Part shown: positions 1-64,000 of the stretch, one piece after another
Numbering within the stretch: the stretch's first letter is position 1
How the letters are laid out: the number at the start of each line of letters is the position of its first letter
From: Hyphomonas polymorpha PS728
GTDB lineage: Bacteria > Pseudomonadota > Alphaproteobacteria > Caulobacterales > Hyphomonadaceae
Length of the DNA stretch: 64,000 nucleotides
Direction: 5' to 3'
NCBI RefSeq assembly: GCF_000685315.1
Contig: NZ_ARYM01000006.1
Location: 122,989-186,988 of the forward strand
The notes under the pieces: model-generated
Database searches by the model: none
Told to the model about the DNA's origin: nothing
Seen by the model: only the letters and a program-made list of their open reading frames with translations
Program-made: the position numbers and the translations under genes

Positions 1-1
1 C

Positions 2-2548
2 GGCGAGCTTTGCCCGCTGCTTCAGGAATATTTTCAGGTCAAGGATGGCGAAGGCCGGGAAACGGCGCGGGTGCGGGCGCTGGTGGAGACATTGCAGCGG
101 GCGCGGGCGTTTGCGCGCACGGCAGCATTGATCCGCATCGGCCTGCCGGCGCTGGAGGCCTACCGGGACGAGAAAGCGCGCCGCGGGGCGCTGGACTTTG
201 ACGACCTGATCCAGAAGACGCGGGAACTGCTGGAAGCCGAAGGGATGGCGAGCTGGGTGCTCTACAAGCTGGATGGCAGTATCTCGCATGTGCTGCTGGA
301 CGAGGCGCAGGATACGAGCCCCGAGCAGTGGGATTTAATCCGGGCGCTGACGAACGAATTTGGCGCTGGGGAAGGCCGTGACTATTCGCAAGACCCGCGC
401 ACAATGTTCATTGTGGGGGACGAGAAGCAGTCGATCTATTCATTCCAGGGCGCAGAGCCGGAGCGGCTGCTGAAGGAAACGCGGCGGCTGACCGAGCGGA
501 TGCCGGGCGCTACCGGCGTGGAAATGCTGATGTCATTCCGCTCAGCGCCCGAAGTGCTGACATTTGTGGATACAGTGTGGAATCGGTCGCCGCCGATTGA
601 TGTGGGGATTGGCGGTGCTCCGCCGCAGACTGCCAACGATATTCAGCATACGGCGCGGCGTTGGGATCAGCATGGCGCGGTGGAAATCTGGCCGATTGAA
701 CCGAAGGTGCCAGATGATGAAACCGATGCGTGGGAGCGTCCGGTGGACGTGGTGCGGGCGACCTCGCCCAAGGCAAAGCTGGCGGCAGGTGTAGCGCGGG
801 CCGTGCGGCAGATGATCGATCGGGGCGAAACGATCTGGGAGGGCAAGGCCGAGCGGGCGATGCGGCCGGAAGACGTGCTGATCCTGGTGAGCAAGCGGCA
901 AGGCGGCCTGTTTGACTCGCTGATTACAGCGCTGAAGGCAGAAGGGTTGCCAGTCGCGGGCGCTGACCGGCTGATCCTGACGGATTTCATCGGGGTGCAG
1001 GACTGTCTGAACCTGATGCGGTTTGCGACGCTGGACCTGCGCGATCTGACGTTGGCGGAAATTTTGCGGGGACCGTTCTGCGGACTGGTGGATGACGATC
1101 AATACCTGTTCCCGCTCGCCTCGCGCCGGGCGAAGGGGGAAACGCTCTGGTCCCGTGTGAAGGCGAGCGATGACCCGGATGTTCAGCGGGCGGCACGTTT
1201 TCTTCAGGGATTGTTCGACCGCGCGCACCTGCCGCCTTACGAGTTCCTGAGCCATGTGCTCGACAGGGTGGGGGAAGGCGGGCTGACAGGATGGGAACTG
1301 CTGAATGCGCGCCTCGGCACGCCGGCGCGTGATCCCATCGAGGCGCTTCTGTCTCGCGCCCTTGGCCATGACAGCACGGGGCCATCCTCGCTGCAGTCTT
1401 TCGTGGCAGCGATGGAGGCCGAGGCGGTCGAGATCAAGCGCGACCTGGCAGAAGCCGGGCGCGAAGTGCGTGTGATGACAGTGCATGGCGCCAAGGGGCT
1501 TCAGGCGCCGGTGGTGATCCTGCCGGATACGACGTCCAAGCCAAAGACGAGCGCGCCTGCCGTGCTGGCGAGTGCCAATGCGGTGGTGTGGTCTCCGCGC
1601 AAGGATACGGATGCGGAAGCGTCGAAACGAGCGCGCGCCATTGCAGAAACCAAAGCGCGGGAGGAACACCGGCGCCTGCTATATGTCGCGCTGACACGGG
1701 CGCAGGACCGGCTGATCATTGCTGGCCACTGGCAGGGGCAGGCAGGCGAAGGGAAGACCGGCTACGAAAAGGATTCCTGGTATGCCCTCTGCGACATGGC
1801 GATGGCCGCGCTGGCACCGGAAGACTTCGAGCTGGGGCTGCGCTTTGGCAAGGTTTCCGTTGCGGGCGCCGGAGGAGCGTCGGCCAACGAGACCCCTTCG
1901 GGCGGGCTGCCGGGCTGGGCGTTGACGCCGCCGCAGGCTGATCCGGTGGTGCGGAAACTGTCTGCGCCGACGAGCCTGCTCGGCCCCAAGACGCGGATTG
2001 TGGCACCGTTCGATGCGGCGCGGGAGGAGCGCCTGAAGCGCGGGCGTGCCATCCATGCCTTGCTGCAATACCTACCGGAATTGCCCGAGGAGAAACAGGA
2101 AGCGGCAGCGGATGCCTACCTTTCCCGCGATGGGGAGCTGACGGCGGCGCAGCGGGCGGAGATGAAGGCGGCGGCTCTCGGCGTGATGCGTGATCCTGCG
2201 CTTGGCGCGATCTTTCAGCCTGGTGGGCGGGCTGAGGCGGCGATTATCGGGCGGTCACCGGAGCTGCCGGAGGGCACGGTGATCAACGGCCGGGTGGACC
2301 GGCTGGTGGTGACCCCGGCGCAGGTGCTGGTGATTGACTTCAAGACCGACCAGCCCGCACCGGACAGGCCCGAAGACGTGGCCGATACCTATGTGGCGCA
2401 GATGGCGGCCTATTGGGCGGTGCTGAAGACCGCCTTTCCGGACCGGGAAGTCGTGGCCGCGCTCTGCTGGACGGATGGGCCGCGCCTGATGCGCCTGCCG
2501 GAAGCGCAGCTTTTAGCAGTTCTCACAAGTGCGCGTGGCATGGTTTGA
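2..2548 (+). CDS. addA: Double-strand break repair helicase-nuclease AddA (3' part)
   Basis: The gene is open at the left edge; 848 residues of its C-terminal part are visible. AddA is the helicase/nuclease subunit of AddAB, which processes broken DNA ends for RecA loading. UvrD-type motifs appear in order: the Walker B region LLDEAQDTSPEQW, motif III GDEKQSIYSFQG, motif V TVHGAKGLQ and motif VI LYVALTRAQDR. A C-terminal PD-(D/E)XK nuclease follows, with GRVDRLV and VIDFKTDQ as its metal and catalytic segments. Downstream trxA matches the common alphaproteobacterial order addB-addA-trxA; addB would lie outside the window. The reading frame is intact to the stop. Confidence 0.95.
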   Translation, partial: GELCPLLQEYFQVKDGEGRETARVRALVETLQRARAFARTAALIRIGLPALEAYRDEKARRGALDFDDLIQKTRELLEAEGMASWVLYKLDGSISHVLLDEAQDTSPEQWDLIRALTNEFGAGEGRDYSQDPRTMFIVGDEKQSIYSFQGAEPERLLKETRRLTERMPGATGVEMLMSFRSAPEVLTFVDTVWNRSPPIDVGIGGAPPQTANDIQHTARRWDQHGAVEIWPIEPKVPDDETDAWERPVDVVRATSPKAKLAAGVARAVRQMIDRGETIWEGKAERAMRPEDVLILVSKRQGGLFDSLITALKAEGLPVAGADRLILTDFIGVQDCLNLMRFATLDLRDLTLAEILRGPFCGLVDDDQYLFPLASRRAKGETLWSRVKASDDPDVQRAARFLQGLFDRAHLPPYEFLSHVLDRVGEGGLTGWELLNARLGTPARDPIEALLSRALGHDSTGPSSLQSFVAAMEAEAVEIKRDLAEAGREVRVMTVHGAKGLQAPVVILPDTTSKPKTSAPAVLASANAVVWSPRKDTDAEASKRARAIAETKAREEHRRLLYVALTRAQDRLIIAGHWQGQAGEGKTGYEKDSWYALCDMAMAALAPEDFELGLRFGKVSVAGAGGASANETPSGGLPGWALTPPQADPVVRKLSAPTSLLGPKTRIVAPFDAAREERLKRGRAIHALLQYLPELPEEKQEAAADAYLSRDGELTAAQRAEMKAAALGVMRDPALGAIFQPGGRAEAAIIGRSPELPEGTVINGRVDRLVVTPAQVLVIDFKTDQPAPDRPEDVADTYVAQMAAYWAVLKTAFPDREVVAALCWTDGPRLMRLPEAQLLAVLTSARGMV

Positions 2549-2613
2549 CTTGGCCCGAGAGTCCCTATGTATCACACTCAAGAATGAGAATGCCGGCAGA
2601 AGGAGCCGCAACC

Positions 2614-2934
2614 ATGGCAGCGATCAATGTAAATGAAGACGATTTCGACGGTGTGGTCACCGGTTCGGATACGCCTGTTGTCGTCGATTTCTGGGCCGAA
2701 TGGTGCGGCCCGTGCAAGCAGATGTCTCCGCACCTGGAGGCTGTCGCCGAGGAAATGACCGGCAAGGTGAAGATCGTCAAACTGAACGTGGATGACTATC
2801 CGCTGGTCGGCGCCCGTTATGGCGTGCGCGGCCTGCCGACGCTTCTGATGTTCAAGGGTGGCAAAGTGACGGCCACCCGCAATGGCGCGATGAACCGCCA
2901 GGCGCTGACCGACTGGATCAAGCAGAGCCTTTAG
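2614..2934 (+). CDS. trxA: Thioredoxin
   Basis: A 106-residue cytoplasmic thioredoxin that reduces disulfides using electrons from thioredoxin reductase. The active site W30-C31-G-P-C34 and the cis-proline P75 (GLPT) are present, and the length is typical. The open frame extends upstream into addA, but the ATG at 2614 has AGGAG about 8 bases before it and starts exactly at the conserved beta-alpha fold, so that start is used. It lies 65 bases after addA and may be co-transcribed with it. Confidence 0.97.
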   Translation: MAAINVNEDDFDGVVTGSDTPVVVDFWAEWCGPCKQMSPHLEAVAEEMTGKVKIVKLNVDDYPLVGARYGVRGLPTLLMFKGGKVTATRNGAMNRQALTDWIKQSL

Positions 2935-2940
2935 GGCTCT
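2924..2940 (+). terminator. Short hairpin over the trxA stop codon
   Basis: AGAGCC and GGCTCT form a 6-bp stem with a 5-base loop that includes the trxA stop. It lies between the convergent trxA and ABC genes. No proper T-run follows (only GTTTTC about 13 bases later), so its activity as an intrinsic terminator is doubtful. Confidence 0.3.
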
Positions 2941-2956
2941 GCCGCGCCCGGCGTTT

Positions 2957-3898
2957 TCAGGCGTTTTCGCTCGTCAGAGAAATGAAGACGTCTTCAAGGT
3001 CGGGCGCTTCGGTCGACAGGTCGGCAATGCCGATACCGGCGTTGCGAACGCGCTCCAGCAGACGGGCAATTCCCGTTTCACTGGTCCGGAAGGTGATGGC
3101 GACCCCGCCATCATTGCGTATTTTAACGTCCAGACCTGACAGGTCGCCCGGCACGGCGCTGAGCGGCTCTTTCGGGTAGATCACCAGCGTCTTGTAGTCG
3201 AGGCGGGAGAGAAGCTGGTGGGTCGGCTCGCACGCGACAATTTCGCCGTGATTGACGATGGCGATGGTGTCGCAAAGCTCCTCGGCTTCTTCCAGATAAT
3301 GGGTCGTCAGGATGATCGTCGTGCCCTTGGCGTGCAATTCGCGCACATAGTCCCAGAGCAGGCGGCGCAGTTCGACGTCAACGCCGGCGGTCGGCTCATC
3401 AAGGATGAGCACCGGAGGATTGTGGACAAGGGCTTTTGCGACCATGAGGCGGCGCTTCATGCCGCCCGACAGCTGGCGAACGTAAGCATCTTCCTTATCG
3501 GCAAGGCCCAGCGCGGTGAGGATTTCCACCGTGCGCCGTTCGGCCTTGGGCACGCCATAGAAGCCAGCCATCAGCTCCAGCATCTCGAAAGGCGTAAAGA
3601 AGGGATCGGCGACAACTTCCTGATTCACGACGCCTATGGCCGCGCGGCTCTGGCGCGGATCCTGATCGATATCGAGGCCCCAGATTCGCGCGGTGCCCGA
3701 TGTTTTTTTGACCAGGCCGGCGAGAATGTTGATGAAGGTGGATTTGCCTGCGCCGTTTGGTCCGAGAAGGCCGAAGATCGACCCGGTGGGAATGGTGAGG
3801 TTGATGCCGTTTAGCGCTTGTTTTTCCGGCATTTTTCCGGACGCAGCATAGGTTTTCCGCAGGTCGCGGACCTCAATCGCGTAGGTGGGGTCAGGCAT
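2957..3898 (-). CDS. ABC transporter ATP-binding protein (ABC-2 / YadG type)
   Basis: A 313-residue ATPase of the multidrug/polysaccharide ABC-2 exporter class. Visible motifs are Walker A GPNGAGKST, signature LSGGMKRR, Walker B VLILDEPTAGVD and H-loop TTHYLEEAEE. A C-terminal extension of about 80 residues is typical of YadG/NatA-like proteins. The start was placed at MPDPTYAIEV; an in-frame ATG at 3940 would add 14 residues. The expected membrane permease is not adjacent: the neighbours are trxA (convergent) and a divergent zinc-finger gene. The substrate cannot be deduced. Confidence 0.9.
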   Translation of the reverse strand: MPDPTYAIEVRDLRKTYAASGKMPEKQALNGINLTIPTGSIFGLLGPNGAGKSTFINILAGLVKKTSGTARIWGLDIDQDPRQSRAAIGVVNQEVVADPFFTPFEMLELMAGFYGVPKAERRTVEILTALGLADKEDAYVRQLSGGMKRRLMVAKALVHNPPVLILDEPTAGVDVELRRLLWDYVRELHAKGTTIILTTHYLEEAEELCDTIAIVNHGEIVACEPTHQLLSRLDYKTLVIYPKEPLSAVPGDLSGLDVKIRNDGGVAITFRTSETGIARLLERVRNAGIGIADLSTEAPDLEDVFISLTSENA

Positions 3899-4016
3899 GG
3901 TAAGTATTTTCCCGTTGGCAGGGCGCCTTGCGCGGTCCATGCCCAGTCTTTAGTTAGGATGCCGCTGGCTGCGTCGCAAGCAATCGCGTCACCGCCAATT
4001 CAGGAGAACCCAAGGC

Positions 4017-4220
4017 ATGCCCGCCAAACGCGATGTTTTTACGCCGCCAGAAATTTCCATGGTCTCGAGCCACAAGGTTTCCTGCAATGGCGGAGGCGGC
4101 GCGCTCGGCCATCCCAAGGTCTGGTATGAGATGGGCGACGACGATTTCGTCGAGTGCAAATATTGCGACCGCCGTTTCGTGCTGATCGGCGGCAAGCAAG
4201 ATCCCAACCGCGCGCGCTAG
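4017..4220 (+). CDS. Zinc-finger domain protein, zf-CHCC family
   Basis: A 67-residue protein with a Cys-His-Cys-Cys zinc motif: C in VSCNGGGG, H in LGHPKVW, then C-x2-C in ECKYCDRRF. This matches the zf-CHCC family, whose mitochondrial relative is the complex I accessory subunit NDUFS6. Alphaproteobacterial members are small stand-alone proteins, and a respiratory complex I role is inferred from the family only. The gene ends 33 bases before the FAD monooxygenase and may share its transcript. Confidence 0.88.
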   Translation: MPAKRDVFTPPEISMVSSHKVSCNGGGGALGHPKVWYEMGDDDFVECKYCDRRFVLIGGKQDPNRAR

Positions 4221-4253
4221 GGAGGCGGCCCCACCAGGACCGGCGGCAAGTCC

Positions 4254-5459
4254 ATGCAGATCCTGATTGCAGGTGGCGGTATCGGCGGGCTGACAGCGGC
4301 GCTGGCTTTCCTGAAAGCAGGGCATTCGGTGACGGTGCTGGAAAAGGCGCCGGAGATTGCCGAAGTGGGCGCCGGCCTGCAGATCAGCCCGAATGGCATG
4401 AAGGTGCTTGATGCGCTGGGCGCGTCGGCGCGTGTGTCTCGGGATGCATTTCGTCCGCGTGCGCAGGAACTTCGTCTGGGGCGCAGTGGCGCGCGGATAT
4501 TCAGTGTGCCGCTTCGCGAGGCGTCGCAGGCGCGGTGGCGGGGAGAGTATCTGCATATCCACCGGGCAGATCTGGTTGAGGCGCTGAAGGCATGTGTGAC
4601 GGATCGCGCCCCGGACGCTGTGCGCCTTGGCGCGACGGTGACAGGGTATGAGAATACTGGAACCGGCATTGTTGCGCTGCTCAGCACGGGCGAGCGCGTG
4701 GCCGGAGACCTTCTGGTGGGGGCGGACGGCATTCATTCGTCGGTGCGCGCGCAGATGCTGGGCCCAGACAAGCCGCGCTTTACCGGCAATGTCGCCTGGC
4801 GGGCTGTGGTGCCTGTATCAAAGCTGGGCGATTATCCGCCTCCGGAGACGGCGTGTGTGTGGGCCGGAAAACGGCGCCATGCGGTAACCTATCGCCTGCG
4901 GCGGGGCAGCCTCGCGAATTTTGTTGGCGTAGTCGAATGTGCTGAGTTAGGGGACGAGTCCTGGACTTCAGTAGGCGCGCGGGAGCAGGCACTGAAGGAC
5001 TTCAAGGGCTGGAACCCGGTGATCCAGCGGATCATTGACGAGGCACCGCTGCTCTTGCGCTGGTCGCTCTATGATCGCCCCGAGATGCCGAAATGGCAGG
5101 ACGGCCGGGCCGTGCTGCTGGGGGATGCCTGTCATCCCATGCTCCCCTTCATGGCGCAGGGCGCGGTGATGGCGATTGAGGACGCCTATGTGCTGGCCAA
5201 GGAAGTCGGCCGCGCGCTGGCGAAGGGCGAAGGGGCAGACGTCGAGGCTGGGCTCAAGGCATATGAAGCAATCCGCAAGCCACGGGCAACGCGCGTGCAG
5301 AATGTGGCACGGGAGAACGCGGCGCTGTTCCACCGGTCCAATCCACTCTACCAGCTTGGGACCTATGGGCCGATGTGGGTGGCGGGAAAGTATCTGCCGT
5401 CTGTCGTGCATGGCCGGCACGACTGGCTTTATGGGCATGATGTAACCGGGCCCGGCTGA
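4254..5459 (+). CDS. FAD-dependent monooxygenase (aromatic hydroxylase type)
   Basis: A 401-residue flavoprotein of the group A aromatic hydroxylase/UbiH class. The N-terminal dinucleotide fold is AGGGIGGLTAALAF, the DG motif is LLVGADGIHSSVR at about residue 160, and the second FAD motif is VLLGDACHPMLPFMAQGA at about 285. These fit salicylate or 3-hydroxybenzoate hydroxylase-like enzymes, which use NAD(P)H and oxygen. The substrate is not determinable, and no aromatic catabolic genes are nearby. A 6-bp hairpin (CCCGGC/GCCGGG, 5451-5465) spans the stop codon but lacks a T-run. Confidence 0.9.
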   Translation: MQILIAGGGIGGLTAALAFLKAGHSVTVLEKAPEIAEVGAGLQISPNGMKVLDALGASARVSRDAFRPRAQELRLGRSGARIFSVPLREASQARWRGEYLHIHRADLVEALKACVTDRAPDAVRLGATVTGYENTGTGIVALLSTGERVAGDLLVGADGIHSSVRAQMLGPDKPRFTGNVAWRAVVPVSKLGDYPPPETACVWAGKRRHAVTYRLRRGSLANFVGVVECAELGDESWTSVGAREQALKDFKGWNPVIQRIIDEAPLLLRWSLYDRPEMPKWQDGRAVLLGDACHPMLPFMAQGAVMAIEDAYVLAKEVGRALAKGEGADVEAGLKAYEAIRKPRATRVQNVARENAALFHRSNPLYQLGTYGPMWVAGKYLPSVVHGRHDWLYGHDVTGPG

Positions 5460-5531
5460 GCCGGGGTTGCGGCCAGCGGCCAATTCGGCCACCAATCAGG
5501 AAAACTTACGCAAAGGAAACGGGCGCAGAAC

Positions 5532-6908
5532 ATGCTGTCTGTACTGGATATTTTCCGGGTCGGAATTGGCCCTTCAAGTTCGCACACCGTTGGGCCGATC
5601 CGCATCGGAAACCGGTTCATGGCGCACCTCACCCAAAGCGGAAAGCTGGCGCAGACGGCGCGGATCGAGGCGGAGCTGCAGGGCTCTCTTGCGCTGACGG
5701 GGGTGGGCCACGCGACGCCCAAGGCGGTCGTGCTCGGGCTGCTCAATCTGGAACCGGAAACGCTGGACCCGGAGGAGGCCGACCGCCTTGTGGGGCAGGC
5801 GTATGAGCAGAAGCGCTTGATGCTGGCTGATGGGCGAACAATAGAGTTTGATCCGGAGACGGATATTCGGTTTGCCTACGACATCATGCCCGACCTTCAC
5901 CCCAACGGCTTGCGCATCCGGGCATTTGACGCAGCTGGCGCCACGCTTGCCGACGAAACCTGGTATTCCACAGGCGGCGGCTTCATTGCCACGCGCAAGC
6001 AGCTGGAAAAGCCGGTGGAAGACGACATTCTGCCGGTGGGCGATCCGGTGCCCTATGAATTCACGTCTGCGGCACGCCTGCTGGAGATCTGCCGTGCCAG
6101 CGGTCTCAATATTGATGAGGTGATCCTGGCCAACGAGGATGCCAAACGTCCGAGGGCGGAGACCGAAGCCGCTCTGGACAGGATTGCTGGTGTCATGATG
6201 GCGTGTATCGATCGGGGGCTTGTCCGCCGGGGTGAATTGCCGGGCGGGCTGAAAGTGCGCCGCCGCGCGCCGGAAATCTGGCAGAAACTTCAGGAGGGGC
6301 CGCCCTCCAATGAGCGCGAGCAGCTTTTTGACTGGCTGAACGTCTATGCCATGGCGGTGAATGAAGAGAATGCTGCGGGCGGGCAGGTCGTGACGGCGCC
6401 GACGAATGGCGCGGCGGGGATCATTCCGGCCGTGATCCGGCATTATTGTGCGGAGACGGAAGACGCAGCTGTGCGCCTGCGCCGGTTCCTGCTGACTGCC
6501 GGCGGGATTGGCCTTCTCTACAAGCAGAGAGCGTCCATTTCCGGCGCGGAGATGGGCTGTCAGGGGGAGGTTGGCGTGGCCTGCTCCATGGCGGCGGGCG
6601 GCCTTGCAGCGGTTTGGGGCGGCACACCGCAACAGGTGGCCAATGCAGCCGAGATCGGAATGGAGCATAATCTGGGTCTGACGTGCGATCCGGTGGGCGG
6701 TCTGGTGCAGATCCCGTGTATCGAGCGCAATGCGATCGGCGCGGTGAAGGCGGCAAATGCCGCGCGCCTGGCCCTCCATTCGCTTGAGCAGACAAAGGTA
6801 TCTCTGGATCAGGTGATTGAAACGATGCGGCAGACGGGGCTGGACATGTCTTCCAAGTATAAGGAGACGAGCCAGGGCGGGCTCGCGGTTAACGTCATCG
6901 AATGCTAG
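5532..6908 (+). CDS. sdaA: L-serine ammonia-lyase (iron-sulfur type)
   Basis: A 458-residue single-chain L-serine dehydratase that converts L-serine to pyruvate and ammonia. The N-terminal beta domain begins with the signature [20 protein letters not shown]. The catalytic alpha domain carries candidate 4Fe-4S ligand cysteines in [16 protein letters not shown] and in [19 protein letters not shown]. The start at 5532 has AAGGAAA upstream. It is a separate unit between the monooxygenase and a small regulator. Confidence 0.96.
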
Positions 6909-6996
6909 GCAATTGACACAAAACATTATCAGAGCCGACACCGAAGTGTAGCGGAACCGCATTAGCGCTGCATCCTGTATGACAGGGGCAGCGGGC

Positions 6997-7347
6997 ATGA
7001 TGCACGATCCGAAACTCGTCTATTCACTTGAGGTTCGCGTGATGGACCTTGAGCAGAAGGTGGCTGATCTGGAGAACAGTCTCCGGGAAATCACGGCTGG
7101 GCGCGTAAAAAGCGCGGACCCGAACGTGGTGCCGCTTCCGCCCGCGCTGCTCAAACGCATCAGCGATGGGGAACATCCGGTGCGGGTGATCCGCCAGTTC
7201 CGCCTGATGACGCAAAAGGAGCTGGGCGAACTTTGCGGCATCCGTCCGAACCACATCTCGGCCATTGAACGGGGCATGTCTTACGGTCTCAAGACAGCCA
7301 AGCGTCTCGCCGATGCCTTGGCAGTGCCGGTAGACCTGCTGACCTGA
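6997..7347 (+). CDS. XRE-family helix-turn-helix protein
   Basis: A protein of about 116 residues. The N-terminal segment LEVRVMDLEQKVADLENSL looks like a short coiled coil. The C-terminal HTH_3 domain has MTQKELGELCGIRPNHISAIERG followed by KRLADALAVPVDLL. Such proteins are DNA-binding regulators or antitoxins, but no toxin gene is adjacent. The start at 6997 is preferred because AGGGG lies 8-12 bases upstream; an ATG at 6979 would add six residues. It converges on the end of the type II secretion operon with only 16 bases between the stops. Its target is unknown. Confidence 0.8.
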   Translation: MMHDPKLVYSLEVRVMDLEQKVADLENSLREITAGRVKSADPNVVPLPPALLKRISDGEHPVRVIRQFRLMTQKELGELCGIRPNHISAIERGMSYGLKTAKRLADALAVPVDLLT

Positions 7348-7363
7348 CAGGCAGAGCCGGGTC

Positions 7364-7855
7364 TCAGCCGGGAATGCAGGCCCGCACGCCGGTGACCGGC
7401 AGAACCGTTTCCCACCCATCGGCACCTGTGGTGACCAGGCGGCCGGAGTCAACGCGCTGCCCGCCTTCAAGCATCTCGCCAGGCTTCAGGCTGAGATTGA
7501 CTGACCATGTACCGTCTGCGGAAAGATACTGGGTTTCGGTGAAGAACTGGCCGAAGACTTCAGCGTTCGTATCGGTAACGATCAGCTTGTGACTGGCGCC
7601 GTTATGCAAGACCAGGGCTTCGCCGGTGGCTGCTTTGGTAAAGAATGTGAAGCGGCGCGGCGCGGCCATACCCCATAGAAACAGGCCGCATTCCCCGGCT
7701 GCCAGTTTCTGGGGCGGCAGACCTTCAACGGGTACTTCGGCCAACGGTGATCCCATGGCCGCAACCGGTGAGCCGGCCGGCTTATTGGCTTCGGGCGCAG
7801 ACGCGCAGCCCGCAAGACAGCCCGCGATGAAGGCAATACTCAGGAGACGGATCAT
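7364..7855 (-). CDS. Lipoprotein at the end of the T2SS operon, unknown function
   Basis: A 163-residue protein with a lipoprotein signal (MIRLLSIAFIAGCLAGC, lipobox LAGC with Cys17). The mature part has no family I recognise; it contains ECGLFLWG and a predicted beta-rich tail. Its ATG overlaps the gspN stop by 4 bases, as at most junctions in this operon, so it is very likely translated and assembled with the secretion machinery. A pilotin-like or other accessory role is possible, because secretins often need a lipoprotein to reach the outer membrane. That role is inference from position only. Confidence 0.8.
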   Translation of the reverse strand: MIRLLSIAFIAGCLAGCASAPEANKPAGSPVAAMGSPLAEVPVEGLPPQKLAAGECGLFLWGMAAPRRFTFFTKAATGEALVLHNGASHKLIVTDTNAEVFGQFFTETQYLSADGTWSVNLSLKPGEMLEGGQRVDSGRLVTTGADGWETVLPVTGVRACIPG

Positions 7856-8610
7856 TGTGGCACCTGTGCCGGTGTTGCAGGATAACGGTAAACATAAGTG
7901 CCGCTTTCTGGAACGAAACCGGCGAGGGGGAGGCCATACTGGAACTGTTGTGGAATTACGCCGGAGACGCGGGCCTCGATGCTGCCGCTGCCACGGAGAT
8001 GAAACCTGCCGGCAGCGTCCAGTTTCGTGCCAAGCGGACTGGCTGATTGGAGGGGAATGAGCAGCATGTCGCCCTCACAGGAAAGGTTACCGGCCAGGTC
8101 CGGCCAACCGGGCCCGAGAAGCGCTGCATTCTTTCCCAGCGCATCGCTCCAGGATTGACCCGAAGCCTTGTCACACGCGCCGTTGTTGAAACGGATGATG
8201 TCTCCAGACAAACGCGCCTTGCCGCCCGATTGGCGTATCCAGGCCGCGACGCCATCCAGGGCAGCAAAGTCCAGTTCGATGTTGAAGTCGCGCAGCTCGG
8301 TATTTCCGGAAGCATAGGCCCCGGCTTTCCCTGTTCCCTTGCCGGAGGGGCCAGTCCAGTCGAAATCGTACTCGACTCCAAGCGCAAGGAGAGAGGCGGG
8401 GTTCAGTTTGAGGCTGGCATCGCCGAGCAGATCCTGTCCTGCCTTGAGGCCAGTGATCTTTCCACCCGCGAGGGTGCCTTCTGCCGAGGTCCAGCTGAGG
8501 CCGCGTTCCTCCGCGCCCGCAGTCTTCAGAATAAAACTGAGCGGCGCGAAAGCGACGAGACCAGCCAGAAAGCCGATGATCAGGACAAGGAGAAGAAGAA
8601 AACGCATCAT
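7852..8610 (-). CDS. gspN: Type II secretion system protein N
   Basis: A 252-residue protein with one N-terminal membrane anchor (RFLLLLVLIIGFLAGLVAFAPL) and a periplasmic domain of the GspN type (GLSWTSAEGTLAGGKITGL near the start). GspN is an accessory inner-membrane component found in a subset of type II systems. It overlaps gspM upstream and the lipoprotein gene downstream by 4 bases each. The assignment rests on the anchor, the size and the operon position. Confidence 0.82.
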   Translation of the reverse strand: MMRFLLLLVLIIGFLAGLVAFAPLSFILKTAGAEERGLSWTSAEGTLAGGKITGLKAGQDLLGDASLKLNPASLLALGVEYDFDWTGPSGKGTGKAGAYASGNTELRDFNIELDFAALDGVAAWIRQSGGKARLSGDIIRFNNGACDKASGQSWSDALGKNAALLGPGWPDLAGNLSCEGDMLLIPLQSASPLGTKLDAAGRFHLRGSGSIEARVSGVIPQQFQYGLPLAGFVPESGTYVYRYPATPAQVPQ

Positions 8611-9095
8611 GGCTTTTTACCAAGGCTGAATTCCGCGCTGGCGTCCATGCTGCCATCTGCATTCTGTGTGAGAGTGGCGGCGCTGACTGTCACGCCCAGG
8701 CCTGTTTCCACCTGTTCCACCCATTGGAAGAATGCCGGGCTGGCTACGTTCGTCAGACTGACCTGGAATGCAGCCGGGCTGGCTGCGGGTGTTTGCGCCG
8801 AAAGCCCCGCCTGAGCGGCCATCTGGGCTGCCTGAGCCTGCAGCGCGGCTGTATCCTGGGTTGCCGGCGCCGTTATCGCGGGATGTATGGTCTGCCCCTG
8901 CTGGATCAGGGCCTCAATCCGGTCGAGGCGCGCAAGGGTCTGTGTGCCTCTCTCATGATTGAGTTTTGCGCGGTCCAGCGTTGAGATTGCCGGCTGCAGC
9001 ACGAGTTGCCAGATAATGGCCACGGCGAGCAGCAAGCCAGCGATGCCGAGCAAAGCCTTCTCGCGGGAGCTGCGCGTATTCCACCAGGCGCTCAT
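8607..9095 (-). CDS. gspM: Type II secretion system protein M
   Basis: A 162-residue bitopic inner-membrane protein. It has a short cytoplasmic tail (MSAWWNTRSSREKALLGI), one membrane helix, a coiled-coil-prone stretch (ISTLDRAKLNHERGTQTLARLDRIE) and a ferredoxin-like periplasmic domain. This is the architecture of GspM, which pairs with GspL in the inner-membrane platform. It overlaps gspL and gspN by 4 bases each, as expected for coupled translation. Confidence 0.88.
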   Translation of the reverse strand: MSAWWNTRSSREKALLGIAGLLLAVAIIWQLVLQPAISTLDRAKLNHERGTQTLARLDRIEALIQQGQTIHPAITAPATQDTAALQAQAAQMAAQAGLSAQTPAASPAAFQVSLTNVASPAFFQWVEQVETGLGVTVSAATLTQNADGSMDASAEFSLGKKP

Positions 9096-10195
9096 GGCAT
9101 CGGCTCCAGAGTAATTTGAGTAACGGCCTCGCCCGGACTTTGCTCCGCTGCGTTGGATGAGACAGCGAAGCCGCGGCTCTGCAGAAAGGCCACGACGGAG
9201 GCGGCCGTCTCCGGGGTCGACGCCTCAATGTCTGCCACAAGACGGCTGGCGCTGCCATCAAATGTCAGCGTTGAAATGCGTGTATCCGGATTAAGAGCGA
9301 CGGCTTCATAAAGCGCGGCAACGGTTGTGCGGAAGTCGATGGTATCGGGCACGGCGGCAACGGCCAGCATGTCGCGGGTCGCCCTGTCGATGTCCGCCGG
9401 AATGGCTGCGGCTGGGAAGATAGCGGCATAGCGCTCCGCTGCGCGTTTTCCGAGTTGCTCGGCCGCGTAGTTATAGTTTCGGGCTTCAAGGATCAGCGTA
9501 CCCGTCCAGACCGAAACGGCAGCAACACCAATACCGGCGGCCTTGCGCCAGGCGCTGACACCCTGTTTTGTTTCCCTTGGGGGGGTAAATGCCCCGGCGC
9601 GCAGGTTCACGCCGGGATGCGTGGTGCTGCGTTCTGCCAGGCGGATGATCTGGATGCCGTCCCGAAGGCTGGGCGCGAGATCTCCTGCCAGGGCTTCGCG
9701 TGCCTGATCTGGAAGACCAGCATCGATTGCGATGATGCGGTTTCCTTCCCGCTGGAGAATATGGTCGCCCATATCAACGGGTTGCGAGATATCGGTATAC
9801 AGACTTTGTTCTGGCAGCAGTTTCGCCGGCGATAATCCTGCCTTTGATAGAAGCTCCAGCCAGGATGTCATCAGGGCGCGATCAACGACATAGATATCGC
9901 GCTCAACTGTCTCTCTCATCCGTGGACCGAGGACGAGATGAACCTCTTCCACGGGTTGGGCGAGCTCATCTTCGATCGCATAGAGAGCGGCGCGTACCGC
10001 TTCGGCTTCGTTACGCGCGGGGACAGGGGCACGGAAATGGCCCACGGCCGTTGCGGGCGCGAAGGCGATGCAGCTGGCCGCTCCGAAGGGGCCACGATGA
10101 TTTACAAGTTCAAGGCGGTCGCCCCGCTCCTGCGCAATCTGCATGGCGCCGTCAGCCTGCGCGGGCAGTGCAATATAAAGAATGGATTTCATCAT
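9092..10195 (-). CDS. gspL: Type II secretion system protein L
   Basis: A 367-residue inner-membrane platform protein. A cytoplasmic actin-like domain (about residues 1-235) is followed by a membrane helix (AAGIGVAAVSVWTGTLILEA) and a periplasmic ferredoxin-like domain. GspL recruits the GspE ATPase to the membrane and partners GspM. Sequence conservation in this family is low, so the call relies on architecture and operon order. It overlaps gspK and gspM by 4 bases each. Confidence 0.9.
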   Translation of the reverse strand: MMKSILYIALPAQADGAMQIAQERGDRLELVNHRGPFGAASCIAFAPATAVGHFRAPVPARNEAEAVRAALYAIEDELAQPVEEVHLVLGPRMRETVERDIYVVDRALMTSWLELLSKAGLSPAKLLPEQSLYTDISQPVDMGDHILQREGNRIIAIDAGLPDQAREALAGDLAPSLRDGIQIIRLAERSTTHPGVNLRAGAFTPPRETKQGVSAWRKAAGIGVAAVSVWTGTLILEARNYNYAAEQLGKRAAERYAAIFPAAAIPADIDRATRDMLAVAAVPDTIDFRTTVAALYEAVALNPDTRISTLTFDGSASRLVADIEASTPETAASVVAFLQSRGFAVSSNAAEQSPGEAVTQITLEPMP

Positions 10196-11163
10196 TCTTC
10201 TCCCATCCTGCGCCAGATTGTTTCGGGCGCAGAGCCACCTTTGGCCGAAATGATGAAGGAGAATGGCCAGCTGCCGCCGTCAAGTGTTGTTTGCCCTTCG
10301 GCGAGATAGGTCGTGCTGAGTGTTGAAAGGGCTTCGGTCTGTTTCTGGCCTTCAGGAATGGTGCGGATGTCGGGCAGCGCCTCGAACTCGTCGACACTCG
10401 CCCAGCCCGTATCCGGCCGATCCATGAGGATTCTCTCTGCCGCCGTCAGAGTGAGGGCTTCAGAATAGAAGGCGCGCAAGAGCGAGGCCTGATCCGGGCG
10501 AAGCGTGTTGATGTTGAGACGTGTCATCTGGGTCTCCGGCCGGGCACAGATCAGCGGCGCGAGCGCCTTCCGAAGGGGACTGGTATAGCCCATCACAGAG
10601 GCCAGTTCGCGCGGACTGTCCATGGGTTGGTTGGCTGCGCGATAACCGGGGCTGAGCGTGAGGTAATAGCCATCCTCCGCGCCGCCTTGCCGGGTGTTGC
10701 TGTCGGCATCCACCCAGTCTGCCAGCGCATTGGCGAGACTGCTCGCATCGGTGGCCGGAATGTCGAGATCACGCAGTAGGGTGGCCCAGGACAGGCGGGC
10801 ATAAGTAGCGGCGCCTTCATCGGGGTTGGCGAGCGCGTTTATGTTGAAACAATTGGACGCGTCATTGACCTGTAGCGAGACGACGCCTCCCCGGAGGGGC
10901 AGGACAACTGGCTGAGAGAGGCCTACGGTTAGCGATGTAAGCTGCCCGTTGGTAAGAACGGACATCTCCGCCACAGCGCTGAGGGCCAGCGCTTCCGCGG
11001 AATAGGCCGCCCAGCCCGCATCGGCGCGGCGCGTAGCCGCCTTCGCCATAGCCGTCTGCTGGGTGATGGCCATAGTCGCCATGAGCGCTGCGACGGCGAG
11101 CGCCGCCACAATGAACAGGATCGACAGCAGGGCTGCCCCGCGTTGGGGATCAGGGCGCATCAT
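10192..11163 (-). CDS. gspK: Type II secretion minor pseudopilin K
   Basis: A 323-residue minor pseudopilin, long as usual for GspK because of its inserted alpha domain. The prepilin leader is MMRPDPQRG, cleaved before AALLSILFIVAALAVAALMA. The usual Glu at mature position 5 is absent, which is characteristic of GspK, the tip subunit. Processing needs a prepilin peptidase (GspO/PilD), which is not encoded in this window. It overlaps gspJ and gspL by 4 bases each. Confidence 0.93.
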   Translation of the reverse strand: MMRPDPQRGAALLSILFIVAALAVAALMATMAITQQTAMAKAATRRADAGWAAYSAEALALSAVAEMSVLTNGQLTSLTVGLSQPVVLPLRGGVVSLQVNDASNCFNINALANPDEGAATYARLSWATLLRDLDIPATDASSLANALADWVDADSNTRQGGAEDGYYLTLSPGYRAANQPMDSPRELASVMGYTSPLRKALAPLICARPETQMTRLNINTLRPDQASLLRAFYSEALTLTAAERILMDRPDTGWASVDEFEALPDIRTIPEGQKQTEALSTLSTTYLAEGQTTLDGGSWPFSFIISAKGGSAPETIWRRMGEE

Positions 11164-11780
11164 TCGCGCAGCCCCAGGCGGAATTTCGCCGTCAGCGTAT
11201 CGCCTTCGCCAAAGGTGAAGACCAGCTGGATTTTGTCCGGCAAAGGGGCGTCTACCATGCTCGCGGGGACGATCCAGTCAGGCTTCCAGATTTGCTCACG
11301 GCCATACTGGACGGAAATATCTTCCAAACCCGACAGGACGATTTGCTCCGCAACCGCTGTGCCGGGGCCCGCGTCAGGCGCGCTCCAGGATCGGCGGATC
11401 AGGGCGCCGTTGTCGAACTGGTATTCCACCCGCTGAAGATCGCTGCGGGGCAGGTCTGCGGGATTTGACCAGCCATTGCGCACAAAGGTCATGATACGTC
11501 CGTCATACCGGATCGGCTGGCCTTCGAAACGGGTCGAAAGATCCGAACTCGCGTCGGCGCGGCTGGGGCGATCCACGAAGGCCGCGAAATCGTCCCGTAG
11601 CACGGCGAGAGCGGTCTGCAGCTCCCGGGCGTCATTCCCGCGAACCTCAATCAGCCGTGTACTTCGCAGGGATTGGGTCAGCATAACGCCGCCTGCCGTT
11701 GCCAGAAGCGCTACGACGAACAGCGCGATCAAAGTCTCCATCAGGGAGATGCCAGATTGGGGGCTGGGGGTGGCGTTCAT
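11160..11780 (-). CDS. gspJ: Type II secretion minor pseudopilin J
   Basis: A 206-residue minor pseudopilin. The leader ends in PQSG, followed by the class III signal ISLMETLIALFVVALLATAG, with Glu at mature position 5. The C-terminal domain is of GspJ size and position. Together with GspI and GspK it is expected to form the tip that initiates the pseudopilus. It overlaps gspI and gspK by 4 bases each. Confidence 0.92.
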   Translation of the reverse strand: MNATPSPQSGISLMETLIALFVVALLATAGGVMLTQSLRSTRLIEVRGNDARELQTALAVLRDDFAAFVDRPSRADASSDLSTRFEGQPIRYDGRIMTFVRNGWSNPADLPRSDLQRVEYQFDNGALIRRSWSAPDAGPGTAVAEQIVLSGLEDISVQYGREQIWKPDWIVPASMVDAPLPDKIQLVFTFGEGDTLTAKFRLGLRE

Positions 11781-12151
11781 CTGTCCGCCTTGATGCGGTG
11801 AAGAAGCGCTACTTCGCTGAGCACTGCCTCCTCGTCCGCCGCGCGCACACGGATGCTAACTTCTACAACATCGTCGCGAGGGGCGGGGGTGATATCCCGC
11901 TGCCAGACAAAGCTGCGGCCGCGCTGTACCTCTTGCCCTCCCGATCGTCCGATCACTTGCAGTTCCGGGTTGGTAATCGTTTCGACGGCGACATTTTCGG
12001 CCACCTGACGGGCCAGCGCGCGGTCTCCCATCTGAGCGCTGATGCGGAGGCTGCTTGTGTTGAGAGAAATGAGCCCCATTGCAGCAGTCGCGAAAACCGC
12101 GACGGCCACGAGCGCTTCCATCAGCGTGAAACCCTGCTGGTTGCCCATCAT
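11777..12151 (-). CDS. gspI: Type II secretion minor pseudopilin I
   Basis: A 124-residue minor pseudopilin with leader MMGNQQG and signal FTLMEALVAVAVFATAAMGL, Glu at mature position 5. The family pattern SLNTSSLRISAQMGDRALARQVAENVAVE follows. It nucleates the pseudopilus tip with GspJ and GspK. Its start overlaps the gspH stop by 4 bases. Confidence 0.93.
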   Translation of the reverse strand: MMGNQQGFTLMEALVAVAVFATAAMGLISLNTSSLRISAQMGDRALARQVAENVAVETITNPELQVIGRSGGQEVQRGRSFVWQRDITPAPRDDVVEVSIRVRAADEEAVLSEVALLHRIKADR

Positions 12152-12654
12152 CGCTGATCCATTTCAACATTGCCGTCTGGCAGCAGGGTGAGGCTGGTGA
12201 GGACGCCGTTGCGCGAGAGTTCGATGGCCACCGGCAGGGTGTGGCCGAGGGGATCGAAGATGACGGCCGGGGCCGGCTCTCCTCCTTTCTCAAGCAATGC
12301 TGGCGGTCTGCCGTCTATGCGGATGCTGATGTCCTTCGGGAGCTGATGGCTTTCCAACACGCGCCAGGCGCCGTTCTGCCAGATCGCCGGGGAATAGCCG
12401 CCGCCGTCGACAATAAGGCCTACAGGCTGACCTGTGATCGATGCGCGATTGGCAGCCTGCTCAAGCGCTTCGCGAAGCTGATCGGATTCCTGCTTGAAGA
12501 CATGCCGGGTGGGAATGGTGAGCAGGATCAGCGTGGTGGCGACGGCGATGATGGAGAGCGTGACCATGATCTCGACCAGCGACAGCCCGGCCTGCGGGTC
12601 GCCTGCAGGCGCCCTCAGAGATTGGGTAGCGAAATGAGGAGCATCACGCAGCAC
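12148..12654 (-). CDS. gspH: Type II secretion minor pseudopilin H
   Basis: A pseudopilin of about 168 residues. The prepilin site is QAG followed by LSLVEIMVTLSIIAVATTLIL, Glu at mature position 5, and the C-terminal part is GspH-like. No ATG is available after the end of gspG. The open frame runs back through gspG as a shadow, so a GTG at 12654 (giving VLRDAPHFATQ as leader) is the most plausible start, 10 bases after the gspG stop. The start is therefore uncertain and the leader is unusually long. Confidence 0.85.
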   Translation of the reverse strand: MLRDAPHFATQSLRAPAGDPQAGLSLVEIMVTLSIIAVATTLILLTIPTRHVFKQESDQLREALEQAANRASITGQPVGLIVDGGGYSPAIWQNGAWRVLESHQLPKDISIRIDGRPPALLEKGGEPAPAVIFDPLGHTLPVAIELSRNGVLTSLTLLPDGNVEMDQR

Positions 12655-12664
12655 GGGCGCAGCA

Positions 12665-13123
12665 TCAGTCCCAGTTGCCGATATCGGCGTCGTTGCCTTC
12701 TCCGCCGGGTTTGCCATCTGCGCCGAAGGAGAAGACATCAAACCGGCCACCAGAACGCACCCCGGGGAAGGTGTACTGATAGGGATTGCCCCAGGGATCG
12801 TTCTGTACGCGGCGGATATAGCCGCCGGGGCGGTAGAGGGTGGTATCGATGCCGGGCGGCGGGCTGGAGAGGGCGGCGAGGCCCTGATCGGTGGAAGGGT
12901 AGGTGTAGAGGTCGAGGCTGTACTGCTCGAGCGCGTTCTCGAGATTCGAGATGTCGGCTTTGGCCTTGGTGACGCGCGAGCGGTCACCCACCGGGGCGAC
13001 GTTGACGATGATCAGCGTCGCCAGGAGGCCCATGATGAAAACCACGACCATCAGTTCGACCAGAGAGAAACCGGCTTGGTGGCGGCGTTTTTCTTCTGTG
13101 TTTGCTTCAGTTTCAGGTGGCAT
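12665..13123 (-). CDS. gspG: Type II secretion major pseudopilin G
   Basis: A 152-residue major pseudopilin that builds the periplasmic pseudopilus. The leader ends in RRHQAG, and the mature N-terminus is FSLVELMVVVFIMGLLATLI. The C-terminal calcium-site loop region (FDVFSFGADGKPGGEGNDADIGNWD) closely matches the GspG signature. An AAGGAG ribosome site precedes the ATG by about 8 bases. It is the third gene after gspE-gspF in the standard order. Confidence 0.97.
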   Translation of the reverse strand: MPPETEANTEEKRRHQAGFSLVELMVVVFIMGLLATLIIVNVAPVGDRSRVTKAKADISNLENALEQYSLDLYTYPSTDQGLAALSSPPPGIDTTLYRPGGYIRRVQNDPWGNPYQYTFPGVRSGGRFDVFSFGADGKPGGEGNDADIGNWD

Positions 13124-13135
13124 GAGGGCGCTCCT

Positions 13136-14347
13136 TTATCCGAGGGCGAGAGTGTTGAGCTGCATGATGGGCAGCATGATCGACAGGACGATCGTGCCGA
13201 CCACGCCGCCCAGGAAAATGATGATCAGAGGTTCGAGCAGGCCGAGGGCAACATTGGTGGCCGTTTCGAATTCGTCTTCCAGAAAATCGGCGGCGCGGTT
13301 CATCATCGCGGGGACGTTGCGGGCCGCTTCGCCGCTGGCAACCATGTGGACCATCATCTGGGGGAAAACCCCCGTGGACTTCATGGCCGAAGAGAGGGCG
13401 CCGCCACGCTGGACGGTTTCGAGGATCTGATCGGCGGCGTCCCGAAACACCAAATTCCCCATGGCGTTTCGCGCGCCCGAGAGGCTTTCGAGGACGGTGG
13501 CGCCAGCGCCGGACATGGTAGCATGGATGCGGGCGAAGCGAGCCGAGGCAACTTTCCGGTTCATGTCGCCGAAAAAAGGAATACGCAGGACAAAGCCGTC
13601 CCAGCGGCGTTTCCAGGCCGGAATCTTCAGGACACGCAGCGCCAGGAACACGCCAAGCGCGGCCAGAGCCAGGACAACCAGGCCCCAATCGCGGACAAAT
13701 CCGGACAAGCCAATGACAAATGTGGTCAAAGGCGGCAGTTCTGACGCGCCCAGCATGGCAAATTGTTCGACAAGCTTGGGCACAACCCAGACCATCAGGG
13801 CCGTCACCATGGCAGTGGCCATGATGCCAAGGATGATCGGATAGATGAGCGCTGAGCGAACCAGGGTGCGCAGCCGGTAACTGCGCTCAAGGTGGTGGGC
13901 GAGCTGATCGAGGACGAGACCGAGACGGCCCGAGCTTTCGCCGGAGGAAACCACCGCCCGGAAGAGGGGCGGAAAGGCGCGCGGCGCGCCCCGCATGGCT
14001 TCGGCGAGGGTAGCGCCTTCCATAACCTGAGAGCGCACACCGAGGAGCAGGCCGCGCTGGGGCGAGGCATCGCTGTCGCCGGCCGCAGCCGTCAACGCCT
14101 GTTCGACCGTCATGCCGGACGAGACGAGCACGGCGAGCTGGCGCGTCAGAAGCGTGCGTTCCTTGTCGCTGAGGCGGCCGGCACCTGCGAAACCGGCGGC
14201 TTTCTCACCGCGCGCCTCTGTGAGCGAGACGGGGGTGAGCTGGCGGTTACGCAACTCGCGGCGGGCGGCGCGGGCGGTATCAGCTGAGATGACGCCGCTG
14301 GTGCGCCGCCCGTCAGCCGTCAGAGCCTTGTATTCAAATGCTGCCAC
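13136..14347 (-). CDS. gspF: Type II secretion inner-membrane protein F
   Basis: A 403-residue polytopic platform protein with two T2SSF cytoplasmic domains and three membrane segments. The N-terminus AAFEYKALTADGRRTSGVI is typical, as are the RQLAVLVSSGMTVEQAL and GEASGR-like (SSGESSGRLG) motifs. The start is a GTG at 14347 with GGGAGG upstream, and it overlaps the gspE end by 14 bases. Confidence 0.96.
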   Translation of the reverse strand: MAAFEYKALTADGRRTSGVISADTARAARRELRNRQLTPVSLTEARGEKAAGFAGAGRLSDKERTLLTRQLAVLVSSGMTVEQALTAAAGDSDASPQRGLLLGVRSQVMEGATLAEAMRGAPRAFPPLFRAVVSSGESSGRLGLVLDQLAHHLERSYRLRTLVRSALIYPIILGIMATAMVTALMVWVVPKLVEQFAMLGASELPPLTTFVIGLSGFVRDWGLVVLALAALGVFLALRVLKIPAWKRRWDGFVLRIPFFGDMNRKVASARFARIHATMSGAGATVLESLSGARNAMGNLVFRDAADQILETVQRGGALSSAMKSTGVFPQMMVHMVASGEAARNVPAMMNRAADFLEDEFETATNVALGLLEPLIIIFLGGVVGTIVLSIMLPIMQLNTLALG

Positions 14348-15824
14348 CGAACCAGGCCTCCCGGCGGCAGACGTGGAGCAGTTCCTCGGCGCTCGAGTCG
14401 CCGCTCAGCACATGCCGCAAACCGTTCTGAAACAGCATATCAGATTTCGCGAAAGCTGCGCGCTCAATCTCTTCTTCGGTGGCGCCGTCATGGATCATCC
14501 GGCGGATGGGGGCGTCGATCAGCAGCAACTCGTATACGCCCAAGCGGCCCTCATAGCCGGTATGGCCGCAGGCAGCGCAGCCGGTCGGCCGATAGAGCGT
14601 GAGATCGGTTCTGCCAGCGAGGCCAAGACGTTCCAGCAGGGCAGGCGGCGGTGAATAGGCTTCCTTGCAATGCACACAGAGCTTCCGGACGAGGCGTTGA
14701 GCCAGCACGGCGCGCAGCGTGGAGGCGAGCAGGAAACTCTCCACACCCATGTCCCGCAGACGGGTGATGGCGCCCGCAGAGCTGTTTGTGTGGATGGTGG
14801 ACAGGGCAAGGCGGCCTGTGAGCGCAAATTCGAGTGCGACCTCTGCGGTCTCCACATCCCGTATCTCGCCGACCATGACGATGTTGGGGTCGTTCCGGAG
14901 GATCGAGCGCAGGGTGGCGGCGAAGGTGAGGCCGACCTTATGGTCCATCGGCGTCTGGCTGATGCCATCGAGACCATACTCCACGGGATCTTCCAGCGTC
15001 ATGATGTTGACGCGCCCGGTGTTGAGCTGGGCAAGGGCGGAATAGAGCGTGGTGGTTTTGCCTGAACCCGTCGGGCCGGTGACGAGGATCACGCCATTGG
15101 GTTCACTGAGGGCGGCGCGGAAGCGGCGTTCGGTGTCCTCGTCCATGCCGAGGGTTTCCAGGCCCATGAGGGCTTGGCGCGTATCGAGCAGGCGCAGGGC
15201 AACACGCTCGCCATAGCGCGTGGGTAGCGTAGCCACCCGGACATCCAGCGCGCGGCCGCCCAGCGTCAGCGAGATGCGCCCATCTTGGGGCATACGCTTT
15301 TCGGCAATATCCAGCCGGCTCATCACCTTGATGCGCGAGACGAGTGGGGCCGAAACGCGCCGGGACGCCGTGAACACTTCCTGCAACTCGCCGTCGATGC
15401 GGTAGCGGACCGAGAGTTTGTCCTCAAAGGGATCAATGTGAATGTCGGACGCCCGGCGGCGGATGGCATCCTGCAGCAGGCCGTTGATCAGGCTGATAAT
15501 CGGAGCGTCTGTATCGCCTGCAAGCAGATCTTCCGTTTGCGGAAGACCATCAAACAGGCTTTCGAGATCCCCGCCAGTGCCAGCGGCGGCCTCGGCGGCG
15601 CTGCCATCAAGGCGCGACTGGCCGAAGCTTTCCGAGAGCTGGCGCTCATACTGCGCGGCATTCATCGCTTCCAGATGCACCGGCAGGCCGGCAACGCGGC
15701 GGGCCTCCACTAGGGCGACTGGATCGGCGCCTTCGCGGACAGCGAAAGTCGGCTCCGCGCGGCCGGGAACAACGACTATCCCCTTGTCGCGGGCAAATGC
15801 ATAAGTGACCTGAGCGCGTGTCAT
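14334..15824 (-). CDS. gspE: Type II secretion ATPase E
   Basis: A hexameric cytoplasmic ATPase of 496 residues that drives pseudopilus assembly. It has Walker A GPTGSGKTTT, Asp-box RASDIHIDPFEDKLSVRYRIDG, Walker B region MVGEIRDVETAE and the His-box LSTIHTNSSAGAITRL. The tetracysteine zinc element is CVHC and CAAC, 29 residues apart. The ATG at 15824 is used rather than an upstream in-frame codon, because it lies just after the gspD stop and starts MTRAQVTYAF. Confidence 0.97.
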   Translation of the reverse strand: MTRAQVTYAFARDKGIVVVPGRAEPTFAVREGADPVALVEARRVAGLPVHLEAMNAAQYERQLSESFGQSRLDGSAAEAAAGTGGDLESLFDGLPQTEDLLAGDTDAPIISLINGLLQDAIRRRASDIHIDPFEDKLSVRYRIDGELQEVFTASRRVSAPLVSRIKVMSRLDIAEKRMPQDGRISLTLGGRALDVRVATLPTRYGERVALRLLDTRQALMGLETLGMDEDTERRFRAALSEPNGVILVTGPTGSGKTTTLYSALAQLNTGRVNIMTLEDPVEYGLDGISQTPMDHKVGLTFAATLRSILRNDPNIVMVGEIRDVETAEVALEFALTGRLALSTIHTNSSAGAITRLRDMGVESFLLASTLRAVLAQRLVRKLCVHCKEAYSPPPALLERLGLAGRTDLTLYRPTGCAACGHTGYEGRLGVYELLLIDAPIRRMIHDGATEEEIERAAFAKSDMLFQNGLRHVLSGDSSAEELLHVCRREAWFGGSI

Positions 15825-15831
15825 GAGACAA

Positions 15832-17793
15832 TTATCGCGGCGTCTGGACCGCTTGGGAAGCCGGGCCACCAGTTCCGAGAACTTCCCGGACGAACTGGTC
15901 GACAGTTCCGCCGGGCCTCTGATCCCGCATCAGCTCTTCGGCCTGTACATAGAGATATTTCTGCTGGGTGACCGCTTGCGCATCCGCTTTGCTGCGAACG
16001 ATGGTGGGGCGAATGAAGACCATCAGGTTCCGGCGTGTCGCGGCCTTGCCTTCCGAGCGGAAGAGACGGCCCACAGCGGGAATGTCTCCCAGCACGGGGA
16101 CTTTCGTATCGCGCAGCGTATCAGTCTGCTCGACGAGACCGCCAAGGACGATGATTTCACCGTCATCTGCCAGAACGCTGGCGCGAATTTCGCGCTTGTC
16201 GAGAATGAGATCCGGCGTGACTGTGCCGACGCTGCCGAAGACGCTGGAGACTTCCTGGCGGATGTCGAGGCGGACGGTGTCATTCTCGCCAATGCGGGGC
16301 GTGACTTCGAGCTGGATACCGATGTCCTTGCGCTCCACCGTGCGGAAGGGGTTGGAATTGGCGTCTCCCAGAACCTGGCCCGTGGTGACCGGAATTTCTT
16401 GGCCGACGATGAGCGCGGATGTCGCATTGTTCAGCGTCATGCCGAAGGGGGTCGACAGGATGCGCGAGGATGTATCGTCCTGCACGGCATTGAGGATGAC
16501 GCCGAAGAGGTTGTCGCCGGATGTGCCGCCGAAACCGAGCGTGAGGCCCGAGGAGCCCGTCAGTGAGCTGATGGCTGCATCGCGGAAGGGGTTGGCGGAG
16601 GCGGGATCGGAGAAAGCGTCCGTAACGAGCGCGCCCGTCAGGGCAAGGAGGTTTGGCGCGGCGCGCGAGAAGTTTGTCGAGGCGAAAGGAACATCTCCGC
16701 CTGTCCCGGAAAGCAGGAATTGCAGGCCAAGCTCACGCGCGGCATCATCCGACATTTCCACAATGATGGCTTCAACCATCACCTGCGGGCGGCGAACATC
16801 CAGCGCGGTGACCACCCGCTCCATGGCGAGTATTGTTTCGGGGTTTGCGCTGATAACGATGGAGTTGGTGGGGCCGTGATGGGCGATCGTCTGAGAAACG
16901 GGGGCCGTTTCTGCCGGTGACCGCTGCATGGCCATGCTGTTGGCCACGCGCTCCAGTATCGGAACGACTTCGGCCGCGTCGGCGTAGTTCAGTGTGATGA
17001 CGCGGACATGATCGCGCTGCGGATTGGTGGCGTCGAGTTCGAGTGCAACGCGTTTGGCGCGGTCGACGGAGGTGGCGTCGCCCCTCAGGATAATGGAGTT
17101 GCTTGTGAGGGAGGCAACGGCAGAGAGGCGATTGATGGTCTGACCGCCCTGGCCGCCGGCGTCCCCCTGGAGACGTGTAAGGACGGTTTCCATTTCAGCG
17201 GCCGGAACATTTGCCAGCGGAATGGTTTCGGTGACGGTCTGGTCGCGATCCACGGTTTCAATGATGCGGCGGACGCGCTCTAGATTAGAGGCATAGTCAA
17301 CAACAACGAGTGTGTTCGTGGCCGTATTGGCAACAACCTGGCCCTGCGAGTCGAGCAGCGGCTTGATCATCTGCGCGGTTTCCATCGCGTTCGCGCGGTT
17401 CAGCTTGATGACTTCGGTGATGAACGCGTTGGCGCCGGGCCCCGACATTGGCGCTTCGGTGGACGCGATGGCGCGCGGCACGATGCGGTAAGTGTCCTTA
17501 CCGGCGGGGACAGCGGCGAAGCCCTGGATGCGCAGCGTTGTCAGGAACACCTGGAAGAGTTCCTGGGTGGACATTGGCGTTTGCGAGACGACGGATACGC
17601 GCGCCTTGCGGACATCCGGATGCGTGACGAATGTGTATCCTGTCAGCATGGAGATGTCTTCGATCAGCGTATTCAGCTCGACATCTTCAAGGTTCAGGAC
17701 GTGCTTGTCCTGAGAGGGAGCAGGTGCCTGGGCGGCCGCAAACTGAGTGGCGGTGAGCGCAGCCGCAGCCGCGAGCAATATACGTTTGGTCAT
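15832..17793 (-). CDS. gspD: Type II secretion secretin D
   Basis: A 653-residue outer-membrane secretin with signal peptide MTKRILLAAAAALTATQFAAAQ. The N0 domain begins at VLNLEDVELNTLIEDIS, several N1-N3 KH-like repeats follow, and the C-terminal secretin core has ILSTPFGMTLNNATSALIVG and VERKDIGIQLEVTPRIG. The short C-terminus (about 40 residues after the core) shows no recognised pilotin-binding S-domain. Its start overlaps the gspC stop by 4 bases. Confidence 0.97.
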   Translation of the reverse strand: MTKRILLAAAAALTATQFAAAQAPAPSQDKHVLNLEDVELNTLIEDISMLTGYTFVTHPDVRKARVSVVSQTPMSTQELFQVFLTTLRIQGFAAVPAGKDTYRIVPRAIASTEAPMSGPGANAFITEVIKLNRANAMETAQMIKPLLDSQGQVVANTATNTLVVVDYASNLERVRRIIETVDRDQTVTETIPLANVPAAEMETVLTRLQGDAGGQGGQTINRLSAVASLTSNSIILRGDATSVDRAKRVALELDATNPQRDHVRVITLNYADAAEVVPILERVANSMAMQRSPAETAPVSQTIAHHGPTNSIVISANPETILAMERVVTALDVRRPQVMVEAIIVEMSDDAARELGLQFLLSGTGGDVPFASTNFSRAAPNLLALTGALVTDAFSDPASANPFRDAAISSLTGSSGLTLGFGGTSGDNLFGVILNAVQDDTSSRILSTPFGMTLNNATSALIVGQEIPVTTGQVLGDANSNPFRTVERKDIGIQLEVTPRIGENDTVRLDIRQEVSSVFGSVGTVTPDLILDKREIRASVLADDGEIIVLGGLVEQTDTLRDTKVPVLGDIPAVGRLFRSEGKAATRRNLMVFIRPTIVRSKADAQAVTQQKYLYVQAEELMRDQRPGGTVDQFVREVLGTGGPASQAVQTPR

Positions 17794-18674
17794 TGAGAAA
17801 GGCCGGAATCGGGGGAAAGCCGTAGGCGGACGATGGCGCCGTTGCGAACAACATCCAGCGCGATTGATTGAGAACTCATCACTGCAGACTGGATCGCCTC
17901 GGGGCCCATGCCCTCAATGCTGGCGCCATTGACGCGCAGGACCAAATCGCCCGCTTCAAGCCCGGCCGACTGGAAGTGTCCCTGACCGCGCGGGGAGAGG
18001 CGGTAGCCGGCCACGGCGCCGTTGCGCAGTTCCGGGTGCATCTCCACGTCTGTCAGCAGCAGCGCAGGGGTGACCGGCGCCAGGCTTGAGCCAGCGGGAG
18101 GCGCAGAGGATGTTGGCGGCGCCGGTTGAGCCGGCTGGATGCTGACAGACGTAGCGCTGGACGATGATGACGAGCCGGCAAACAGCGGCTTGTCCGGGTC
18201 GTTCAGGAGAAGTTCCTGAAGCTGGCCATTGAAGCGCAAGAACACCCGGTCTGCCGCGACCGTTTCCAAGACGGCGCCCGAAACGATCTGATCACCGATG
18301 GAAAAACGCTTCTGGGTGTTGTCGGGCAGGATAAGCACGGCGCTGCTGGTCCAGGCGGCACCGTCTGACCAGCGCAGGCCGGCGATCTTCAGGTTGAGGG
18401 AGGTGGGGACGGCGATCTGGCTGGGCTCGGCAGCGCTCGGGCGGAAGGGGTCTGTCTGGGTCAGCAGGGCGAGCGAGGATTGGTTGCCCGCTGCGCCTGA
18501 GACGGCAGGGATCTGGGGAAGAGCGCTCGCGCCGTCACCCGGCGCAGCGATGAGCCAGGCGAAACGGGCCAGCAGAAGCCCGGTCGTGAGCGCAAGGGCA
18601 GCTTCAATGGCGGTACGGCCGATCAAACTATACGCTGCCAGCCGAGTGCCGCCTTCCGGTCCGAACAGTTTCAT
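17790..18674 (-). CDS. gspC: Type II secretion protein C
   Basis: A 294-residue inner-membrane protein linking the platform to the secretin. It has one N-terminal membrane helix (AALALTTGLLLARFAWLIAA), a homology region (ILPDNTQKRFSIGDQIVSGAVLETV), a Pro/Ser-rich linker and a C-terminal PDZ domain (GLEAGDLVLRVNGASIEGMG). It is the first gene of the operon, with ribosome site GGAG 10-13 bases before the ATG. A PhoB-box-like promoter lies upstream. Confidence 0.93.
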   Translation of the reverse strand: MKLFGPEGGTRLAAYSLIGRTAIEAALALTTGLLLARFAWLIAAPGDGASALPQIPAVSGAAGNQSSLALLTQTDPFRPSAAEPSQIAVPTSLNLKIAGLRWSDGAAWTSSAVLILPDNTQKRFSIGDQIVSGAVLETVAADRVFLRFNGQLQELLLNDPDKPLFAGSSSSSSATSVSIQPAQPAPPTSSAPPAGSSLAPVTPALLLTDVEMHPELRNGAVAGYRLSPRGQGHFQSAGLEAGDLVLRVNGASIEGMGPEAIQSAVMSSQSIALDVVRNGAIVRLRLSPDSGLSQ

Positions 18675-18693
18675 CAGCCTTACACTCCTGCGA

Positions 18694-18727
18694 AATACAG
18701 AGCTTCTTAATCACACTCTTGCGACAG
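18694..18727 (-). promoter_or_regulatory. Candidate PhoB-box promoter of the gsp operon
   Basis: On the minus strand the 18-mer CTGTCGCAAGAGTGTGAT (18727-18710) matches the direct-repeat pattern CTGTCAT-N4-CTGTCAT at 10 of 14 positions. Exactly 10 bases later comes TGTATT (18699-18694), a possible -10. This spacing is the one known for PhoB-activated promoters. The match was judged by eye. Confidence 0.45.
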
Positions 18728-18833
18728 TTCTGAGACGAACCCCAGCCCGAATGCACTGGTTATCAACAGATCGAGCTTAGAATTGTATCCGGTTTTCCGT
18801 AGCTCGAAAGACTTCTGATTTCACCAAGAATAT

Positions 18834-18868
18834 GAGGCGCAGCAGGGGTTTATTGCCTGCTGCGCCTC
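18834..18868 (-). terminator. Hairpin terminator after the TonB receptor gene
   Basis: A perfect 13-bp stem (GAGGCGCAGCAGG and its complement) with a 9-base loop lies 44-78 bases past the receptor stop. It separates the receptor unit from the gsp operon. The tract after it on the minus strand is ATATTCTTGG, only moderately T-rich. Confidence 0.7.
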
Positions 18869-18911
18869 GAATTTCACCCGGCTTCTCCGGTGGCACGAAA
18901 ATTAACCAGAG

Positions 18912-21563
18912 TTAGAACGCCGCGCTGAGGCCAACGGACAGGGTTGTGCCGACATCATACTGGTTAACCCGGACATAGCCGTCATTACCGGTCTGATATT
19001 CTTCGAAATCCTCCTTGAGGAGGTTTTTCGCCTTGATATCGAGCGTGAAGGCTTTACCGCGAAGGTCGAAGCCTTTCTTGTAGACGAGGTCGAGGTTGAT
19101 GCCCGGATCCTGCAGGAAGTCAGGCTGGCCCGCCGGCGCGCGGGCGGTGACCCGCTCGCTGGCATAGTTGGCAAGAAGGGTCAGCTGCGAACGGGCAGCC
19201 TCATCTTCCCAGCCGATCTGCAGGTTGGCGATATGCTCGGACTGGCCCTGAAGACGCGTGCCATCGATGATGAAGTCCGTGGCGGGACGGGGCTGACCAC
19301 CGGCCTGCAGCGGATACACCACGTCTCCGGAACCGGCCTTCACCTCGGATGTGGTGTAGGTGTAGTTGGCCTGCACCAGGAATTCCTTCGAGTCGAAGAA
19401 GGCTCCCTTGATGGGGCTGTCGAAGACGCGTTTGAAGTCGATCTCGGCGCCGTAGAGAATGGCTTCAGGCGCGTTGAGGTAAGTCTGGAACACCGAGGCG
19501 CTCTGCTGGACCACAACGGCTTCCACCGGACGGTCGAGCTGTTTGAAGAAGACGCCAGCAGTCACGGCCTGGCCGCGGTCGAAATACAATTCGTACCGGG
19601 CGTCGAGGTTCAGTATCTCCGTATCCGTCAGATAGGGATTGCCGATGAACGTCCGGCCGCTTTCCGGGTCGTAATACTGCTGGGGCGCAAGTTCGCGGAA
19701 CTGCGGGCGGCCGATGCTCTTGGAAGCTCCCAGACGAAGCTGCTGATCCTCGGCGAAGTTCCAGGTCAGCGTTGCGGCTGGCAGCAGGTACTGGTTTTCC
19801 AGTTCCGGCGGCGCTTCTGGCGCAGTTTCCGAAGCGATCAGCGAGAGCGGCGTTACCGACTGGGTTGCGTCCTCGAAACGGACGCCCACAGCGGTGCGAA
19901 CCAGAGGGATGATTTCCGCGTCAACCTTCGCATAGGCACCGAAGACCTTTAGGTCTGCGTCATACGCGGCCGCACCCGAAGAGCCAGTGATTTCGCGCAG
20001 GACAAAGAGGTCAGGATTGATGTTGTAGTTGGCGAACAGGAAGTCCGGGCGCTGTTGCGACACGAGGAAATCCAGCGGCGGATTACCCACGATGAAGCTG
20101 AAGATGCGCGACTGGGCGCTCCGATCATTCTGATAGGCTTCAACGCCCGCAGAGTATTCGATGTCGCGGGCCGAAGAGAGCGACTGTACGTATTTCACAT
20201 CGGCGCCACCGCTCACGACCTTGTCGTCGAGATAGGAGAAGGTCGTGCTGTTCGACGAGCCCGAACCCGAAGGATCGTAGATGTAGCTGTTGGTGATTTC
20301 GCTGAATATGAAGCGTGTGGCCCGCTCATACGGAGCATCGCGCTTTGTCTGGGAAAGTGCAGCTCTCCAGTCGAGAGTCCAAGGGCCACGATAGTGGTCG
20401 CCGTTGATCTGGGTGCTGTAGAGTTCACGGGCATACCAACCCGTGCGGTCATCCCGCACATCGCGCGAGGCCAGATCGTCGTATCCTTCGCGGATGCTCG
20501 TCTGTTTCGTGGTGCGGCGGATGTACAGATTGGTCCAGTTGAACTTGTCATCGCCAAAATCAAGACCGACGCCGAAAAGGCCGTCCCAGCCGATGTTCTG
20601 TTCCGTGGTCAGATAATCATAGGTCGAGGTGGCGCTGAGAATGCCACCATTGATCTCGCCGACTTCCTGCCGGCCATTACGCGTGCGCCAGTCATTGCTG
20701 TAGCCCAGGACGCCGATGATGCCGAGTTCAGCGCCACCGAGGTCGAAGGACGTTCCAGCGGATGCTTCATAGCTGCCGTTCATCGGTATGCTATCGTTCG
20801 TCTGGATGAGGTTGATGGGCGCGTTGGTGAACGCCTGCCCCATGGCTTGCAGCTCCGCATCGGTGAAGTTGTTGTTCTGGATCCGATTGCCAGTAGCCAT
20901 TGCCTGGCGCACCAGGCCGGGGATCTTGCGTGTGCCATCGTCGAAACCGAGCACATCGCTGTCGGCACCATAGTGGGTGATGCCGTCTTTGCCCGTCGTT
21001 TCGGTGTTGTAGCTACCCGATACGCTGAGTTCGAGGAAGCGTTCCTTAGGGATGTTCAGCGTGCGAAGATCAACGATGCCGCCGCCGAATTCACCCGGAT
21101 ATTCAACCGAGTAGGTTTTCTGGACAAGGACGTTTTCGAGAATGTTTGTGGGGAAGAGATCGAGCGGAACAACGCGCTGGAGCGGTTCCGGGCTTGGAAG
21201 GGGCGAGCCGTTAAGGCGGGCAGCAGAATAGCGCTCACCCAGACCTCGGACATACACGAAACGGCCTTCGGCAATCGTGATACCGGTGACGCGGGCCAGA
21301 GCAGAGGCGGCGTCGGAGTCGCCCTGGCGCGCGAGATCCTCCGGCGCGAGGAAAGCGGCGACTTCAGAAGTGCTGCGCAGCACTTCTGGAATATAACGGC
21401 CAAGAACAACAACTTCCTGAAGCTGGAGATCCTGAGCTTCGGGTGCTGCCGCCTCAGGGGACGTATCGGAAGTGTTTTCAGTTTGAGCCGAAGCGAAGGC
21501 GGGCGCAAGGATCGCTGTCGAAGCGATCAGCAGGGTCCGGAGGGACAGCGAGCTGAATTTCAT
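18912..21563 (-). CDS. TonB-dependent outer-membrane receptor
   Basis: An 883-residue receptor. Signal peptide to about residue 26 (ASTAILAPAFASAQ), a TonB-box-like LQEVVVLG at about 48, then the plug domain (RVTGITIAEGRFVYVRGLGERYSAARLNG). A barrel of about 650 residues ends in a terminal phenylalanine (LSVGLSAAF). Receptors of this class take up scarce ligands using TonB energy; the ligand is not deducible. It lies downstream of the surface lipoprotein gene on the same strand, with a hairpin between them, and just upstream of the gsp operon. A joint role with secretion is likely. Confidence 0.92.
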   Translation of the reverse strand: MKFSSLSLRTLLIASTAILAPAFASAQTENTSDTSPEAAAPEAQDLQLQEVVVLGRYIPEVLRSTSEVAAFLAPEDLARQGDSDAASALARVTGITIAEGRFVYVRGLGERYSAARLNGSPLPSPEPLQRVVPLDLFPTNILENVLVQKTYSVEYPGEFGGGIVDLRTLNIPKERFLELSVSGSYNTETTGKDGITHYGADSDVLGFDDGTRKIPGLVRQAMATGNRIQNNNFTDAELQAMGQAFTNAPINLIQTNDSIPMNGSYEASAGTSFDLGGAELGIIGVLGYSNDWRTRNGRQEVGEINGGILSATSTYDYLTTEQNIGWDGLFGVGLDFGDDKFNWTNLYIRRTTKQTSIREGYDDLASRDVRDDRTGWYARELYSTQINGDHYRGPWTLDWRAALSQTKRDAPYERATRFIFSEITNSYIYDPSGSGSSNSTTFSYLDDKVVSGGADVKYVQSLSSARDIEYSAGVEAYQNDRSAQSRIFSFIVGNPPLDFLVSQQRPDFLFANYNINPDLFVLREITGSSGAAAYDADLKVFGAYAKVDAEIIPLVRTAVGVRFEDATQSVTPLSLIASETAPEAPPELENQYLLPAATLTWNFAEDQQLRLGASKSIGRPQFRELAPQQYYDPESGRTFIGNPYLTDTEILNLDARYELYFDRGQAVTAGVFFKQLDRPVEAVVVQQSASVFQTYLNAPEAILYGAEIDFKRVFDSPIKGAFFDSKEFLVQANYTYTTSEVKAGSGDVVYPLQAGGQPRPATDFIIDGTRLQGQSEHIANLQIGWEDEAARSQLTLLANYASERVTARAPAGQPDFLQDPGINLDLVYKKGFDLRGKAFTLDIKAKNLLKEDFEEYQTGNDGYVRVNQYDVGTTLSVGLSAAF

Positions 21564-21601
21564 GAGATAAGATCCTGAATGGATGCTTGAGATGAGAAGA
21601 A

Positions 21602-21628
21602 ACGGAGGCCTCTTTGCGAGGCCTCCGT
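21602..21628 (-). terminator. Hairpin between the lipoprotein and receptor genes
   Basis: An 11-bp perfect stem (ACGGAGGCCTC and its complement) with a 5-base loop lies 14 bases past the lipoprotein stop. On the minus strand TTTCTTCTC follows, as in an intrinsic terminator. It would let the lipoprotein be made in excess over the receptor through partial read-through. Confidence 0.75.
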
Positions 21629-21641
21629 CTTGGTCATGGTG

Positions 21642-23210
21642 TTAGTGGCAGGTCGGCTGACCCGGCAGGCTGCAGGTCCAGCCTTCGTACCAGTTGTCGC
21701 TGGCATCGCGCACGGCGCCGACATAGTCGACCGGCGTGAGGAAGCCCGTGATGAATGTGTTGTTCGTGCCCAGACCAACCCCGGCGTTCAGGGAGGTGGG
21801 GAAGGTGGACGCGGTCACCGCATTCTCATTGGCGCCGTTGATGAACCCGCCAGTGAGCGTTGAGGTGCCGTTGAGCACGTTCGTGGGGTGGGTCAGCAGA
21901 GTTTCTACGGTTGCATCGGGGATATCGGTCGCCGGCGTGGTGCCAGCCGCGCCGCCATCACCATTGCCACCGGCGCAGGAGAAGAAGACCGAGCGATAGA
22001 GCGGACCGTTGCCCTCAACACCGTTAGGGTTGTTCAGCGTTGCGTTGGTGGCGATGTTCACGCACTGATGGTTACCCGGATGGCGGATGACCGTGTTGTA
22101 AACGCGCGCCGTGTGGCCAGTATTGTGGACAACGGCGTCCCGCGTGCTGTTTTCACGCATGACGATTGTCCAGTTGGAGTAGGTCGGGCGGGTGAAGAAA
22201 TCAGCGGTGTTGGTGCCGCGCGAACTGGTTTCCCACGCAAAGTCTCCACCCCCGGAACGCTGATACACGATACCGAACTGAGCCGCACCGCGCCAGCCAG
22301 AGTCGGTGTCGAAGGAGTCATCATCATTGCCGGTAAGCACGATGTAGCGGATGTTCACGTTCCCGCCGAAGATCTCGATACCGTCATCCGAGCTGTTGTG
22401 AACCTGGACGTACTCAAACGTCGTACCATTACCGACGCCGGCGAGGGTAATGCCGTTGAGTTCGTTGTTCGGCGCGATTTCAAAGCCGGAATAGGAGAGG
22501 CGGAGATAGCGGATACGGCCGCTGTTGTCGGTCGGCGTGTTGCCGCCGTAAAAGGCGTCTGCGCCTTCCACCTGCGCCTCACAGGCGATGTTCGGCGGGG
22601 TCACGGCTCCGCAACCATCCGATGTCGGAGCACGGCCGAGGATCACGAGACCGCCCCACTGGCCGATCGAATTTTCGGTAGCGGTGCCTGCGATGTTGGC
22701 CCGGCTTGTCAAGATGATCGGATCATCGGCTTCGCCCTCAGCGAAGATCTGCGAACCCCGGTTCACGAGAAGGTAGTCGCCACCAGAGTTGCCGAAAATG
22801 GTCACGCCCGGCTCGATCGTCAGGATACCCGAGGTGCGGCCTGCAATCGGGCTGTTGGGGTCAGAGCCAAGGTCGGTGCCCACCTGGGTGCGGCCAGCGA
22901 CCGAGTAGATCGTGCCGTCGCGTTTGGGAACCACAAGGTTGCCTACGATTGTGCTTGGCAGCTGGCAGATACGTTTGTCGGAAATCGTGCCCACGTTCGA
23001 GAACTCGGCCGGGCAGTCGGCTGCCGGACCGCCTGTCGGCGTGGTCGGGGTGGTCGGCGTGGTGGGAGGGGTCGGTGCCGGCGCGGTAGGCGACGGAACG
23101 AAAGCGCCAACGCCAGGCGAGGCAACGCCATCAGCGCCGCTGCAGGCGCCGAGCAGCGCGACTGCAGCACAGCCGAGAAGCGCCGCGCGGAAGTTATTCT
23201 TGGTCAACAT
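21642..23210 (-). CDS. Surface lipoprotein with Pro/Thr linker and beta-helix-like domain
   Basis: A 522-residue protein with a lipoprotein signal (lipobox LGAC, Cys23). A low-complexity linker of about 30 residues (TPPTTPTTPTTPTGG) is followed by a large Gly/Asn-rich domain with right-handed beta-helix-like turns (GILTIEPGVTIFG, YVQVHNSSDDGIEIFGGNVNIRYIVLTGNDDDSFDTDSGWRG split by short loops). Acidic clusters such as NDDDSFDTDSG could bind calcium. Four or more cysteines occur in the mature domain. Genes of this type next to T2SS clusters are candidate secreted substrates; the Caulobacter ElpS lipoprotein is the comparison I recall, but homology was not tested. ATG 23210 has GGAGAC upstream. 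Confidence 0.85.
   Translation of the reverse strand: MLTKNNFRAALLGCAAVALLGACSGADGVASPGVGAFVPSPTAPAPTPPTTPTTPTTPTGGPAADCPAEFSNVGTISDKRICQLPSTIVGNLVVPKRDGTIYSVAGRTQVGTDLGSDPNSPIAGRTSGILTIEPGVTIFGNSGGDYLLVNRGSQIFAEGEADDPIILTSRANIAGTATENSIGQWGGLVILGRAPTSDGCGAVTPPNIACEAQVEGADAFYGGNTPTDNSGRIRYLRLSYSGFEIAPNNELNGITLAGVGNGTTFEYVQVHNSSDDGIEIFGGNVNIRYIVLTGNDDDSFDTDSGWRGAAQFGIVYQRSGGGDFAWETSSRGTNTADFFTRPTYSNWTIVMRENSTRDAVVHNTGHTARVYNTVIRHPGNHQCVNIATNATLNNPNGVEGNGPLYRSVFFSCAGGNGDGGAAGTTPATDIPDATVETLLTHPTNVLNGTSTLTGGFINGANENAVTASTFPTSLNAGVGLGTNNTFITGFLTPVDYVGAVRDASDNWYEGWTCSLPGQPTCH
23018..23076 (-). repeat. 9-bp tandem repeat coding for the Thr-Thr-Pro linker
   Basis: Within the lipoprotein gene an ACCACSCCG unit is repeated about three times with flanking degenerate copies, encoding TTP repeats. 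Because the unit is a multiple of three, slippage would lengthen or shorten the linker without a frameshift. Confidence 0.7.
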
Positions 23211-23330
23211 CAATGTCTCCGTCGTGAACCCTGAGCGGGCGCGCTGACGGTTTCCCCCGCCGCGCTCCCCAGACGCTAATTTGCCGTCTGCCCGCAGCGC
23301 GGAGCCTTAAGATTTGATTGCAACACTTAC

Positions 23331-23348
23331 GGGAAGTTTAGATGACAC
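23331..23348 (-). promoter_or_regulatory. Candidate PhoB half-box upstream of the surface lipoprotein
   Basis: The minus-strand 18-mer GTGTCATCTAAACTTCCC has a good first half-site (GTGTCAT) and a poor second one. It shares AAGTGTCATCT with the hydroxylase promoter. TGCAAT, 8 bases later, could be a -10. It is supported mainly by similarity to the hydroxylase site. Confidence 0.35.
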
Positions 23349-23368
23349 TTCCGTGAACTGCGTGCGCG

Positions 23369-23386
23369 GCGCCACGTGTGTGGCGC
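23369..23386 (-). terminator. Weak hairpin after the hydroxylase gene
   Basis: GCGCCAC and GTGGCGC form a 7-bp stem with a GTGT loop, 10-28 bases past the hydroxylase stop. No T-run follows, so it may be a Rho-dependent end or a pause site. Confidence 0.35.
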
Positions 23387-23396
23387 GCTGGCAACA

Positions 23397-24245
23397 TTAC
23401 ATATTTATGGAGTATTCGGCGGGGAACATCTCCCCCCAGCCACGCTCGCGAAACCATTTCGTGATGACGTATTTCACGCCCGAACGGACCTTCATGCCGT
23501 GGTGGATCGTGTACGGATTGACGCTTCCATCCGGATTCAGGTTGTTCCAAATAACGGCTTTGCCCTTTTCGGGCATGATGGTTTTCTCAAGCCTGCGGAA
23601 CCGGGTTCCGCCACCTTCTTCAACATCATTGAGATAGATCATGAACGTCCAGGTGCGTTGACCGGTGAACTGGCAGTGAACCTGATAGTCTCTGGTTCCC
23701 GGCAGGAAATAATCATAGTGTGCCTTGTATTCCTGTTCGACATCATACCGCTGCGTCTGGGTGGCATCGGAATAGGACCAGTGAACGCCGAGCGCTTCGG
23801 CGATGAGTTCGTCCAGTTGCATCACGAGATTGTTGCCAAGAGAACCGATGTCTGAAGAGCGCGAAGTGCGGACCTTCGGGTCTGCAAAAACATCTGTCGT
23901 TGTCGACGCACGCAGGCGTTCGTCTGTCAGGGCGATCAGCTGATCGCACGTCTCCGGCGCCAGGAAATTTGGCCAGACATAGAGCTGCGCCTTGGAAACA
24001 GGAACACGCCGGAGCAGGGGATGGTTCAGTGCGCGCCGGGTGAGGGGCGCATTGGAAAGGGCAGCATGGTCAACGTCGGAGATTGGGCGGCGGCCATCAT
24101 AAGCGTCGCGCATCAGCGCGCGTATGGTGGCCTCGTCAAACCCATTCTTGATGAGCAGGCGTTTGACCTCGTGCGGCTCCACACCGGTTCTCAGGCGAAC
24201 CCATGTGTAGGTCAGCCACTCATCGCTGATCGTCATGTTCGTCAT
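23397..24245 (-). CDS. Prolyl 4-hydroxylase-like 2-oxoglutarate/Fe(II) oxygenase
   Basis: A 282-residue cytoplasmic protein with no signal peptide. The N-terminal third (about 85 residues) is an unrecognised domain that includes RLLIKNGFDEATIRALMRDAY. The C-terminal two thirds match the P4Hc oxygenase fold: iron ligands HYD in YKAHYDYFLPG, the distal His in YTIHHGMKV and the 2-oxoglutarate-binding Lys in GVKYVITKWF, plus FMIYLNDVEEGGGTRF. The family hydroxylates proline or related residues in proteins using oxygen, iron and 2-oxoglutarate. The gene lies immediately upstream of the lipoprotein with the Pro/Thr linker, which makes that protein a candidate substrate (inference). Confidence 0.88.
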   Translation of the reverse strand: MTNMTISDEWLTYTWVRLRTGVEPHEVKRLLIKNGFDEATIRALMRDAYDGRRPISDVDHAALSNAPLTRRALNHPLLRRVPVSKAQLYVWPNFLAPETCDQLIALTDERLRASTTTDVFADPKVRTSRSSDIGSLGNNLVMQLDELIAEALGVHWSYSDATQTQRYDVEQEYKAHYDYFLPGTRDYQVHCQFTGQRTWTFMIYLNDVEEGGGTRFRRLEKTIMPEKGKAVIWNNLNPDGSVNPYTIHHGMKVRSGVKYVITKWFRERGWGEMFPAEYSINM

Positions 24246-24266
24246 CGCAGCACCATTCCTGTGGCG

Positions 24267-24300
24267 TGAATAGTGCAGGGATGTGACGATGAGATGACAC
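24267..24300 (-). promoter_or_regulatory. Candidate PhoB-box promoter of the hydroxylase gene
   Basis: The minus-strand 18-mer GTGTCATCTCATCGTCAC (24300-24283) resembles two CTGTCAT-type half-sites separated by 4 bases. TATTCA (24272-24267) follows after exactly 10 bases as a -10, and the start codon lies 21 bases further on. Layout and spacing fit a PhoB-activated promoter. Confidence 0.55.
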
Positions 24301-24363
24301 TTGAAAACAACGTAGGCTGATTAAAAACATACCTACACGGAATATACCATATTATGTATCTCA

Positions 24364-24392
24364 TTGACGCAAATATGTAAAATATGTATTGT
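24364..24392 (+). promoter_or_regulatory. Sigma-70-type promoter of the CAP-domain gene
   Basis: TTGACG (24364-24369), a 17-base spacer and TATTGT (24387-24392) form a near-consensus promoter. Transcription would begin at about 24399-24400, on or just before the proposed ATG, which points to a leaderless mRNA. The spacer holds two tandem copies of AAATATGTA. Confidence 0.6.
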
Positions 24393-24408
24393 GACAGTTA
24401 TGTTACAG
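24391..24408 (-). promoter_or_regulatory. PhoB-box-like 18-mer in the divergent promoter region
   Basis: The minus strand reads CTGTAACATAACTGTCAC: two close CTGTCAT-like half-sites with the AT-rich spacer ATAA. It is the best match to a Pho box in the locus. It points toward the hydroxylase gene 145 bases away and overlaps the start of the CAP-domain gene, where a bound protein would repress. Confidence 0.5.
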
Positions 24409-25179
24409 TTGAAATACAGAGCTTTGTCACTCCTCGCTCTGGCGATTGCGGCGCCAGGGGTGGCCCTTTCGGAAGCCGGTTCGCTGGCGCGTTTCTCCCC
24501 CGGAGAATCGAGCGGAATGACTTCTGCGGCAGACCGGTCGAATGTCAGTAAAGATCTCCTCGCGGCGATCGAGAGCGTCCGGCTGGATGCTGGTCTCGCG
24601 GGCTTCGCGGAGCATCAGAAACTGGCTCTCGTTGCCCAGGAGCATGCAAGGGACATGGCGCGCCGCCACTACGCAGCTGATGTCTCCCCGGAAGGGCGAA
24701 CGCTGCTTGATCATGTCCGCCAGGCTGACCGGCAGACGCTTTACAGCGCGTTCGGGACGGCGATCGCCATCGTTGACGCCGGCACCAGCGCGGACACGGT
24801 ACTGGCCGCGCTGATGTCGGATCCGTCCAACAAGGAAAACCTGCTGCGTTCAGGCTTCGATCATGTCGGGATCGGCGCGGTCGAGCAGGGTGGGCGGCTG
24901 TATGTTGTGCAGCTGCTGGCGCGGGTTGAAGGGCAGTTGCAGCGGCCGTTGCCTGTCAACTCGAGCGGCGCCGAGAGCCTGCGCGTGGATCTTGCTGCGC
25001 GCGGTATGACCCCGGTGAGCTGGTCGCTCAGCGACGGCGCGGGGACGACACTGCTTCGCGGCACAGGTGAGCGCATTCGCGATCCGCGCGGCACAGGAGC
25101 AGAAGGATACCTCAATCTCGATGTCGCGATGGGGCCGGACGTCTACACGCTTCGTGGACCGTATGTGCGTGTGAACTAG
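24400..25179 (+). CDS. Secreted CAP/SCP-domain protein
   Basis: A 259-residue exported protein. The signal peptide is KYRALSLLALAIAAPGVALS. The CAP domain (about residues 40-155) has LVAQEHARDMARRHYAADVSPEGRTLLDHVRQ; the HYAADVSPEG segment resembles the usual HfSHxxPdG motif of bacterial YkwD-like proteins. About 90 unrecognised residues follow. The function of bacterial CAP proteins is poorly known. The ATG at 24400 is chosen because the signal peptide begins there; no ribosome site is visible, in line with a leaderless transcript. Earlier in-frame TTG and GTG codons lie in the promoter. Confidence 0.75.
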   Translation: MLQLKYRALSLLALAIAAPGVALSEAGSLARFSPGESSGMTSAADRSNVSKDLLAAIESVRLDAGLAGFAEHQKLALVAQEHARDMARRHYAADVSPEGRTLLDHVRQADRQTLYSAFGTAIAIVDAGTSADTVLAALMSDPSNKENLLRSGFDHVGIGAVEQGGRLYVVQLLARVEGQLQRPLPVNSSGAESLRVDLAARGMTPVSWSLSDGAGTTLLRGTGERIRDPRGTGAEGYLNLDVAMGPDVYTLRGPYVRVN

Positions 25180-25207
25180 CTACGCAAGCGATACAGCGGC
25201 CAAGAAA

Positions 25208-25237
25208 AAGCCGGAGCAGGGATGCTCCGGCTTCTTT
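25208..25237. terminator. Bidirectional intrinsic terminator
   Basis: An 11-bp perfect stem (AAGCCGGAGCA and its complement) with a GGGA loop is followed by CTTT on the plus strand and by TTTC on the minus strand. It sits between the convergent CAP-domain and XRE genes and can end both transcripts. Confidence 0.85.
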
Positions 25238-25255
25238 GCATTCAGGGGCGCCGAA

Positions 25256-25639
25256 TCAATCGGCGGAGAGCGCGCGAAGAACTTTCGCCATCGTCTCAAG
25301 TTTGGCGACAGAGCTCGTGCGGTCGATCAGGGCGTGACAGCGGGCGCGCGATTCGCTCACCGGGTCTCTCGATTCCTGCGACGCGGCATCGGAGGTCTGG
25401 AACAGTTCAGCGATCGGCACGCGGAGCGCGCGGGCTACGCTGGAAAGCATCCCCGCGCTGAGGCGGTTGGTGCCGGTTTCGTACTTCTGAAGTTGCTGAT
25501 GGCTAATGCCCAGTTCCTGGCCGAGTTCGGACAGGGTGAAGTTCTGAGCAATACGGAGTTCCCTGATTTTTTCGCCAACCTGCTGGTCAACCTTTGTGGG
25601 AGAGCGGGAACCAGCAGCCCGAATTTCTTCTTGCATCAT
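25256..25639 (-). CDS. XRE-family transcriptional regulator
   Basis: A 127-residue regulator. The HTH_3 domain spans about residues 20-80 (VGEKIRELRIAQNFTLSELGQELGISHQQLQKYETG split across helices 1-3), followed by a short helical tail. This resembles alphaproteobacterial single-domain XRE regulators that often control cell-cycle or motility genes. No target is evident. An ATG at 25636 with GGTGG 6 bases upstream is an alternative start. CTGTC-N8-GACAG at 25661-25678 in its promoter could be an autoregulatory operator. Confidence 0.9.
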   Translation of the reverse strand: MMQEEIRAAGSRSPTKVDQQVGEKIRELRIAQNFTLSELGQELGISHQQLQKYETGTNRLSAGMLSSVARALRVPIAELFQTSDAASQESRDPVSESRARCHALIDRTSSVAKLETMAKVLRALSAD

Positions 25640-25660
25640 TTTCCACCTTTAGGTTTTAAT

Positions 25661-25678
25661 CTGTCTCCTAAGTGACAG
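25661..25678. promoter_or_regulatory. Short inverted repeat upstream of the XRE gene
   Basis: CTGTC and GACAG are separated by 8 bases, 22-39 bases before the XRE start codon. The position fits an operator for the regulator itself. The arms are short, so chance is possible. Confidence 0.3.
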
Positions 25679-25818
25679 GCGTTCTAGCAAGTTTTCCGGT
25701 GCATAAATTTCTGAAACGCTTGCCAAATATTTGAAACGCTGGGGAGCTTGGGCTTAACGTTCATGTCGGATGCTGGAATTCATACTGCAATCCTAATTCC
25801 AGATAATCGCCTTAAATA

Positions 25819-28800
25819 CTAGTAATCTCGCTTCCAGCGGACGGAAATCCTTGATTCACCAGTAGAACGCGCTTCGGACGTAACTGAAATCTGAGGGCGG
25901 GGTTGCCATTCAACTTCTACAGAATTCCCAGCAGCGCCAGCGGTTGTCACCTCCAGATAGACATCCGGTGCCAGATACTGGCCCACCCCCAGTTCTGTAG
26001 TACCTTCATCACTCATGCCCAGCCGCAGGCGATCAAGGCCGAGGCCGGCCTGTATCTGGCCCAGAGGGTCAAGGCCGCCGCCCTGGCCGCTGAGGCGGGC
26101 AATGGAACTGGCCAGTTCGGCTGCTTCCAGCGCGGACAGGTCCATGACCGAGCGCCCAAACAGCATTCTTGCAAGAATTTCGTCCGCGGGCAGGTCCGGC
26201 GTGCTTGTGAGTTCGATTCGCGGGCTGGTCGGAGAGCCCGTGACATCGATTCGTGCCGAGAAACCATCCACCACACGGGCCGCGCTGATCGCCACCCTGG
26301 CGGAATCAACCGGTCCGTCGAAGGTTACGGTGCCTGCATCGAAAACAAAGGGTCGGCGCGCAAGCTCCAGCTCGCCGCGAACCAGGGTCGCGCGTCCATT
26401 GAGAAGCGGCGCGGCGGGAGAGCCGGTGACGTTGACATTGACGCCCCATTCGGAATCGAGACCTCGCCCATCAATGAAAATCCTGCGATCCGACTGGATG
26501 CGGAAATTGAACTTGATCGGCTTTTCAAGAACCGGATCAACCGGCTCGTCCGAAAGATCCTCCCGCCAGCGTACATCCAGGCGGCGGACGCCGGCGGACG
26601 GCAAATTGTCGAGCGAATACCGGGCCTCATCCACGTTGAGACTGCCGGAAATAACGCGGTCTGTTGCCGATTCGGTGAGCGCAGCCGTACCGGAAAGGCG
26701 CATACTGTCCGAATTACGGTCATATACGAGCAGCCGCCTGAGCTCGATGTCGACCTTGCCCTGGCCAGCGTCATCGAGCCGGCCTGTGGCTTTCAGCGTG
26801 CCGCCGTCTGGCCCTTGCCCGGTCGCATCCACGGCTATCGCACCATCCTCCAGGGCGGCATTGAGATCGAACCGGGCGATCCGGAAACCCATGGCGCCAT
26901 ATTCATAGACGCCATCGGAAACATCGACCCGCGCATCAATCTGCGGAGTCTCGAGCGTGCCTGCCAGGCGGAGGGATGAGTTGAGCGTGCCGCCGATGTC
27001 ATGACCATAGGCCAGCGCAATCTGGCGAATAGCTTCAAGGTCGCCGCTGAACTTTGCGTTGCCCAGCAAGGCACCTTGATTGTTGAGGCGCGCCATCTGG
27101 CCTTCTTCGGCGATGACCGGGAGCGCAAAAGCGAAATCCCCGCCCAGGGTGGGGCCATAACTGGCGCTGCCATCAATCGAGAGCAGCCTGGCATCCAGTT
27201 TTCCGCTGACATCGAGGTCTATGGCGCCGTCCAACCCGGTCACCGGGCTGTTGCTGCGAATGTCAAAGCTTCCGGAAGGTGATCGGCCGTAAGGCCGGAA
27301 CGAGCCGGCGCCATCTATCCGCGCGGAGGACACGAGCGCGCCAAAGGAGGATAGGACCGGGCTGATATCAACATTGTCGAGGGCAAATTTGAATTCAGGT
27401 GACGTGCCAACCATACCCAGGGAAATCTGGGCGGCCCCGCCAAAAATGCCAAGGTCGGCGTCCACCTCGGGCGTCTCTCCCAGCCGCCAGCGGGCGTCCC
27501 GCCGGGTTGATACCGTCTGCCCAAAGATCATGCCGCCCAGTGAAAGCGTCCCTTCCGGAGCGTCTCCCGAAACAGACGCGGTTCCAGATACCCGCATGTC
27601 CGTCTGCCGATTGCGGGCTGGGTCTTCAAGTTTTGCCGAGAACTGGTAGCCGCGTTCGGTGGTCGTAATGTCAGCGGTGACGCGCTCGAAATGCACATCT
27701 TCCGAAACCACGGTGTTGCGTGCGTCCGCGCTCATGATGATGGAGAGCGGTTCTCCGGAAGCCTGGCGCACGGAAGCATCCAGCGCAATCTGCCCGAACT
27801 CAATCCCGCTGAACACGAAATCATTTCCGGATATGCGGGCGGCTGCGTCCAGGTCGCCGGCATCAGAAAATTCGGCATGACCGCCCACCTGCAGCTGGCC
27901 CAGGAAGCCTGAAATGTCGTCAATCCGTGTCGAGCGCTCGCTGCGTTGGAGGATTGCGGAGAGGGCGATGTTCTCCTCGCCATACTGACCCGCAACCCTG
28001 ACGGGGCCGTCAATGTTCGAGCCGGATTGTTCAAGCGATGTTGTAACTGAAAGCCGATCGATCCTCTGGGCGCCATTCACGATATAGCCGTCGACACTTT
28101 CTGCAGCGATGAGAAGGGTGTCACCGGGTTGAGAAATCTTTCCTCCGGTCGTGCCGAGATTTACTGTTGTGCCGCTAGTTGTCAGGTCGGCGGTCTGCTG
28201 CGCAGTGAAGTCAAGAGCGAGGCCGCTCGGGCCCGCCAGCGTACCTGACATATCCGCGCTGAGGCCCGGAAGACGGGCACGGATCATCCGTGCCGTGACG
28301 TCTCCGCCAGCAATGCGTAGGGACGCCGCCGCGTTGCCGTTTCCATTCACCAGCGCGCTGGCAGCCTCCGGCCCGGAAAGATTTCGGAGGGCAAGGTTTG
28401 TTGAAACATCTATGGATGAAAACGGCCCCTCAATACTGAGGATACCGTCTGCTGATCCCGTAAGGCTGGGAACGAAAGGGTCAATTGCCTGATCCAGGCG
28501 GCCTGCCAAAGCGAGACGGCCTTCCTTGACGTCCACGGTGCCCGCCAGGTTGAGGGAGCCTGTCTCGTGACGGACCTCGCTGTCTTGGAGGGTCAACGCC
28601 TGTGAGGAAAGATCGAAGCGCCCGTTCAGCGTGACGGAGGGCGTCGGGCCGACGGCGGCGCTGGCAAGATCGCCAATCGGGAAGGGGCCCTGCAGTTCCA
28701 GATTGCCTGTAAACGGAATGGCGCCATCGGTGAAACCTACGGTGACGCGCCCCGTGGCGGCCTCAAAAGGAAGCACTGAATCCTCTTCCGCAACAAGGCG

Positions 28801-29931
28801 GAGGTCGCCCACATAGCCAGCATCACCATCCGCATAGGTGAGTTCACCATTCAGCCAGATACCTGCGCCTCTTTCCCAGAACGGGCGCAGCGAGGCGAGA
28901 TCCGCGCTGAGGTGGGCAGGGCCGATCAATTCGCGCCTGTCGAGATCCGCGAGGCCGGCGAGGTGTACTTCCCCCTCTGCAAGCAGGCCATCCAGTTCAA
29001 AGTTAGCTTCATTTCCGTCCAGGCGGGCAGAGAGGGAGGCTTCCGCCGAATTTCCCAGAAGCGAGATAATATCATCCGGCAACGGAAGAGATGTGGAGTC
29101 GATCTTTGCCGAAGCGCTGAGGCGGCCATTCTCCATTTTGCCCGAGAGGTAAGCCTTGTCTTCGCGGTCGATGGAGAAGCGCGCCTCGGCGACACCATTC
29201 ATCAGGTCACCCGCGCCGTTGGCCTCAAGGCGTGCGGCCGAGCCCGGCTCCAGTTCGAGCATGTGAGCAAACATGCCGTCGGCTGGCGCGTCTGCAATCA
29301 CCGTAATGTCAAACCGTTTCGACGCGGTCATGACGATCAGCAGGTCTACGCGGTCGCCGCGCCCTTCCAGCGGGCGCAGGCGCAGTGCGGCATCCAGCGC
29401 GCCGCTGGACTGCTGCACGAAACGCGCGCTGATCTCCGAAGCCGATTGGGGGCCGGCAACGCCGTCTGCCAGCACCAGCCTGTCAAGCACGAGCGAGTTG
29501 AGATTGACGCGCCAATTCCCGCCGCCTTCAGAAGGCGGGCGGGGCTCCCTCTCGGGCCGCTCGAATATGGAGATGTTGTCGATATCGAGTTCGGAGATAT
29601 CTACTGATCGCGAAAGCAGCGACAGGGGCGACCAGCGAAGACGCAAATTCTGAGCTTCAGCCCAGACGCCGCCCTCATTGATGATCTGTATCTTGCCGAC
29701 ACGAAGGTCTGACAGGGGGTCTCCCCTCAGCCCCTCGATATGCAGCCGGCCATATCCGGCCACGTCCATGCCATCGATCTGGGATACGATGAAGTTCCGC
29801 CCACTGTCGGTCGTGATCCACACTCTCACGGCGCCGGCTGCGGCAACGCTGCCTGCCGCCGCAATAATTGCGCCGGTGAGCCAGGGGTGGCGCCGCCGCC
29901 AGTCCTGAAGGGGGAGTGCGGGAACCTTCAT
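25819..29931 (-). CDS. tamB: Translocation and assembly module protein TamB
   Basis: A 1370-residue protein of the AsmA/TamB superfamily. One N-terminal membrane helix (LTGAIIAAAGSVAAAGAVRVW) is followed by a very long beta-rich periplasmic region. The conserved DUF490 C-terminal domain ends at the carboxyl end (LDRLRLGMSDEGTTELGVGQYLAPDVYLEV, then ISVRWKRDY). TamB spans the periplasm and works with TamA in outer-membrane protein insertion and lipid transport. Its ATG overlaps the tamA stop by one base (TGATG form), so the two are translationally coupled. Confidence 0.95.
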   Translation of the reverse strand: MKVPALPLQDWRRRHPWLTGAIIAAAGSVAAAGAVRVWITTDSGRNFIVSQIDGMDVAGYGRLHIEGLRGDPLSDLRVGKIQIINEGGVWAEAQNLRLRWSPLSLLSRSVDISELDIDNISIFERPEREPRPPSEGGGNWRVNLNSLVLDRLVLADGVAGPQSASEISARFVQQSSGALDAALRLRPLEGRGDRVDLLIVMTASKRFDITVIADAPADGMFAHMLELEPGSAARLEANGAGDLMNGVAEARFSIDREDKAYLSGKMENGRLSASAKIDSTSLPLPDDIISLLGNSAEASLSARLDGNEANFELDGLLAEGEVHLAGLADLDRRELIGPAHLSADLASLRPFWERGAGIWLNGELTYADGDAGYVGDLRLVAEEDSVLPFEAATGRVTVGFTDGAIPFTGNLELQGPFPIGDLASAAVGPTPSVTLNGRFDLSSQALTLQDSEVRHETGSLNLAGTVDVKEGRLALAGRLDQAIDPFVPSLTGSADGILSIEGPFSSIDVSTNLALRNLSGPEAASALVNGNGNAAASLRIAGGDVTARMIRARLPGLSADMSGTLAGPSGLALDFTAQQTADLTTSGTTVNLGTTGGKISQPGDTLLIAAESVDGYIVNGAQRIDRLSVTTSLEQSGSNIDGPVRVAGQYGEENIALSAILQRSERSTRIDDISGFLGQLQVGGHAEFSDAGDLDAAARISGNDFVFSGIEFGQIALDASVRQASGEPLSIIMSADARNTVVSEDVHFERVTADITTTERGYQFSAKLEDPARNRQTDMRVSGTASVSGDAPEGTLSLGGMIFGQTVSTRRDARWRLGETPEVDADLGIFGGAAQISLGMVGTSPEFKFALDNVDISPVLSSFGALVSSARIDGAGSFRPYGRSPSGSFDIRSNSPVTGLDGAIDLDVSGKLDARLLSIDGSASYGPTLGGDFAFALPVIAEEGQMARLNNQGALLGNAKFSGDLEAIRQIALAYGHDIGGTLNSSLRLAGTLETPQIDARVDVSDGVYEYGAMGFRIARFDLNAALEDGAIAVDATGQGPDGGTLKATGRLDDAGQGKVDIELRRLLVYDRNSDSMRLSGTAALTESATDRVISGSLNVDEARYSLDNLPSAGVRRLDVRWREDLSDEPVDPVLEKPIKFNFRIQSDRRIFIDGRGLDSEWGVNVNVTGSPAAPLLNGRATLVRGELELARRPFVFDAGTVTFDGPVDSARVAISAARVVDGFSARIDVTGSPTSPRIELTSTPDLPADEILARMLFGRSVMDLSALEAAELASSIARLSGQGGGLDPLGQIQAGLGLDRLRLGMSDEGTTELGVGQYLAPDVYLEVTTAGAAGNSVEVEWQPRPQISVTSEARSTGESRISVRWKRDY

Positions 29932-31751
29932 CAGAATGCTTGCCCGATAGAAACATAGATCTGCAGCGGCGCGTCCCCATCGCGCTTGCTCAGGGGCGCG
30001 GCGACATCAAACCGGATCGGGCCAAACCCCGGATAGTACCGGATGCCGAGACCGACGGACGCCTTTGCATCGCTGAAGACCGTGCCCGGATCATCGCCCG
30101 CCGCGCCGACATCCACGAAGGCGGCATAACCAAACCGCTCCGACCGCCGCCAGCGCAGTTCCGCAGACGCCGAAAAGAGGCTGCGCCCGCCAAAATACTC
30201 GCCGAACTCGTCGGTGGGTGAAAGGGACTGGTATTCGTAGCCACGCACTGTGCCGCCGCCCCCGGCAAAGAACAGCCTGTCGGTTGGCACGGCGTTGGAG
30301 CCGGCAAAGGCGCCATATTCGGCGCGGACGGCCGCGACGAGATCGCTGGCAATCTTCCGGTAGGTCGCGCCGGAGATCTGCATGCGTGTGTAGCCGGGCG
30401 TGCTGTTACCCACGGACACACCGGACTCTACAGACGCAAATCCGCGGATGCCTTCCTGCGGATCCAGCGGATCACCAACGTCTGTATACGCAGCAGTTAC
30501 CGGAATGGAAAAGGTAACCTGTTCGCGTTCGCCGAGATAAATGCGCGTGCGCTGATCGGTTATGCGTGTGGCGTCTATGGCAGCGCCGATGGAGAGGGTG
30601 AGCTGGCGTGTGAAGGGCTGAGAAAGCGTTGCGGCGATCTTGGCGCCGTCCAGATCGTAAGCCTGCGTCTCCTCCTGGCGAACGCCGGCCTCTGTCGTAA
30701 GTGTGCGGCCGAAACGGCCAATATTCGGCAATTCATAAGCGGCGGTAAGGCTTCTGGCGAGGGTCGCGGCTTCCGCGCTTACGGTGACCTTGTCTGCGCG
30801 TCCGGTGATGTTGCGCTTTTCCCAGCGCGCGTCCGCGCCGACGCCTTCAGTTGTGGAGGCGCTGACACCGAAGCTGACAGAGCGAGGCTTCGCTTCGGTC
30901 AGGGTAAGGGAGACCGTATGATACCCCTCGGCATCGGGCTCTCTGGAAACGACAACGCCAATGCCTTCATAGAGACCACTGGAACGCAGGCGGCTGCGCA
31001 GCCGGTCGATGGTGCGCGGATTATAGGTTGCGCCTTCCCGCCAGGTCTTCAGAACCTGAATGGCTTTCTGGGAGCGGGGATTGGTCTCGTCACTTTCCAG
31101 TTCGCCGAGGCGGACCATCGGACCGGGATCAACCGTATAGGTTATCTCGACATTTTCTTCCTCGCGCGAGGCAAGCGCGTCGATTCCCGGGCTTGTGGCG
31201 AAAGCGTAGCCCCGCATCTGCAGGGATGTGACGAGCTCAGCCTCAACGCGCTCCACCTCCTGCGCCCTTACGATGCTTCCGGAGGGGAGCTTGGCAAGGT
31301 GGCCGTCAATGATCCTGCGTGTGTCCGGATCGACCGTTTCAGCGCCATTCAGGCTCACGGAGAGGACGGTGAAACGAGGTCCGGGGTCGACATTGAGGGC
31401 GGCGCTGGCATCCATTGCGGTGAAGTCTTCCGGGCGCACTTCGGCCGCCAGATAGCCCTCGGACGCAAGGAGGTCTTCTATGGACCGCGCGAGGGTTTGC
31501 GCGCGGTTTCGCTTTTCCAGAACGCTTCGCGGTGCGGGCTGATCCGTATTGAGCAGGGCATTGGCGCGGGCAGCGAGCGCTGGCGGGACACCAATCAGAT
31601 GAAAATGACCCTGCGCGACGGACCCATTTGAGACGCCATTTCCGTTCTGCGTTCCATTAATGGAGGCACAGGCAGTAACGGCGCCCAGCAGGCAGGCGCC
31701 AGCAATCGGCCGAAGCCGACTAAATCCAGAGTTCGGAATACCGCGTATCAT
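29931..31751 (-). CDS. tamA: Outer-membrane assembly protein TamA (BamA family)
   Basis: A 606-residue Omp85-family protein with periplasmic POTRA-like domains (about residues 50-270) and a C-terminal 16-strand barrel (GGGTVRGYEYQSLSP in the surface lid region, ending GQAF). It partners TamB. The export signal PIAGACLLGAVTAC fits a lipobox (VTAC, Cys28 from the ATG at 31751), followed by a Gly/Asn-rich linker, so it may be a lipoprotein. That is unlike the E. coli protein. A TTG at 31760 is an alternative start. Confidence 0.92.
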   Translation of the reverse strand: MIRGIPNSGFSRLRPIAGACLLGAVTACASINGTQNGNGVSNGSVAQGHFHLIGVPPALAARANALLNTDQPAPRSVLEKRNRAQTLARSIEDLLASEGYLAAEVRPEDFTAMDASAALNVDPGPRFTVLSVSLNGAETVDPDTRRIIDGHLAKLPSGSIVRAQEVERVEAELVTSLQMRGYAFATSPGIDALASREEENVEITYTVDPGPMVRLGELESDETNPRSQKAIQVLKTWREGATYNPRTIDRLRSRLRSSGLYEGIGVVVSREPDAEGYHTVSLTLTEAKPRSVSFGVSASTTEGVGADARWEKRNITGRADKVTVSAEAATLARSLTAAYELPNIGRFGRTLTTEAGVRQEETQAYDLDGAKIAATLSQPFTRQLTLSIGAAIDATRITDQRTRIYLGEREQVTFSIPVTAAYTDVGDPLDPQEGIRGFASVESGVSVGNSTPGYTRMQISGATYRKIASDLVAAVRAEYGAFAGSNAVPTDRLFFAGGGGTVRGYEYQSLSPTDEFGEYFGGRSLFSASAELRWRRSERFGYAAFVDVGAAGDDPGTVFSDAKASVGLGIRYYPGFGPIRFDVAAPLSKRDGDAPLQIYVSIGQAF

Positions 31752-31924
31752 AGTTACCAATATTCAGCTTTCTGCCGACCTATTTCCCTGCAAGAACTGG
31801 CCCAATTATCCTGAAGGAACCGTGAAGCCCGGATATCAGCCCTCCACAGGCGAGTTTTCCGTGCCCATGTAACTCTGATGCAGGGGACAGTATAAGGTCC
31901 GGATTTCAGTGGGATTAATGATAA

Positions 31925-32944
31925 ATGATGTATCTGATGATCGCGGCAGGTCTTGTTCTGCTGTTCGTGGGCGGGGAGGCGCTGGTGCGCGGCTCGGTCA
32001 GCGTAGCGCGCAGACTGAACATTTCTGAACTCGTTATCGGTCTGACATTGGTGGGATTCGGCACATCAGTGCCTGAGCTTGTCACCAGCCTTCAGGCTGT
32101 GGGGCAGGGGGCGGTTGGCATCTCGGTCGGCAATGTGGTCGGCTCAAACATCGCCAACGTGTTGCTGGTGCTGGCGATTGCGGTGATCTTGTCGCCCATC
32201 ATTGTGCACCCCAAGGCCATCCTGCGCGACGGGCTGGTGATGGTGGCGGCGACGGCGATTCTGTGTGGGCTGCTGTGGTTTGACCAGTTCAACCGGGTTT
32301 CGGGCTTCATTCTGTTGACCATTCTCATCAGCTATCTCGTCTTTTCCCTCGTGATGGATCAGAGACGCCAGGACGAAACGGCGGTGATGCACCGGGAAGA
32401 GGGGGAGGTGGTCGACGCCCAGTATGGCCTGATGCTGGGGATCATCATTGCGGTGGCGGGCCTCATCGGCGTGGTTGTGGGCGCCAATCTGCTGGTGGAG
32501 GGCTCCGTGACACTCGCCCGGTCGATTGGCATCAGCGAAACAGTGATCGGCCTGACCATCGTGGCGATCGGCACCAGCCTGCCGGAGCTGGCAACGTCTG
32601 TGGTGGCCGCGTTCCGGAAGAAGGCGGATGTGGCGCTGGGGAACGTAATCGGGTCCAACATATTCAATATATTGGGTATTTTGGGTGTAACGGCGCTGGT
32701 TCAACCGTTCAGTGTCCGCGGGGATGCCGGGGCTTCCGCAATGGCGGGGACGGAGCCAGTCAGCATCATGAGCTCCATTGATATCGGCGCGCTCGTCCTG
32801 TCTGTCGCCCTCCTGTTCCTGTTTGCGCTGACCGGACGGAAGCTGGCGCGCTGGGAGGGGGCAGTGTTGCTCCTGGGGTATGTCCTCTATATGGGCCTGA
32901 CCTTTAACCTTATACCTGTACCGGCGATCCTTCCCAATGGCTGA
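31925..32944 (+). CDS. Calcium/sodium antiporter (CaCA family)
   Basis: A 339-residue inner-membrane cation/Ca exchanger with about ten helices in two inverted repeats. The alpha repeats carry the ion-binding motifs [12 protein letters not shown] (about residue 43) and [12 protein letters not shown] (about 215), each followed by [12 protein letters not shown] or [13 protein letters not shown] cytoplasmic loop ([17 protein letters not shown]) joins the halves. It is similar to E. coli YrbG in length. It overlaps the queF start by 8 bases. Confidence 0.95.
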
Positions 32945-33404
32945 CAACCCCATCTACCAGAAGCTCGGCCAACTCGGCCAACACACTGCGCAACCCCAAA
33001 GCCCTGAAGAGGCGCAGCTGGAACGCGTGGAAAACCCTCATTCTGATACACTTTACCTGACCCGGTTTGTGGCGCCGGAGTTTACATCGCTCTGTCCGGT
33101 GACGGGCCAGCCAGACTTTGCGCACCTGGTGATCGACTATGCCCCGGGGCCATGGCTGGTCGAATCCAAAAGCCTGAAACTGTATCTGACGAGCTTCCGG
33201 AACCATGGGGCATTCCATGAGGAATGCACTGTTTCCATTGGGAAAAGGATATTCGAGTTCACCGAAGCAAAGTGGCTGCGGATCTCCGGATACTGGTATC
33301 CCAGAGGCGGGATACCGATCGATGTGTTCTGGCAGTCCGGTGACGTTCCCAAAGGGCTTTATGTGCCTGAAACCGGGGTAGCGTCCTATCGAGGGCGCGG
33401 CTGA
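32937..33404 (+). CDS. queF: NADPH-dependent 7-cyano-7-deazaguanine reductase QueF
   Basis: A 155-residue single-domain QueF that reduces preQ0 to preQ1 in queuosine synthesis. The catalytic Cys lies in [14 protein letters not shown] and the NADPH-binding QueF motif is [20 protein letters not shown]. The rest of the queuosine pathway is not in the window. The open frame begins inside the antiporter gene, and the two are probably co-transcribed. Confidence 0.96.
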
Positions 33405-33418
33405 GCCGCTCAAATCGC

Positions 33419-33460
33419 GGACACTTCCGGACACTTTTGGACAAATCCGGACATTTCCGG
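33419..33460. repeat. 10-bp-period GGACA tandem repeat
   Basis: Four adjoining units, GGACACTTCC, GGACACTTTT, GGACAAATCC and GGACATTTCC, fill the gap between the convergent queF and nitroreductase stop codons. The period is exactly 10 bases. No inverted repeat typical of a terminator is present. A related array lies in the RluF-like coding sequence. Confidence 0.9.
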
Positions 33461-34099
33461 TCAGCCGGCGGGCTTTGCCGGCCAGGCCGTGACCAGTCCC
33501 GGCAGGTCCGGACGGATACGTTCCTGCGGGTGGGCGGTAGCTGTGCCGATATAGATAAAGCCGGCAAGGCGCTCGGTTTCCTTCAGGCCCAGAAGGGCAT
33601 CGACCTCTGGGCTGAACATGATCCATTCCGACAGCCAGACGCCGCCCCAGCCGCAGGCATTCGCCGCCAGCAGCAGGTTGTAGCAGAGCGCGCCTGCCGA
33701 GAGTTCCTGTTCCCAGACCGGCGTTTTGCCATCGTCGACCGGCGAGGACACCACAGCCACCACCGTAGGGGCGCGTAGGGGGAGACCAGCAGCTTCGAGA
33801 ATGTCGCGGTCTTCAACGCCGGGCTTGCGGCCGGCAATATGAGCCAGTTCCTTGCCGAACTGCGCCCGCGCTTCACCTTGGAAAGTGATGAAGCGCCAGG
33901 GCGCCATCTTGCGGTGATCGGGCACGCGCACAGCAATGGTCAGCAGTTCCTGCAGTTCGCTGGCACTGGGGCCCGGCTCGCTGAGGAAGAGCTTGTTGGC
34001 GGATTTGCGCAGGGCAAGGAAGCTGCGCACGGCGTTCGCTGGCCTTGCGGCGAGAAGCGGCACGCCTGTCGGCGGGGGGGAGGGAAAAAGCTTGGTCAC
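33461..34099 (-). CDS. Nitroreductase family protein (YdjA-like)
   Basis: A 212-residue FMN-dependent oxidoreductase. The FMN phosphate-binding region is RKSANKLF, the central motif is AVRVPDHRKMAPWRFITF and the C-terminal motif is LAGFIYIGTATA. The length and the PDHRKMAPW motif fit the minimal YdjA group of uncertain natural substrate. The start is a GTG at 34099. It diverges from the tetR gene, with a palindrome in the shared promoter region. Confidence 0.88.
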   Translation of the reverse strand: MTKLFPSPPPTGVPLLAARPANAVRSFLALRKSANKLFLSEPGPSASELQELLTIAVRVPDHRKMAPWRFITFQGEARAQFGKELAHIAGRKPGVEDRDILEAAGLPLRAPTVVAVVSSPVDDGKTPVWEQELSAGALCYNLLLAANACGWGGVWLSEWIMFSPEVDALLGLKETERLAGFIYIGTATAHPQERIRPDLPGLVTAWPAKPAG

Positions 34100-34194
34100 G
34101 CAGATGGCCTTAGCCTTCTGCGAGACATTCGCAAAGACTGATTCAGGCCAATGATTTGCTTGTCATGCAATTGAAGGCGGCGTATCACATTAAT

Positions 34195-34209
34195 GTGAAC
34201 ACTGTTCAC
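34195..34209. promoter_or_regulatory. Palindromic operator for the TetR regulator
   Basis: GTGAACACTGTTCAC is a perfect inverted repeat with 6-bp arms and a 3-base centre. It lies 29 bases before the tetR start codon, between tetR and the divergent nitroreductase gene. It has the size and symmetry of operators bound by AcrR/TetR repressors of efflux pumps. Confidence 0.75.
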
Positions 34210-34237
34210 TAATTGAACGATTATCGAGGCGCCCTCT

Positions 34238-34939
34238 TTGGATTCCGATACCCTCCCGGACGAAAGCCCCGCAGAGCGCCGCCGCCAGCGCGTGCGCACA
34301 GCGATTCTGGACGCGGCCGAGCGCGTATTCTCCAAGGAAGGGGAATCGGGTCTCTCCATCCGCAGGCTCGCTGAGGAAATCGATTACTCGCCCGCGGCGA
34401 TCTACAAGTATTTCGGCTCCAAGGAAGAACTCCTCGACGAGTTGAAGGAGTCCTTCTTCGAGCGGCTGATGTCCACTGTGGACCGGGCTGCCCTTACCAC
34501 CCTGCCATTTGAGGCCCGCGTCCGGCAGTGCTTTGCAAAATACGTCGAGACTGCGATTGCGCGCCCCCACCATTATGCCGCTGCCTTCGCCTCGGCCGCT
34601 GACCCCGGCGCCGGGATGAATGGCACGGACTGTTGGGAGGATTTCGAGAAGAGCCACAAGGGCCAGGCATTCATGATCGTTGTTGGTCTGGTGCGCGAAG
34701 GGCAGGAGATCGGTGTCTTCGATACCTCCTTTGATCCCTACATTGCGGCCAAGTCTCTCTGGGCATCCATGCATGGCGTGGCGCTACTGCTGATCCACCT
34801 GCCGGGCTTTCCCGGCCTTCTGCCGCCGCCGGATCGCGGGATCGATACTGCCCGTTTTGTCCAGTTTCATGCCGGGCTGCTGTTCCGCAGCCTTTGTGCT
34901 TCCCCAGTATCGCCAGTTTGTTCCGGGCACGCCGAATGA
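34238..34939 (+). CDS. TetR-family transcriptional regulator of the RND pump
   Basis: A 233-residue regulator. The N-terminal HTH (RTAILDAAERVFSKEGESGLSIRRLAEEIDYSPAAIYKYF, read as helices 1-3) is followed by a ligand-binding domain with a WHG-like C-terminal half. No ATG is available, and a TTG at 34238 is the only start that keeps the whole HTH. The gene overlaps the membrane-fusion gene start by 4 bases, forming one operon with the pump. The palindrome upstream suggests autorepression. Confidence 0.92.
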   Translation: MDSDTLPDESPAERRRQRVRTAILDAAERVFSKEGESGLSIRRLAEEIDYSPAAIYKYFGSKEELLDELKESFFERLMSTVDRAALTTLPFEARVRQCFAKYVETAIARPHHYAAAFASAADPGAGMNGTDCWEDFEKSHKGQAFMIVVGLVREGQEIGVFDTSFDPYIAAKSLWASMHGVALLLIHLPGFPGLLPPPDRGIDTARFVQFHAGLLFRSLCASPVSPVCSGHAE

Positions 34940-36117
34940 CCACCGAAACCCCTTACGATACGCCTCCCAGCCGGCGCCGCCCGACCCTTCTGAAGGCCTT
35001 GATATTCATTGTGCTGATGGCAGCGATCACGGCAGGTCTGCTGGCGGCGGCATCCCTGCTGCGCAGCAAGGAAGGCCCGAAGATTGCGACGGTTGAGCCT
35101 CAGCCTCTGGCCGTCAGCGTGTCGCCAGTGGAATATCTCACTGAACTGGACATCGAGGAGTTATTCACCGGCATAGCCGAAGCGCGGCGCACCAGCCGGC
35201 TGGGGTTCCAGACCGGCGGCCGGATCGAGCGCATCGATGTGCGCGTGGGCGATACGGTGAAGGCGGGGCAGACCATTGCCAGGCTGGACACACGCGGACT
35301 GGGCGCGCAGCTGGCTTCGGCCCGTGCGGTCGTTGAGGAAGCGCGCGCCGCCCACCAGCTGGCCCTCGATACTGCCGAGCGGCAGCGCCAGTTGCAGGCG
35401 CAGGGGCATGTCTCGGCCCAGCGCGTGGAAGAGTTCGTGGCGCAGGCCACCACGGCAATGGCGCGGGTGGAGGCTGCCAGGGCGCAGGCAGATACGCTCC
35501 GTGTCCAAATTGATTTGGCGAGCATCACTGCGCCTTACGATGGTGTGATTGTTTCCCGCTTTGCTGACGAAGGCGCCATTGCCGGCCCGGGGCAAGCCAT
35601 TCTGGAGCTTGTTGAAGCAGGCGACCTGGAAGCGCGCATTGGTGTTTCCGCGCGGATTGTTCCCGAACTGGTGCCTGGCGAGACCTATACTCTCGAAGCG
35701 GAAACCGGCCCAGTCGAAGCGCCGCTGAGAAGTGTGACGGGCGTTGTGGATGCCTCTCAGCGGACGGTTGCGGCTGTGTTTGATGTGCCGGCCAGCAGCG
35801 GGGTTCCTGCAGGCTCGCTGGTGCGTCTCAAGATGCAGCGCAAGCTGCAGGAGAAGGGGTTCTGGGTGCCGCTGAAGGCGCTTTCGAGCGCCAATCGGGG
35901 CATGTGGACGGTCTATGCCGTCGTGGGGGAGGGCGACGACTGGCGGGCTCAGCCAAGGCTGGTCGAGATGGTCTATCCCGCCGGGGAGCGGGCTTTTGTG
36001 CGCGGCCCGGTGGAAGCCGGAGACCGGATAATCGTAGACGGGCTTCAGCGCGTGACGCCCGGGGCAAGGGTATTGCCGCGTGAGGTGCAGCGCGCCGAAA
36101 CGGCGAATGGCGGCTGA
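34936..36117 (+). CDS. RND efflux periplasmic adaptor (membrane fusion protein)
   Basis: A 393-residue adaptor anchored by one helix (ALIFIVLMAAITAGLLAAASLL). The first lipoyl half (GFQTGGRIERIDVRVGDTVKAGQTIARLD) is followed by a helical hairpin, then the second lipoyl half (SITAPYDGVIVSRFADEGAIAGPGQ), a beta-barrel and a membrane-proximal domain. It connects the inner-membrane pump to an outer-membrane channel. No outer-membrane factor gene is in the cluster, so TolC must come from elsewhere. The ATG overlaps the tetR stop. Confidence 0.93.
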   Translation: MTTETPYDTPPSRRRPTLLKALIFIVLMAAITAGLLAAASLLRSKEGPKIATVEPQPLAVSVSPVEYLTELDIEELFTGIAEARRTSRLGFQTGGRIERIDVRVGDTVKAGQTIARLDTRGLGAQLASARAVVEEARAAHQLALDTAERQRQLQAQGHVSAQRVEEFVAQATTAMARVEAARAQADTLRVQIDLASITAPYDGVIVSRFADEGAIAGPGQAILELVEAGDLEARIGVSARIVPELVPGETYTLEAETGPVEAPLRSVTGVVDASQRTVAAVFDVPASSGVPAGSLVRLKMQRKLQEKGFWVPLKALSSANRGMWTVYAVVGEGDDWRAQPRLVEMVYPAGERAFVRGPVEAGDRIIVDGLQRVTPGARVLPREVQRAETANGG

Positions 36118-36135
36118 CGAAGCGGAGGGGCTGGG

Positions 36136-39100
36136 GTGAGTACGCTTTTCTTCCGCAACGCGCGGCTGACGATCCTGACCATACTGGTCATCCTGCTGGG
36201 TGGCCTTGGCGCACTGTTCACGCTGGCGCGGCAGGAAGACCCCACACTGGTTGAGCGCTTTGGCACGATTGTCGTGTTCCTGCCGGGCGCCGACGCAGAG
36301 CGGATGGAAGCCTTAGTGGCACAGCCGCTCGAGGCGGCGCTGATGGAGCTGCCTGAGGTCAAACAGGTGGATACCATATCCCGCAACGGGGTGGTGCAGC
36401 TTGTTCTGGATATCCAGGAAGACCTTACCGAAACAGAGGTCGACAATGCCTGGTCGCTGATCCGGCAGAAGGCCGAGCAGGCCCGCAGATCGTTCCCAGC
36501 CGGAGCATCCGAGCCGGAAGTGACCCGGCAATATGTAGGCGCGGCGACCATGATCGTTTCGCTGACATGGACCGGGGAGGGCGAGGCGCCCTTGCCGATC
36601 ATGCGGCGCCTGGCGCTGGATCTTCAGGACCGGTTCCAGAGGCTGAACGCCACCGAACTGACGCAAACTTACGGAATGCCGGTCGAGGAAGTGCGCGTTG
36701 TGATGGACGCGCAGGCGCTATCGGCCGCTGGCCTGTCGTTCAGCCAGGCGGCGGGCGCGGTGCTGGCGGCGGATTCCAAGAACCCTGCCGGGCGCCTGCG
36801 AACCGAAGGCGGCACGATTGGCGTTGAGGTGCAGGGCGAGTTCACGAATATTTCCCGGATTGGCGAGGTGCCTGTGCTGCAGCGGCAGGATGGCAGTTCC
36901 CTGCGGCTGGCTGATGTGGCCCGCATCGAGAAGGGATTGCAGCAGCCTTCCACGCGCGCGGCTTACGAAAACGGGCACCGGTCTGTTCTGGTGGCGGCGT
37001 ATATCTCGCCGGAACAGCGCGTCGATATCTGGTCTGAAAGTGCGCGCCGGGTTGTTTCGGATTTTTCGGTGAACATGCCGCCGGGCCTCACGGCGGAAAT
37101 CGTGTTCGATCAGAGCGTCTATACCCATGACCGGCTGAGCGGGCTGGCGCAGAACCTGCTGATGTCGGCGCTGATTGTCTTTGCCGTTCTCTTCTTCCTG
37201 ATGGGGTGGCGCTCGGCGATTGTGGTCGGCTTCGCGATGCCGCTCACGGTCGGACTGGTGCTGATCCTGTTCAACGTGTTCGGGCATCCGCTGCATCAGA
37301 TGTCGGTCACGGGTCTCGTGATTTCGCTCGGCCTGCTGATCGATAATGCCATCGTGATGGCGGATGATGTCGACCAGTGGCGGGCCAGGGGATATGGCCG
37401 GCTTGAGGCGGTGCAGCGGAGCCTGAAACAACTGTTTGCGCCGCTGGCAGCGTCCACGCTGACGACGGTTCTGGCCTTTGCCCCGATTGCCATGTTGCCG
37501 GGCGCAGCCGGCGAGTTCATCGGCATGGTGGGGCTGTCGGTGATCTATGCGATCACGGCTTCCTTCTTCGTGTCGGTGACGATTGTTCCGGCCATGGCGG
37601 GCTGGTTTGACCGGACACGGGGCTGGGAGAAGGGCGAGGCGCGCCGGCCGAGACGCTGGTGGCGCGACGGGGTGAGTTTCGATTTCCTCTCTGACGGGTA
37701 CCGCGGCACAATTGAAGCTGCGCTCCGCTTTCCGCCATTGGGGATATTCATTGGCGTCGCGCCGGCCGTGCTGGGGCTTGTGCTGACGAGCACACTGCCG
37801 CAACAATTCTTTCCGCCCACGGAGCGGGATCAGTTTCAGGTGGTGCTGAACCTGCCCTATGAGGCCGATATTGCCGATGCCGAAGCGATTACCCGCCGCG
37901 CAACGGAATTCATCCTGGCGCGTGAAGGCGTCAAGTCGGTGACCTGGGTTCTGGGGGAACCTTCGCCGCGGGTTTATTATAACGCCATCAACAATACCCA
38001 AGGGGTGGAGGGATTTGCCTCCGGCTGGGTGCAACTCGACAGCGCTGCCCGCACGCATGAGATCATCAGTGACATTCAGCAGCAGGTGCGGCAGGAGTTT
38101 CCATCCGCGCGCTTCCTGACGCTGCCGTTCGAACAGGGACCGCCTGCCGATGCGCCGATTGAGCTTATCCTGCGCGGCCCGGATATCGAGACGCTGAACC
38201 GACTGGGCAATGAGTTGCGCACACTTCTGAGCGAGACACCGGGCGTGACATATACGGTGGGCTCTCTGCAACTGGGCGCCCCGACGCTGAGGCTGAATGC
38301 AGATGAAGCCGCCGCGGCTATGGCCGGTTCGCGTCTGGCAGATCTGGCAACCAGTCTGAATACGGAGCTTGAGGGTATCCGGGCCGGGTCCATCCTGGAG
38401 GGAACCGAAGAGCTGCCCGTCCGCATCATTGGTTCGGACAGCCGGCGGCAGTCTCTGTCTGATCTTCAGTCCAAGACCATCGGCGCGATGCCGGGCATGA
38501 CGGGCACCCCAATTTCGGCGCTGGGCGCTATGGAGCTGACGCCGAAAACCGGCACGATTTCGCGGCGTGACGGGCTGCGGATCAATCAGGTGCTGGCCTA
38601 TCTTGATCCGTATACGCTGCCAGCGCCAACGATGGCGGTATTCCAGGAACGGCTTGAGGCGAGCGGATTCGTGCTGCCGCCCGAATATGACATGCTGATC
38701 GGGGGTGAGGCGGAAAATTCCGGCGAGGCGATAGGCAATCTGGCGAGCGTGGGTATTCCGCTGATGCTGGTGATGGCAGGAGCGATCACGCTGGTGTTCA
38801 ACTCGTTCCGGATGATGCTGCTGATCGTGTCGGCAGGGGTTCTCTCGGTCTTCTATGCGTTTTTCGGGGTATGGCTGTTCAATCTGCCGTTCGGCTTCAA
38901 CGCCATCGTCGGCAGCCTTGGGCTGTTCGGGATCGCGATCAACAGTTCGATTGTGGTGCTGTCCCTGTTGCAGGCGAATGAGGATGCGCTGGCGGATGAT
39001 GTGATTGCGCAGCGGGAGGTGGTGGTGGACGCCACGCGGCATATCATTGCCACGACGCTGACCACGATGGCGGGTTTCGTGCCTATCCTGATGACGGGCG

Positions 39101-39264
39101 ATACCTTCTGGCTGCCGCTTGCGGCGGGGATTGCCGGCGGGGTTGGTGGATCGGCGCTGATCGGCCTTTATTTTACCCCGGCCGTATTCCGCATCATGAC
39201 GATGAAGCCTGTCCGGCGGATGTTTGGCTATCGCCCGCCGCCGCGTCAGCACCCTGCCGGATAG
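36136..39264 (+). CDS. RND efflux transporter permease
   Basis: A 1042-residue AcrB-type proton-driven exporter with twelve membrane helices and two large periplasmic loops. The fourth helix carries the proton-relay acidic residue (ISLGLLIDNAIVMADDVDQW); the motif DN, rather than the DD seen in AcrB, suggests a subgroup apart from classical HAE-1 pumps. The start is a GTG at 36136 with GGAGGGG upstream, 18 bases after the adaptor gene. Substrates are unknown. Confidence 0.94.
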   Translation: MSTLFFRNARLTILTILVILLGGLGALFTLARQEDPTLVERFGTIVVFLPGADAERMEALVAQPLEAALMELPEVKQVDTISRNGVVQLVLDIQEDLTETEVDNAWSLIRQKAEQARRSFPAGASEPEVTRQYVGAATMIVSLTWTGEGEAPLPIMRRLALDLQDRFQRLNATELTQTYGMPVEEVRVVMDAQALSAAGLSFSQAAGAVLAADSKNPAGRLRTEGGTIGVEVQGEFTNISRIGEVPVLQRQDGSSLRLADVARIEKGLQQPSTRAAYENGHRSVLVAAYISPEQRVDIWSESARRVVSDFSVNMPPGLTAEIVFDQSVYTHDRLSGLAQNLLMSALIVFAVLFFLMGWRSAIVVGFAMPLTVGLVLILFNVFGHPLHQMSVTGLVISLGLLIDNAIVMADDVDQWRARGYGRLEAVQRSLKQLFAPLAASTLTTVLAFAPIAMLPGAAGEFIGMVGLSVIYAITASFFVSVTIVPAMAGWFDRTRGWEKGEARRPRRWWRDGVSFDFLSDGYRGTIEAALRFPPLGIFIGVAPAVLGLVLTSTLPQQFFPPTERDQFQVVLNLPYEADIADAEAITRRATEFILAREGVKSVTWVLGEPSPRVYYNAINNTQGVEGFASGWVQLDSAARTHEIISDIQQQVRQEFPSARFLTLPFEQGPPADAPIELILRGPDIETLNRLGNELRTLLSETPGVTYTVGSLQLGAPTLRLNADEAAAAMAGSRLADLATSLNTELEGIRAGSILEGTEELPVRIIGSDSRRQSLSDLQSKTIGAMPGMTGTPISALGAMELTPKTGTISRRDGLRINQVLAYLDPYTLPAPTMAVFQERLEASGFVLPPEYDMLIGGEAENSGEAIGNLASVGIPLMLVMAGAITLVFNSFRMMLLIVSAGVLSVFYAFFGVWLFNLPFGFNAIVGSLGLFGIAINSSIVVLSLLQANEDALADDVIAQREVVVDATRHIIATTLTTMAGFVPILMTGDTFWLPLAAGIAGGVGGSALIGLYFTPAVFRIMTMKPVRRMFGYRPPPRQHPAG

Positions 39265-39280
39265 GCAAAAGGAATTGAAA

Positions 39281-39296
39281 CATCGCTTTTGCGATG
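39281..39296. other. Small inverted repeat between the RND permease and cysE
   Basis: CATCGC and GCGATG pair around TTTT, 17 bases past the permease stop and 41 bases before cysE. It may be a weak terminator or a leader hairpin; no T-run follows. Confidence 0.3.
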
Positions 39297-39336
39297 CCAT
39301 CTCAACCCCCAACACGTTCGAAAAGAGGCAGCCAGA

Positions 39337-40146
39337 ATGGAAAATCCCGATATCGGCGCGCCGCCCCCGGCCTGGAAAAGGCTGAGATTTGAGGCCCAGG
39401 CTGCGGCGGCAGAGGAGCCGACGCTGGCGAGCTATCTCAATGCCGCCATCCTGTCGCACGACACGCTGGGGCAGGCACTTTCCTTCCATCTCGCCGAAAA
39501 GCTCTCCGGGCCCGGCATGGGGCCGCAGCAGGTCCGGCATATCTTGGCCGCGGTTTATGATAGCGCCCCCTCGCTGATCACATATGCGGAAGCAGACATG
39601 CAGGCGGTGATCGAGCGCGACCCGGCCGCGCGGGGAATGTTGCAGCCCTTCCTGTTCTTCAAGGGATTTCTGGCGCTGCAAACTCACAGGATCGCTCATG
39701 AACTGTGGCGGCAGGGCCGGGAAACGCTGGCATTTCACTTCCAGAGCCGTGCCTCTGAGCTGTTTGACGTGGATATTCACCCGGCAGCCCGCATCGGACG
39801 CGCGGTGATGCTCGACCATGCCTCAGGGATCACCATCGGTGAGACGGCGATTGTGGGCGAGGGATGCTCGCTGCTGCATGGGGTGACCCTGGGCGGCACG
39901 GGCAAGGAAGTGGGCGACCGGCACCCGAAAATCGGGCGCGGTGTGCTCTTGTCGGTCGGCGCCAAGATCCTGGGCAACATCACCATTGGCGATGAGGCGA
40001 AGGTTGCCGCCGGCAGTGTGGTGCTGAAGGACGTACCGGCGCGTTGCACTGTGGCGGGCGTTCCGGCGAAGATCGTTTCCGGGCCTACCTGCTGCCAGCC
40101 GGCCCAGAGCATGGATCAGGCGATTCCCGAGACCTCCGCAGATTAG
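39337..40146 (+). CDS. cysE: Serine O-acetyltransferase
   Basis: A 269-residue enzyme that makes O-acetylserine, the first step of cysteine synthesis. The N-terminal helical domain (about residues 15-150) is followed by a left-handed beta-helix of hexapeptide repeats, with HASGITIGETAIVGEGCSLLHGVTLGGTG. The catalytic His lies in LDHASG. The ATG at 39337 has AAGAGG upstream; the frame extends 16 codons further without support. DUF3126 follows, as in many alphaproteobacteria. Confidence 0.96.
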   Translation: MENPDIGAPPPAWKRLRFEAQAAAAEEPTLASYLNAAILSHDTLGQALSFHLAEKLSGPGMGPQQVRHILAAVYDSAPSLITYAEADMQAVIERDPAARGMLQPFLFFKGFLALQTHRIAHELWRQGRETLAFHFQSRASELFDVDIHPAARIGRAVMLDHASGITIGETAIVGEGCSLLHGVTLGGTGKEVGDRHPKIGRGVLLSVGAKILGNITIGDEAKVAAGSVVLKDVPARCTVAGVPAKIVSGPTCCQPAQSMDQAIPETSAD

Positions 40147-40239
40147 GCTTCACAGGGCGTTGCAGCCCATACATTGCACTGGAAGCGAAACTGACTAGGT
40201 TGCGCGCCAGCAAGTTCAGACAAAACAAGGAGTGCCGCC

Positions 40240-40452
40240 ATGGAGCGCGAAGAAACATTGCGTCTTGAGGCATATCTCAAGGAAAAGCTTCACCCCGGCC
40301 TGCGCCTTGTGGCGCGCGACAAGGCTGCAGACTCGATGGAAGTCTATCTCGGCGCCGAGTTCATCGCCGTCGTCTACAAGGACGAGGATGAGGGCGAGAC
40401 GTCCTACCAGTTCATGATGACGGTCCTCAAAGAGGACATCATGGGCGGCTGA
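40240..40452 (+). CDS. DUF3126 family protein
   Basis: A 70-residue cytoplasmic protein matching the alphaproteobacterial DUF3126 family (LYLKEKL-like start, VYLGAEFIAVVYKDEDEGETSYQFMMTVL near the end). Its function is unknown. It has a strong ribosome site (AAGGAG) and follows cysE by 93 bases, a conserved pairing that hints at a link to sulfur metabolism. Confidence 0.9.
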   Translation: MEREETLRLEAYLKEKLHPGLRLVARDKAADSMEVYLGAEFIAVVYKDEDEGETSYQFMMTVLKEDIMGG

Positions 40453-40465
40453 GGCCGCCTGGCCA

Positions 40466-41407
40466 TCAGCTATCCCGGTGCGCCGCGCGCGCCAGCCTGT
40501 CATTGATCGCCTCGCCGAGCCCTTCTTCTGGAATGGGCGCTATGGCGATGCGGTCAAACCTCATGTCCAGAGCCCGCAGCATGGCGAAAAGCTTGGTTGC
40601 CGCCTCTGCGAGGTCCCCCTCGGGGGAAAGATTGAGGCCCTCGCGCACGCCGGGCCCGAAGCCCAGATAGCCTTCGCCCGGCTCCGGCGCGTCTGCGTTG
40701 AGGCGCAGCCGCGCTTTGGGCGCATAATGCGATTTCAGCATGCCGGGCGCAGAGATGCCCGCCCCACTCGCCCGGATCAGCGGCTTGCCGATAAAGGCTT
40801 CAAGCCTGTCTGCCGGGACCGCCCCGGAGCGCAGCAGGGTGACGATATCCCCCTCCACGGCAATGATGGTCGACTCGATGCCGACATCGCAGGGGCCGCC
40901 ATCAAGGATGAGCTCAATACGATCGGCGAGATCAGCGGCGACATGATCTGCCCGCGTAGGGCTGACATGGCCTGAGCGATTGGCGGATGGGGCGACCACG
41001 GGCCGGTCAAACTCCTTGATCAAGGCATTGGCTGCCATATGCGATGGGCAACGCAGGCCCACCGTCTGCAGACCAGAGCGCGCCAGATCGCAAACGGTTC
41101 CGCCGGGAATGACCGGCAGCACCAGCGTCAGCGGGCCGGGCCAGAACTCTTGCGCGAGGCTTGCCGCGAGAGGGGAAAAGACCGCCTCGCGCATCGCCAT
41201 CGGCAATCCGGACACATGCGCGATCAACGGATTGAAGCGCGGGCGCCCCTTGGCCTCGTAAAGCCGCACAACCGCTTCGGGATTGGAGGCATCAGCCGCG
41301 AGGCCATAAACAGTCTCCGTCGGCATGGCGACAAGGCCGCCATCGCTGAGGATTTCCACCGCCAAAGCGAGTGTTTCAGGCAGAACGGGAACGATGGGCG
41401 CGGACAT
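40466..41407 (-). CDS. L-threonylcarbamoyladenylate synthase (Sua5/YrdC type)
   Basis: A 313-residue enzyme that makes threonylcarbamoyl-AMP from threonine, bicarbonate and ATP for t6A modification of tRNA. The YrdC core (about residues 12-200) includes MPTETVYGLAADA, KGRPRFNPLIAHV and SANRSGHVSPT. A C-terminal Sua5 domain begins near GMLKSHYAPKARL, so it is the long Sua5 form rather than short TsaC. Confidence 0.95.
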   Translation of the reverse strand: MSAPIVPVLPETLALAVEILSDGGLVAMPTETVYGLAADASNPEAVVRLYEAKGRPRFNPLIAHVSGLPMAMREAVFSPLAASLAQEFWPGPLTLVLPVIPGGTVCDLARSGLQTVGLRCPSHMAANALIKEFDRPVVAPSANRSGHVSPTRADHVAADLADRIELILDGGPCDVGIESTIIAVEGDIVTLLRSGAVPADRLEAFIGKPLIRASGAGISAPGMLKSHYAPKARLRLNADAPEPGEGYLGFGPGVREGLNLSPEGDLAEAATKLFAMLRALDMRFDRIAIAPIPEEGLGEAINDRLARAAHRDS

Positions 41408-41456
41408 GCCGTCCCGCTTAGCACTGCGGCCAGCGGGGTCAATGAGCGGCTAGCGG

Positions 41457-42662
41457 TCAGTCAGTGCGTGTTGCCTGACCGGTGACCGTGACGGTGATTT
41501 CATCGGATACCCAGCTACCGCTGGCGTCGGACACCTGGCCGAGGTCAAGCGCCTTGCGGGAGAAGACGGCCTTGCCCTCCAGTGTTGCCTGGTCGCCATT
41601 GATGACCAGCTGGAAATCCAGCGGTACACTGGTTTCCTTGCCTTTGAGCGTCATGGTGGCCGTGGCGGTATAGGTGTTTTCGCCAGTATTCTGGAAGCCG
41701 GAGAGGGCGACTGATGCCTGCGGGAAGGCACCGGTGTTGAACCATTCGCCTTCGCGCAGAGTGGAATCGTAGAGCTTTGTGCCGGTCGTCACGCTGCCGG
41801 TCTCGACCGCGACATTCACAGAGGATGCCGCAAGATCATCGGGATAGAAGCTGACATCTGCAGACCAGTTCTGGAATTTTCCCCCAAACGGCTTGCCATC
41901 ATAGACACCGGAGAAGCCGACTTCGGAGACGGCATAGTCGACCGACCAGTTGCCCGCCGATTCGGTAGGGGCGCCGGCCCGGTCCGCGCGGCTGCCCGAG
42001 CCGTTTGCGCCGAGGAGAGGGAGAGCGGCGATCAGCGCGAAGAGGACAAGGCTGCTGCCAAAGGCGATCATGGCGCCGCGCGCTGGCGGGGAGGGCGGCG
42101 AGGTCTTGCCGAAGAGGCCGGGGATCATCCGCTTGAGGACGCCTTCTTCTCCGCCAAACTCATGTTTCACGGCGCCGGCGACATGCAGCCCCAGCAGCAC
42201 GATGATGACCCAGGCACCCTTGGAGTGGATGTTCTCCACGATGCCGTGCAGCAGCTCGTTGCCCTGACGCAGGCCGGAAGTGAAGGGCAGGTGGGGCCAG
42301 TCCACCGCCCCGAATAGAACGGTTGAAATCTGGAAGGGAGAGATGGAAACGAGCAGCCAGCCCGCCAGCGGAATGATGACCATGAGGGCGTAGAAGGCGA
42401 CATGCACCGCGCTCGACAGCTTCTGTTCCCATGATTTCAGCGTTGCCGGCTCTGGTGGCGGCGGGTTGAGCAGCCGCCAGGCAATCCTGGCGACCGTCAG
42501 AAAGAGAAGCGTAATCCCCACCGACTTATGCAGCTGATAGCGGACCTCGTTGTCATCCATGTTCCAGCCAAGCCAGATCATGAAGAGGATGAGGAGTGCC
42601 ATGGCCCAGTGAAGGGCGATGGCAACCGACGTATAGCGCGCTGCCGGTGAGGACGATGTCAT
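41457..42662 (-). CDS. Cytochrome b561-YceI fusion protein
   Basis: A 401-residue fusion. The N-terminal part (about residues 1-185) is a four-helix di-heme cytochrome b561 with candidate heme histidines in ALHWAMALLI, QLHKSVGI, HVAFYAL and LLGLHVAG. After another helix (MIAFGSSLVLFALIAALPLL), the C-terminal part (about 235-400) is a YceI lipocalin-like domain in the periplasm. YceI proteins bind isoprenoids, so a quinone-linked redox role is plausible but unproven. A lone YceI lipoprotein gene lies directly upstream, 6 bases away. Confidence 0.93.
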   Translation of the reverse strand: MTSSSPAARYTSVAIALHWAMALLILFMIWLGWNMDDNEVRYQLHKSVGITLLFLTVARIAWRLLNPPPPEPATLKSWEQKLSSAVHVAFYALMVIIPLAGWLLVSISPFQISTVLFGAVDWPHLPFTSGLRQGNELLHGIVENIHSKGAWVIIVLLGLHVAGAVKHEFGGEEGVLKRMIPGLFGKTSPPSPPARGAMIAFGSSLVLFALIAALPLLGANGSGSRADRAGAPTESAGNWSVDYAVSEVGFSGVYDGKPFGGKFQNWSADVSFYPDDLAASSVNVAVETGSVTTGTKLYDSTLREGEWFNTGAFPQASVALSGFQNTGENTYTATATMTLKGKETSVPLDFQLVINGDQATLEGKAVFSRKALDLGQVSDASGSWVSDEITVTVTGQATRTD

Positions 42663-42668
42663 TTGGGC

Positions 42669-43397
42669 TTACTCTGCCGGAGCCGGTTCTGCAGGGGCAA
42701 CCACTTGCTGGAATTCGGTTTCGATAAGCACTTCCACTTCATCACCGATGTTCGGCGCGTAGGTGGCGTTGCCGAAATCCGAACGCTTCAGAACCGCTTT
42801 GGCCGAGAAACCGATCTTGTCGGCTTCTGGTGCCCAGGGAAAGTTTGCCTTGCCGTTATAGGTCACATCGAGAGTGACCGGCTTGGTCACGCCCAGAAAG
42901 GTCAGGTCGCCGGTCACCTTGCCGGTGCTGGCGGTTTCCTGCGTGATCGACGTGCTGGTGAAGGTGATCTGCGGGAACGCATCGCCATTCAGCCAGTTGG
43001 CATTGCGGGCAAGGTCTTCGTTCCAGGTGGCGTAGGGGCTGTCAGCATGACTGGCTTTGTAGTCTGCCGGATAGTCCGTTTCGACCGACAGCGGGTCAAT
43101 GGTGACGGTGATGCTGTTGGCAGCCGGGTCTTCCGGGTTGAACTGCAGGGTGGCGTCGACGGTCTTGAAGCGGCCGGTGTATTTGGACAGGCCGAAGTGA
43201 TTGACACGCCAGGTGACAGACGTGTGGGTCGGGTCGATGGCATAGGTGCCGGCGGCGCCGTATTCGACATCGGCGGCAGGCGCAGCGGCCTCACCAGCAG
43301 GTGCCGCTGCCGGTTCGGTGGCAGCGGGGGCTGCCGGGGTGGTTTCAGAGCAGGCCGCCAGCATAAGCGCGCTGGCGGAGATGAGCAGAAGTCGCAT
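42669..43397 (-). CDS. YceI-family lipoprotein
   Basis: A 242-residue protein. The lipoprotein signal is MRLLLISASALMLAAC (Cys16) followed by an Ala/Pro-rich linker. The YceI domain (about 55-230) starts with GTYAIDPTHTSVTWRVNHFGLSKY, a hallmark of isoprenoid-binding YceI proteins. The ATG at 43397 has GGAGGGA upstream. It is the first gene of a two-gene operon with the b561-YceI fusion. Confidence 0.93.
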   Translation of the reverse strand: MRLLLISASALMLAACSETTPAAPAATEPAAAPAGEAAAPAADVEYGAAGTYAIDPTHTSVTWRVNHFGLSKYTGRFKTVDATLQFNPEDPAANSITVTIDPLSVETDYPADYKASHADSPYATWNEDLARNANWLNGDAFPQITFTSTSITQETASTGKVTGDLTFLGVTKPVTLDVTYNGKANFPWAPEADKIGFSAKAVLKRSDFGNATYAPNIGDEVEVLIETEFQQVVAPAEPAPAE

Positions 43398-43518
43398 GGA
43401 ATCAGTCCCTCCAATTGCCGTATGGGAACACACTAACTAATGCACACATCTACAGTGTGAACCTCAACTTTAACATCCGCGCCGCATATCATTTATTCAG
43501 AAACACGAAGGGATCGAC

Positions 43519-45288
43519 ATGGCTTACGAGGCTCCGGTCAGCGATATTGAGTTTGCCTTGACCGCTTTTGCGCGGATCGAGCGGCTGCAGGGCCTGCCCG
43601 GTCATGAGGCGTATGATCCCGATCTGGTGCGCCCGATCCTGGAGGAAGCCGCCAAGCTGGCGCGCGATGTGCTGGCACCGCTGAACCCGGTGGGAGACGC
43701 CCATGGCGCTGTGTTGACCGCTGACGGCGTGGTTGCGCCGCCGGGATTTGGCGACGCTTACAAGGCCTTCGTGGAAGGCGGCTGGATGGGGCTGGCGGCG
43801 CCTGAAGAGTGGGGCGGCCAGGGCCTGCCCAAGGCACTGGCGCTCGGCGTGATGGAGATGTTCCACGGTGCAAATATGGCATTCGGCCTTTGCCCGATGC
43901 TGAGCTTCGGGGCGATCGAGGCCCTGCTGGCGCATGGCACGGATGCGCAGCGCGCGGCTTATCTGCCCAAACTCGTCTCCGGCGAATGGACAGGCACGAT
44001 GAACCTGACCGAACCGCAGGCAGGCAGCGATGTCGGCGCGCTCAAGACCAAAGCCGAGCCCAATGAAGATGGCAGCTATTCGATCACCGGCCAGAAGATC
44101 TTCATCACCTGGGGCGATCACGACATGGCTGAGAATATCATCCATCTCGTGCTGGCGCGGCTGCCCGATGCCCCGGCGGGATCGAAGGGCATCTCGCTGT
44201 TCATCGTGCCGAAATTCATTCTCGATGCGGAGGGGAATCCTGCTGAGCGCAATGGCGCGCGCTGCATCGGCCTCGAGAAGAAGATGGGCATTCACGGCAG
44301 CCCGACCTGCGTGATGGAATATTCTGCGGCCAAAGGCTGGCTGATTGGCGAGGCCAATCGCGGGCTGGCCTGCATGTTCACAATGATGAACTCGGCGCGC
44401 CTGAACGTCGGCCTTGAAGGCGTGGCGGTAGGCGAGGCGGCGTTCCAGACGGCATTTGCCTATGCGCAGGAACGCAAGCAGGGAACCGCCGCCGGCGTGA
44501 CCGGCGCGGCGCCGATCCTGCACCATGCCGATGTGCGCCGTACGCTGACGACAATGCGGGCGAAAGTCGCGGCAGCGCGGGCGATCTGTTACGCCTGCGG
44601 TGTGGCGGCCGATCTGGCGCATAGTTCTCCGGACGCAGATGTGCGGGCGGCGGCAAAGATGCGCGAAGACCTGCTGACCCCCATCGCCAAGGCCTGGAGT
44701 ACGGATGTGGGCGTCGAAGTCGCGAGCCTCGGCGTGCAGGTGCATGGCGGCATGGGCTTCATGAACGAGACGCTGGCTGCGCAGCTTTACCGCGACGCCC
44801 GGATTGCGCCGATCTATGAGGGCACCAACGGCATTCAGGCGATTGATCTGGTTGGCCGGAAATTGTCGGGCACCAAGGGCGCCTCAATGCAGGCGATGCT
44901 GGCCGAGGTCGACGAAACCGTGCGTGCGGCGCGGGCAACAAACGATCCCCAGCTTGTGCAGATTGCCGACCGGCTGAAATCGGCGTCCGCCGCATTGTCC
45001 GAGGCGAGCGACTGGATGGTGAAGACGCTGGCGGATGAACCGGAGAAAGGCCTGGCGGGCGCAACCGAATATCTGGCGCTGGCGGGCGATGTGATCGGCG
45101 GGCATTTCCTGGCCTTGGGTGCGATTGCAGCGCGGGCCGGTCAGGACATGGACCAGCGGGCACGGCAGTTGGCGCTGGCAGGGTTCTTTGCTGAGACCGC
45201 GCTGGCCTCTGCGCCGGGGCGCGTTCCAGCGATCACCGAAGGGGGCGCGCGGTTTCTGGAAGGCAGCAAAGCGCTGTTCGGGGTCTAG
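43519..45288 (+). CDS. Acyl-CoA dehydrogenase with C-terminal extension
   Basis: A 589-residue FAD enzyme of the long acyl-CoA dehydrogenase class that introduces the alpha-beta double bond in fatty-acyl-CoA oxidation. Substrate and FAD loops are MNLTEPQAGSDVGAL and ITGQKIFITWGDHD. The catalytic glutamate is in RIAPIYEGTNGIQAIDL (about residue 435). A C-terminal domain of about 140 residues follows. No electron-transfer partner is adjacent. Ribosome site GAAGGG precedes the ATG. Confidence 0.94.
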   Translation: MAYEAPVSDIEFALTAFARIERLQGLPGHEAYDPDLVRPILEEAAKLARDVLAPLNPVGDAHGAVLTADGVVAPPGFGDAYKAFVEGGWMGLAAPEEWGGQGLPKALALGVMEMFHGANMAFGLCPMLSFGAIEALLAHGTDAQRAAYLPKLVSGEWTGTMNLTEPQAGSDVGALKTKAEPNEDGSYSITGQKIFITWGDHDMAENIIHLVLARLPDAPAGSKGISLFIVPKFILDAEGNPAERNGARCIGLEKKMGIHGSPTCVMEYSAAKGWLIGEANRGLACMFTMMNSARLNVGLEGVAVGEAAFQTAFAYAQERKQGTAAGVTGAAPILHHADVRRTLTTMRAKVAAARAICYACGVAADLAHSSPDADVRAAAKMREDLLTPIAKAWSTDVGVEVASLGVQVHGGMGFMNETLAAQLYRDARIAPIYEGTNGIQAIDLVGRKLSGTKGASMQAMLAEVDETVRAARATNDPQLVQIADRLKSASAALSEASDWMVKTLADEPEKGLAGATEYLALAGDVIGGHFLALGAIAARAGQDMDQRARQLALAGFFAETALASAPGRVPAITEGGARFLEGSKALFGV

Positions 45289-45372
45289 GCCTGCCTGCCT
45301 GCGGGGCTGTTGTTGATGGTTCGAGCGGAGCCCCGTAAGAGGGGCGCTGACCCTTTGGGAGCAAACCGGCAG

Positions 45373-46572
45373 ATGGCCTGGACGAAGACCTATACCGGCG
45401 AAGAGCCGGTGCGCATCAACAAATGGCTGGCGCAGGAAGGCGTGTGTTCGCGCCGGGAAGCCGATGCGCTGATCGAAAAAGGCCTTATCCAACTGGACGG
45501 TAAGCCCGTTACGGTGGCCGGTGAGCGCGTCACCAAGGGGCAGACGCTGAGCCTGACGGACGCTGCCTCCAGGCGGCTGGACAATCAGCTGTCGGTGATC
45601 CTGAACAAGCCGGTGGGGTATGTTTCGGGGACTCCCGAGCCGGGCGAAATTCCGGCGATACGGCTGGTTACCGAGGAAAACCTGTCGGGCAGCGCGCATG
45701 CTATCCCGCAGCGTTCGAACAAGATGGCGCCGCTCGGACGGCTCGACAAGGATTCGCACGGACTGCTGATTCTGTCGGAGGATGGTGTGCTCGCCAAGGC
45801 AATCATTGGTCCCTTGAGCGACATGGACAAGGAATACGTTGTCCGGGTGAGGGGCGACATTACGCCGGCGAAGGTGGCGCTGCTGCGCCATGGGCTGGAA
45901 CTCGACGGGCGGCAACTGCGTCCGGCGGAGGTTCAGCAGGAGCGGAACAACACGCTGCGCTTCGTCCTGAAGGAGGGACGCAACCGCCAGATCCGCAGGA
46001 TGTGCGAGCTGGTAGACCTTAGAGTGCTGGATTTGCAGAGGATTCGGGTTGGCCCCATCCTGCTGGCCGGGCTGCCGGAGGGCAAATGGCGGCCACTGGG
46101 CGCGAAGGAGCGCGCGGCATTGCTGGCGGCTGGCGCTGGGGAAGAGGTGCGGGCGCGCTCGCCCCGCCGGGAGGATCGCCCGCGTGCCAGCGACGCCCCA
46201 AAGCGCGACAGATCCGGACCAGGCCGGGACGGGTCGCGGACAAATTCGGACAGAAGTGGACAATTCGGGACAAAGCCCGGACAGGGCCGGACAGATAAGC
46301 CTCGGTCCGGACCAGGAGTTGACCGCGATGGCGCAAGACCGGAACGCAAAGGCCCGAGACCCGACCGGGATGGCCCCAGACCGGATCGCGCGAGTCTAAA
46401 ATCAGACCGTGCGGGCGCAAAGCCGCCGCACCCCGGCGGCAAACCCGCCCGGCCGGGCGCCAAGCCGGCAGCCGCAGCGCCCAAGGCAGACGGTAACCGG
46501 CCCTCGGCGCTGAAGGGTGACAAGTTCAAGCGCACGAAGCTCGCCCCCCGGGACCGCAAGCCGATCAAGTGA
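45373..46572 (+). CDS. RluF-like 23S rRNA pseudouridine synthase with long disordered tail
   Basis: A 399-residue enzyme. The S4 RNA-binding domain (VRINKWLAQEGVCSRREAD, about residues 15-60) is followed by the RsuA/RluF catalytic domain with the nucleophilic Asp in LGRLDKDSHGLLIL and by KEGRNRQIRRMCEL. RluF acts on 23S rRNA position 2604, but related enzymes differ, so the target is tentative. From about residue 270 a tail of about 130 residues rich in Arg, Asp, Gly, Pro and Lys is predicted to be disordered. Part of it is encoded by a GGACA repeat array. The ATG at 45373 is preferred to an upstream in-frame codon. Confidence 0.9.
   Translation: MAWTKTYTGEEPVRINKWLAQEGVCSRREADALIEKGLIQLDGKPVTVAGERVTKGQTLSLTDAASRRLDNQLSVILNKPVGYVSGTPEPGEIPAIRLVTEENLSGSAHAIPQRSNKMAPLGRLDKDSHGLLILSEDGVLAKAIIGPLSDMDKEYVVRVRGDITPAKVALLRHGLELDGRQLRPAEVQQERNNTLRFVLKEGRNRQIRRMCELVDLRVLDLQRIRVGPILLAGLPEGKWRPLGAKERAALLAAGAGEEVRARSPRREDRPRASDAPKRDRSGPGRDGSRTNSDRSGQFGTKPGQGRTDKPRSGPGVDRDGARPERKGPRPDRDGPRPDRASLKSDRAGAKPPHPGGKPARPGAKPAAAAPKADGNRPSALKGDKFKRTKLAPRDRKPIK
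46238..46294 (+). repeat. GGACA tandem repeat inside the RluF-like coding sequence
   Basis: Units GGACAAATTC, GGACAGAAGT, GGACAATTCG, GGACAAAGCCC and GGACAGGGCC, then a partial sixth, follow one another at 10-11-base spacing. Because 10 is not a multiple of 3, each unit is read in a different codon phase, yet the reading frame stays open. The units match the intergenic array at 33419-33460. Confidence 0.8.
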
Positions 46573-46626
46573 TCCTTCCCCCGCGTGACGGCTCGACGGG
46601 GGAGCCTGCCGCCGTATCGTGGCCCC

Positions 46627-47691
46627 ATGGATGGATTTCTCTCTGAACCGACCCAGTACAAGGGTCTGACTTTCCCGCTGGGGACGCGCGCGCCTGAGCC
46701 TGGTGAAGCCATTACGCTGGCGCCCGGCGTCGAGTGGACGCGGATGCCGCTGCCTTTCTCGCTGAAGTTCATCAATGTGTGGATCATTGATGATGGCGAC
46801 GGCTGGACCATTGTGGATACCGGTATGCCGCTGCCCGACACCAAGGATGCCTGGCGCAAACTGCTGGGCGAGCGGGTGACGGCAGACAAGCCGCTGAAGC
46901 GGGTAATCATCACCCATATGCACCCAGACCATATCGGGGCAGCGGGTTGGCTCTGCTACAAGTATGATGCCGAGCTGTGGATCAGCCGGCTGGAGTATAC
47001 GACGTGCCGGATGCTCGTGGCCGATACGGGCCGGGACGCGCCAAAGGCGGGGATCGATTTCTATATCCGCGCCGGATGGCCCCAGAAGGCCATCGACAAC
47101 TACGTTTCGCGCTTTGGCGGGTTCGGACGGGGCGTCAGCCAGATGCCGGACGCGTTCCGGCGGCTTGAAGATGGCGACACGGTTCGCCTGGCCGGGCAGG
47201 ACTGGCGCGTGATTACCGGCAACGGCCATTCGCCCGAGCATGTGTGCCTGTTCAGCGAGGCGCTGAACGTGGCGATTACCGGCGACCAGTTGCTGCCGCG
47301 GATTTCATCCAACGTATCGGTTCACCCCACCGAACCGGCGGCCAATCCGCTGGATGACTGGATCAAGAGCTGTGAGAAGCTGCTGCGGGAGCTGCCCGAG
47401 GATTGCTTCGTCCTGCCGGCACACAATGAGCCGTTCACAGGCGCGCATATCCGGCTGCGCAACCTGATTGCGGGGCATGACACCTCTCTGACGCGCCTGC
47501 GGCAAAAGCTGGAGAAGGGGCCTGTGAAGGTGCCCGAGACCTTCGTGACCCTGTTCGGACGGGCGATCAAAGACGATGAAATGGGCAACGCTACGGGCGA
47601 GGCGCTGGCGCACCTCAATTATCTGATCCATCGCGGGGAGGTAAAAACCCGGCCCGATACGGACGGCGCACTGCTTTACAGCCTCGCCTGA
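46627..47691 (+). CDS. Metallo-beta-lactamase-fold hydrolase
   Basis: A 354-residue MBL-fold protein. The metal-binding motif THMHPDHIGAAGW (about residue 98) matches HxHxDH. Later ligands lie in NGHSPEHVCLF, ITGDQLLPRISSN and LPAHNEPF. A C-terminal helical part resembles that of lactonase/thioesterase-like MBL proteins. The substrate is unknown. The start at 46627 fits the domain; an upstream GTG-type start is less likely. Confidence 0.9.
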   Translation: MDGFLSEPTQYKGLTFPLGTRAPEPGEAITLAPGVEWTRMPLPFSLKFINVWIIDDGDGWTIVDTGMPLPDTKDAWRKLLGERVTADKPLKRVIITHMHPDHIGAAGWLCYKYDAELWISRLEYTTCRMLVADTGRDAPKAGIDFYIRAGWPQKAIDNYVSRFGGFGRGVSQMPDAFRRLEDGDTVRLAGQDWRVITGNGHSPEHVCLFSEALNVAITGDQLLPRISSNVSVHPTEPAANPLDDWIKSCEKLLRELPEDCFVLPAHNEPFTGAHIRLRNLIAGHDTSLTRLRQKLEKGPVKVPETFVTLFGRAIKDDEMGNATGEALAHLNYLIHRGEVKTRPDTDGALLYSLA

Positions 47692-47811
47692 AGCGCTGTT
47701 TCGCCTCACATTGAATAGCAGTGTTGCGGGGCATTTCGCCTTCGCAAGGGGGCGGCTTATCGTTTAAGACTTCCCGGCCTGCGCGAGAGCGGTGCCTGCT
47801 ATGGGGTTTGA

Positions 47812-48663
47812 ATGACTGAGGAAAACAGCGTGGCCGCCGAGGCGCCGGCAGCAGAGACAGGCCTCTGGGCAAAGATCAAGCAGGAGCTGCGCGAATGGGG
47901 CGCGACGCTTGCCATTGTGGCGCCGGCCTTCCTGCTATTCACCGGTCTGCTTTACGAACAGCGCGTTATTCCGTCTGAAAGCATGGTGCCGACCCTGGAA
48001 GTGGGCGACCGCGTGGCGGTGGCCAAGTTTGCCTTTGGTTATGGCCGGTATTCGTTGCCCCTGAGCATCGGGCGATATCTGCCGCTGGGCGAAGGGCGTT
48101 TCTTCCCGGGCACGCCCGAGCGCGGCGATGTGGTGGTGTTCGAGCATACCCATTCGGACCGGGTGATGATCAAGCGGGTGGTGGGCCTGCCGGGTGACAC
48201 GGTTCAGATGATTAATGAAGAACTGGTGATCAACGGCCAGCCTGTGGATGCCGAATTCGTGCGCACGGTGCGCTACATTCCCGACCGGACCGATGTGATC
48301 GACACTGCCCATGAATGGCGCGAGACCATCGGGGACAAGACCTGGCTGACCCATCGCGGGCTGCGCGGACATGCCGTGGATGACACGGTGCTGTTCGTGG
48401 TGCCCGAGGGCCACATGTTCCTGGTCGGCGACAACCGTAACAATTCCTATGACAGCCGCGAGCTTTCCGGCCATTGCCCGCCAGTCAATGGCGTGGTGGA
48501 CCGGGCTGGCTGCCCTCTGCGTGTAGCGGCGGATGATGCGTCCATCGGCTTTGTGCCGCTCGACCATCTGATCGGGCGCGCGGACACGGTGCTGATGACC
48601 TTCCACCGCTGCAAATTGCAAGGCGATGAGCCCTGCCGCAAACGCGTCTGGAAGGGGCTTTGA
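47812..48663 (+). CDS. lepB: Signal peptidase I
   Basis: A 283-residue inner-membrane peptidase that removes Sec/Tat signal peptides. One membrane helix (WGATLAIVAPAFLLFTGLLYE) precedes the catalytic Ser in IPSESMVPTL and the Lys in MIKRVVGLPGD; GDNRNNSYDSR is box E. A pair of cysteines (CPPVNGVVDRAGC) lies in the insert. It is independent of the gsp prepilin peptidase. Confidence 0.96.
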   Translation: MTEENSVAAEAPAAETGLWAKIKQELREWGATLAIVAPAFLLFTGLLYEQRVIPSESMVPTLEVGDRVAVAKFAFGYGRYSLPLSIGRYLPLGEGRFFPGTPERGDVVVFEHTHSDRVMIKRVVGLPGDTVQMINEELVINGQPVDAEFVRTVRYIPDRTDVIDTAHEWRETIGDKTWLTHRGLRGHAVDDTVLFVVPEGHMFLVGDNRNNSYDSRELSGHCPPVNGVVDRAGCPLRVAADDASIGFVPLDHLIGRADTVLMTFHRCKLQGDEPCRKRVWKGL

Positions 48664-48757
48664 CCCGGAAATCCGTATCTTGCCCGCTGCCGCTAACCCC
48701 GCTAGTCCGGGTTTAAACGGGGGCGCGGGGCCTCTGCGGCAATACGGATAACTGGCG

Positions 48758-49360
48758 ATGCCCAACACGACATCGACAAAGCAACGCCGTGGGCCGATCA
48801 TCATATCGCGCCATGGCCGCCCTGCGCTGGACCGCAATCTTGGGCCGCGCCTGCACTGGCAGGACTATATCGACTGGTGGGCCAAGTACGAAATAGGACC
48901 GCTGGCGGAGGGGCAGGAAGCGCCCAAGGAATTGAGGGACATGGTGGCCGATGCGGACATCGTGTTTGCATCCGCCCGCCTGCGCGCGCAGCAGACGGCC
49001 GACAGCGCCGCGCCGCACCTGACGGCGATCTATGATCCGGTATTCAATGAAGCGCCGCTGCCGCCGCCAAAACTGCATGGCTTTCGCGCCTTGCCCAAAA
49101 CATGGAATGTGCTGGCCAGGACAGTCTGGTTAACCGGCCATTCATTGGACGGCGAATCGGTGGGCGAGGCGCGTGTGCGCGCCAAGGCAGCAGCTTTGAA
49201 GCTGCATGAGGCCGCTGCAGACGCAAAAGTCTATCTCGCCGCACACGGATGGTTCAACCGCATGCTGAGACCTGAACTGCGTGAGTTGGGCTGGGTGTGT
49301 GCACGGGATGGCGGGGACAGCTATTGGAGCTACCGCGTCTACGAATACCGTGGACAGTGA
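48758..49360 (+). CDS. Histidine phosphatase family protein
   Basis: A 200-residue protein of the phosphoglycerate mutase-like family. The phosphorylated His is in IIISRHGRPALD, with a second His in LAAHGWFNRML and Arg in SARLRAQQTADS. The fold is cytoplasmic and the substrate unknown. It precedes xseB by 71 bases. Confidence 0.88.
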   Translation: MPNTTSTKQRRGPIIISRHGRPALDRNLGPRLHWQDYIDWWAKYEIGPLAEGQEAPKELRDMVADADIVFASARLRAQQTADSAAPHLTAIYDPVFNEAPLPPPKLHGFRALPKTWNVLARTVWLTGHSLDGESVGEARVRAKAAALKLHEAAADAKVYLAAHGWFNRMLRPELRELGWVCARDGGDSYWSYRVYEYRGQ

Positions 49361-49431
49361 CACGATAACGGTTGTCGCGCCCGGCAGCGGGCTCTAGACA
49401 GGCTGGAACGAATTTTCAGGACAGGCGCGCC

Positions 49432-49677
49432 ATGTCGGATGTCAAATCCAAACCCGTGGACAAGATGAGCTTCGAGGAAGCACTGGCCGAGCTGGAAGGC
49501 ATTGTCCGCCAGTTGGAAGCCGGTGAAGTCGAGCTTGAAAAGTCGATCGCGATCTATGAGCGCGGCGCAGCTCTCAAAGCGCATTGCGAGGCGCGGCTGA
49601 AATCGGCCGAGCTGAAGGTGGAGCAGATTGTTCAGGGCGCCGGCGGTCCGACGACCGAACCGGCCGCCTTCGATTAG
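49432..49677 (+). CDS. xseB: Exodeoxyribonuclease VII small subunit
   Basis: An 81-residue all-helical subunit that joins XseA to degrade single-stranded DNA. The core [26 protein letters not shown] is diagnostic. The start at 49432 is used because the frame upstream has no conserved content. It is followed after 10 bases by ispA, the common alphaproteobacterial xseB-ispA-dxs order. Confidence 0.95.
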
Positions 49678-49687
49678 GTTCGCCGTC

Positions 49688-50596
49688 ATGGGGCCGGACG
49701 AGGGCGAAGTGTCAGACTTTGAACAACGCCTGACGGAAGTTGCCGACAAGGTGACCGTGGCGCTGGACCAGCTGATCCCCCCGGCCAGTGGACCGGAAGC
49801 CAATCTGATGCGCGCCATGCGCCATGCCGCGCTGGCCAATGGCAAGCGGATGCGGCCTTTTTTCGTACTGGAAACGGGCGCCATGTTCGGGGCCTCGGAG
49901 AAGAGCCTTCTGCGGACAGCCGCGGCGCTGGAATGCGTGCACTGCTATTCGCTGGTGCATGATGACCTGCCCTGTATGGACGATGATGACTTCCGGCGCG
50001 GGCAGCCCACCGTCCATAAGGCCTTTGACGAGGCAACCGCCGTGCTGGCGGGGGACGCGCTGCTGACGCTGGCGTTCAAGATACTGGCGTCCAGCGAGAC
50101 GCACGAAGACCCGGCGGTGCGCGTGCTGCTGATCGAGCGGCTGGCAGACGCAGCCGGGGCGCGCGGCATGGTGGGCGGCCAGATGATCGACATGCTGGAG
50201 GAGGCGAGCCCGCGCGATCTCAACACCATTACCCGCATGCAGCGGCTGAAGACCGGAGCCCTGATTTCCTATGCACTGGAGGCAGGGGCGATCATTGGTC
50301 ACGCCCGGGAGGCTGAACGCAATGCCCTGGCAGGTTTTGCCAATGATCTGGGGCTGGCGTATCAGATCGCCGATGACATCCTTGATGCAGAGGGGGATGA
50401 AAGCATCGTGGGCAAGGCACTTTCCAAGGACAAGGACGCCGGGAAGGCGAATTTCGTTACCCTTCTGGGGGTGGATGGTGCCCGGCAGAGGGTGCGGCTG
50501 CTCGCCGCGCAGGCCAAGGAACATTTGGCAATTTTCCGTGACAAGGCCCACATCCTGCTGCATTCCGTTGATTATGTGCTGAACAGACCCCGGTAG
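49688..50596 (+). CDS. ispA: Polyprenyl (farnesyl/geranyl) diphosphate synthase
   Basis: A 302-residue trans-isoprenyl diphosphate synthase. The first aspartate motif is [15 protein letters not shown] (DDxxxxD form) and the second is [28 protein letters not shown] lies between. It condenses IPP and DMAPP to C15. The open frame reaches back into xseB as a shadow, and the ATG at 49688 is the real start. It is in an operon with dxs. Confidence 0.95.
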
Positions 50597-50630
50597 AACG
50601 GGCACGCGACGACAAGAAAAGCACGCAGAT

Positions 50631-52553
50631 ATGACCGAGACACGCCCGAACCGCCTCCTGGACGCCATTGATGCGCCGTCCGACCTTAAAGGCCGCAGCC
50701 GCGCCGATCTGAAACAGATCGCCGAGGAAGTGCGCCATGAGGTGATCGATGTCGTGTCGGTGACCGGGGGGCATCTCGGCTCCGGCCTGGGCGTGGTGGA
50801 GCTGACCGTGGCGATCCATGCGGTGTTCGATGCGCCCGCCGACAAGCTGATCTGGGATGTCGGCCATCAGTGCTATCCCCACAAGATCCTGACCGAGCGC
50901 AAGGACCGGATGCGGACCCTGCGCCAGGCGGGGGGGCTCTCGGGTTTCACCAAGCGTGCGGAGAGCGAATACGATCCGTTCGGCGCGGCCCATGCTTCAA
51001 CCTCGATCTCGGCGGGCCTCGGTTTTGCCAAGGCGCGCGATCTGCAGGGCAAGGACAATCACGTCATCTGCGTGATCGGCGACGGGTCGATGTCAGCCGG
51101 TATGGCGTATGAGGCGATGAACAATGCCGGGGCTGACCGTTCCCGGATGATCGTTATCCTCAACGACAACGACATGTCGATTGCGCCCCCCGTGGGCGCA
51201 ATGAGCCATTATTTCTCGCGGCTGGTTTCCTCGCGGCCTTATCGGGGCCTGCGCCGGATTGCCAAGAAGGTGATCCAGCCGATGGGGCTGGAATCCCCGG
51301 CGCGGCGCGCGGAAGAATATCTGCGCGGTTTCGCGATGGGTGGCACGCTCTTCGAGGAGATGGGGTTCTACTATATCGGCCCGGTGGACGGGCATGATCT
51401 CGACACGCTGCTGGACCTGCTTGAAAACATCAAGGCGATGCAGGACGGCCCGATCCTGCTGCATGTTGTGACGCAGAAGGGCAAGGGCTATGCGCCTGCC
51501 GAGAATTCTGCCGACAAGTATCACGGCGTTTCGAAATTCTCCGTCGTCACCGGCGAGCAGGCCAAGGGCGCTGCCGGGCCGCCGGCCTATCAGAAGGTGT
51601 TCGGCCAGACGCTGGCGAAACTGGGCGAGACAGATGACAGGATCTGCGCCATCACCGCGGCGATGCCATCTGGTACGAGTACGGACATTTTCGGGAAGAA
51701 GTTCCCCGAGCGGCATTTCGACGTCGGTATTGCCGAGCAGCATGCCGTGACATTTGCCGCCGGGCTTGCAGCCGATGGCATGAAGCCGTTCTGCGCGATC
51801 TATTCCACCTTCCTTCAGCGCGGCTATGACCAGGTGGTGCATGATGTGGCGATCCAGCAATTGCCGGTTCGCTTTGCCATCGACCGGGCAGGATTGGTGG
51901 GCGCTGACGGCGCGACCCATGCGGGCAGTTTCGACATCGGTTATCTCGGCGCGCTGCCGGGCATGGTCTGCATGGCGCCCTCGGATGAGGCGGAACTGGC
52001 GCGGATGGTGCTGACTTCGCTCCAGATCGATGACCGGCCCAGTGCCTTCCGCTATCCGCGCGGCGAAGGGGTTGGCGTGACGATCCCCAACATTCTCAAG
52101 CCGCTGGAAATCGGCAAGGGCAGAGTTGTGCGGGAAGGGAACGCGATTGCGATCCTTTCCTACGGCACTCGCCTGCAGGAAGCACTGAAAGCCGCCGACA
52201 TGCTGGCCGCGCAGGGGCTGAGCGCCACGGTCGCCGATGCCCGCTTTGCCAAGCCGCTCGACAATGAGCTGATCGAACGCCTGGCGAAAGAGCATGAAGT
52301 GCTCCTCACTCTGGAAGAAGGCGCGCGGGGAGGCTTTGGCAGTTTCGTGCTGGAGCATCTGGCCAATTGCGGAGCGCTGGATTCCGGTCTGAAGGTGCGT
52401 GTTCTGACGCTGCCTGACATCTTCCAGGATCAGGACACGCCGGCTGCGATGTATGATCAAGCCGGCCTGACAGCGCGCCATATTGCGGCGCGCGCCATCG
52501 AGGCACTTGGCCGGGGTGACCTGTCAGCAATTGAGCGGCTGGCCTCTGCCTGA
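50631..52553 (+). CDS. dxs: 1-deoxy-D-xylulose-5-phosphate synthase
   Basis: A 640-residue thiamine-diphosphate enzyme that condenses pyruvate and glyceraldehyde 3-phosphate, the first step of the MEP isoprenoid pathway. The TPP motif is [19 protein letters not shown], the central transketolase domain has [18 protein letters not shown], and the C-terminal domain is complete. It lies 34 bases after ispA. Confidence 0.97.
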
Positions 52554-52659
52554 GGCTTTGCCACACTAACATCACACTTCTGCCCTGTGCCGCTTCATTC
52601 CGGCAGGTTATGGAGAGTGCGCGAACCTCATGATTCCGCCTGCAAGAAGGAAGTTTGAT

Positions 52660-53301
52660 ATGATCCGTCTCAGCCTTGCCGCCGCCGCCTCGGCTCTCGT
52701 TTTCGCCGCGTGCGCGACGCAGGCGCCCCCCAGCGATGGACCTGCGCCTGCAGTCGTTGTGCCTTCCCAGTATGAGCTGGGCCTGAGCACGGCAACCGAA
52801 CTGCAGACTGCCGGCAATGTGCCGGCCGCTATTCAGCGCCTGATGCAGCTCGCCGGCGATCCTGAACTGACCTCTGAACAGAAAGCGGACGTTCTTTACG
52901 AACTGGGCGTATTGAGCATGAGCCCGACCGGATATGATCTGCCGGGCGCTGTGGGTTATTTCGACGAAGTGATTGCCAACCATCCGAACACGGATGCCGC
53001 CCGCCGCGCCAAGGCCAAGCTGCCCGAAGCCCGTGCGCAGTTGGAGGCAATGAACGCTGTGCTGGCCTCTGCCGATGCAACCCATACGGAGCGTTTCAAC
53101 GCGCTGATGAAACTCGGCCGGCACCTCGATGCCATCGATCTCATGACACAGTATGACATCCAGCCGGATAATGAAGTGAAGCTGGCAATGTATCAGATCG
53201 GCTATCTGTGCGACGAAACTGGCCTGACCGGTCAGACCTACACTGTGGCTGACCGCGACGGCACGAGCCGCAGACTGCGCTTTTGCGACTACGGCAAGTA
53301 A
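52660..53301 (+). CDS. Lipoprotein, hypothetical, TPR-like
   Basis: A 213-residue lipoprotein (lipobox FAAC, Cys18). The mature part is alpha-helical and tetratricopeptide-like (VGYFDEVIANHPNTDAARRAKAKL resembles a TPR unit). Its C-terminus has two cysteines. It is probably anchored in the outer membrane facing the periplasm; the function is unknown. The ribosome site AGAAGGAAG precedes the ATG. Confidence 0.78.
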   Translation: MIRLSLAAAASALVFAACATQAPPSDGPAPAVVVPSQYELGLSTATELQTAGNVPAAIQRLMQLAGDPELTSEQKADVLYELGVLSMSPTGYDLPGAVGYFDEVIANHPNTDAARRAKAKLPEARAQLEAMNAVLASADATHTERFNALMKLGRHLDAIDLMTQYDIQPDNEVKLAMYQIGYLCDETGLTGQTYTVADRDGTSRRLRFCDYGK

Positions 53302-53335
53302 AGCGTAGACTGTCTCCCGAACCGTGGGGGACAGA

Positions 53336-53917
53336 ATGGAAAACAAGGAGTTCCGCCAGAGAATTTCCGCCTTCGAGAAAGGCGAGATTCTCTGGCGCGC
53401 TTATCCGGACCGGCTGGAAAAGCATGGCGCCGATGGCGCGCTTCAACTGACAATCCCTTATGACCGTGTGCGGCGGGTTCGCATCGCCTGGGCGTCGAGC
53501 CGGGCCCAGCCCGGCCGCCTGCTGATGGAACTGACCGGGGAGCGGTGCCGCGTTACGATTTCCAATATGCATTATGCCGGATTTGCAAATTTCGAGGATC
53601 GGGCGGAAACCTTCTATCCGATGATGTGGCAGGTGGCGCTGGGCGTGCGGCGGTCCAATCCCGGGGCGGAGTTCCGGGCGGGCGAGCGCGCAGAGATTTA
53701 CTGGCCGCTGCTCTCTTTCGCGTTCGGAGCCCTGGTGATGCTGGCAGGCGTCCTCTTGGCGTTACCAATAGGGGCGGGGAATATCCCTGCCTCTGTCTTC
53801 ATCAAGGGCGGTTTCGTCCTGATTGCATTGCCATTGCTGCTCGGCTGGGCGTGGAAAGCGCGGCCCCGGAAGTTCAACCCGGATACCGATCTCGAAGAAA
53901 TGATTGCCATTCGCTGA
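53336..53917 (+). CDS. Hypothetical membrane protein
   Basis: A 193-residue protein. The N-terminal soluble part (about 1-115) begins KEFRQRISAFEKGEILWRAYPDRL and resembles a PH-like domain. Two C-terminal helices (FAFGALVMLAGVLLALPIG and IKGGFVLIALPLLLGWAW) follow. No family is recognised. It starts 34 bases after the lipoprotein gene and may share its transcript. Confidence 0.7.
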   Translation: MENKEFRQRISAFEKGEILWRAYPDRLEKHGADGALQLTIPYDRVRRVRIAWASSRAQPGRLLMELTGERCRVTISNMHYAGFANFEDRAETFYPMMWQVALGVRRSNPGAEFRAGERAEIYWPLLSFAFGALVMLAGVLLALPIGAGNIPASVFIKGGFVLIALPLLLGWAWKARPRKFNPDTDLEEMIAIR

Positions 53918-54097
53918 CGGGGCAGAACTCACCCGAACCTGAGGGGTTTGGTGAGGGAAGAGAAAAAACATGCCATCAAACGCCGGATTTGGGCGCCGGT
54001 TCACACAAAAATGACGCCGTGTCGCATGTGAGCCTCTTCATAATCCAGCGCGCGCGTGGTTGTCTGGCGCCAGCACAGAAACAACCCGAGGAAACCC

Positions 54098-55849
54098 ATG
54101 TCGACAGACCTTCTCCCCCCGAACTGGCCCGCTATGTCGATCGCCCAGGCCAATGCCGCGCTGGCCGGGCCGGGATCGCCGCTGGAGCTCGAAGACGCCG
54201 AGATCCGCGGCGTCCGCATGAAGGTCTACAAGAACGCGCCGCCGAATATCCCTGTGATCCTGGAACTGGCTGCCCAGCAGTTCGCAGAGCGTACCTATCT
54301 CGTCTACCAGAATGAGCGCGTGACGTTTCGCGCCCTGAATCTCGCCGTGCGTAAGCTGGCCGCCGAGATGCGCGACAAATACGGCATCCAGAAGGGCGAC
54401 CGGGTGGCCATCGTCATGCGGAATTATCCGCAGTGGCCGCTGGCTTTTTACGCCGCGCTGAGCCTTGGGGCGATCGCCACACCGATGAACTCCTGGTGGA
54501 CGGCTGAGGAACTCGAATATGGCCTGTCCTTTGCCGGGGTAAAGCTGGCGGTGATGGACCTGCAGATTTATGAGCGCATCCGCGATCATCTGCACAAGCT
54601 GCCCGACCTGGAGCACATTCTGATTGCCCGGGACTCGGCCGAGGAGATTGCCGATCCGCGTGTCTCCTCGCTGGACGCAATTGTTGGCCATCCCAATGAC
54701 TGGGGCAAACTTGCCGACGCCGGACCCACGGGTGTTCAGATCGGCCCCGACGACGACGCGACGATCATGTATACGTCCGGCACGACCGGAAAGCCCAAGG
54801 GCGCGCTGGCAACGCATCGCGCGGTGATCACCAACATGTTCAACTCTTCCGCCTGCCAGGCGCGTATGTTCCTGCGCAAGGGTGAACCTGTGCCGGCGCC
54901 CGATCCCGATGCCATGCGCGCGACGCTGATCTCCATTCCGTTTTTCCATGCGACCGGATCGTTTGCCATCCTGATCCCTTCGGCCCTGCGGGGCGACAAG
55001 GTTGTGTCGATGTATAAATGGGACGCAGGCGAAGCGCTGCCGATCATCGAGGGCGAAAAAATCACGGCGGTGGGCGGGGTTCCGGCAATTGCCTGGCAGA
55101 TCCTGGAACATCCGGACAGGGACAAATATGATCTCTCGTCCATTCAGGCGATTTCCTATGGCGGCGCCCCGTCTGCGCCCGAACTCGTCTCCACAATCAA
55201 GAAACGTTTCCCTGAAGCAGCCCCCGGCAATGGCTGGGGCATGACGGAAACCTGCGCCACCGCAACGCTGAACATCGGCGAAGACTATGTGAACCGGCCC
55301 TCCAGCGCCGGGGCGCCGCCCGCTGCGGTGGAGCTCAAGATTTGCGATCCCGAGGGCAATGAAATGCCGGCCGGAGAGGTAGGCGAACTCTGGTGTAAGA
55401 GCGCGGCGAACTGCCGGCTCTACTGGAACCGTCCGGATGCGACGGCCGAGACCTTCCGCAATGGCTGGGTAGTGACCGGTGACCTTGCGCGCATCGACGA
55501 GGAAGGCTTCCTCTATCTCGTAGACCGGGCCAAGGACATGCTGATCCGCGGCGGCGAGAACGTCTACTGTATCGAGGTCGAGAGCGCGCTTTATGACCAT
55601 CCCGCCGTAATGGATGCCGCGGTGGTCGGCATTGCGCACAAGGTGCTGGGCGAGGAAGTTGGCGCTGTGGTGCAGTTGAAGCCGGGCAAGACGGCGACAG
55701 AAGCGGACCTGCGCGCGCATGTGGCGGGGCAGCTGGCGGCATTCAAGGTGCCGGTGGAAATCCAGTTCCAGGACGAACCCCTGCCGCGCAACGCCAATGG
55801 CAAGATCCTGAAGGCGGACCTGCGGCAGCGTTTCAAGCCGAGAGCGTAG
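54098..55849 (+). CDS. AMP-dependent acyl-CoA synthetase/ligase
   Basis: A 583-residue ANL-superfamily enzyme that activates a carboxylic acid to its CoA thioester through an acyl-AMP. Motifs are MYTSGTTGKPKGALATH, GWGMTETCATATLN, VVTGDLARIDEEGFL and RAKDMLIRGGENVYCIE, with the C-terminal catalytic Lys in LPRNANGKILKADLRQ. The substrate is unknown; medium- or long-chain fatty acid or a related acid is likely. The ATG at 54098 follows GAGGAAA. An aldo/keto reductase follows after 4 bases. Confidence 0.92.
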   Translation: MSTDLLPPNWPAMSIAQANAALAGPGSPLELEDAEIRGVRMKVYKNAPPNIPVILELAAQQFAERTYLVYQNERVTFRALNLAVRKLAAEMRDKYGIQKGDRVAIVMRNYPQWPLAFYAALSLGAIATPMNSWWTAEELEYGLSFAGVKLAVMDLQIYERIRDHLHKLPDLEHILIARDSAEEIADPRVSSLDAIVGHPNDWGKLADAGPTGVQIGPDDDATIMYTSGTTGKPKGALATHRAVITNMFNSSACQARMFLRKGEPVPAPDPDAMRATLISIPFFHATGSFAILIPSALRGDKVVSMYKWDAGEALPIIEGEKITAVGGVPAIAWQILEHPDRDKYDLSSIQAISYGGAPSAPELVSTIKKRFPEAAPGNGWGMTETCATATLNIGEDYVNRPSSAGAPPAAVELKICDPEGNEMPAGEVGELWCKSAANCRLYWNRPDATAETFRNGWVVTGDLARIDEEGFLYLVDRAKDMLIRGGENVYCIEVESALYDHPAVMDAAVVGIAHKVLGEEVGAVVQLKPGKTATEADLRAHVAGQLAAFKVPVEIQFQDEPLPRNANGKILKADLRQRFKPRA

Positions 55850-55853
55850 GCAG

Positions 55854-56876
55854 ATGACCGTAGAGCGGCGGCGCATCGGAGACCGGCAGGTGCATCCTGT
55901 CGGTCTCGGCTGCATGAACATCATGCATTCGTATGGTCCGCCTGCGGATGAGCATGAGGCGAAAGCCCTCCTTGTCCGGGCGTTGGATATCGGCTGCGAC
56001 TTCCTCGACACCGCGACGATCTACGGCCTTGGCCGCAGCGAGGAGCTGATTGGTGAGGCGCTCGGCAAGCGGCGGCAGGAATATTTCCTGGCGAGCAAGT
56101 GCGTGCTGGGCTTCAGGGAAAAGCAGCGCACGCTGGATGGGCGGCCCGAAGCCATCAAGGCGGCGTGCGAGGCCAGCCTGAAGCGGCTGCGCACCGATGT
56201 GATTGACCTCTACTATCTTCACCGGCCTGACCCCAAGGTGCCGGTGGAGGAGTCTGCCGGGGCGATGGCTGATCTTATCCGTGAGGGGAAGATCCGTTTC
56301 TATGGGCTCTCCGAAATGGGAGAGGACCAGCTGCGCCGGGCACACAAGGTGCATCCGGTCGCGGCGCTGCAATCGGAATACTCCCTATGGGTGCGCAATC
56401 CCGAGATTGCCGTCCTCGAGGCATGCCGAGAATTGGGGGTGGCCTTCGTCGCGTTCTCGCCAGTTGGGCGGGGCTTTCTGGCCGATCCGCCCGCCGACCC
56501 CTCAGCATTCCATGACACGGATATGCGCAAGGTATTGTTCCCGCGCTTCTCTGATGAAAACTATGCCGGAAATCTGCCGCTGCTGGAAACAGCCCGTGCG
56601 GTTGCCCGTGAAGCAGGGTGCAGCGTGGCGCAACTGGCGATTGCCTGGGCGATGGCCAAGGGCGATCATGTTCTGCCCATTCCGGGCACACGGAGCATCC
56701 GGCATCTGGAAGAGAACCACGCCGCCGCGGGGGTTCGTCTGACGGCGGAGCAAGTGTCGCAGCTGGACGCAGCCTTCGCGCCGGAACGGGCAGTTGGGCC
56801 GCGCTATTCGGCCGCCGGGCAAGCCAGCGTGACAACCGAGATGTTCGACTTCGAGAAGTCCCAGCATGGCGGATAA
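55854..56876 (+). CDS. Aldo/keto reductase
   Basis: A 340-residue NADPH-dependent oxidoreductase of the AKR11/13 type. The catalytic tetrad Asp-Tyr-Lys-His is visible as FLDTATIYG, FLASKCVL and YYLHRPD. The cofactor-binding C-terminal part is LPIPGTRSIRHLEENHAA. It is co-transcribed with the ligase and overlaps the following methyltransferase gene by 11 bases. Confidence 0.92.
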   Translation: MTVERRRIGDRQVHPVGLGCMNIMHSYGPPADEHEAKALLVRALDIGCDFLDTATIYGLGRSEELIGEALGKRRQEYFLASKCVLGFREKQRTLDGRPEAIKAACEASLKRLRTDVIDLYYLHRPDPKVPVEESAGAMADLIREGKIRFYGLSEMGEDQLRRAHKVHPVAALQSEYSLWVRNPEIAVLEACRELGVAFVAFSPVGRGFLADPPADPSAFHDTDMRKVLFPRFSDENYAGNLPLLETARAVAREAGCSVAQLAIAWAMAKGDHVLPIPGTRSIRHLEENHAAAGVRLTAEQVSQLDAAFAPERAVGPRYSAAGQASVTTEMFDFEKSQHGG

Positions 56877-57522
56877 GCCACCGGTTGCGCTGGAAGATCG
56901 CGGCGCGGGCGGCGATGGGCGGCGCTATTCCCCCTCTGCCGCGCGGAACCGGGAGCCGATATGCGATGTGCTGAAAGCATATCTGGCGATGCCCGCGCGC
57001 GTTCTGGAGATTGCGTCTGGAACCGGGGAGCATGGCGCGTTCCTGGTCGAGGAACTGCCGGGGCTGGATTGGACCTATTCCGACATTGACCCGCCGAGTC
57101 TTGCGAGCCAGCGGGCCTGGCGCGGGGCAGACGTGACAGTCCGGCTGCATGGGCCGGTGGAGATTGATGCGTCATCTGAGGATTGGGAAGCGGCGGAACA
57201 GGCGGGGGCGTGGGACGCGATCTTCAGCGCCAATATGGTTCACATCGCGCCCTTTGAGGCAGCAAAGGGGCTGATTGCCGGGGCCAGACGGTTGCTGAAG
57301 CCTGGCGGAGCATTGTTGATGTATGGGCCCTTCGCCCGCGATGGTGTGATTGCACCGTCAAATGCTGCGTTTGATGCCAGTCTGAGGTCCAGGGATGCTC
57401 GCTGGGGTGTACGGGATCTGGACCGTGATCTCGTCCCTCTGGCACAGAAGGCGGGCTTGCAATTAGACGCGGTTGTCGAGATGCCCGCGAATAATCTGAC
57501 CGTCGTTTTCCGGAACCCTTAA
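56866..57522 (+). CDS. DUF938 methyltransferase
   Basis: A 218-residue SAM-dependent methyltransferase of the DUF938 family. The SAM-binding loop is VLEIASGTGEHGAFL, and later motifs are IFSANMVHIAPFEAAKGLI and KPGGALLMYGPF. The N-terminal SPSAARNREPI is typical. The substrate is unknown. It converges on the GFA gene with the stops overlapping by 4 bases. Confidence 0.92.
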   Translation: MADKPPVALEDRGAGGDGRRYSPSAARNREPICDVLKAYLAMPARVLEIASGTGEHGAFLVEELPGLDWTYSDIDPPSLASQRAWRGADVTVRLHGPVEIDASSEDWEAAEQAGAWDAIFSANMVHIAPFEAAKGLIAGARRLLKPGGALLMYGPFARDGVIAPSNAAFDASLRSRDARWGVRDLDRDLVPLAQKAGLQLDAVVEMPANNLTVVFRNP

Positions 57523-57995
57523 GCCTTCGGCGTCCAGTCTTCCGTATCGTGATCGGGGTGCTGGTTATTGCTGGCGCGGATGCGGGCGGCTTCTTCGGGC
57601 ATGTCGTCTTCGGTGCTGCCGAAATCATCGAGCACTTCAAACTGATCCATCTGGGGTAGGCGCCCCTCCATGCCCAATTGGTAATTCAGGGGAATGGAGG
57701 CGGGATTGTCGAAAGCGCCAATGCTCATGGAGATGTGTTGGTTGTCTTCGTGGCGATAGTAGAGCGGTGTGCCACAATCCCGGCAGAAGCCGCGGCGGGC
57801 TTTTCCGGAACTATGAAATTCTGCCGGTGTTCCCCGCGTCCACTGAAAATCAGCATACGGGACACCCACTAGGGCAGCAAAGAAATTGCCCGTTGCCTTC
57901 TGGCACATGCGGCAATGGCAGACATGAGGATTGTCGCGCAAGCTGGCTGCGCGAAACCGGATGCGTCCACATTGACAACCTCCGGTTCGCATCAT
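57519..57995 (-). CDS. GFA/CENP-V family zinc protein
   Basis: A 158-residue protein of the glutathione-dependent formaldehyde-activating (GFA) family. Zinc ligands lie in TGGCQCGRIRFRA, VCHCRMCQKATGNFFA and FCRDCGTPLYYR. The enzymatic role of most members is uncertain. The start lies 5 bases after the metG stop, and its ribosome site AAGGAG is inside the metG end, so the two are translationally linked. Confidence 0.92.
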   Translation of the reverse strand: MMRTGGCQCGRIRFRAASLRDNPHVCHCRMCQKATGNFFAALVGVPYADFQWTRGTPAEFHSSGKARRGFCRDCGTPLYYRHEDNQHISMSIGAFDNPASIPLNYQLGMEGRLPQMDQFEVLDDFGSTEDDMPEEAARIRASNNQHPDHDTEDWTPKA

Positions 57996-58000
57996 GGAGC

Positions 58001-59740
58001 CTACTCCTTGCCGCCGCCGAAGCGCTCAGTCCATTCCGCCACCTGGGCATCCTCGATCTTCTGGAAGAGAACATCCGGCGGGGTGATGGCGTGGCCACGC
58101 GGAAGGGCATCAAGCAGGGCGGCAAAGTCCTCGGCCTTTGAGCCGCTGGGCATCTTGCGGTTTTCTTCCGGAATGCCGAGCGCATCGAGGATTTTCTTTG
58201 CCGCATCCGGAATGATCGGCTGGGCGATGATGCCGAAGAGGGCAGCGAGATTTATGCCCGCGCGCACGCCAACGGCGGCGCCATCCACGTCATTCTTGTA
58301 TTTCACCCAAGGTTCTGCCTTGGTGAGGTATTCGTTGCCCGCTGCCCAGATGGCGCGTGTCTCGGCGGCGGCCTTGCGGAATTCCATCGCTTCGTAGAAC
58401 TCGACAAGACGCGGCAGGCGCTCTGCCAGCTCGTTGGCCATCCACGCTTCGGCCTCACCAGGCGTGCCGGCTTCGGGCACTTTGCCATCAAATTTCGAGG
58501 CGCAGTATTTGGTGATCCGGTTGATGAAGTTGCCGAGCACGTTGGCAAGGTCGGAGTTCACGGCTGCCTGGAAGCCTTCCCAGGTGAACGCCGCGTCGGA
58601 GCCTTCCGGAGCGTTGGAGATCAGATACCAGCGCCAATAGTCAGACGGCAGAAGGCTCAGCGCCTGGTCCATGAACACGCCGCGCTTCTGGCTGGTGGAG
58701 AATTTGCCACCATACCAAGTGACCCAGTTGAACGCTTTCAGCTTGTCGACCGTTTTCCACGGCTCGCCAGAGCCCAGCAGCGTGACGGGGAAGCTGACCG
58801 TGTGGAAGGCGACGTTATCCTTGCCCATGAACTGGACGTATTCTGTCTGGTCGGCGCCTTTGTCGGTGAGCCAGAGTTTTTCCCAGTCATTGCCAGTGGC
58901 TTCGGCCCATTCCTGCGTGGCAGAGATGTAGCCGATCGGAGCATCGAACCAGACATAGAAGACCTTGTTCTCAAAGCCGGGGCGCGGATTGCCGTCAGCA
59001 TCGGTGACTTTCACGCCCCAGCTGAGATCGCGCGTGATTGAGCGGGCAATCAGGCCTTCATCAAGCCATTTGTTGGCGATGGAAACCGCCAGCGAAGGCC
59101 AGTTCTTGCCCTTCTCGTTCACCCATTCGCGGATGCGATCCTGCATGCCCGTCTGTAGCAGGTAGAGATGGTCAGTATCCCGGATCTCGATATTCCGGCT
59201 ACCGGTGACGGCCGAGTAGGGATTGATCAGGTCAACGGGGTCTAGAAGGCGGCCGCAGCTGTCACACTGGTCGCCGCGCGCCTTTTCGTAGCCGCAATGG
59301 GGGCAGGTGCCCTCAACATAGCGGTCCGGCAGGAAGCGGCCGTCATCGACGGCGTAAACCTGCTTTGAAGTGCGCACTTCGATCAGGCCGTTCTTTTCCA
59401 GCTGCTGGGCAAGATGCTGGGTAATCTTGTGGTTGGCCGGGCGAGACGTGCGGCCAAACCAGTCGAAGGACAGGTTAAAGCCTTCGCCGGCCTTGCGCTG
59501 GATCTCGTATTGCTCGTCACAATAGGCCTGCACGGTCTGGCCAGCCGCCTGGGCGGCGAGTTCGGCGGGGGTGCCATGCTCATCAGTGGCGCAGATATAG
59601 GTCACATCATGGCCCATCAGGCGCATCACACGGGCATACACATCTGCCGGAAGCATCGAGCCGGCAAGGTTGCCGAGATGCTTCACGCCGTTGATGTAGG
59701 GCAGGGCCGAGGTGATGAGGATGCGCCGTTGCTGGGTCAT
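58001..59740 (-). CDS. metG: Methionyl-tRNA synthetase
   Basis: A 579-residue class I synthetase that charges tRNA-Met. The HIGH-like motif is PYINGVKHLGN at about residue 20, the zinc knuckle is CPHC and CDSC, and the KMSKS-like motif is GKFSTSQKRGVF. It ends at residue 579, with no C-terminal dimerisation (Trbp111-like) domain visible. Confidence 0.96.
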   Translation of the reverse strand: MTQQRRILITSALPYINGVKHLGNLAGSMLPADVYARVMRLMGHDVTYICATDEHGTPAELAAQAAGQTVQAYCDEQYEIQRKAGEGFNLSFDWFGRTSRPANHKITQHLAQQLEKNGLIEVRTSKQVYAVDDGRFLPDRYVEGTCPHCGYEKARGDQCDSCGRLLDPVDLINPYSAVTGSRNIEIRDTDHLYLLQTGMQDRIREWVNEKGKNWPSLAVSIANKWLDEGLIARSITRDLSWGVKVTDADGNPRPGFENKVFYVWFDAPIGYISATQEWAEATGNDWEKLWLTDKGADQTEYVQFMGKDNVAFHTVSFPVTLLGSGEPWKTVDKLKAFNWVTWYGGKFSTSQKRGVFMDQALSLLPSDYWRWYLISNAPEGSDAAFTWEGFQAAVNSDLANVLGNFINRITKYCASKFDGKVPEAGTPGEAEAWMANELAERLPRLVEFYEAMEFRKAAAETRAIWAAGNEYLTKAEPWVKYKNDVDGAAVGVRAGINLAALFGIIAQPIIPDAAKKILDALGIPEENRKMPSGSKAEDFAALLDALPRGHAITPPDVLFQKIEDAQVAEWTERFGGGKE

Positions 59741-59807
59741 GGGGCCTTTTCAGAGCCTTTCTGTTGGAGAACGCGCCTTTTAACGCCCTCGCCGGTAAAG
59801 GAAAGCT

Positions 59808-60980
59808 CTAGGCGCGGCCCCAATAGGTAACGCGCCTCAGCAGGACTTCCAAAGGCCCGCGCGCCGCGAAGCTGCGCCAGATACCTGTGAAGGCGAGGGA
59901 GGCAAACCCTACGCCGAGTGCCGTTAGGATCGCCTCAGCCGCGCTCATGCGCCCGAACTGATCCAGGCCATAGCCCGCGAAGAGGAAGGAAAGGAGGAGG
60001 GATTGCAACAGGTACGCCGTCAGGGAGGCCGACCCCGCACGCGCCAGAAACCGGCGGATGGGGCCGGGGCTGCCCTGAGAGGCCAGCGCTATGATGCCCG
60101 CATACCCAAAAACAGAGAATACCGAGAAGGCCATCAGGACCGCCCCGGCCAGCATGTATTGGCCGGACACGATTGTTTCGGCGCGGGTCATCAGGCTGGC
60201 CGCCCAGAGGCTGCCCAGCAGGCCGACGGAAAGGAAAACCCAGCGCGAGAGCTTCCAGATACGCGCCTGTGGCTGGTCAATCACGCCGGCTTTCGCAGCA
60301 GCAAGCCCGAGGCAGAAGAATCCGAAGACGGCGATCCCCTGCTGGATCAGCATGCTGGGCAGGATGAGGGGAAGCTGTGACAGGCGCCAGGCCGCTGCGT
60401 CCAGGAAGCTGCCCTCGGTGAAGGCGCGGACCTGCGCCGCATTGGCCGAAGGGGCGCGCGCTTTCGCAATCTCTTCAGGCGCAAGGGCGTCCCCCGCGCC
60501 AAGCAGGGCAGCGAAGAGGAAGAGGATCAGCGTGTTGAGCGCAATCAGGCCGAGCCCGAGGCGAACCAGTGAGGCCGCCGAGGCACCGCGCAGGGTGAAA
60601 AGAAGGCAGCCCAGAAGGCCGTAGGTGATCAGGATGTCGCCATACCAGAAGAAGATGAAATGCAGGGCGCCCAGGACGATGAGCGCGGCCATCCGCCGGA
60701 AATAGCGCGCGCCGGCATCTGCTCCTGCGCGGCCTGCCGCCTCCAGCTGCCAGGCGAGACCGGCGCCGAACATCATCGCAAACAGCGGATAGGACTTCAT
60801 CAGGAACAGGCCTGACATGGCCGTATATGCGGCGCGGTCGGCCGGGGCTTCCAGGCCTGTCCCGTAAAAGCCGTCCGTAGCCGGCGCAGCGAAGCCGGAC
60901 ACATTCACCACGGCAATGCCAATCAGGGCAAAGGCGCGCAGCAGATCGGGCGTCAGGGCGCGAGGCGGGGAGGGAGGCAA
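59808..60980 (-). CDS. DUF418 family membrane protein
   Basis: A 390-residue polytopic inner-membrane protein of about ten helices. The N-terminus LTPDLLRAFALIGIAVVNVSG and the C-terminal DUF418 region (ASLTAYLLQSLLLSFLFAG, then FAARGPLEVLLRRVTY) match this family of acyltransferase-like transmembrane proteins with unknown function. The start, a TTG at 60980, lacks a clear ribosome site and is uncertain. Confidence 0.85.
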   Translation of the reverse strand: MPPSPPRALTPDLLRAFALIGIAVVNVSGFAAPATDGFYGTGLEAPADRAAYTAMSGLFLMKSYPLFAMMFGAGLAWQLEAAGRAGADAGARYFRRMAALIVLGALHFIFFWYGDILITYGLLGCLLFTLRGASAASLVRLGLGLIALNTLILFLFAALLGAGDALAPEEIAKARAPSANAAQVRAFTEGSFLDAAAWRLSQLPLILPSMLIQQGIAVFGFFCLGLAAAKAGVIDQPQARIWKLSRWVFLSVGLLGSLWAASLMTRAETIVSGQYMLAGAVLMAFSVFSVFGYAGIIALASQGSPGPIRRFLARAGSASLTAYLLQSLLLSFLFAGYGLDQFGRMSAAEAILTALGVGFASLAFTGIWRSFAARGPLEVLLRRVTYWGRA

Positions 60981-61130
60981 TGCGGAAGGGCTTTCGAAAC
61001 GTTAGCGAGCAGCAAAACAGCTCAACCGGCGCATGGCAAGCATAGCCAGAACCGGGGCGCCGCAAGGGGGACCGCAAGTCAGAATGCCCGCTTGACCCCT
61101 CCCGTGTTCCCCTGTAGCCACCGGCAAAGT

Positions 61131-61206
61131 GCCGGCTTAGCTCAGCTGGTAGAGCATCTGATTTGTAATCAGAGGGTCACGGGTTCGAGTCCTGTAGCCG
61201 GCACCA
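61131..61206 (+). tRNA. tRNA-Thr (UGU)
   Basis: A complete 76-base tRNA: acceptor stem GCCGGCT paired with AGCCGGC, D arm GCTCAGCTGGTAGAGC, anticodon stem TCTGA/TCAGA with loop TTTGTAA (anticodon TGT at 61164-61166), T arm GGGTTCGAGTCCTG and encoded CCA. It decodes ACA and related Thr codons. Confidence 0.97.
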
Positions 61207-61237
61207 CAGACCCGCTTTCCCAGCCAATTCACAGGGT

Positions 61238-62062
61238 GTGGGCATTATTGGGGTGATCTTGCGCAAGATACTGGCCGCAACCCGTTTTTCTGAAAGCTGT
61301 GCCCGCGCGCAGGCGCGCGCCATGCACCTTGCCGAAAAGACAGAGGCCGACCTGCTGCTTGTTCATGCAGGAGACGCAGATGCTCAGGATCAGCTGAACG
61401 AAGCGGCGAAGGCGGCGGGCGCGGCAGCGCAGCTCAAAGAGGGCGATCCGGCCAAGGTTATCCTGGAGACCGCCCGCGGCGAAGAGGCGGAGTTGATTGT
61501 CGTCGGCGCGCCAGGGCGCCGCAACTTGCGGGAAATGCTCACAGGAACGAATGTCGAGCAGGTGATCCGGCAGAGCAGTGTGCCGGTGCTTATGGCGGTG
61601 AACGCTGAAGATGGCCCTTACCGGCGCGTACTGCTGACGACGGATTTCTCGGAGGCCTCCGTGCTGGCAGCCACTAGCTTTTTCCGGAGTGGAATGGCCG
61701 CCGGGGCGCAGGTCTATCTCTGCAATGTCTTCGACACACCGGCCATCCGTCTGATGACGACGGCAGGCACCACGACAGCCGACATCCAGCATTACATTGC
61801 CGAGCAGCAGGAAGCGTCTGCAGACAATCTGAAAGTCGTAGCGGAGCAGATGGGGCTTGCGCACAGCGGTGTTCTGCCCCGTTTGCAGCGCGGAACTGCG
61901 GCGCAGACGATATGTGCCGTGGCGCAGGAGATTGGCGCAGAGCTGATTGTGGTGGGCACGCAGGGCCATAGCGGCATCCGGCGCTTCTTTCTCGGCAGCG
62001 TGGCCGAGGAGGTTCTGCGCAAATCGCCAGTGGACGTGCTTGCGGTTCCCGCGCTGGCTTGA
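61238..62062 (+). CDS. Universal stress protein with two Usp domains
   Basis: A protein of 269-274 residues with two Usp repeats. Both carry the ATP-binding pattern GxxGx9G(S/T): GAPGRRNLREMLTGT in the first and GTQGHSGIRRFFLGS in the second. Tandem Usp proteins respond to stress and starvation. The first GTG is at 61238 and a second in-frame GTG is at 61253; neither has a good ribosome site. It starts 31 bases after tRNA-Thr. Confidence 0.85.
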   Translation: MGIIGVILRKILAATRFSESCARAQARAMHLAEKTEADLLLVHAGDADAQDQLNEAAKAAGAAAQLKEGDPAKVILETARGEEAELIVVGAPGRRNLREMLTGTNVEQVIRQSSVPVLMAVNAEDGPYRRVLLTTDFSEASVLAATSFFRSGMAAGAQVYLCNVFDTPAIRLMTTAGTTTADIQHYIAEQQEASADNLKVVAEQMGLAHSGVLPRLQRGTAAQTICAVAQEIGAELIVVGTQGHSGIRRFFLGSVAEEVLRKSPVDVLAVPALA

Positions 62063-62075
62063 ACCGAGGCTTCGA

Positions 62076-63305
62076 CTATCTGACAGTCTTCAGCTGGGTG
62101 GCCTCGATATTGTAGAGGCCGGGATTGAAGTTCGGGTCGTTGGTCAGGATGTAGGCGTCCTGATTGGTTACCCGCCAGGCATTGTCGTACGTCGCATCAA
62201 GCTGCACCTGACGGCCATCGACAGGATCGTGATAGGTTTCCACCCCGCGAATGCCTTCAATGCTTTCCCGCTCTATGCGGTCGTCCGTTTCATCGGTCGT
62301 GTAGCGTTTGCTGGTGGGGCCATCCGAGCTGGTTTTCACGGGGTCCGGCATGTCATTGGCGCGGGTTGCCTCGGCCATCTTGCGATACGTTTCGATGTTG
62401 CGTTTGGTGGCAGCGGCGCCCCCGGCGACAATCATGGCGGCACGCTCCTCGGTGTTGCGTGCGGCCATCTGGCCGAGCTGGGCCTTGATAGCGAATAACT
62501 TCTCCAGCCAATCAGCTTGCGGCGTGAGGGAGCGACGCACCGCTTCGGCAAGCGGGACGTTCAGCTGCCCCGTTGGGGCGACGGCGCCAAAAGTGCCCAG
62601 GGTGGCCGCGCTGAGCGTCTGCAATGGCGCGCCGCCCATGGGATTATAGAGAGGCTCGGACATCATGAAGGTGGCCGTGACTGCAACCAGCCCCTGCATC
62701 TCGGCGCCGTTTTGTCCGCGGAACGTGAATTCCACTTCGCCGCCATCGGCCCAGACACGCATACCGACGCCCGCCTGATTTGCCATCATCTGCAGGTCAT
62801 GCGCCTGCTGGGCGGCGGCTTTGGCATAATCTTCCCGGGGGCGATACGCTGTGATCCGGGCATTGGGGAAGGAGGCCTGCACCCGGGCGCTGAGATACTG
62901 CTCCGCGCTTGTGAACGTGGCGGGGGGGCAGGTAGCGTTCATCGGGGTTGTGCTGGCCTGCCAGCCTTCGGTCGGGAAGATGAATATGCTGGAGGCGCCA
63001 TCCGGGGAGGTTGCGCTCCAGTCCACGCCGAAAATGTCAGAGCAGCGATCTCGCTGCTGAACGATGCCGCCCTGCGTGGTCCAGCCATCGGGCACGAGAA
63101 TGGTCAGCGCGTCCAGCGGCGCAATCACGCCGGGGTCGCGGATGATGGCACGCTGCAAAACAATTGCGTCAGCGGGCAGGGACTGGGGGATGGGCGCTGG
63201 CATAAGGGCGTCGGCCTCTGTTGTGGCAGGCTGGGCCAAGGCGACAGGCGCCGCCAGGGCTGTCGTCATGACGAGAAATGTCAGCGCGGATGTGAGTGTT
63301 TTCAC
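62076..63305 (-). CDS. Secreted hypothetical protein
   Basis: A 409-residue protein with a signal peptide (SALTFLVMTTALAAPVALAQ). The N-terminal half has YLSARVQASFPNARITAY and a Cys-containing segment (RCSDIFGVDW). The C-terminal half is helical and ends in NIEATQLKTVR. No family is recognised. A GTG start at 63305 is chosen because GGAG lies about 10 bases upstream and the signal peptide begins there; the open frame runs 34 codons further. Confidence 0.75.
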   Translation of the reverse strand: MKTLTSALTFLVMTTALAAPVALAQPATTEADALMPAPIPQSLPADAIVLQRAIIRDPGVIAPLDALTILVPDGWTTQGGIVQQRDRCSDIFGVDWSATSPDGASSIFIFPTEGWQASTTPMNATCPPATFTSAEQYLSARVQASFPNARITAYRPREDYAKAAAQQAHDLQMMANQAGVGMRVWADGGEVEFTFRGQNGAEMQGLVAVTATFMMSEPLYNPMGGAPLQTLSAATLGTFGAVAPTGQLNVPLAEAVRRSLTPQADWLEKLFAIKAQLGQMAARNTEERAAMIVAGGAAATKRNIETYRKMAEATRANDMPDPVKTSSDGPTSKRYTTDETDDRIERESIEGIRGVETYHDPVDGRQVQLDATYDNAWRVTNQDAYILTNDPNFNPGLYNIEATQLKTVR

Positions 63306-63566
63306 AGCGCATCTCCGTTGAGCGGCAGAGGGCGGGTAGAGGCCCTCACCAGAACAAGCGTGAGAATTGAGCCGAACAGGCCAACGGGATGTGCAGTTTT
63401 CTTGCAAAGGCAGCGCAGGAACGCCGCGTCAAGCGCGCCGTGTGGCCGGCCGGCTTCCTTGCAAGACACCGGAAAATGCGGCAAGCCCGCACCATCAAAA
63501 ACGCCGTGACGGCGCGCAGATTGTGCTGCGGCTGCCGCATAGGCCCGATAAGCAGGAGGAGCGCGC

Positions 63567-64000
63567 GTGCGCGAAGTTCATCATTTTGTGAATGGCAAGA
63601 CTGTCGCCGGAACATCCGGCCGGTTTGGGGATATTTACGACCCCAATACGGGCGCGATTCAGGCACGTGTGGCGCTCGCAACGAAGGCCGAACTGGGCGC
63701 TGCGGTGGACGCTGCGACGGCGGCCTTTCCCGCCTGGGCCAGCACCAACCCGCAGCGCCGGGCGCGCGTGATGTTCGAGTTCAAGCGCCTGGTCGAAGCC
63801 AATATGGACGAGCTGGCGTATATGCTCTCGTCCGAACATGGCAAGGTGATTGCCGATTCCAAAGGCGACGTGCAGCGCGGCCTGGATGTGGTGGAGTTTG
63901 CCTGCGGCGTGCCCCACCTTCTGAAGGGCGAATACACCGAAGGCGCCGGCCCAGGCATTGATGTCTATTCGATGCGCCAGCCGCTGGGCGTGTGCGCCGG
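63567..64000 (+). CDS. mmsA: CoA-acylating methylmalonate-semialdehyde dehydrogenase (5' part)
   Basis: The gene is cut by the right edge; 144 residues are visible. The N-terminus matches the MmsA family (FVNGKTVAGTSGRFGDIYDP, then GEYTEGAGPGIDVYSMRQPLG). The enzyme oxidises methylmalonate or malonate semialdehyde to propionyl- or acetyl-CoA in valine and inositol degradation. The GTG at 63567 has AGGAGGAGC just upstream. The active-site Cys lies beyond the window. Confidence 0.9.
   Translation, partial: MREVHHFVNGKTVAGTSGRFGDIYDPNTGAIQARVALATKAELGAAVDAATAAFPAWASTNPQRRARVMFEFKRLVEANMDELAYMLSSEHGKVIADSKGDVQRGLDVVEFACGVPHLLKGEYTEGAGPGIDVYSMRQPLGVCA

Follow-up and report, generated by a model that had tools for sequence, protein, structure and literature searches.

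Candidate PhoB-type promoters at a T2SS, lipoprotein and prolyl 4-hydroxylase locus of Hyphomonas

Known systems and the Hyphomonas locus

The closest described system is the T2SS-ElpS locus of Caulobacter crescentus (cc0170-cc0184). According to PMC11208175, the C. crescentus PhoB regulon includes the T2SS, and PMC2996285 reports that ElpS is induced by phosphate starvation, just as an earlier note on the DNA studied here had stated. In the latter work, Le Blastier et al. also described T2SS production as constitutive and cc0171 as independently regulated, and they had already listed Hyphomonas neptunium as having a lipoprotein-TonB receptor-gsp arrangement. Phosphate and PhoB control of the T2SS and ElpS is therefore already published for Caulobacter and is not new. 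The term "pho box" is missing from the main text of PMC2996285, and "hydroxylase" and "oxygenase" are missing from the main texts of both PMC2996285 and PMC11208175 on the Caulobacter locus.

We analyzed a 64,000-nucleotide stretch of Hyphomonas polymorpha PS728 (the window), in which the order lipoprotein, TonB receptor, gspC and onward is the same as in C. crescentus. On the minus strand, gspC (17790..18674, PF11356) opens the T2SS operon and is followed by gspD (15832-17793) and gspE (14334-15869). The same strand carries the genes of a TonB-dependent receptor (18912..21563; PF00593, PF07715), a surface-type lipoprotein (21642..23213, ATG at 23210) and a prolyl 4-hydroxylase-like 2OG-Fe(II) oxygenase (23397..24245, PF13640). 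PhoB-type promoters before gspC, the lipoprotein gene and the hydroxylase gene are strongly supported by the sequence analysis below. What appears to be new is a prolyl 4-hydroxylase in a putative Pho unit, its presence tracking a Pro-rich lipoprotein tether.

A weight matrix from pst and phoX promoters

PhoB is encoded in the genome (TIGR02154, 353.6 bits against a cut-off of 296.2), inside a pst operon that itself carries a strong box. The PhoB weight matrix was seeded with the generic Pho box and trained on Hyphomonas pstC, pstS and phoX promoters only. Training on pstC and pstS drew on 30 loci each, among the matches listed; one pstS locus with an unresolved start (L054) and nine further pstS stretches were left out of the matrix, and 12 of the 24 phoX loci (L154-L165) went unscored because of truncation or greater divergence. 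PF12849 detects pstS in the genus; a TIGR00975 search for it returned 0/41.

The earlier note had pointed out four 18-mers resembling tandem CTGTCAT half-sites. All four are real and no chance matches; they lie on the minus strand, at 18710-18727 (gspC), 23331-23348 (lipoprotein), 24283-24300 (hydroxylase) and 24391-24408 (the fourth site), and the matrix ranked them 9, 11, 3 and 1, respectively, among the 127,966 positions of the window. When 400 kb of the same genome was added (927,286 positions), the ranks were 27, 41, 7 and 3, with the genome's own phoX box at 20. Three of the top four window matches lie in the gaps before the hydroxylase and gspC and in the CAP region, an outcome given by 0/400 column-permuted matrices. 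Likewise, 6 of the 14 window matches scoring at least 10 fall within 593 of the 127,966 positions, overlapping registers of one array not being independent matches.

Ranks shifted with the training set. Without pstS, the 18710-18727 gspC and 23331-23348 lipoprotein registers fell to 78 and 65, with the upstream registers at 2 and 17, respectively; without pstC, the gspC upstream register moved to 15, and without phoX the hydroxylase box moved to 10. Recovery of phoX was poor when phoX itself was left out, the median site score of 5.5 being reached by 40 window positions. With a generic CTGTCAT-N4-CTGTCAT matrix the fourth site alone stood out, at rank 1, with gspC and the hydroxylase both at 23 and the lipoprotein at 452, and a strict genome-wide search for TGTCRY-N5-TGTCRY gave eight places, none of them in the T2SS/lipoprotein locus, against three for a reversed-pattern control. 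The generic consensus gives strong support to the fourth site only; the case for Pho sites is built on the lineage-specific matrix and on conservation.

Direct-repeat arrays and their conservation

Conservation was followed across 14 Hyphomonas loci, comprising the window, L083-L093, L064 and L066 (L061, L063, L065 and L072 were left out as lying on contigs already included, and L062 came without upstream DNA). In 14/14, the gaps before the hydroxylase, lipoprotein and gspC genes hold direct-repeat half-sites at an 11-bp pitch, like the pst and phoX boxes of the lineage, and a -10 about 10 bp past the last half-site is conserved for the hydroxylase and the lipoprotein (14/14 each).

The hydroxylase box, GTGTCAT-CTCA-TCGTCAC (24283..24300, minus strand), scores 14.9 and is the third match in the window; GTCAT-N6-GTCA occurs at this promoter in all 14 loci. 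As first pointed out in the earlier note, TATTCA (24267..24272, minus strand) starts exactly 10 bases past the box, and its first two positions are TA in 14/14. For the lipoprotein, the site had been described as a single, weaker 18-mer; it is weaker by rank under both matrices, but it is really part of an array of four half-sites, AGTTCAC-GGAA-GTGTCAT-CTAA-ACTTCCC-GTAA-GTGTTGC (23320..23359, minus strand), present in 14/14 loci. This array scores 11.5, 10.7 or 7.4 depending on the register, the upstream register ranking 8 in the window, and its orthologues reach 22.4. Exactly 10 bp past the fourth half-site lies the -10 TAAGGC (23304..23309, minus strand), which reads TAAGG[CG] in every locus; the commonest -10 among the pstC training sites is TAAGGG.

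The gspC array (18710..18738, minus strand) has three half-sites at an 11-bp pitch, TCGTCTC-AGAA-CTGTCGC-AAGA-GTGTGAT, and is likewise present in 14/14 loci. It scores 15.7 in the upstream register (18721-18738; rank 2 in the window, 6 with the added 400 kb) and 11.4 at 18710-18727. The -10-like TGTATT (18694..18699, minus strand) does start exactly 10 bp after the array, but TGTAT[TC] at this distance is found in the window and L083 only and is missing from 12/14 loci. Since it is kept in so few, we treat the gspC site as a conserved Pho-type array and not as a demonstrated class II promoter.

Direct-repeat sites are common among OmpR-family regulators, and the gspC site can also be read as a near-palindrome, TCGCACAAGTGTGA, in 9/14 loci. 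Both points would fit another response regulator of this family binding the arrays through a similar 11-bp direct repeat, with a signal other than phosphate. We consider this improbable, as the matrix came from pst and phoX promoters only and the Caulobacter T2SS is assigned to the PhoB regulon (PMC11208175). ChvI was ruled out as the regulator because its putative Caulobacter motif, TTGC-N3-GCAA in PMC9731502, is different.

In seven Xanthomonadaceae loci, 12 of the 21 matches of at least 10 lay no more than 200 bp upstream of elpS, gspC or hyd, with 0.26 expected, and the hyd box scored at least 12 in 4/7 (5.6, 1.8 and 1.3 in the remaining three). The match-density test covered 13 loci, with L067 (short contig) and L080 (its contig as long as that of G011) left out.

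Given their resemblance to pst and phoX promoters and their retention in 14/14 loci, the arrays are likely targets of phosphorylated PhoB, which at low phosphate would raise the transcripts of the hydroxylase, the lipoprotein and gspC. The proposal that the whole locus is a Pho regulon unit, for these three promoters strongly supported in sequence terms by the pst/phoX controls and by conservation and in line with PhoB control of the Caulobacter T2SS, nevertheless went too far. The TonB receptor gene is boxless, the best score in the lipoprotein-receptor gap being at most 5.3 in 14/14 loci, and it sits behind a terminator-like hairpin with a T-rich tract (21598..21628, minus strand; read by eye), so that it may be fed by read-through or by its own promoter. 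The position of the fourth site, moreover, suggests repression of the CAP gene, and the -10 of gspC is not conserved.

The fourth box, the prolyl hydroxylase and the lipoprotein tether

The fourth and strongest box, CTGTAAC-ATAA-CTGTCAC (24391..24408, minus strand), scores 23.4 in the window, where it is the top match, and 14.6-24.3 across 14/14 loci. It overlaps both the start codon and the -10 of a divergent gene for a CAP (SCP) domain protein (24400..25179, plus strand; PF00188, with a signal-peptide-like N-terminus by eye). The CAP promoter is of sigma70 type, TTGACG-N17-TATTGT (24364..24392, plus strand), 7 nt before the ATG, and the transcript is predicted to be leaderless; TTGAC[AG] stands at an equal distance from the ATG in 14/14 loci, and the -10-like hexamer varies. 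The earlier note had placed this 18-mer in the region shared by the hydroxylase and CAP genes, but its position is fixed to CAP (relative to the -35, -10 and ATG in 14/14 loci) and not to the hydroxylase. A fixed-phase link to the hydroxylase box was ruled out, the spacing between the two ranging from 107 to 122 bp.

PhoB on this box would likely block the CAP promoter, and PMC10294691 indicates that PhoB can repress through site position. That the box instead activates, either the hydroxylase from a distance or CAP itself, is rather unlikely: it has the orientation of the hydroxylase promoter, activation is the best-known role of PhoB and a second, CAP-sense box covers the CAP -35 (13.6-18.3 in 11/14 loci; the window and L083 score 10.9 and L092 5.9), but 5 bp, not 10, separate this second box from the CAP -10, and the variable spacing speaks against action on the hydroxylase. 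We give little credence to the idea that the site is simply where CAP starts and is kept by coding and promoter constraints. It does overlap ATG TTA CA. and the sigma70-type -10, but codon 2 is TTA in 14/14 loci against 2/426 Leu codons elsewhere in these genes, and a post-hoc pattern made from the fourth and pst boxes has two mismatch-free places in 4.05 Mb, pst and the fourth site.

The best PDB matches of the hydroxylase are prolyl 4-hydroxylases (E about 5e-27). H176, D178, H248 and K258, an HxD...H plus Lys pattern, are invariant across 10 sequences; the first three are presumably the iron ligands and K258 the 2OG-binding Lys. The lipoprotein has a lipobox, a Pro/Thr-rich linker and a beta-helix-like body, and its lipobox and position beside the TonB receptor and gsp genes are those of an ElpS-type protein; the link to C. 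crescentus CC0170 rests on gene order and the Hyphomonas entry in PMC2996285. A search against PDB sequences gave no match at E <= 0.001 (best 0.96). Its AlphaFold model (mean pLDDT 82) is beta-helix-like, but the best Foldseek hit, at E = 0.016, missed the 0.001 threshold; therefore, no function was taken from the fold.

The presence of the hydroxylase tracks a Pro-rich, not Gly-rich, lipoprotein tether: such a tether occurs in 12/12 genomes with the hydroxylase and in 1/18 without a close orthologue, among the matches listed (the linker table holds 30 loci, among the matches listed for 56 genomes with a lipoprotein match). The tether is a candidate substrate, which the co-induced hydroxylase might modify before export, the weakest step of our proposal. 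The chances are evenly balanced that the enzyme acts on another target, for instance in the cytoplasm, and shares no more than its regulation with the lipoprotein. In favour of this, no signal peptide was seen by eye, and P4H relatives in five sphingomonad-type genomes (L214-L218) showed no upstream Pho box; the correlation with the Pro-rich linker speaks against it.

Taken as a whole, it is quite probable, judging from the genomic evidence, that PhoB activates the hydroxylase, lipoprotein and gspC genes at low phosphate; it would likely block CAP, and the hydroxylase may modify the tether. More tentatively, and with some doubt, this phosphate-starvation unit may produce a surface lipoprotein along with an enzyme for its own tether: the PhoB-induced P4H would hydroxylate the ElpS-type lipoprotein in its stalk, rich in (A/T/S/V)P or polyproline, with effects on stiffness, on glycosylation or on release by proteolysis, and PhoB on the start codon would at the same time shut the divergent leaderless CAP gene.

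These data would extend PhoB control of the T2SS/ElpS locus to Hyphomonas and partly to Xanthomonadaceae. Relative to PMC2996285 and PMC11208175, two parts are added to the unit, a prolyl 4-hydroxylase and a CAP gene apparently under opposite control, and a bacterial prolyl hydroxylase gains, in the lipoprotein tether, a concrete candidate substrate. Class II PhoB promoters of the pstS, phoA and pstC type share with Hyphomonas the 11-bp direct repeats and a -10 about 10 bp past the last half-site; in contrast to them, the Hyphomonas half-sites follow a genus variant, (C/T)TGTC(A/G)C, the lipoprotein promoter has four half-sites, and gspC has no conserved -10 at that distance. The bacterial collagen-type prolyl 4-hydroxylases of PDB 3itq, 5hv0 and 5iax, which we take to be Bacillus enzymes, are the best PDB matches of the Hyphomonas enzyme and have the same invariant HxD...H and Lys, whereas the latter lies in a T2SS/phosphate locus, beside a lipoprotein with a Pro-rich tether.

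A Pho box matrix for the genus

We trained a weight matrix exclusively on Hyphomonas promoters of pstC (30 loci), pstS (29), and phoX (12), seeding it with a generic Pho box and TA at the -10 and excluding the tested sites. The 38 unique training sites define a genus PhoB box of (C/T)TGTC(A/G)C half-sites at an 11-bp pitch. A hexamer beginning with TA lies 10 bp downstream in 30/30 pstC and 8/12 phoX sites; for most pstS sites, the fitted register lacks it. In the window's own genome (4.05 Mb), pstC carries TTGTCACATAACTGTCGC-N10-TATTTG, and the PhoB gene lies within the same pst operon. The background comprised the window and 20 stretches of this genome (927,286 positions), five of them chosen for pst, phoX, or pattern matches and 15 arbitrary. 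Here, the genome's pstC scored 26.8 (1st), pstS 20.8 (4th), and phoX 12.0 (20th). When held out, pstC was recovered well (1 window position reaching the median score), pstS fairly (9), and phoX poorly (40).

Upstream of pstS in L035, L044, L050-L052, L055, L058, and L060, no site scores better than TTTTCA[CT]GAAACCTTCTT, a weak variant similar to the CAT-N4-ACTTC pair of half-sites at the lipoprotein gene. Elsewhere in the window's genome (C18; L192, 5036-5053), a strong box, TTGTCACTAATCTGTCAC, with TAAGGC 10 bp later stands before the gene of a TonB-receptor-like protein of 1056 aa, which probably also belongs to the Pho regulon.

Pho-type boxes before hyd, the lipoprotein gene, and gspC

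The order CAP-domain gene (24400-25179, +), prolyl 4-hydroxylase-like gene hyd (23397-24245, -), lipoprotein gene (21642-23213, -), TonB-dependent receptor gene (18912-21563, -), gspC (17790-18674, -; start of the T2SS operon), and gspD is identical in 14/14 loci (the window and 13 from Hyphomonas). The earlier note had proposed PhoB-box-like promoters before gspC, hyd, and, more weakly, the lipoprotein gene, with a fourth site (24391-24408, -) between hyd and the divergent CAP gene. With the pst/phoX matrix, the fourth site scored 23.4 (3rd overall, 1st in the window) and the hyd box 14.9 (7th and 3rd). The gspC box scored 15.7 (6th and 2nd) one half-site upstream of the proposed register, which itself scored 11.4 (27th overall). 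The lipoprotein array gave 11.5 and 10.7 (8th and 11th in the window), its proposed register ranking 41st overall. On their sense strand, the four gaps make up 593 of the 127,966 window positions and hold six of the 14 window matches scoring at least 10; 0/400 column-permuted matrices placed three of their own top four in the three site-bearing gaps. With one family left out at a time, the fourth site stayed 1st and hyd ranked between 2nd and 10th; gspC and lipoprotein registers varied from 2nd to 82nd. Generic-consensus scoring singles out the fourth site alone.

The hyd gap retains GTCAT-N6-GTCA and TA at the -10 in 14/14 loci. At gspC, the three half-sites are kept in all 14, but TGTAT(T/C) as a -10 is present in just 2/14. 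The lipoprotein gap holds four half-sites, with TAAGG(C/G) exactly 10 bp past the last, in 14/14 loci; because the first two form a near-perfect box in several relatives (TTGTCACGTAACCGTCAT, 22.4), the apparent weakness of this site reflected a register one half-site off. The lipoprotein-receptor gap contains a terminator-like hairpin and no Pho-type score above 5.3 in the 14 loci (pst/phoX matrix). In other lineages, 12/21 matches of at least 10 in seven Xanthomonadaceae loci (expected 0.26) and 12/45 in six sphingomonad-type and other loci (expected 0.32) lie within 200 bp before elpS (the lipoprotein gene), gspC, or hyd, not all being independent because neighboring registers overlap. The hyd box reaches at least 12 in 4/7 Xanthomonadaceae loci.

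The fourth site and the start of the CAP gene

The CAP promoter reads TTGAC(A/G)-N17 followed by a -10-like hexamer whose end lies 7 nt upstream of the ATG, so that a leaderless transcript is predicted from sequence. The fourth site's position over this -10 and the ATG is fixed in 14/14 loci; the hyd box lies at a variable distance from it (107-122 bp). All 14 CAP genes have TTA as codon 2, a triplet that makes up 2/426 Leu codons elsewhere in these genes, and the DNA itself therefore appears constrained at this site. Depending on where it binds, PhoB is reported to activate or repress (PMC10294691), and we infer that it would repress CAP from the fourth site. In the aligned loci, a recurrent palindrome-like TACA-N6-TGTA (24345-24358; in L090, TACAGTATACTGTA) can be made out by eye in the stretch from the CAP -35 to the hyd box; its three matches in the window are not clearly above chance (11/100 shuffles reach three).

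The hydroxylase, the lipoprotein linker, and the Caulobacter locus

The best PDB matches of the hyd product are prolyl 4-hydroxylases (E about 5e-27), and the HxD...H/K residues are kept. Matches of any strength occur in 18/61 genomes and close orthologues (at least 71% identity) in 12/61, always adjoining the lipoprotein gene. Among the 30 genomes compared at the lipoprotein locus, all 12 with a close orthologue have 10-17 prolines in the linker that follows the lipobox, and 17/18 without one have 0-6 in a linker that is mostly Gly-rich, a pattern that follows clades and is therefore a correlation over few independent events. The exception, G030, has 18 linker prolines; the lipoprotein's neighbor is not assembled there because the contig begins with the second base of the match. 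Relatives at a distance of 31-37% identity are encoded by four of these 18; despite them, G043 and G044 have Gly-rich linkers, and those of G041 and G057 are intermediate. The seven Xanthomonadaceae loci combine hyd with Pro-rich linkers. Four Pro-rich loci have no hyd in the flank covered; three of these genomes encode a relative (46-47% identity), and the fourth, G067, has none. L079 has hyd but a short linker. The hyd product may hydroxylate the lipoprotein tether.

Twelve further genomes (L019-L030; ten of the genus, two from other families of the order) encode a form of this lipoprotein with two domains (923-982 aa as open frames), in which the linker is Gly-rich; these genomes lack a close hyd orthologue. 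In L066, a MAG, the lipoprotein frame is broken within the linker, through sequencing error or in reality.

Our literature search, as far as made, found no link of a prolyl hydroxylase to PhoB or ElpS, and "hydroxylase" and "oxygenase" are absent from the main texts of PMC2996285 and PMC11208175. The C. crescentus T2SS is reported to belong to the PhoB regulon (PMC11208175) and ElpS to be induced by phosphate starvation (PMC2996285); the latter source also describes T2SS production as constitutive and cc0171 as independently regulated. Le Blastier et al. give the C. crescentus order as lipoprotein (elpS, cc0170), receptor, gsp, and also list Hyphomonas neptunium (PMC2996285). The window shares this lipoprotein-receptor-gsp order, a likeness by gene order to the C. 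crescentus elpS locus.
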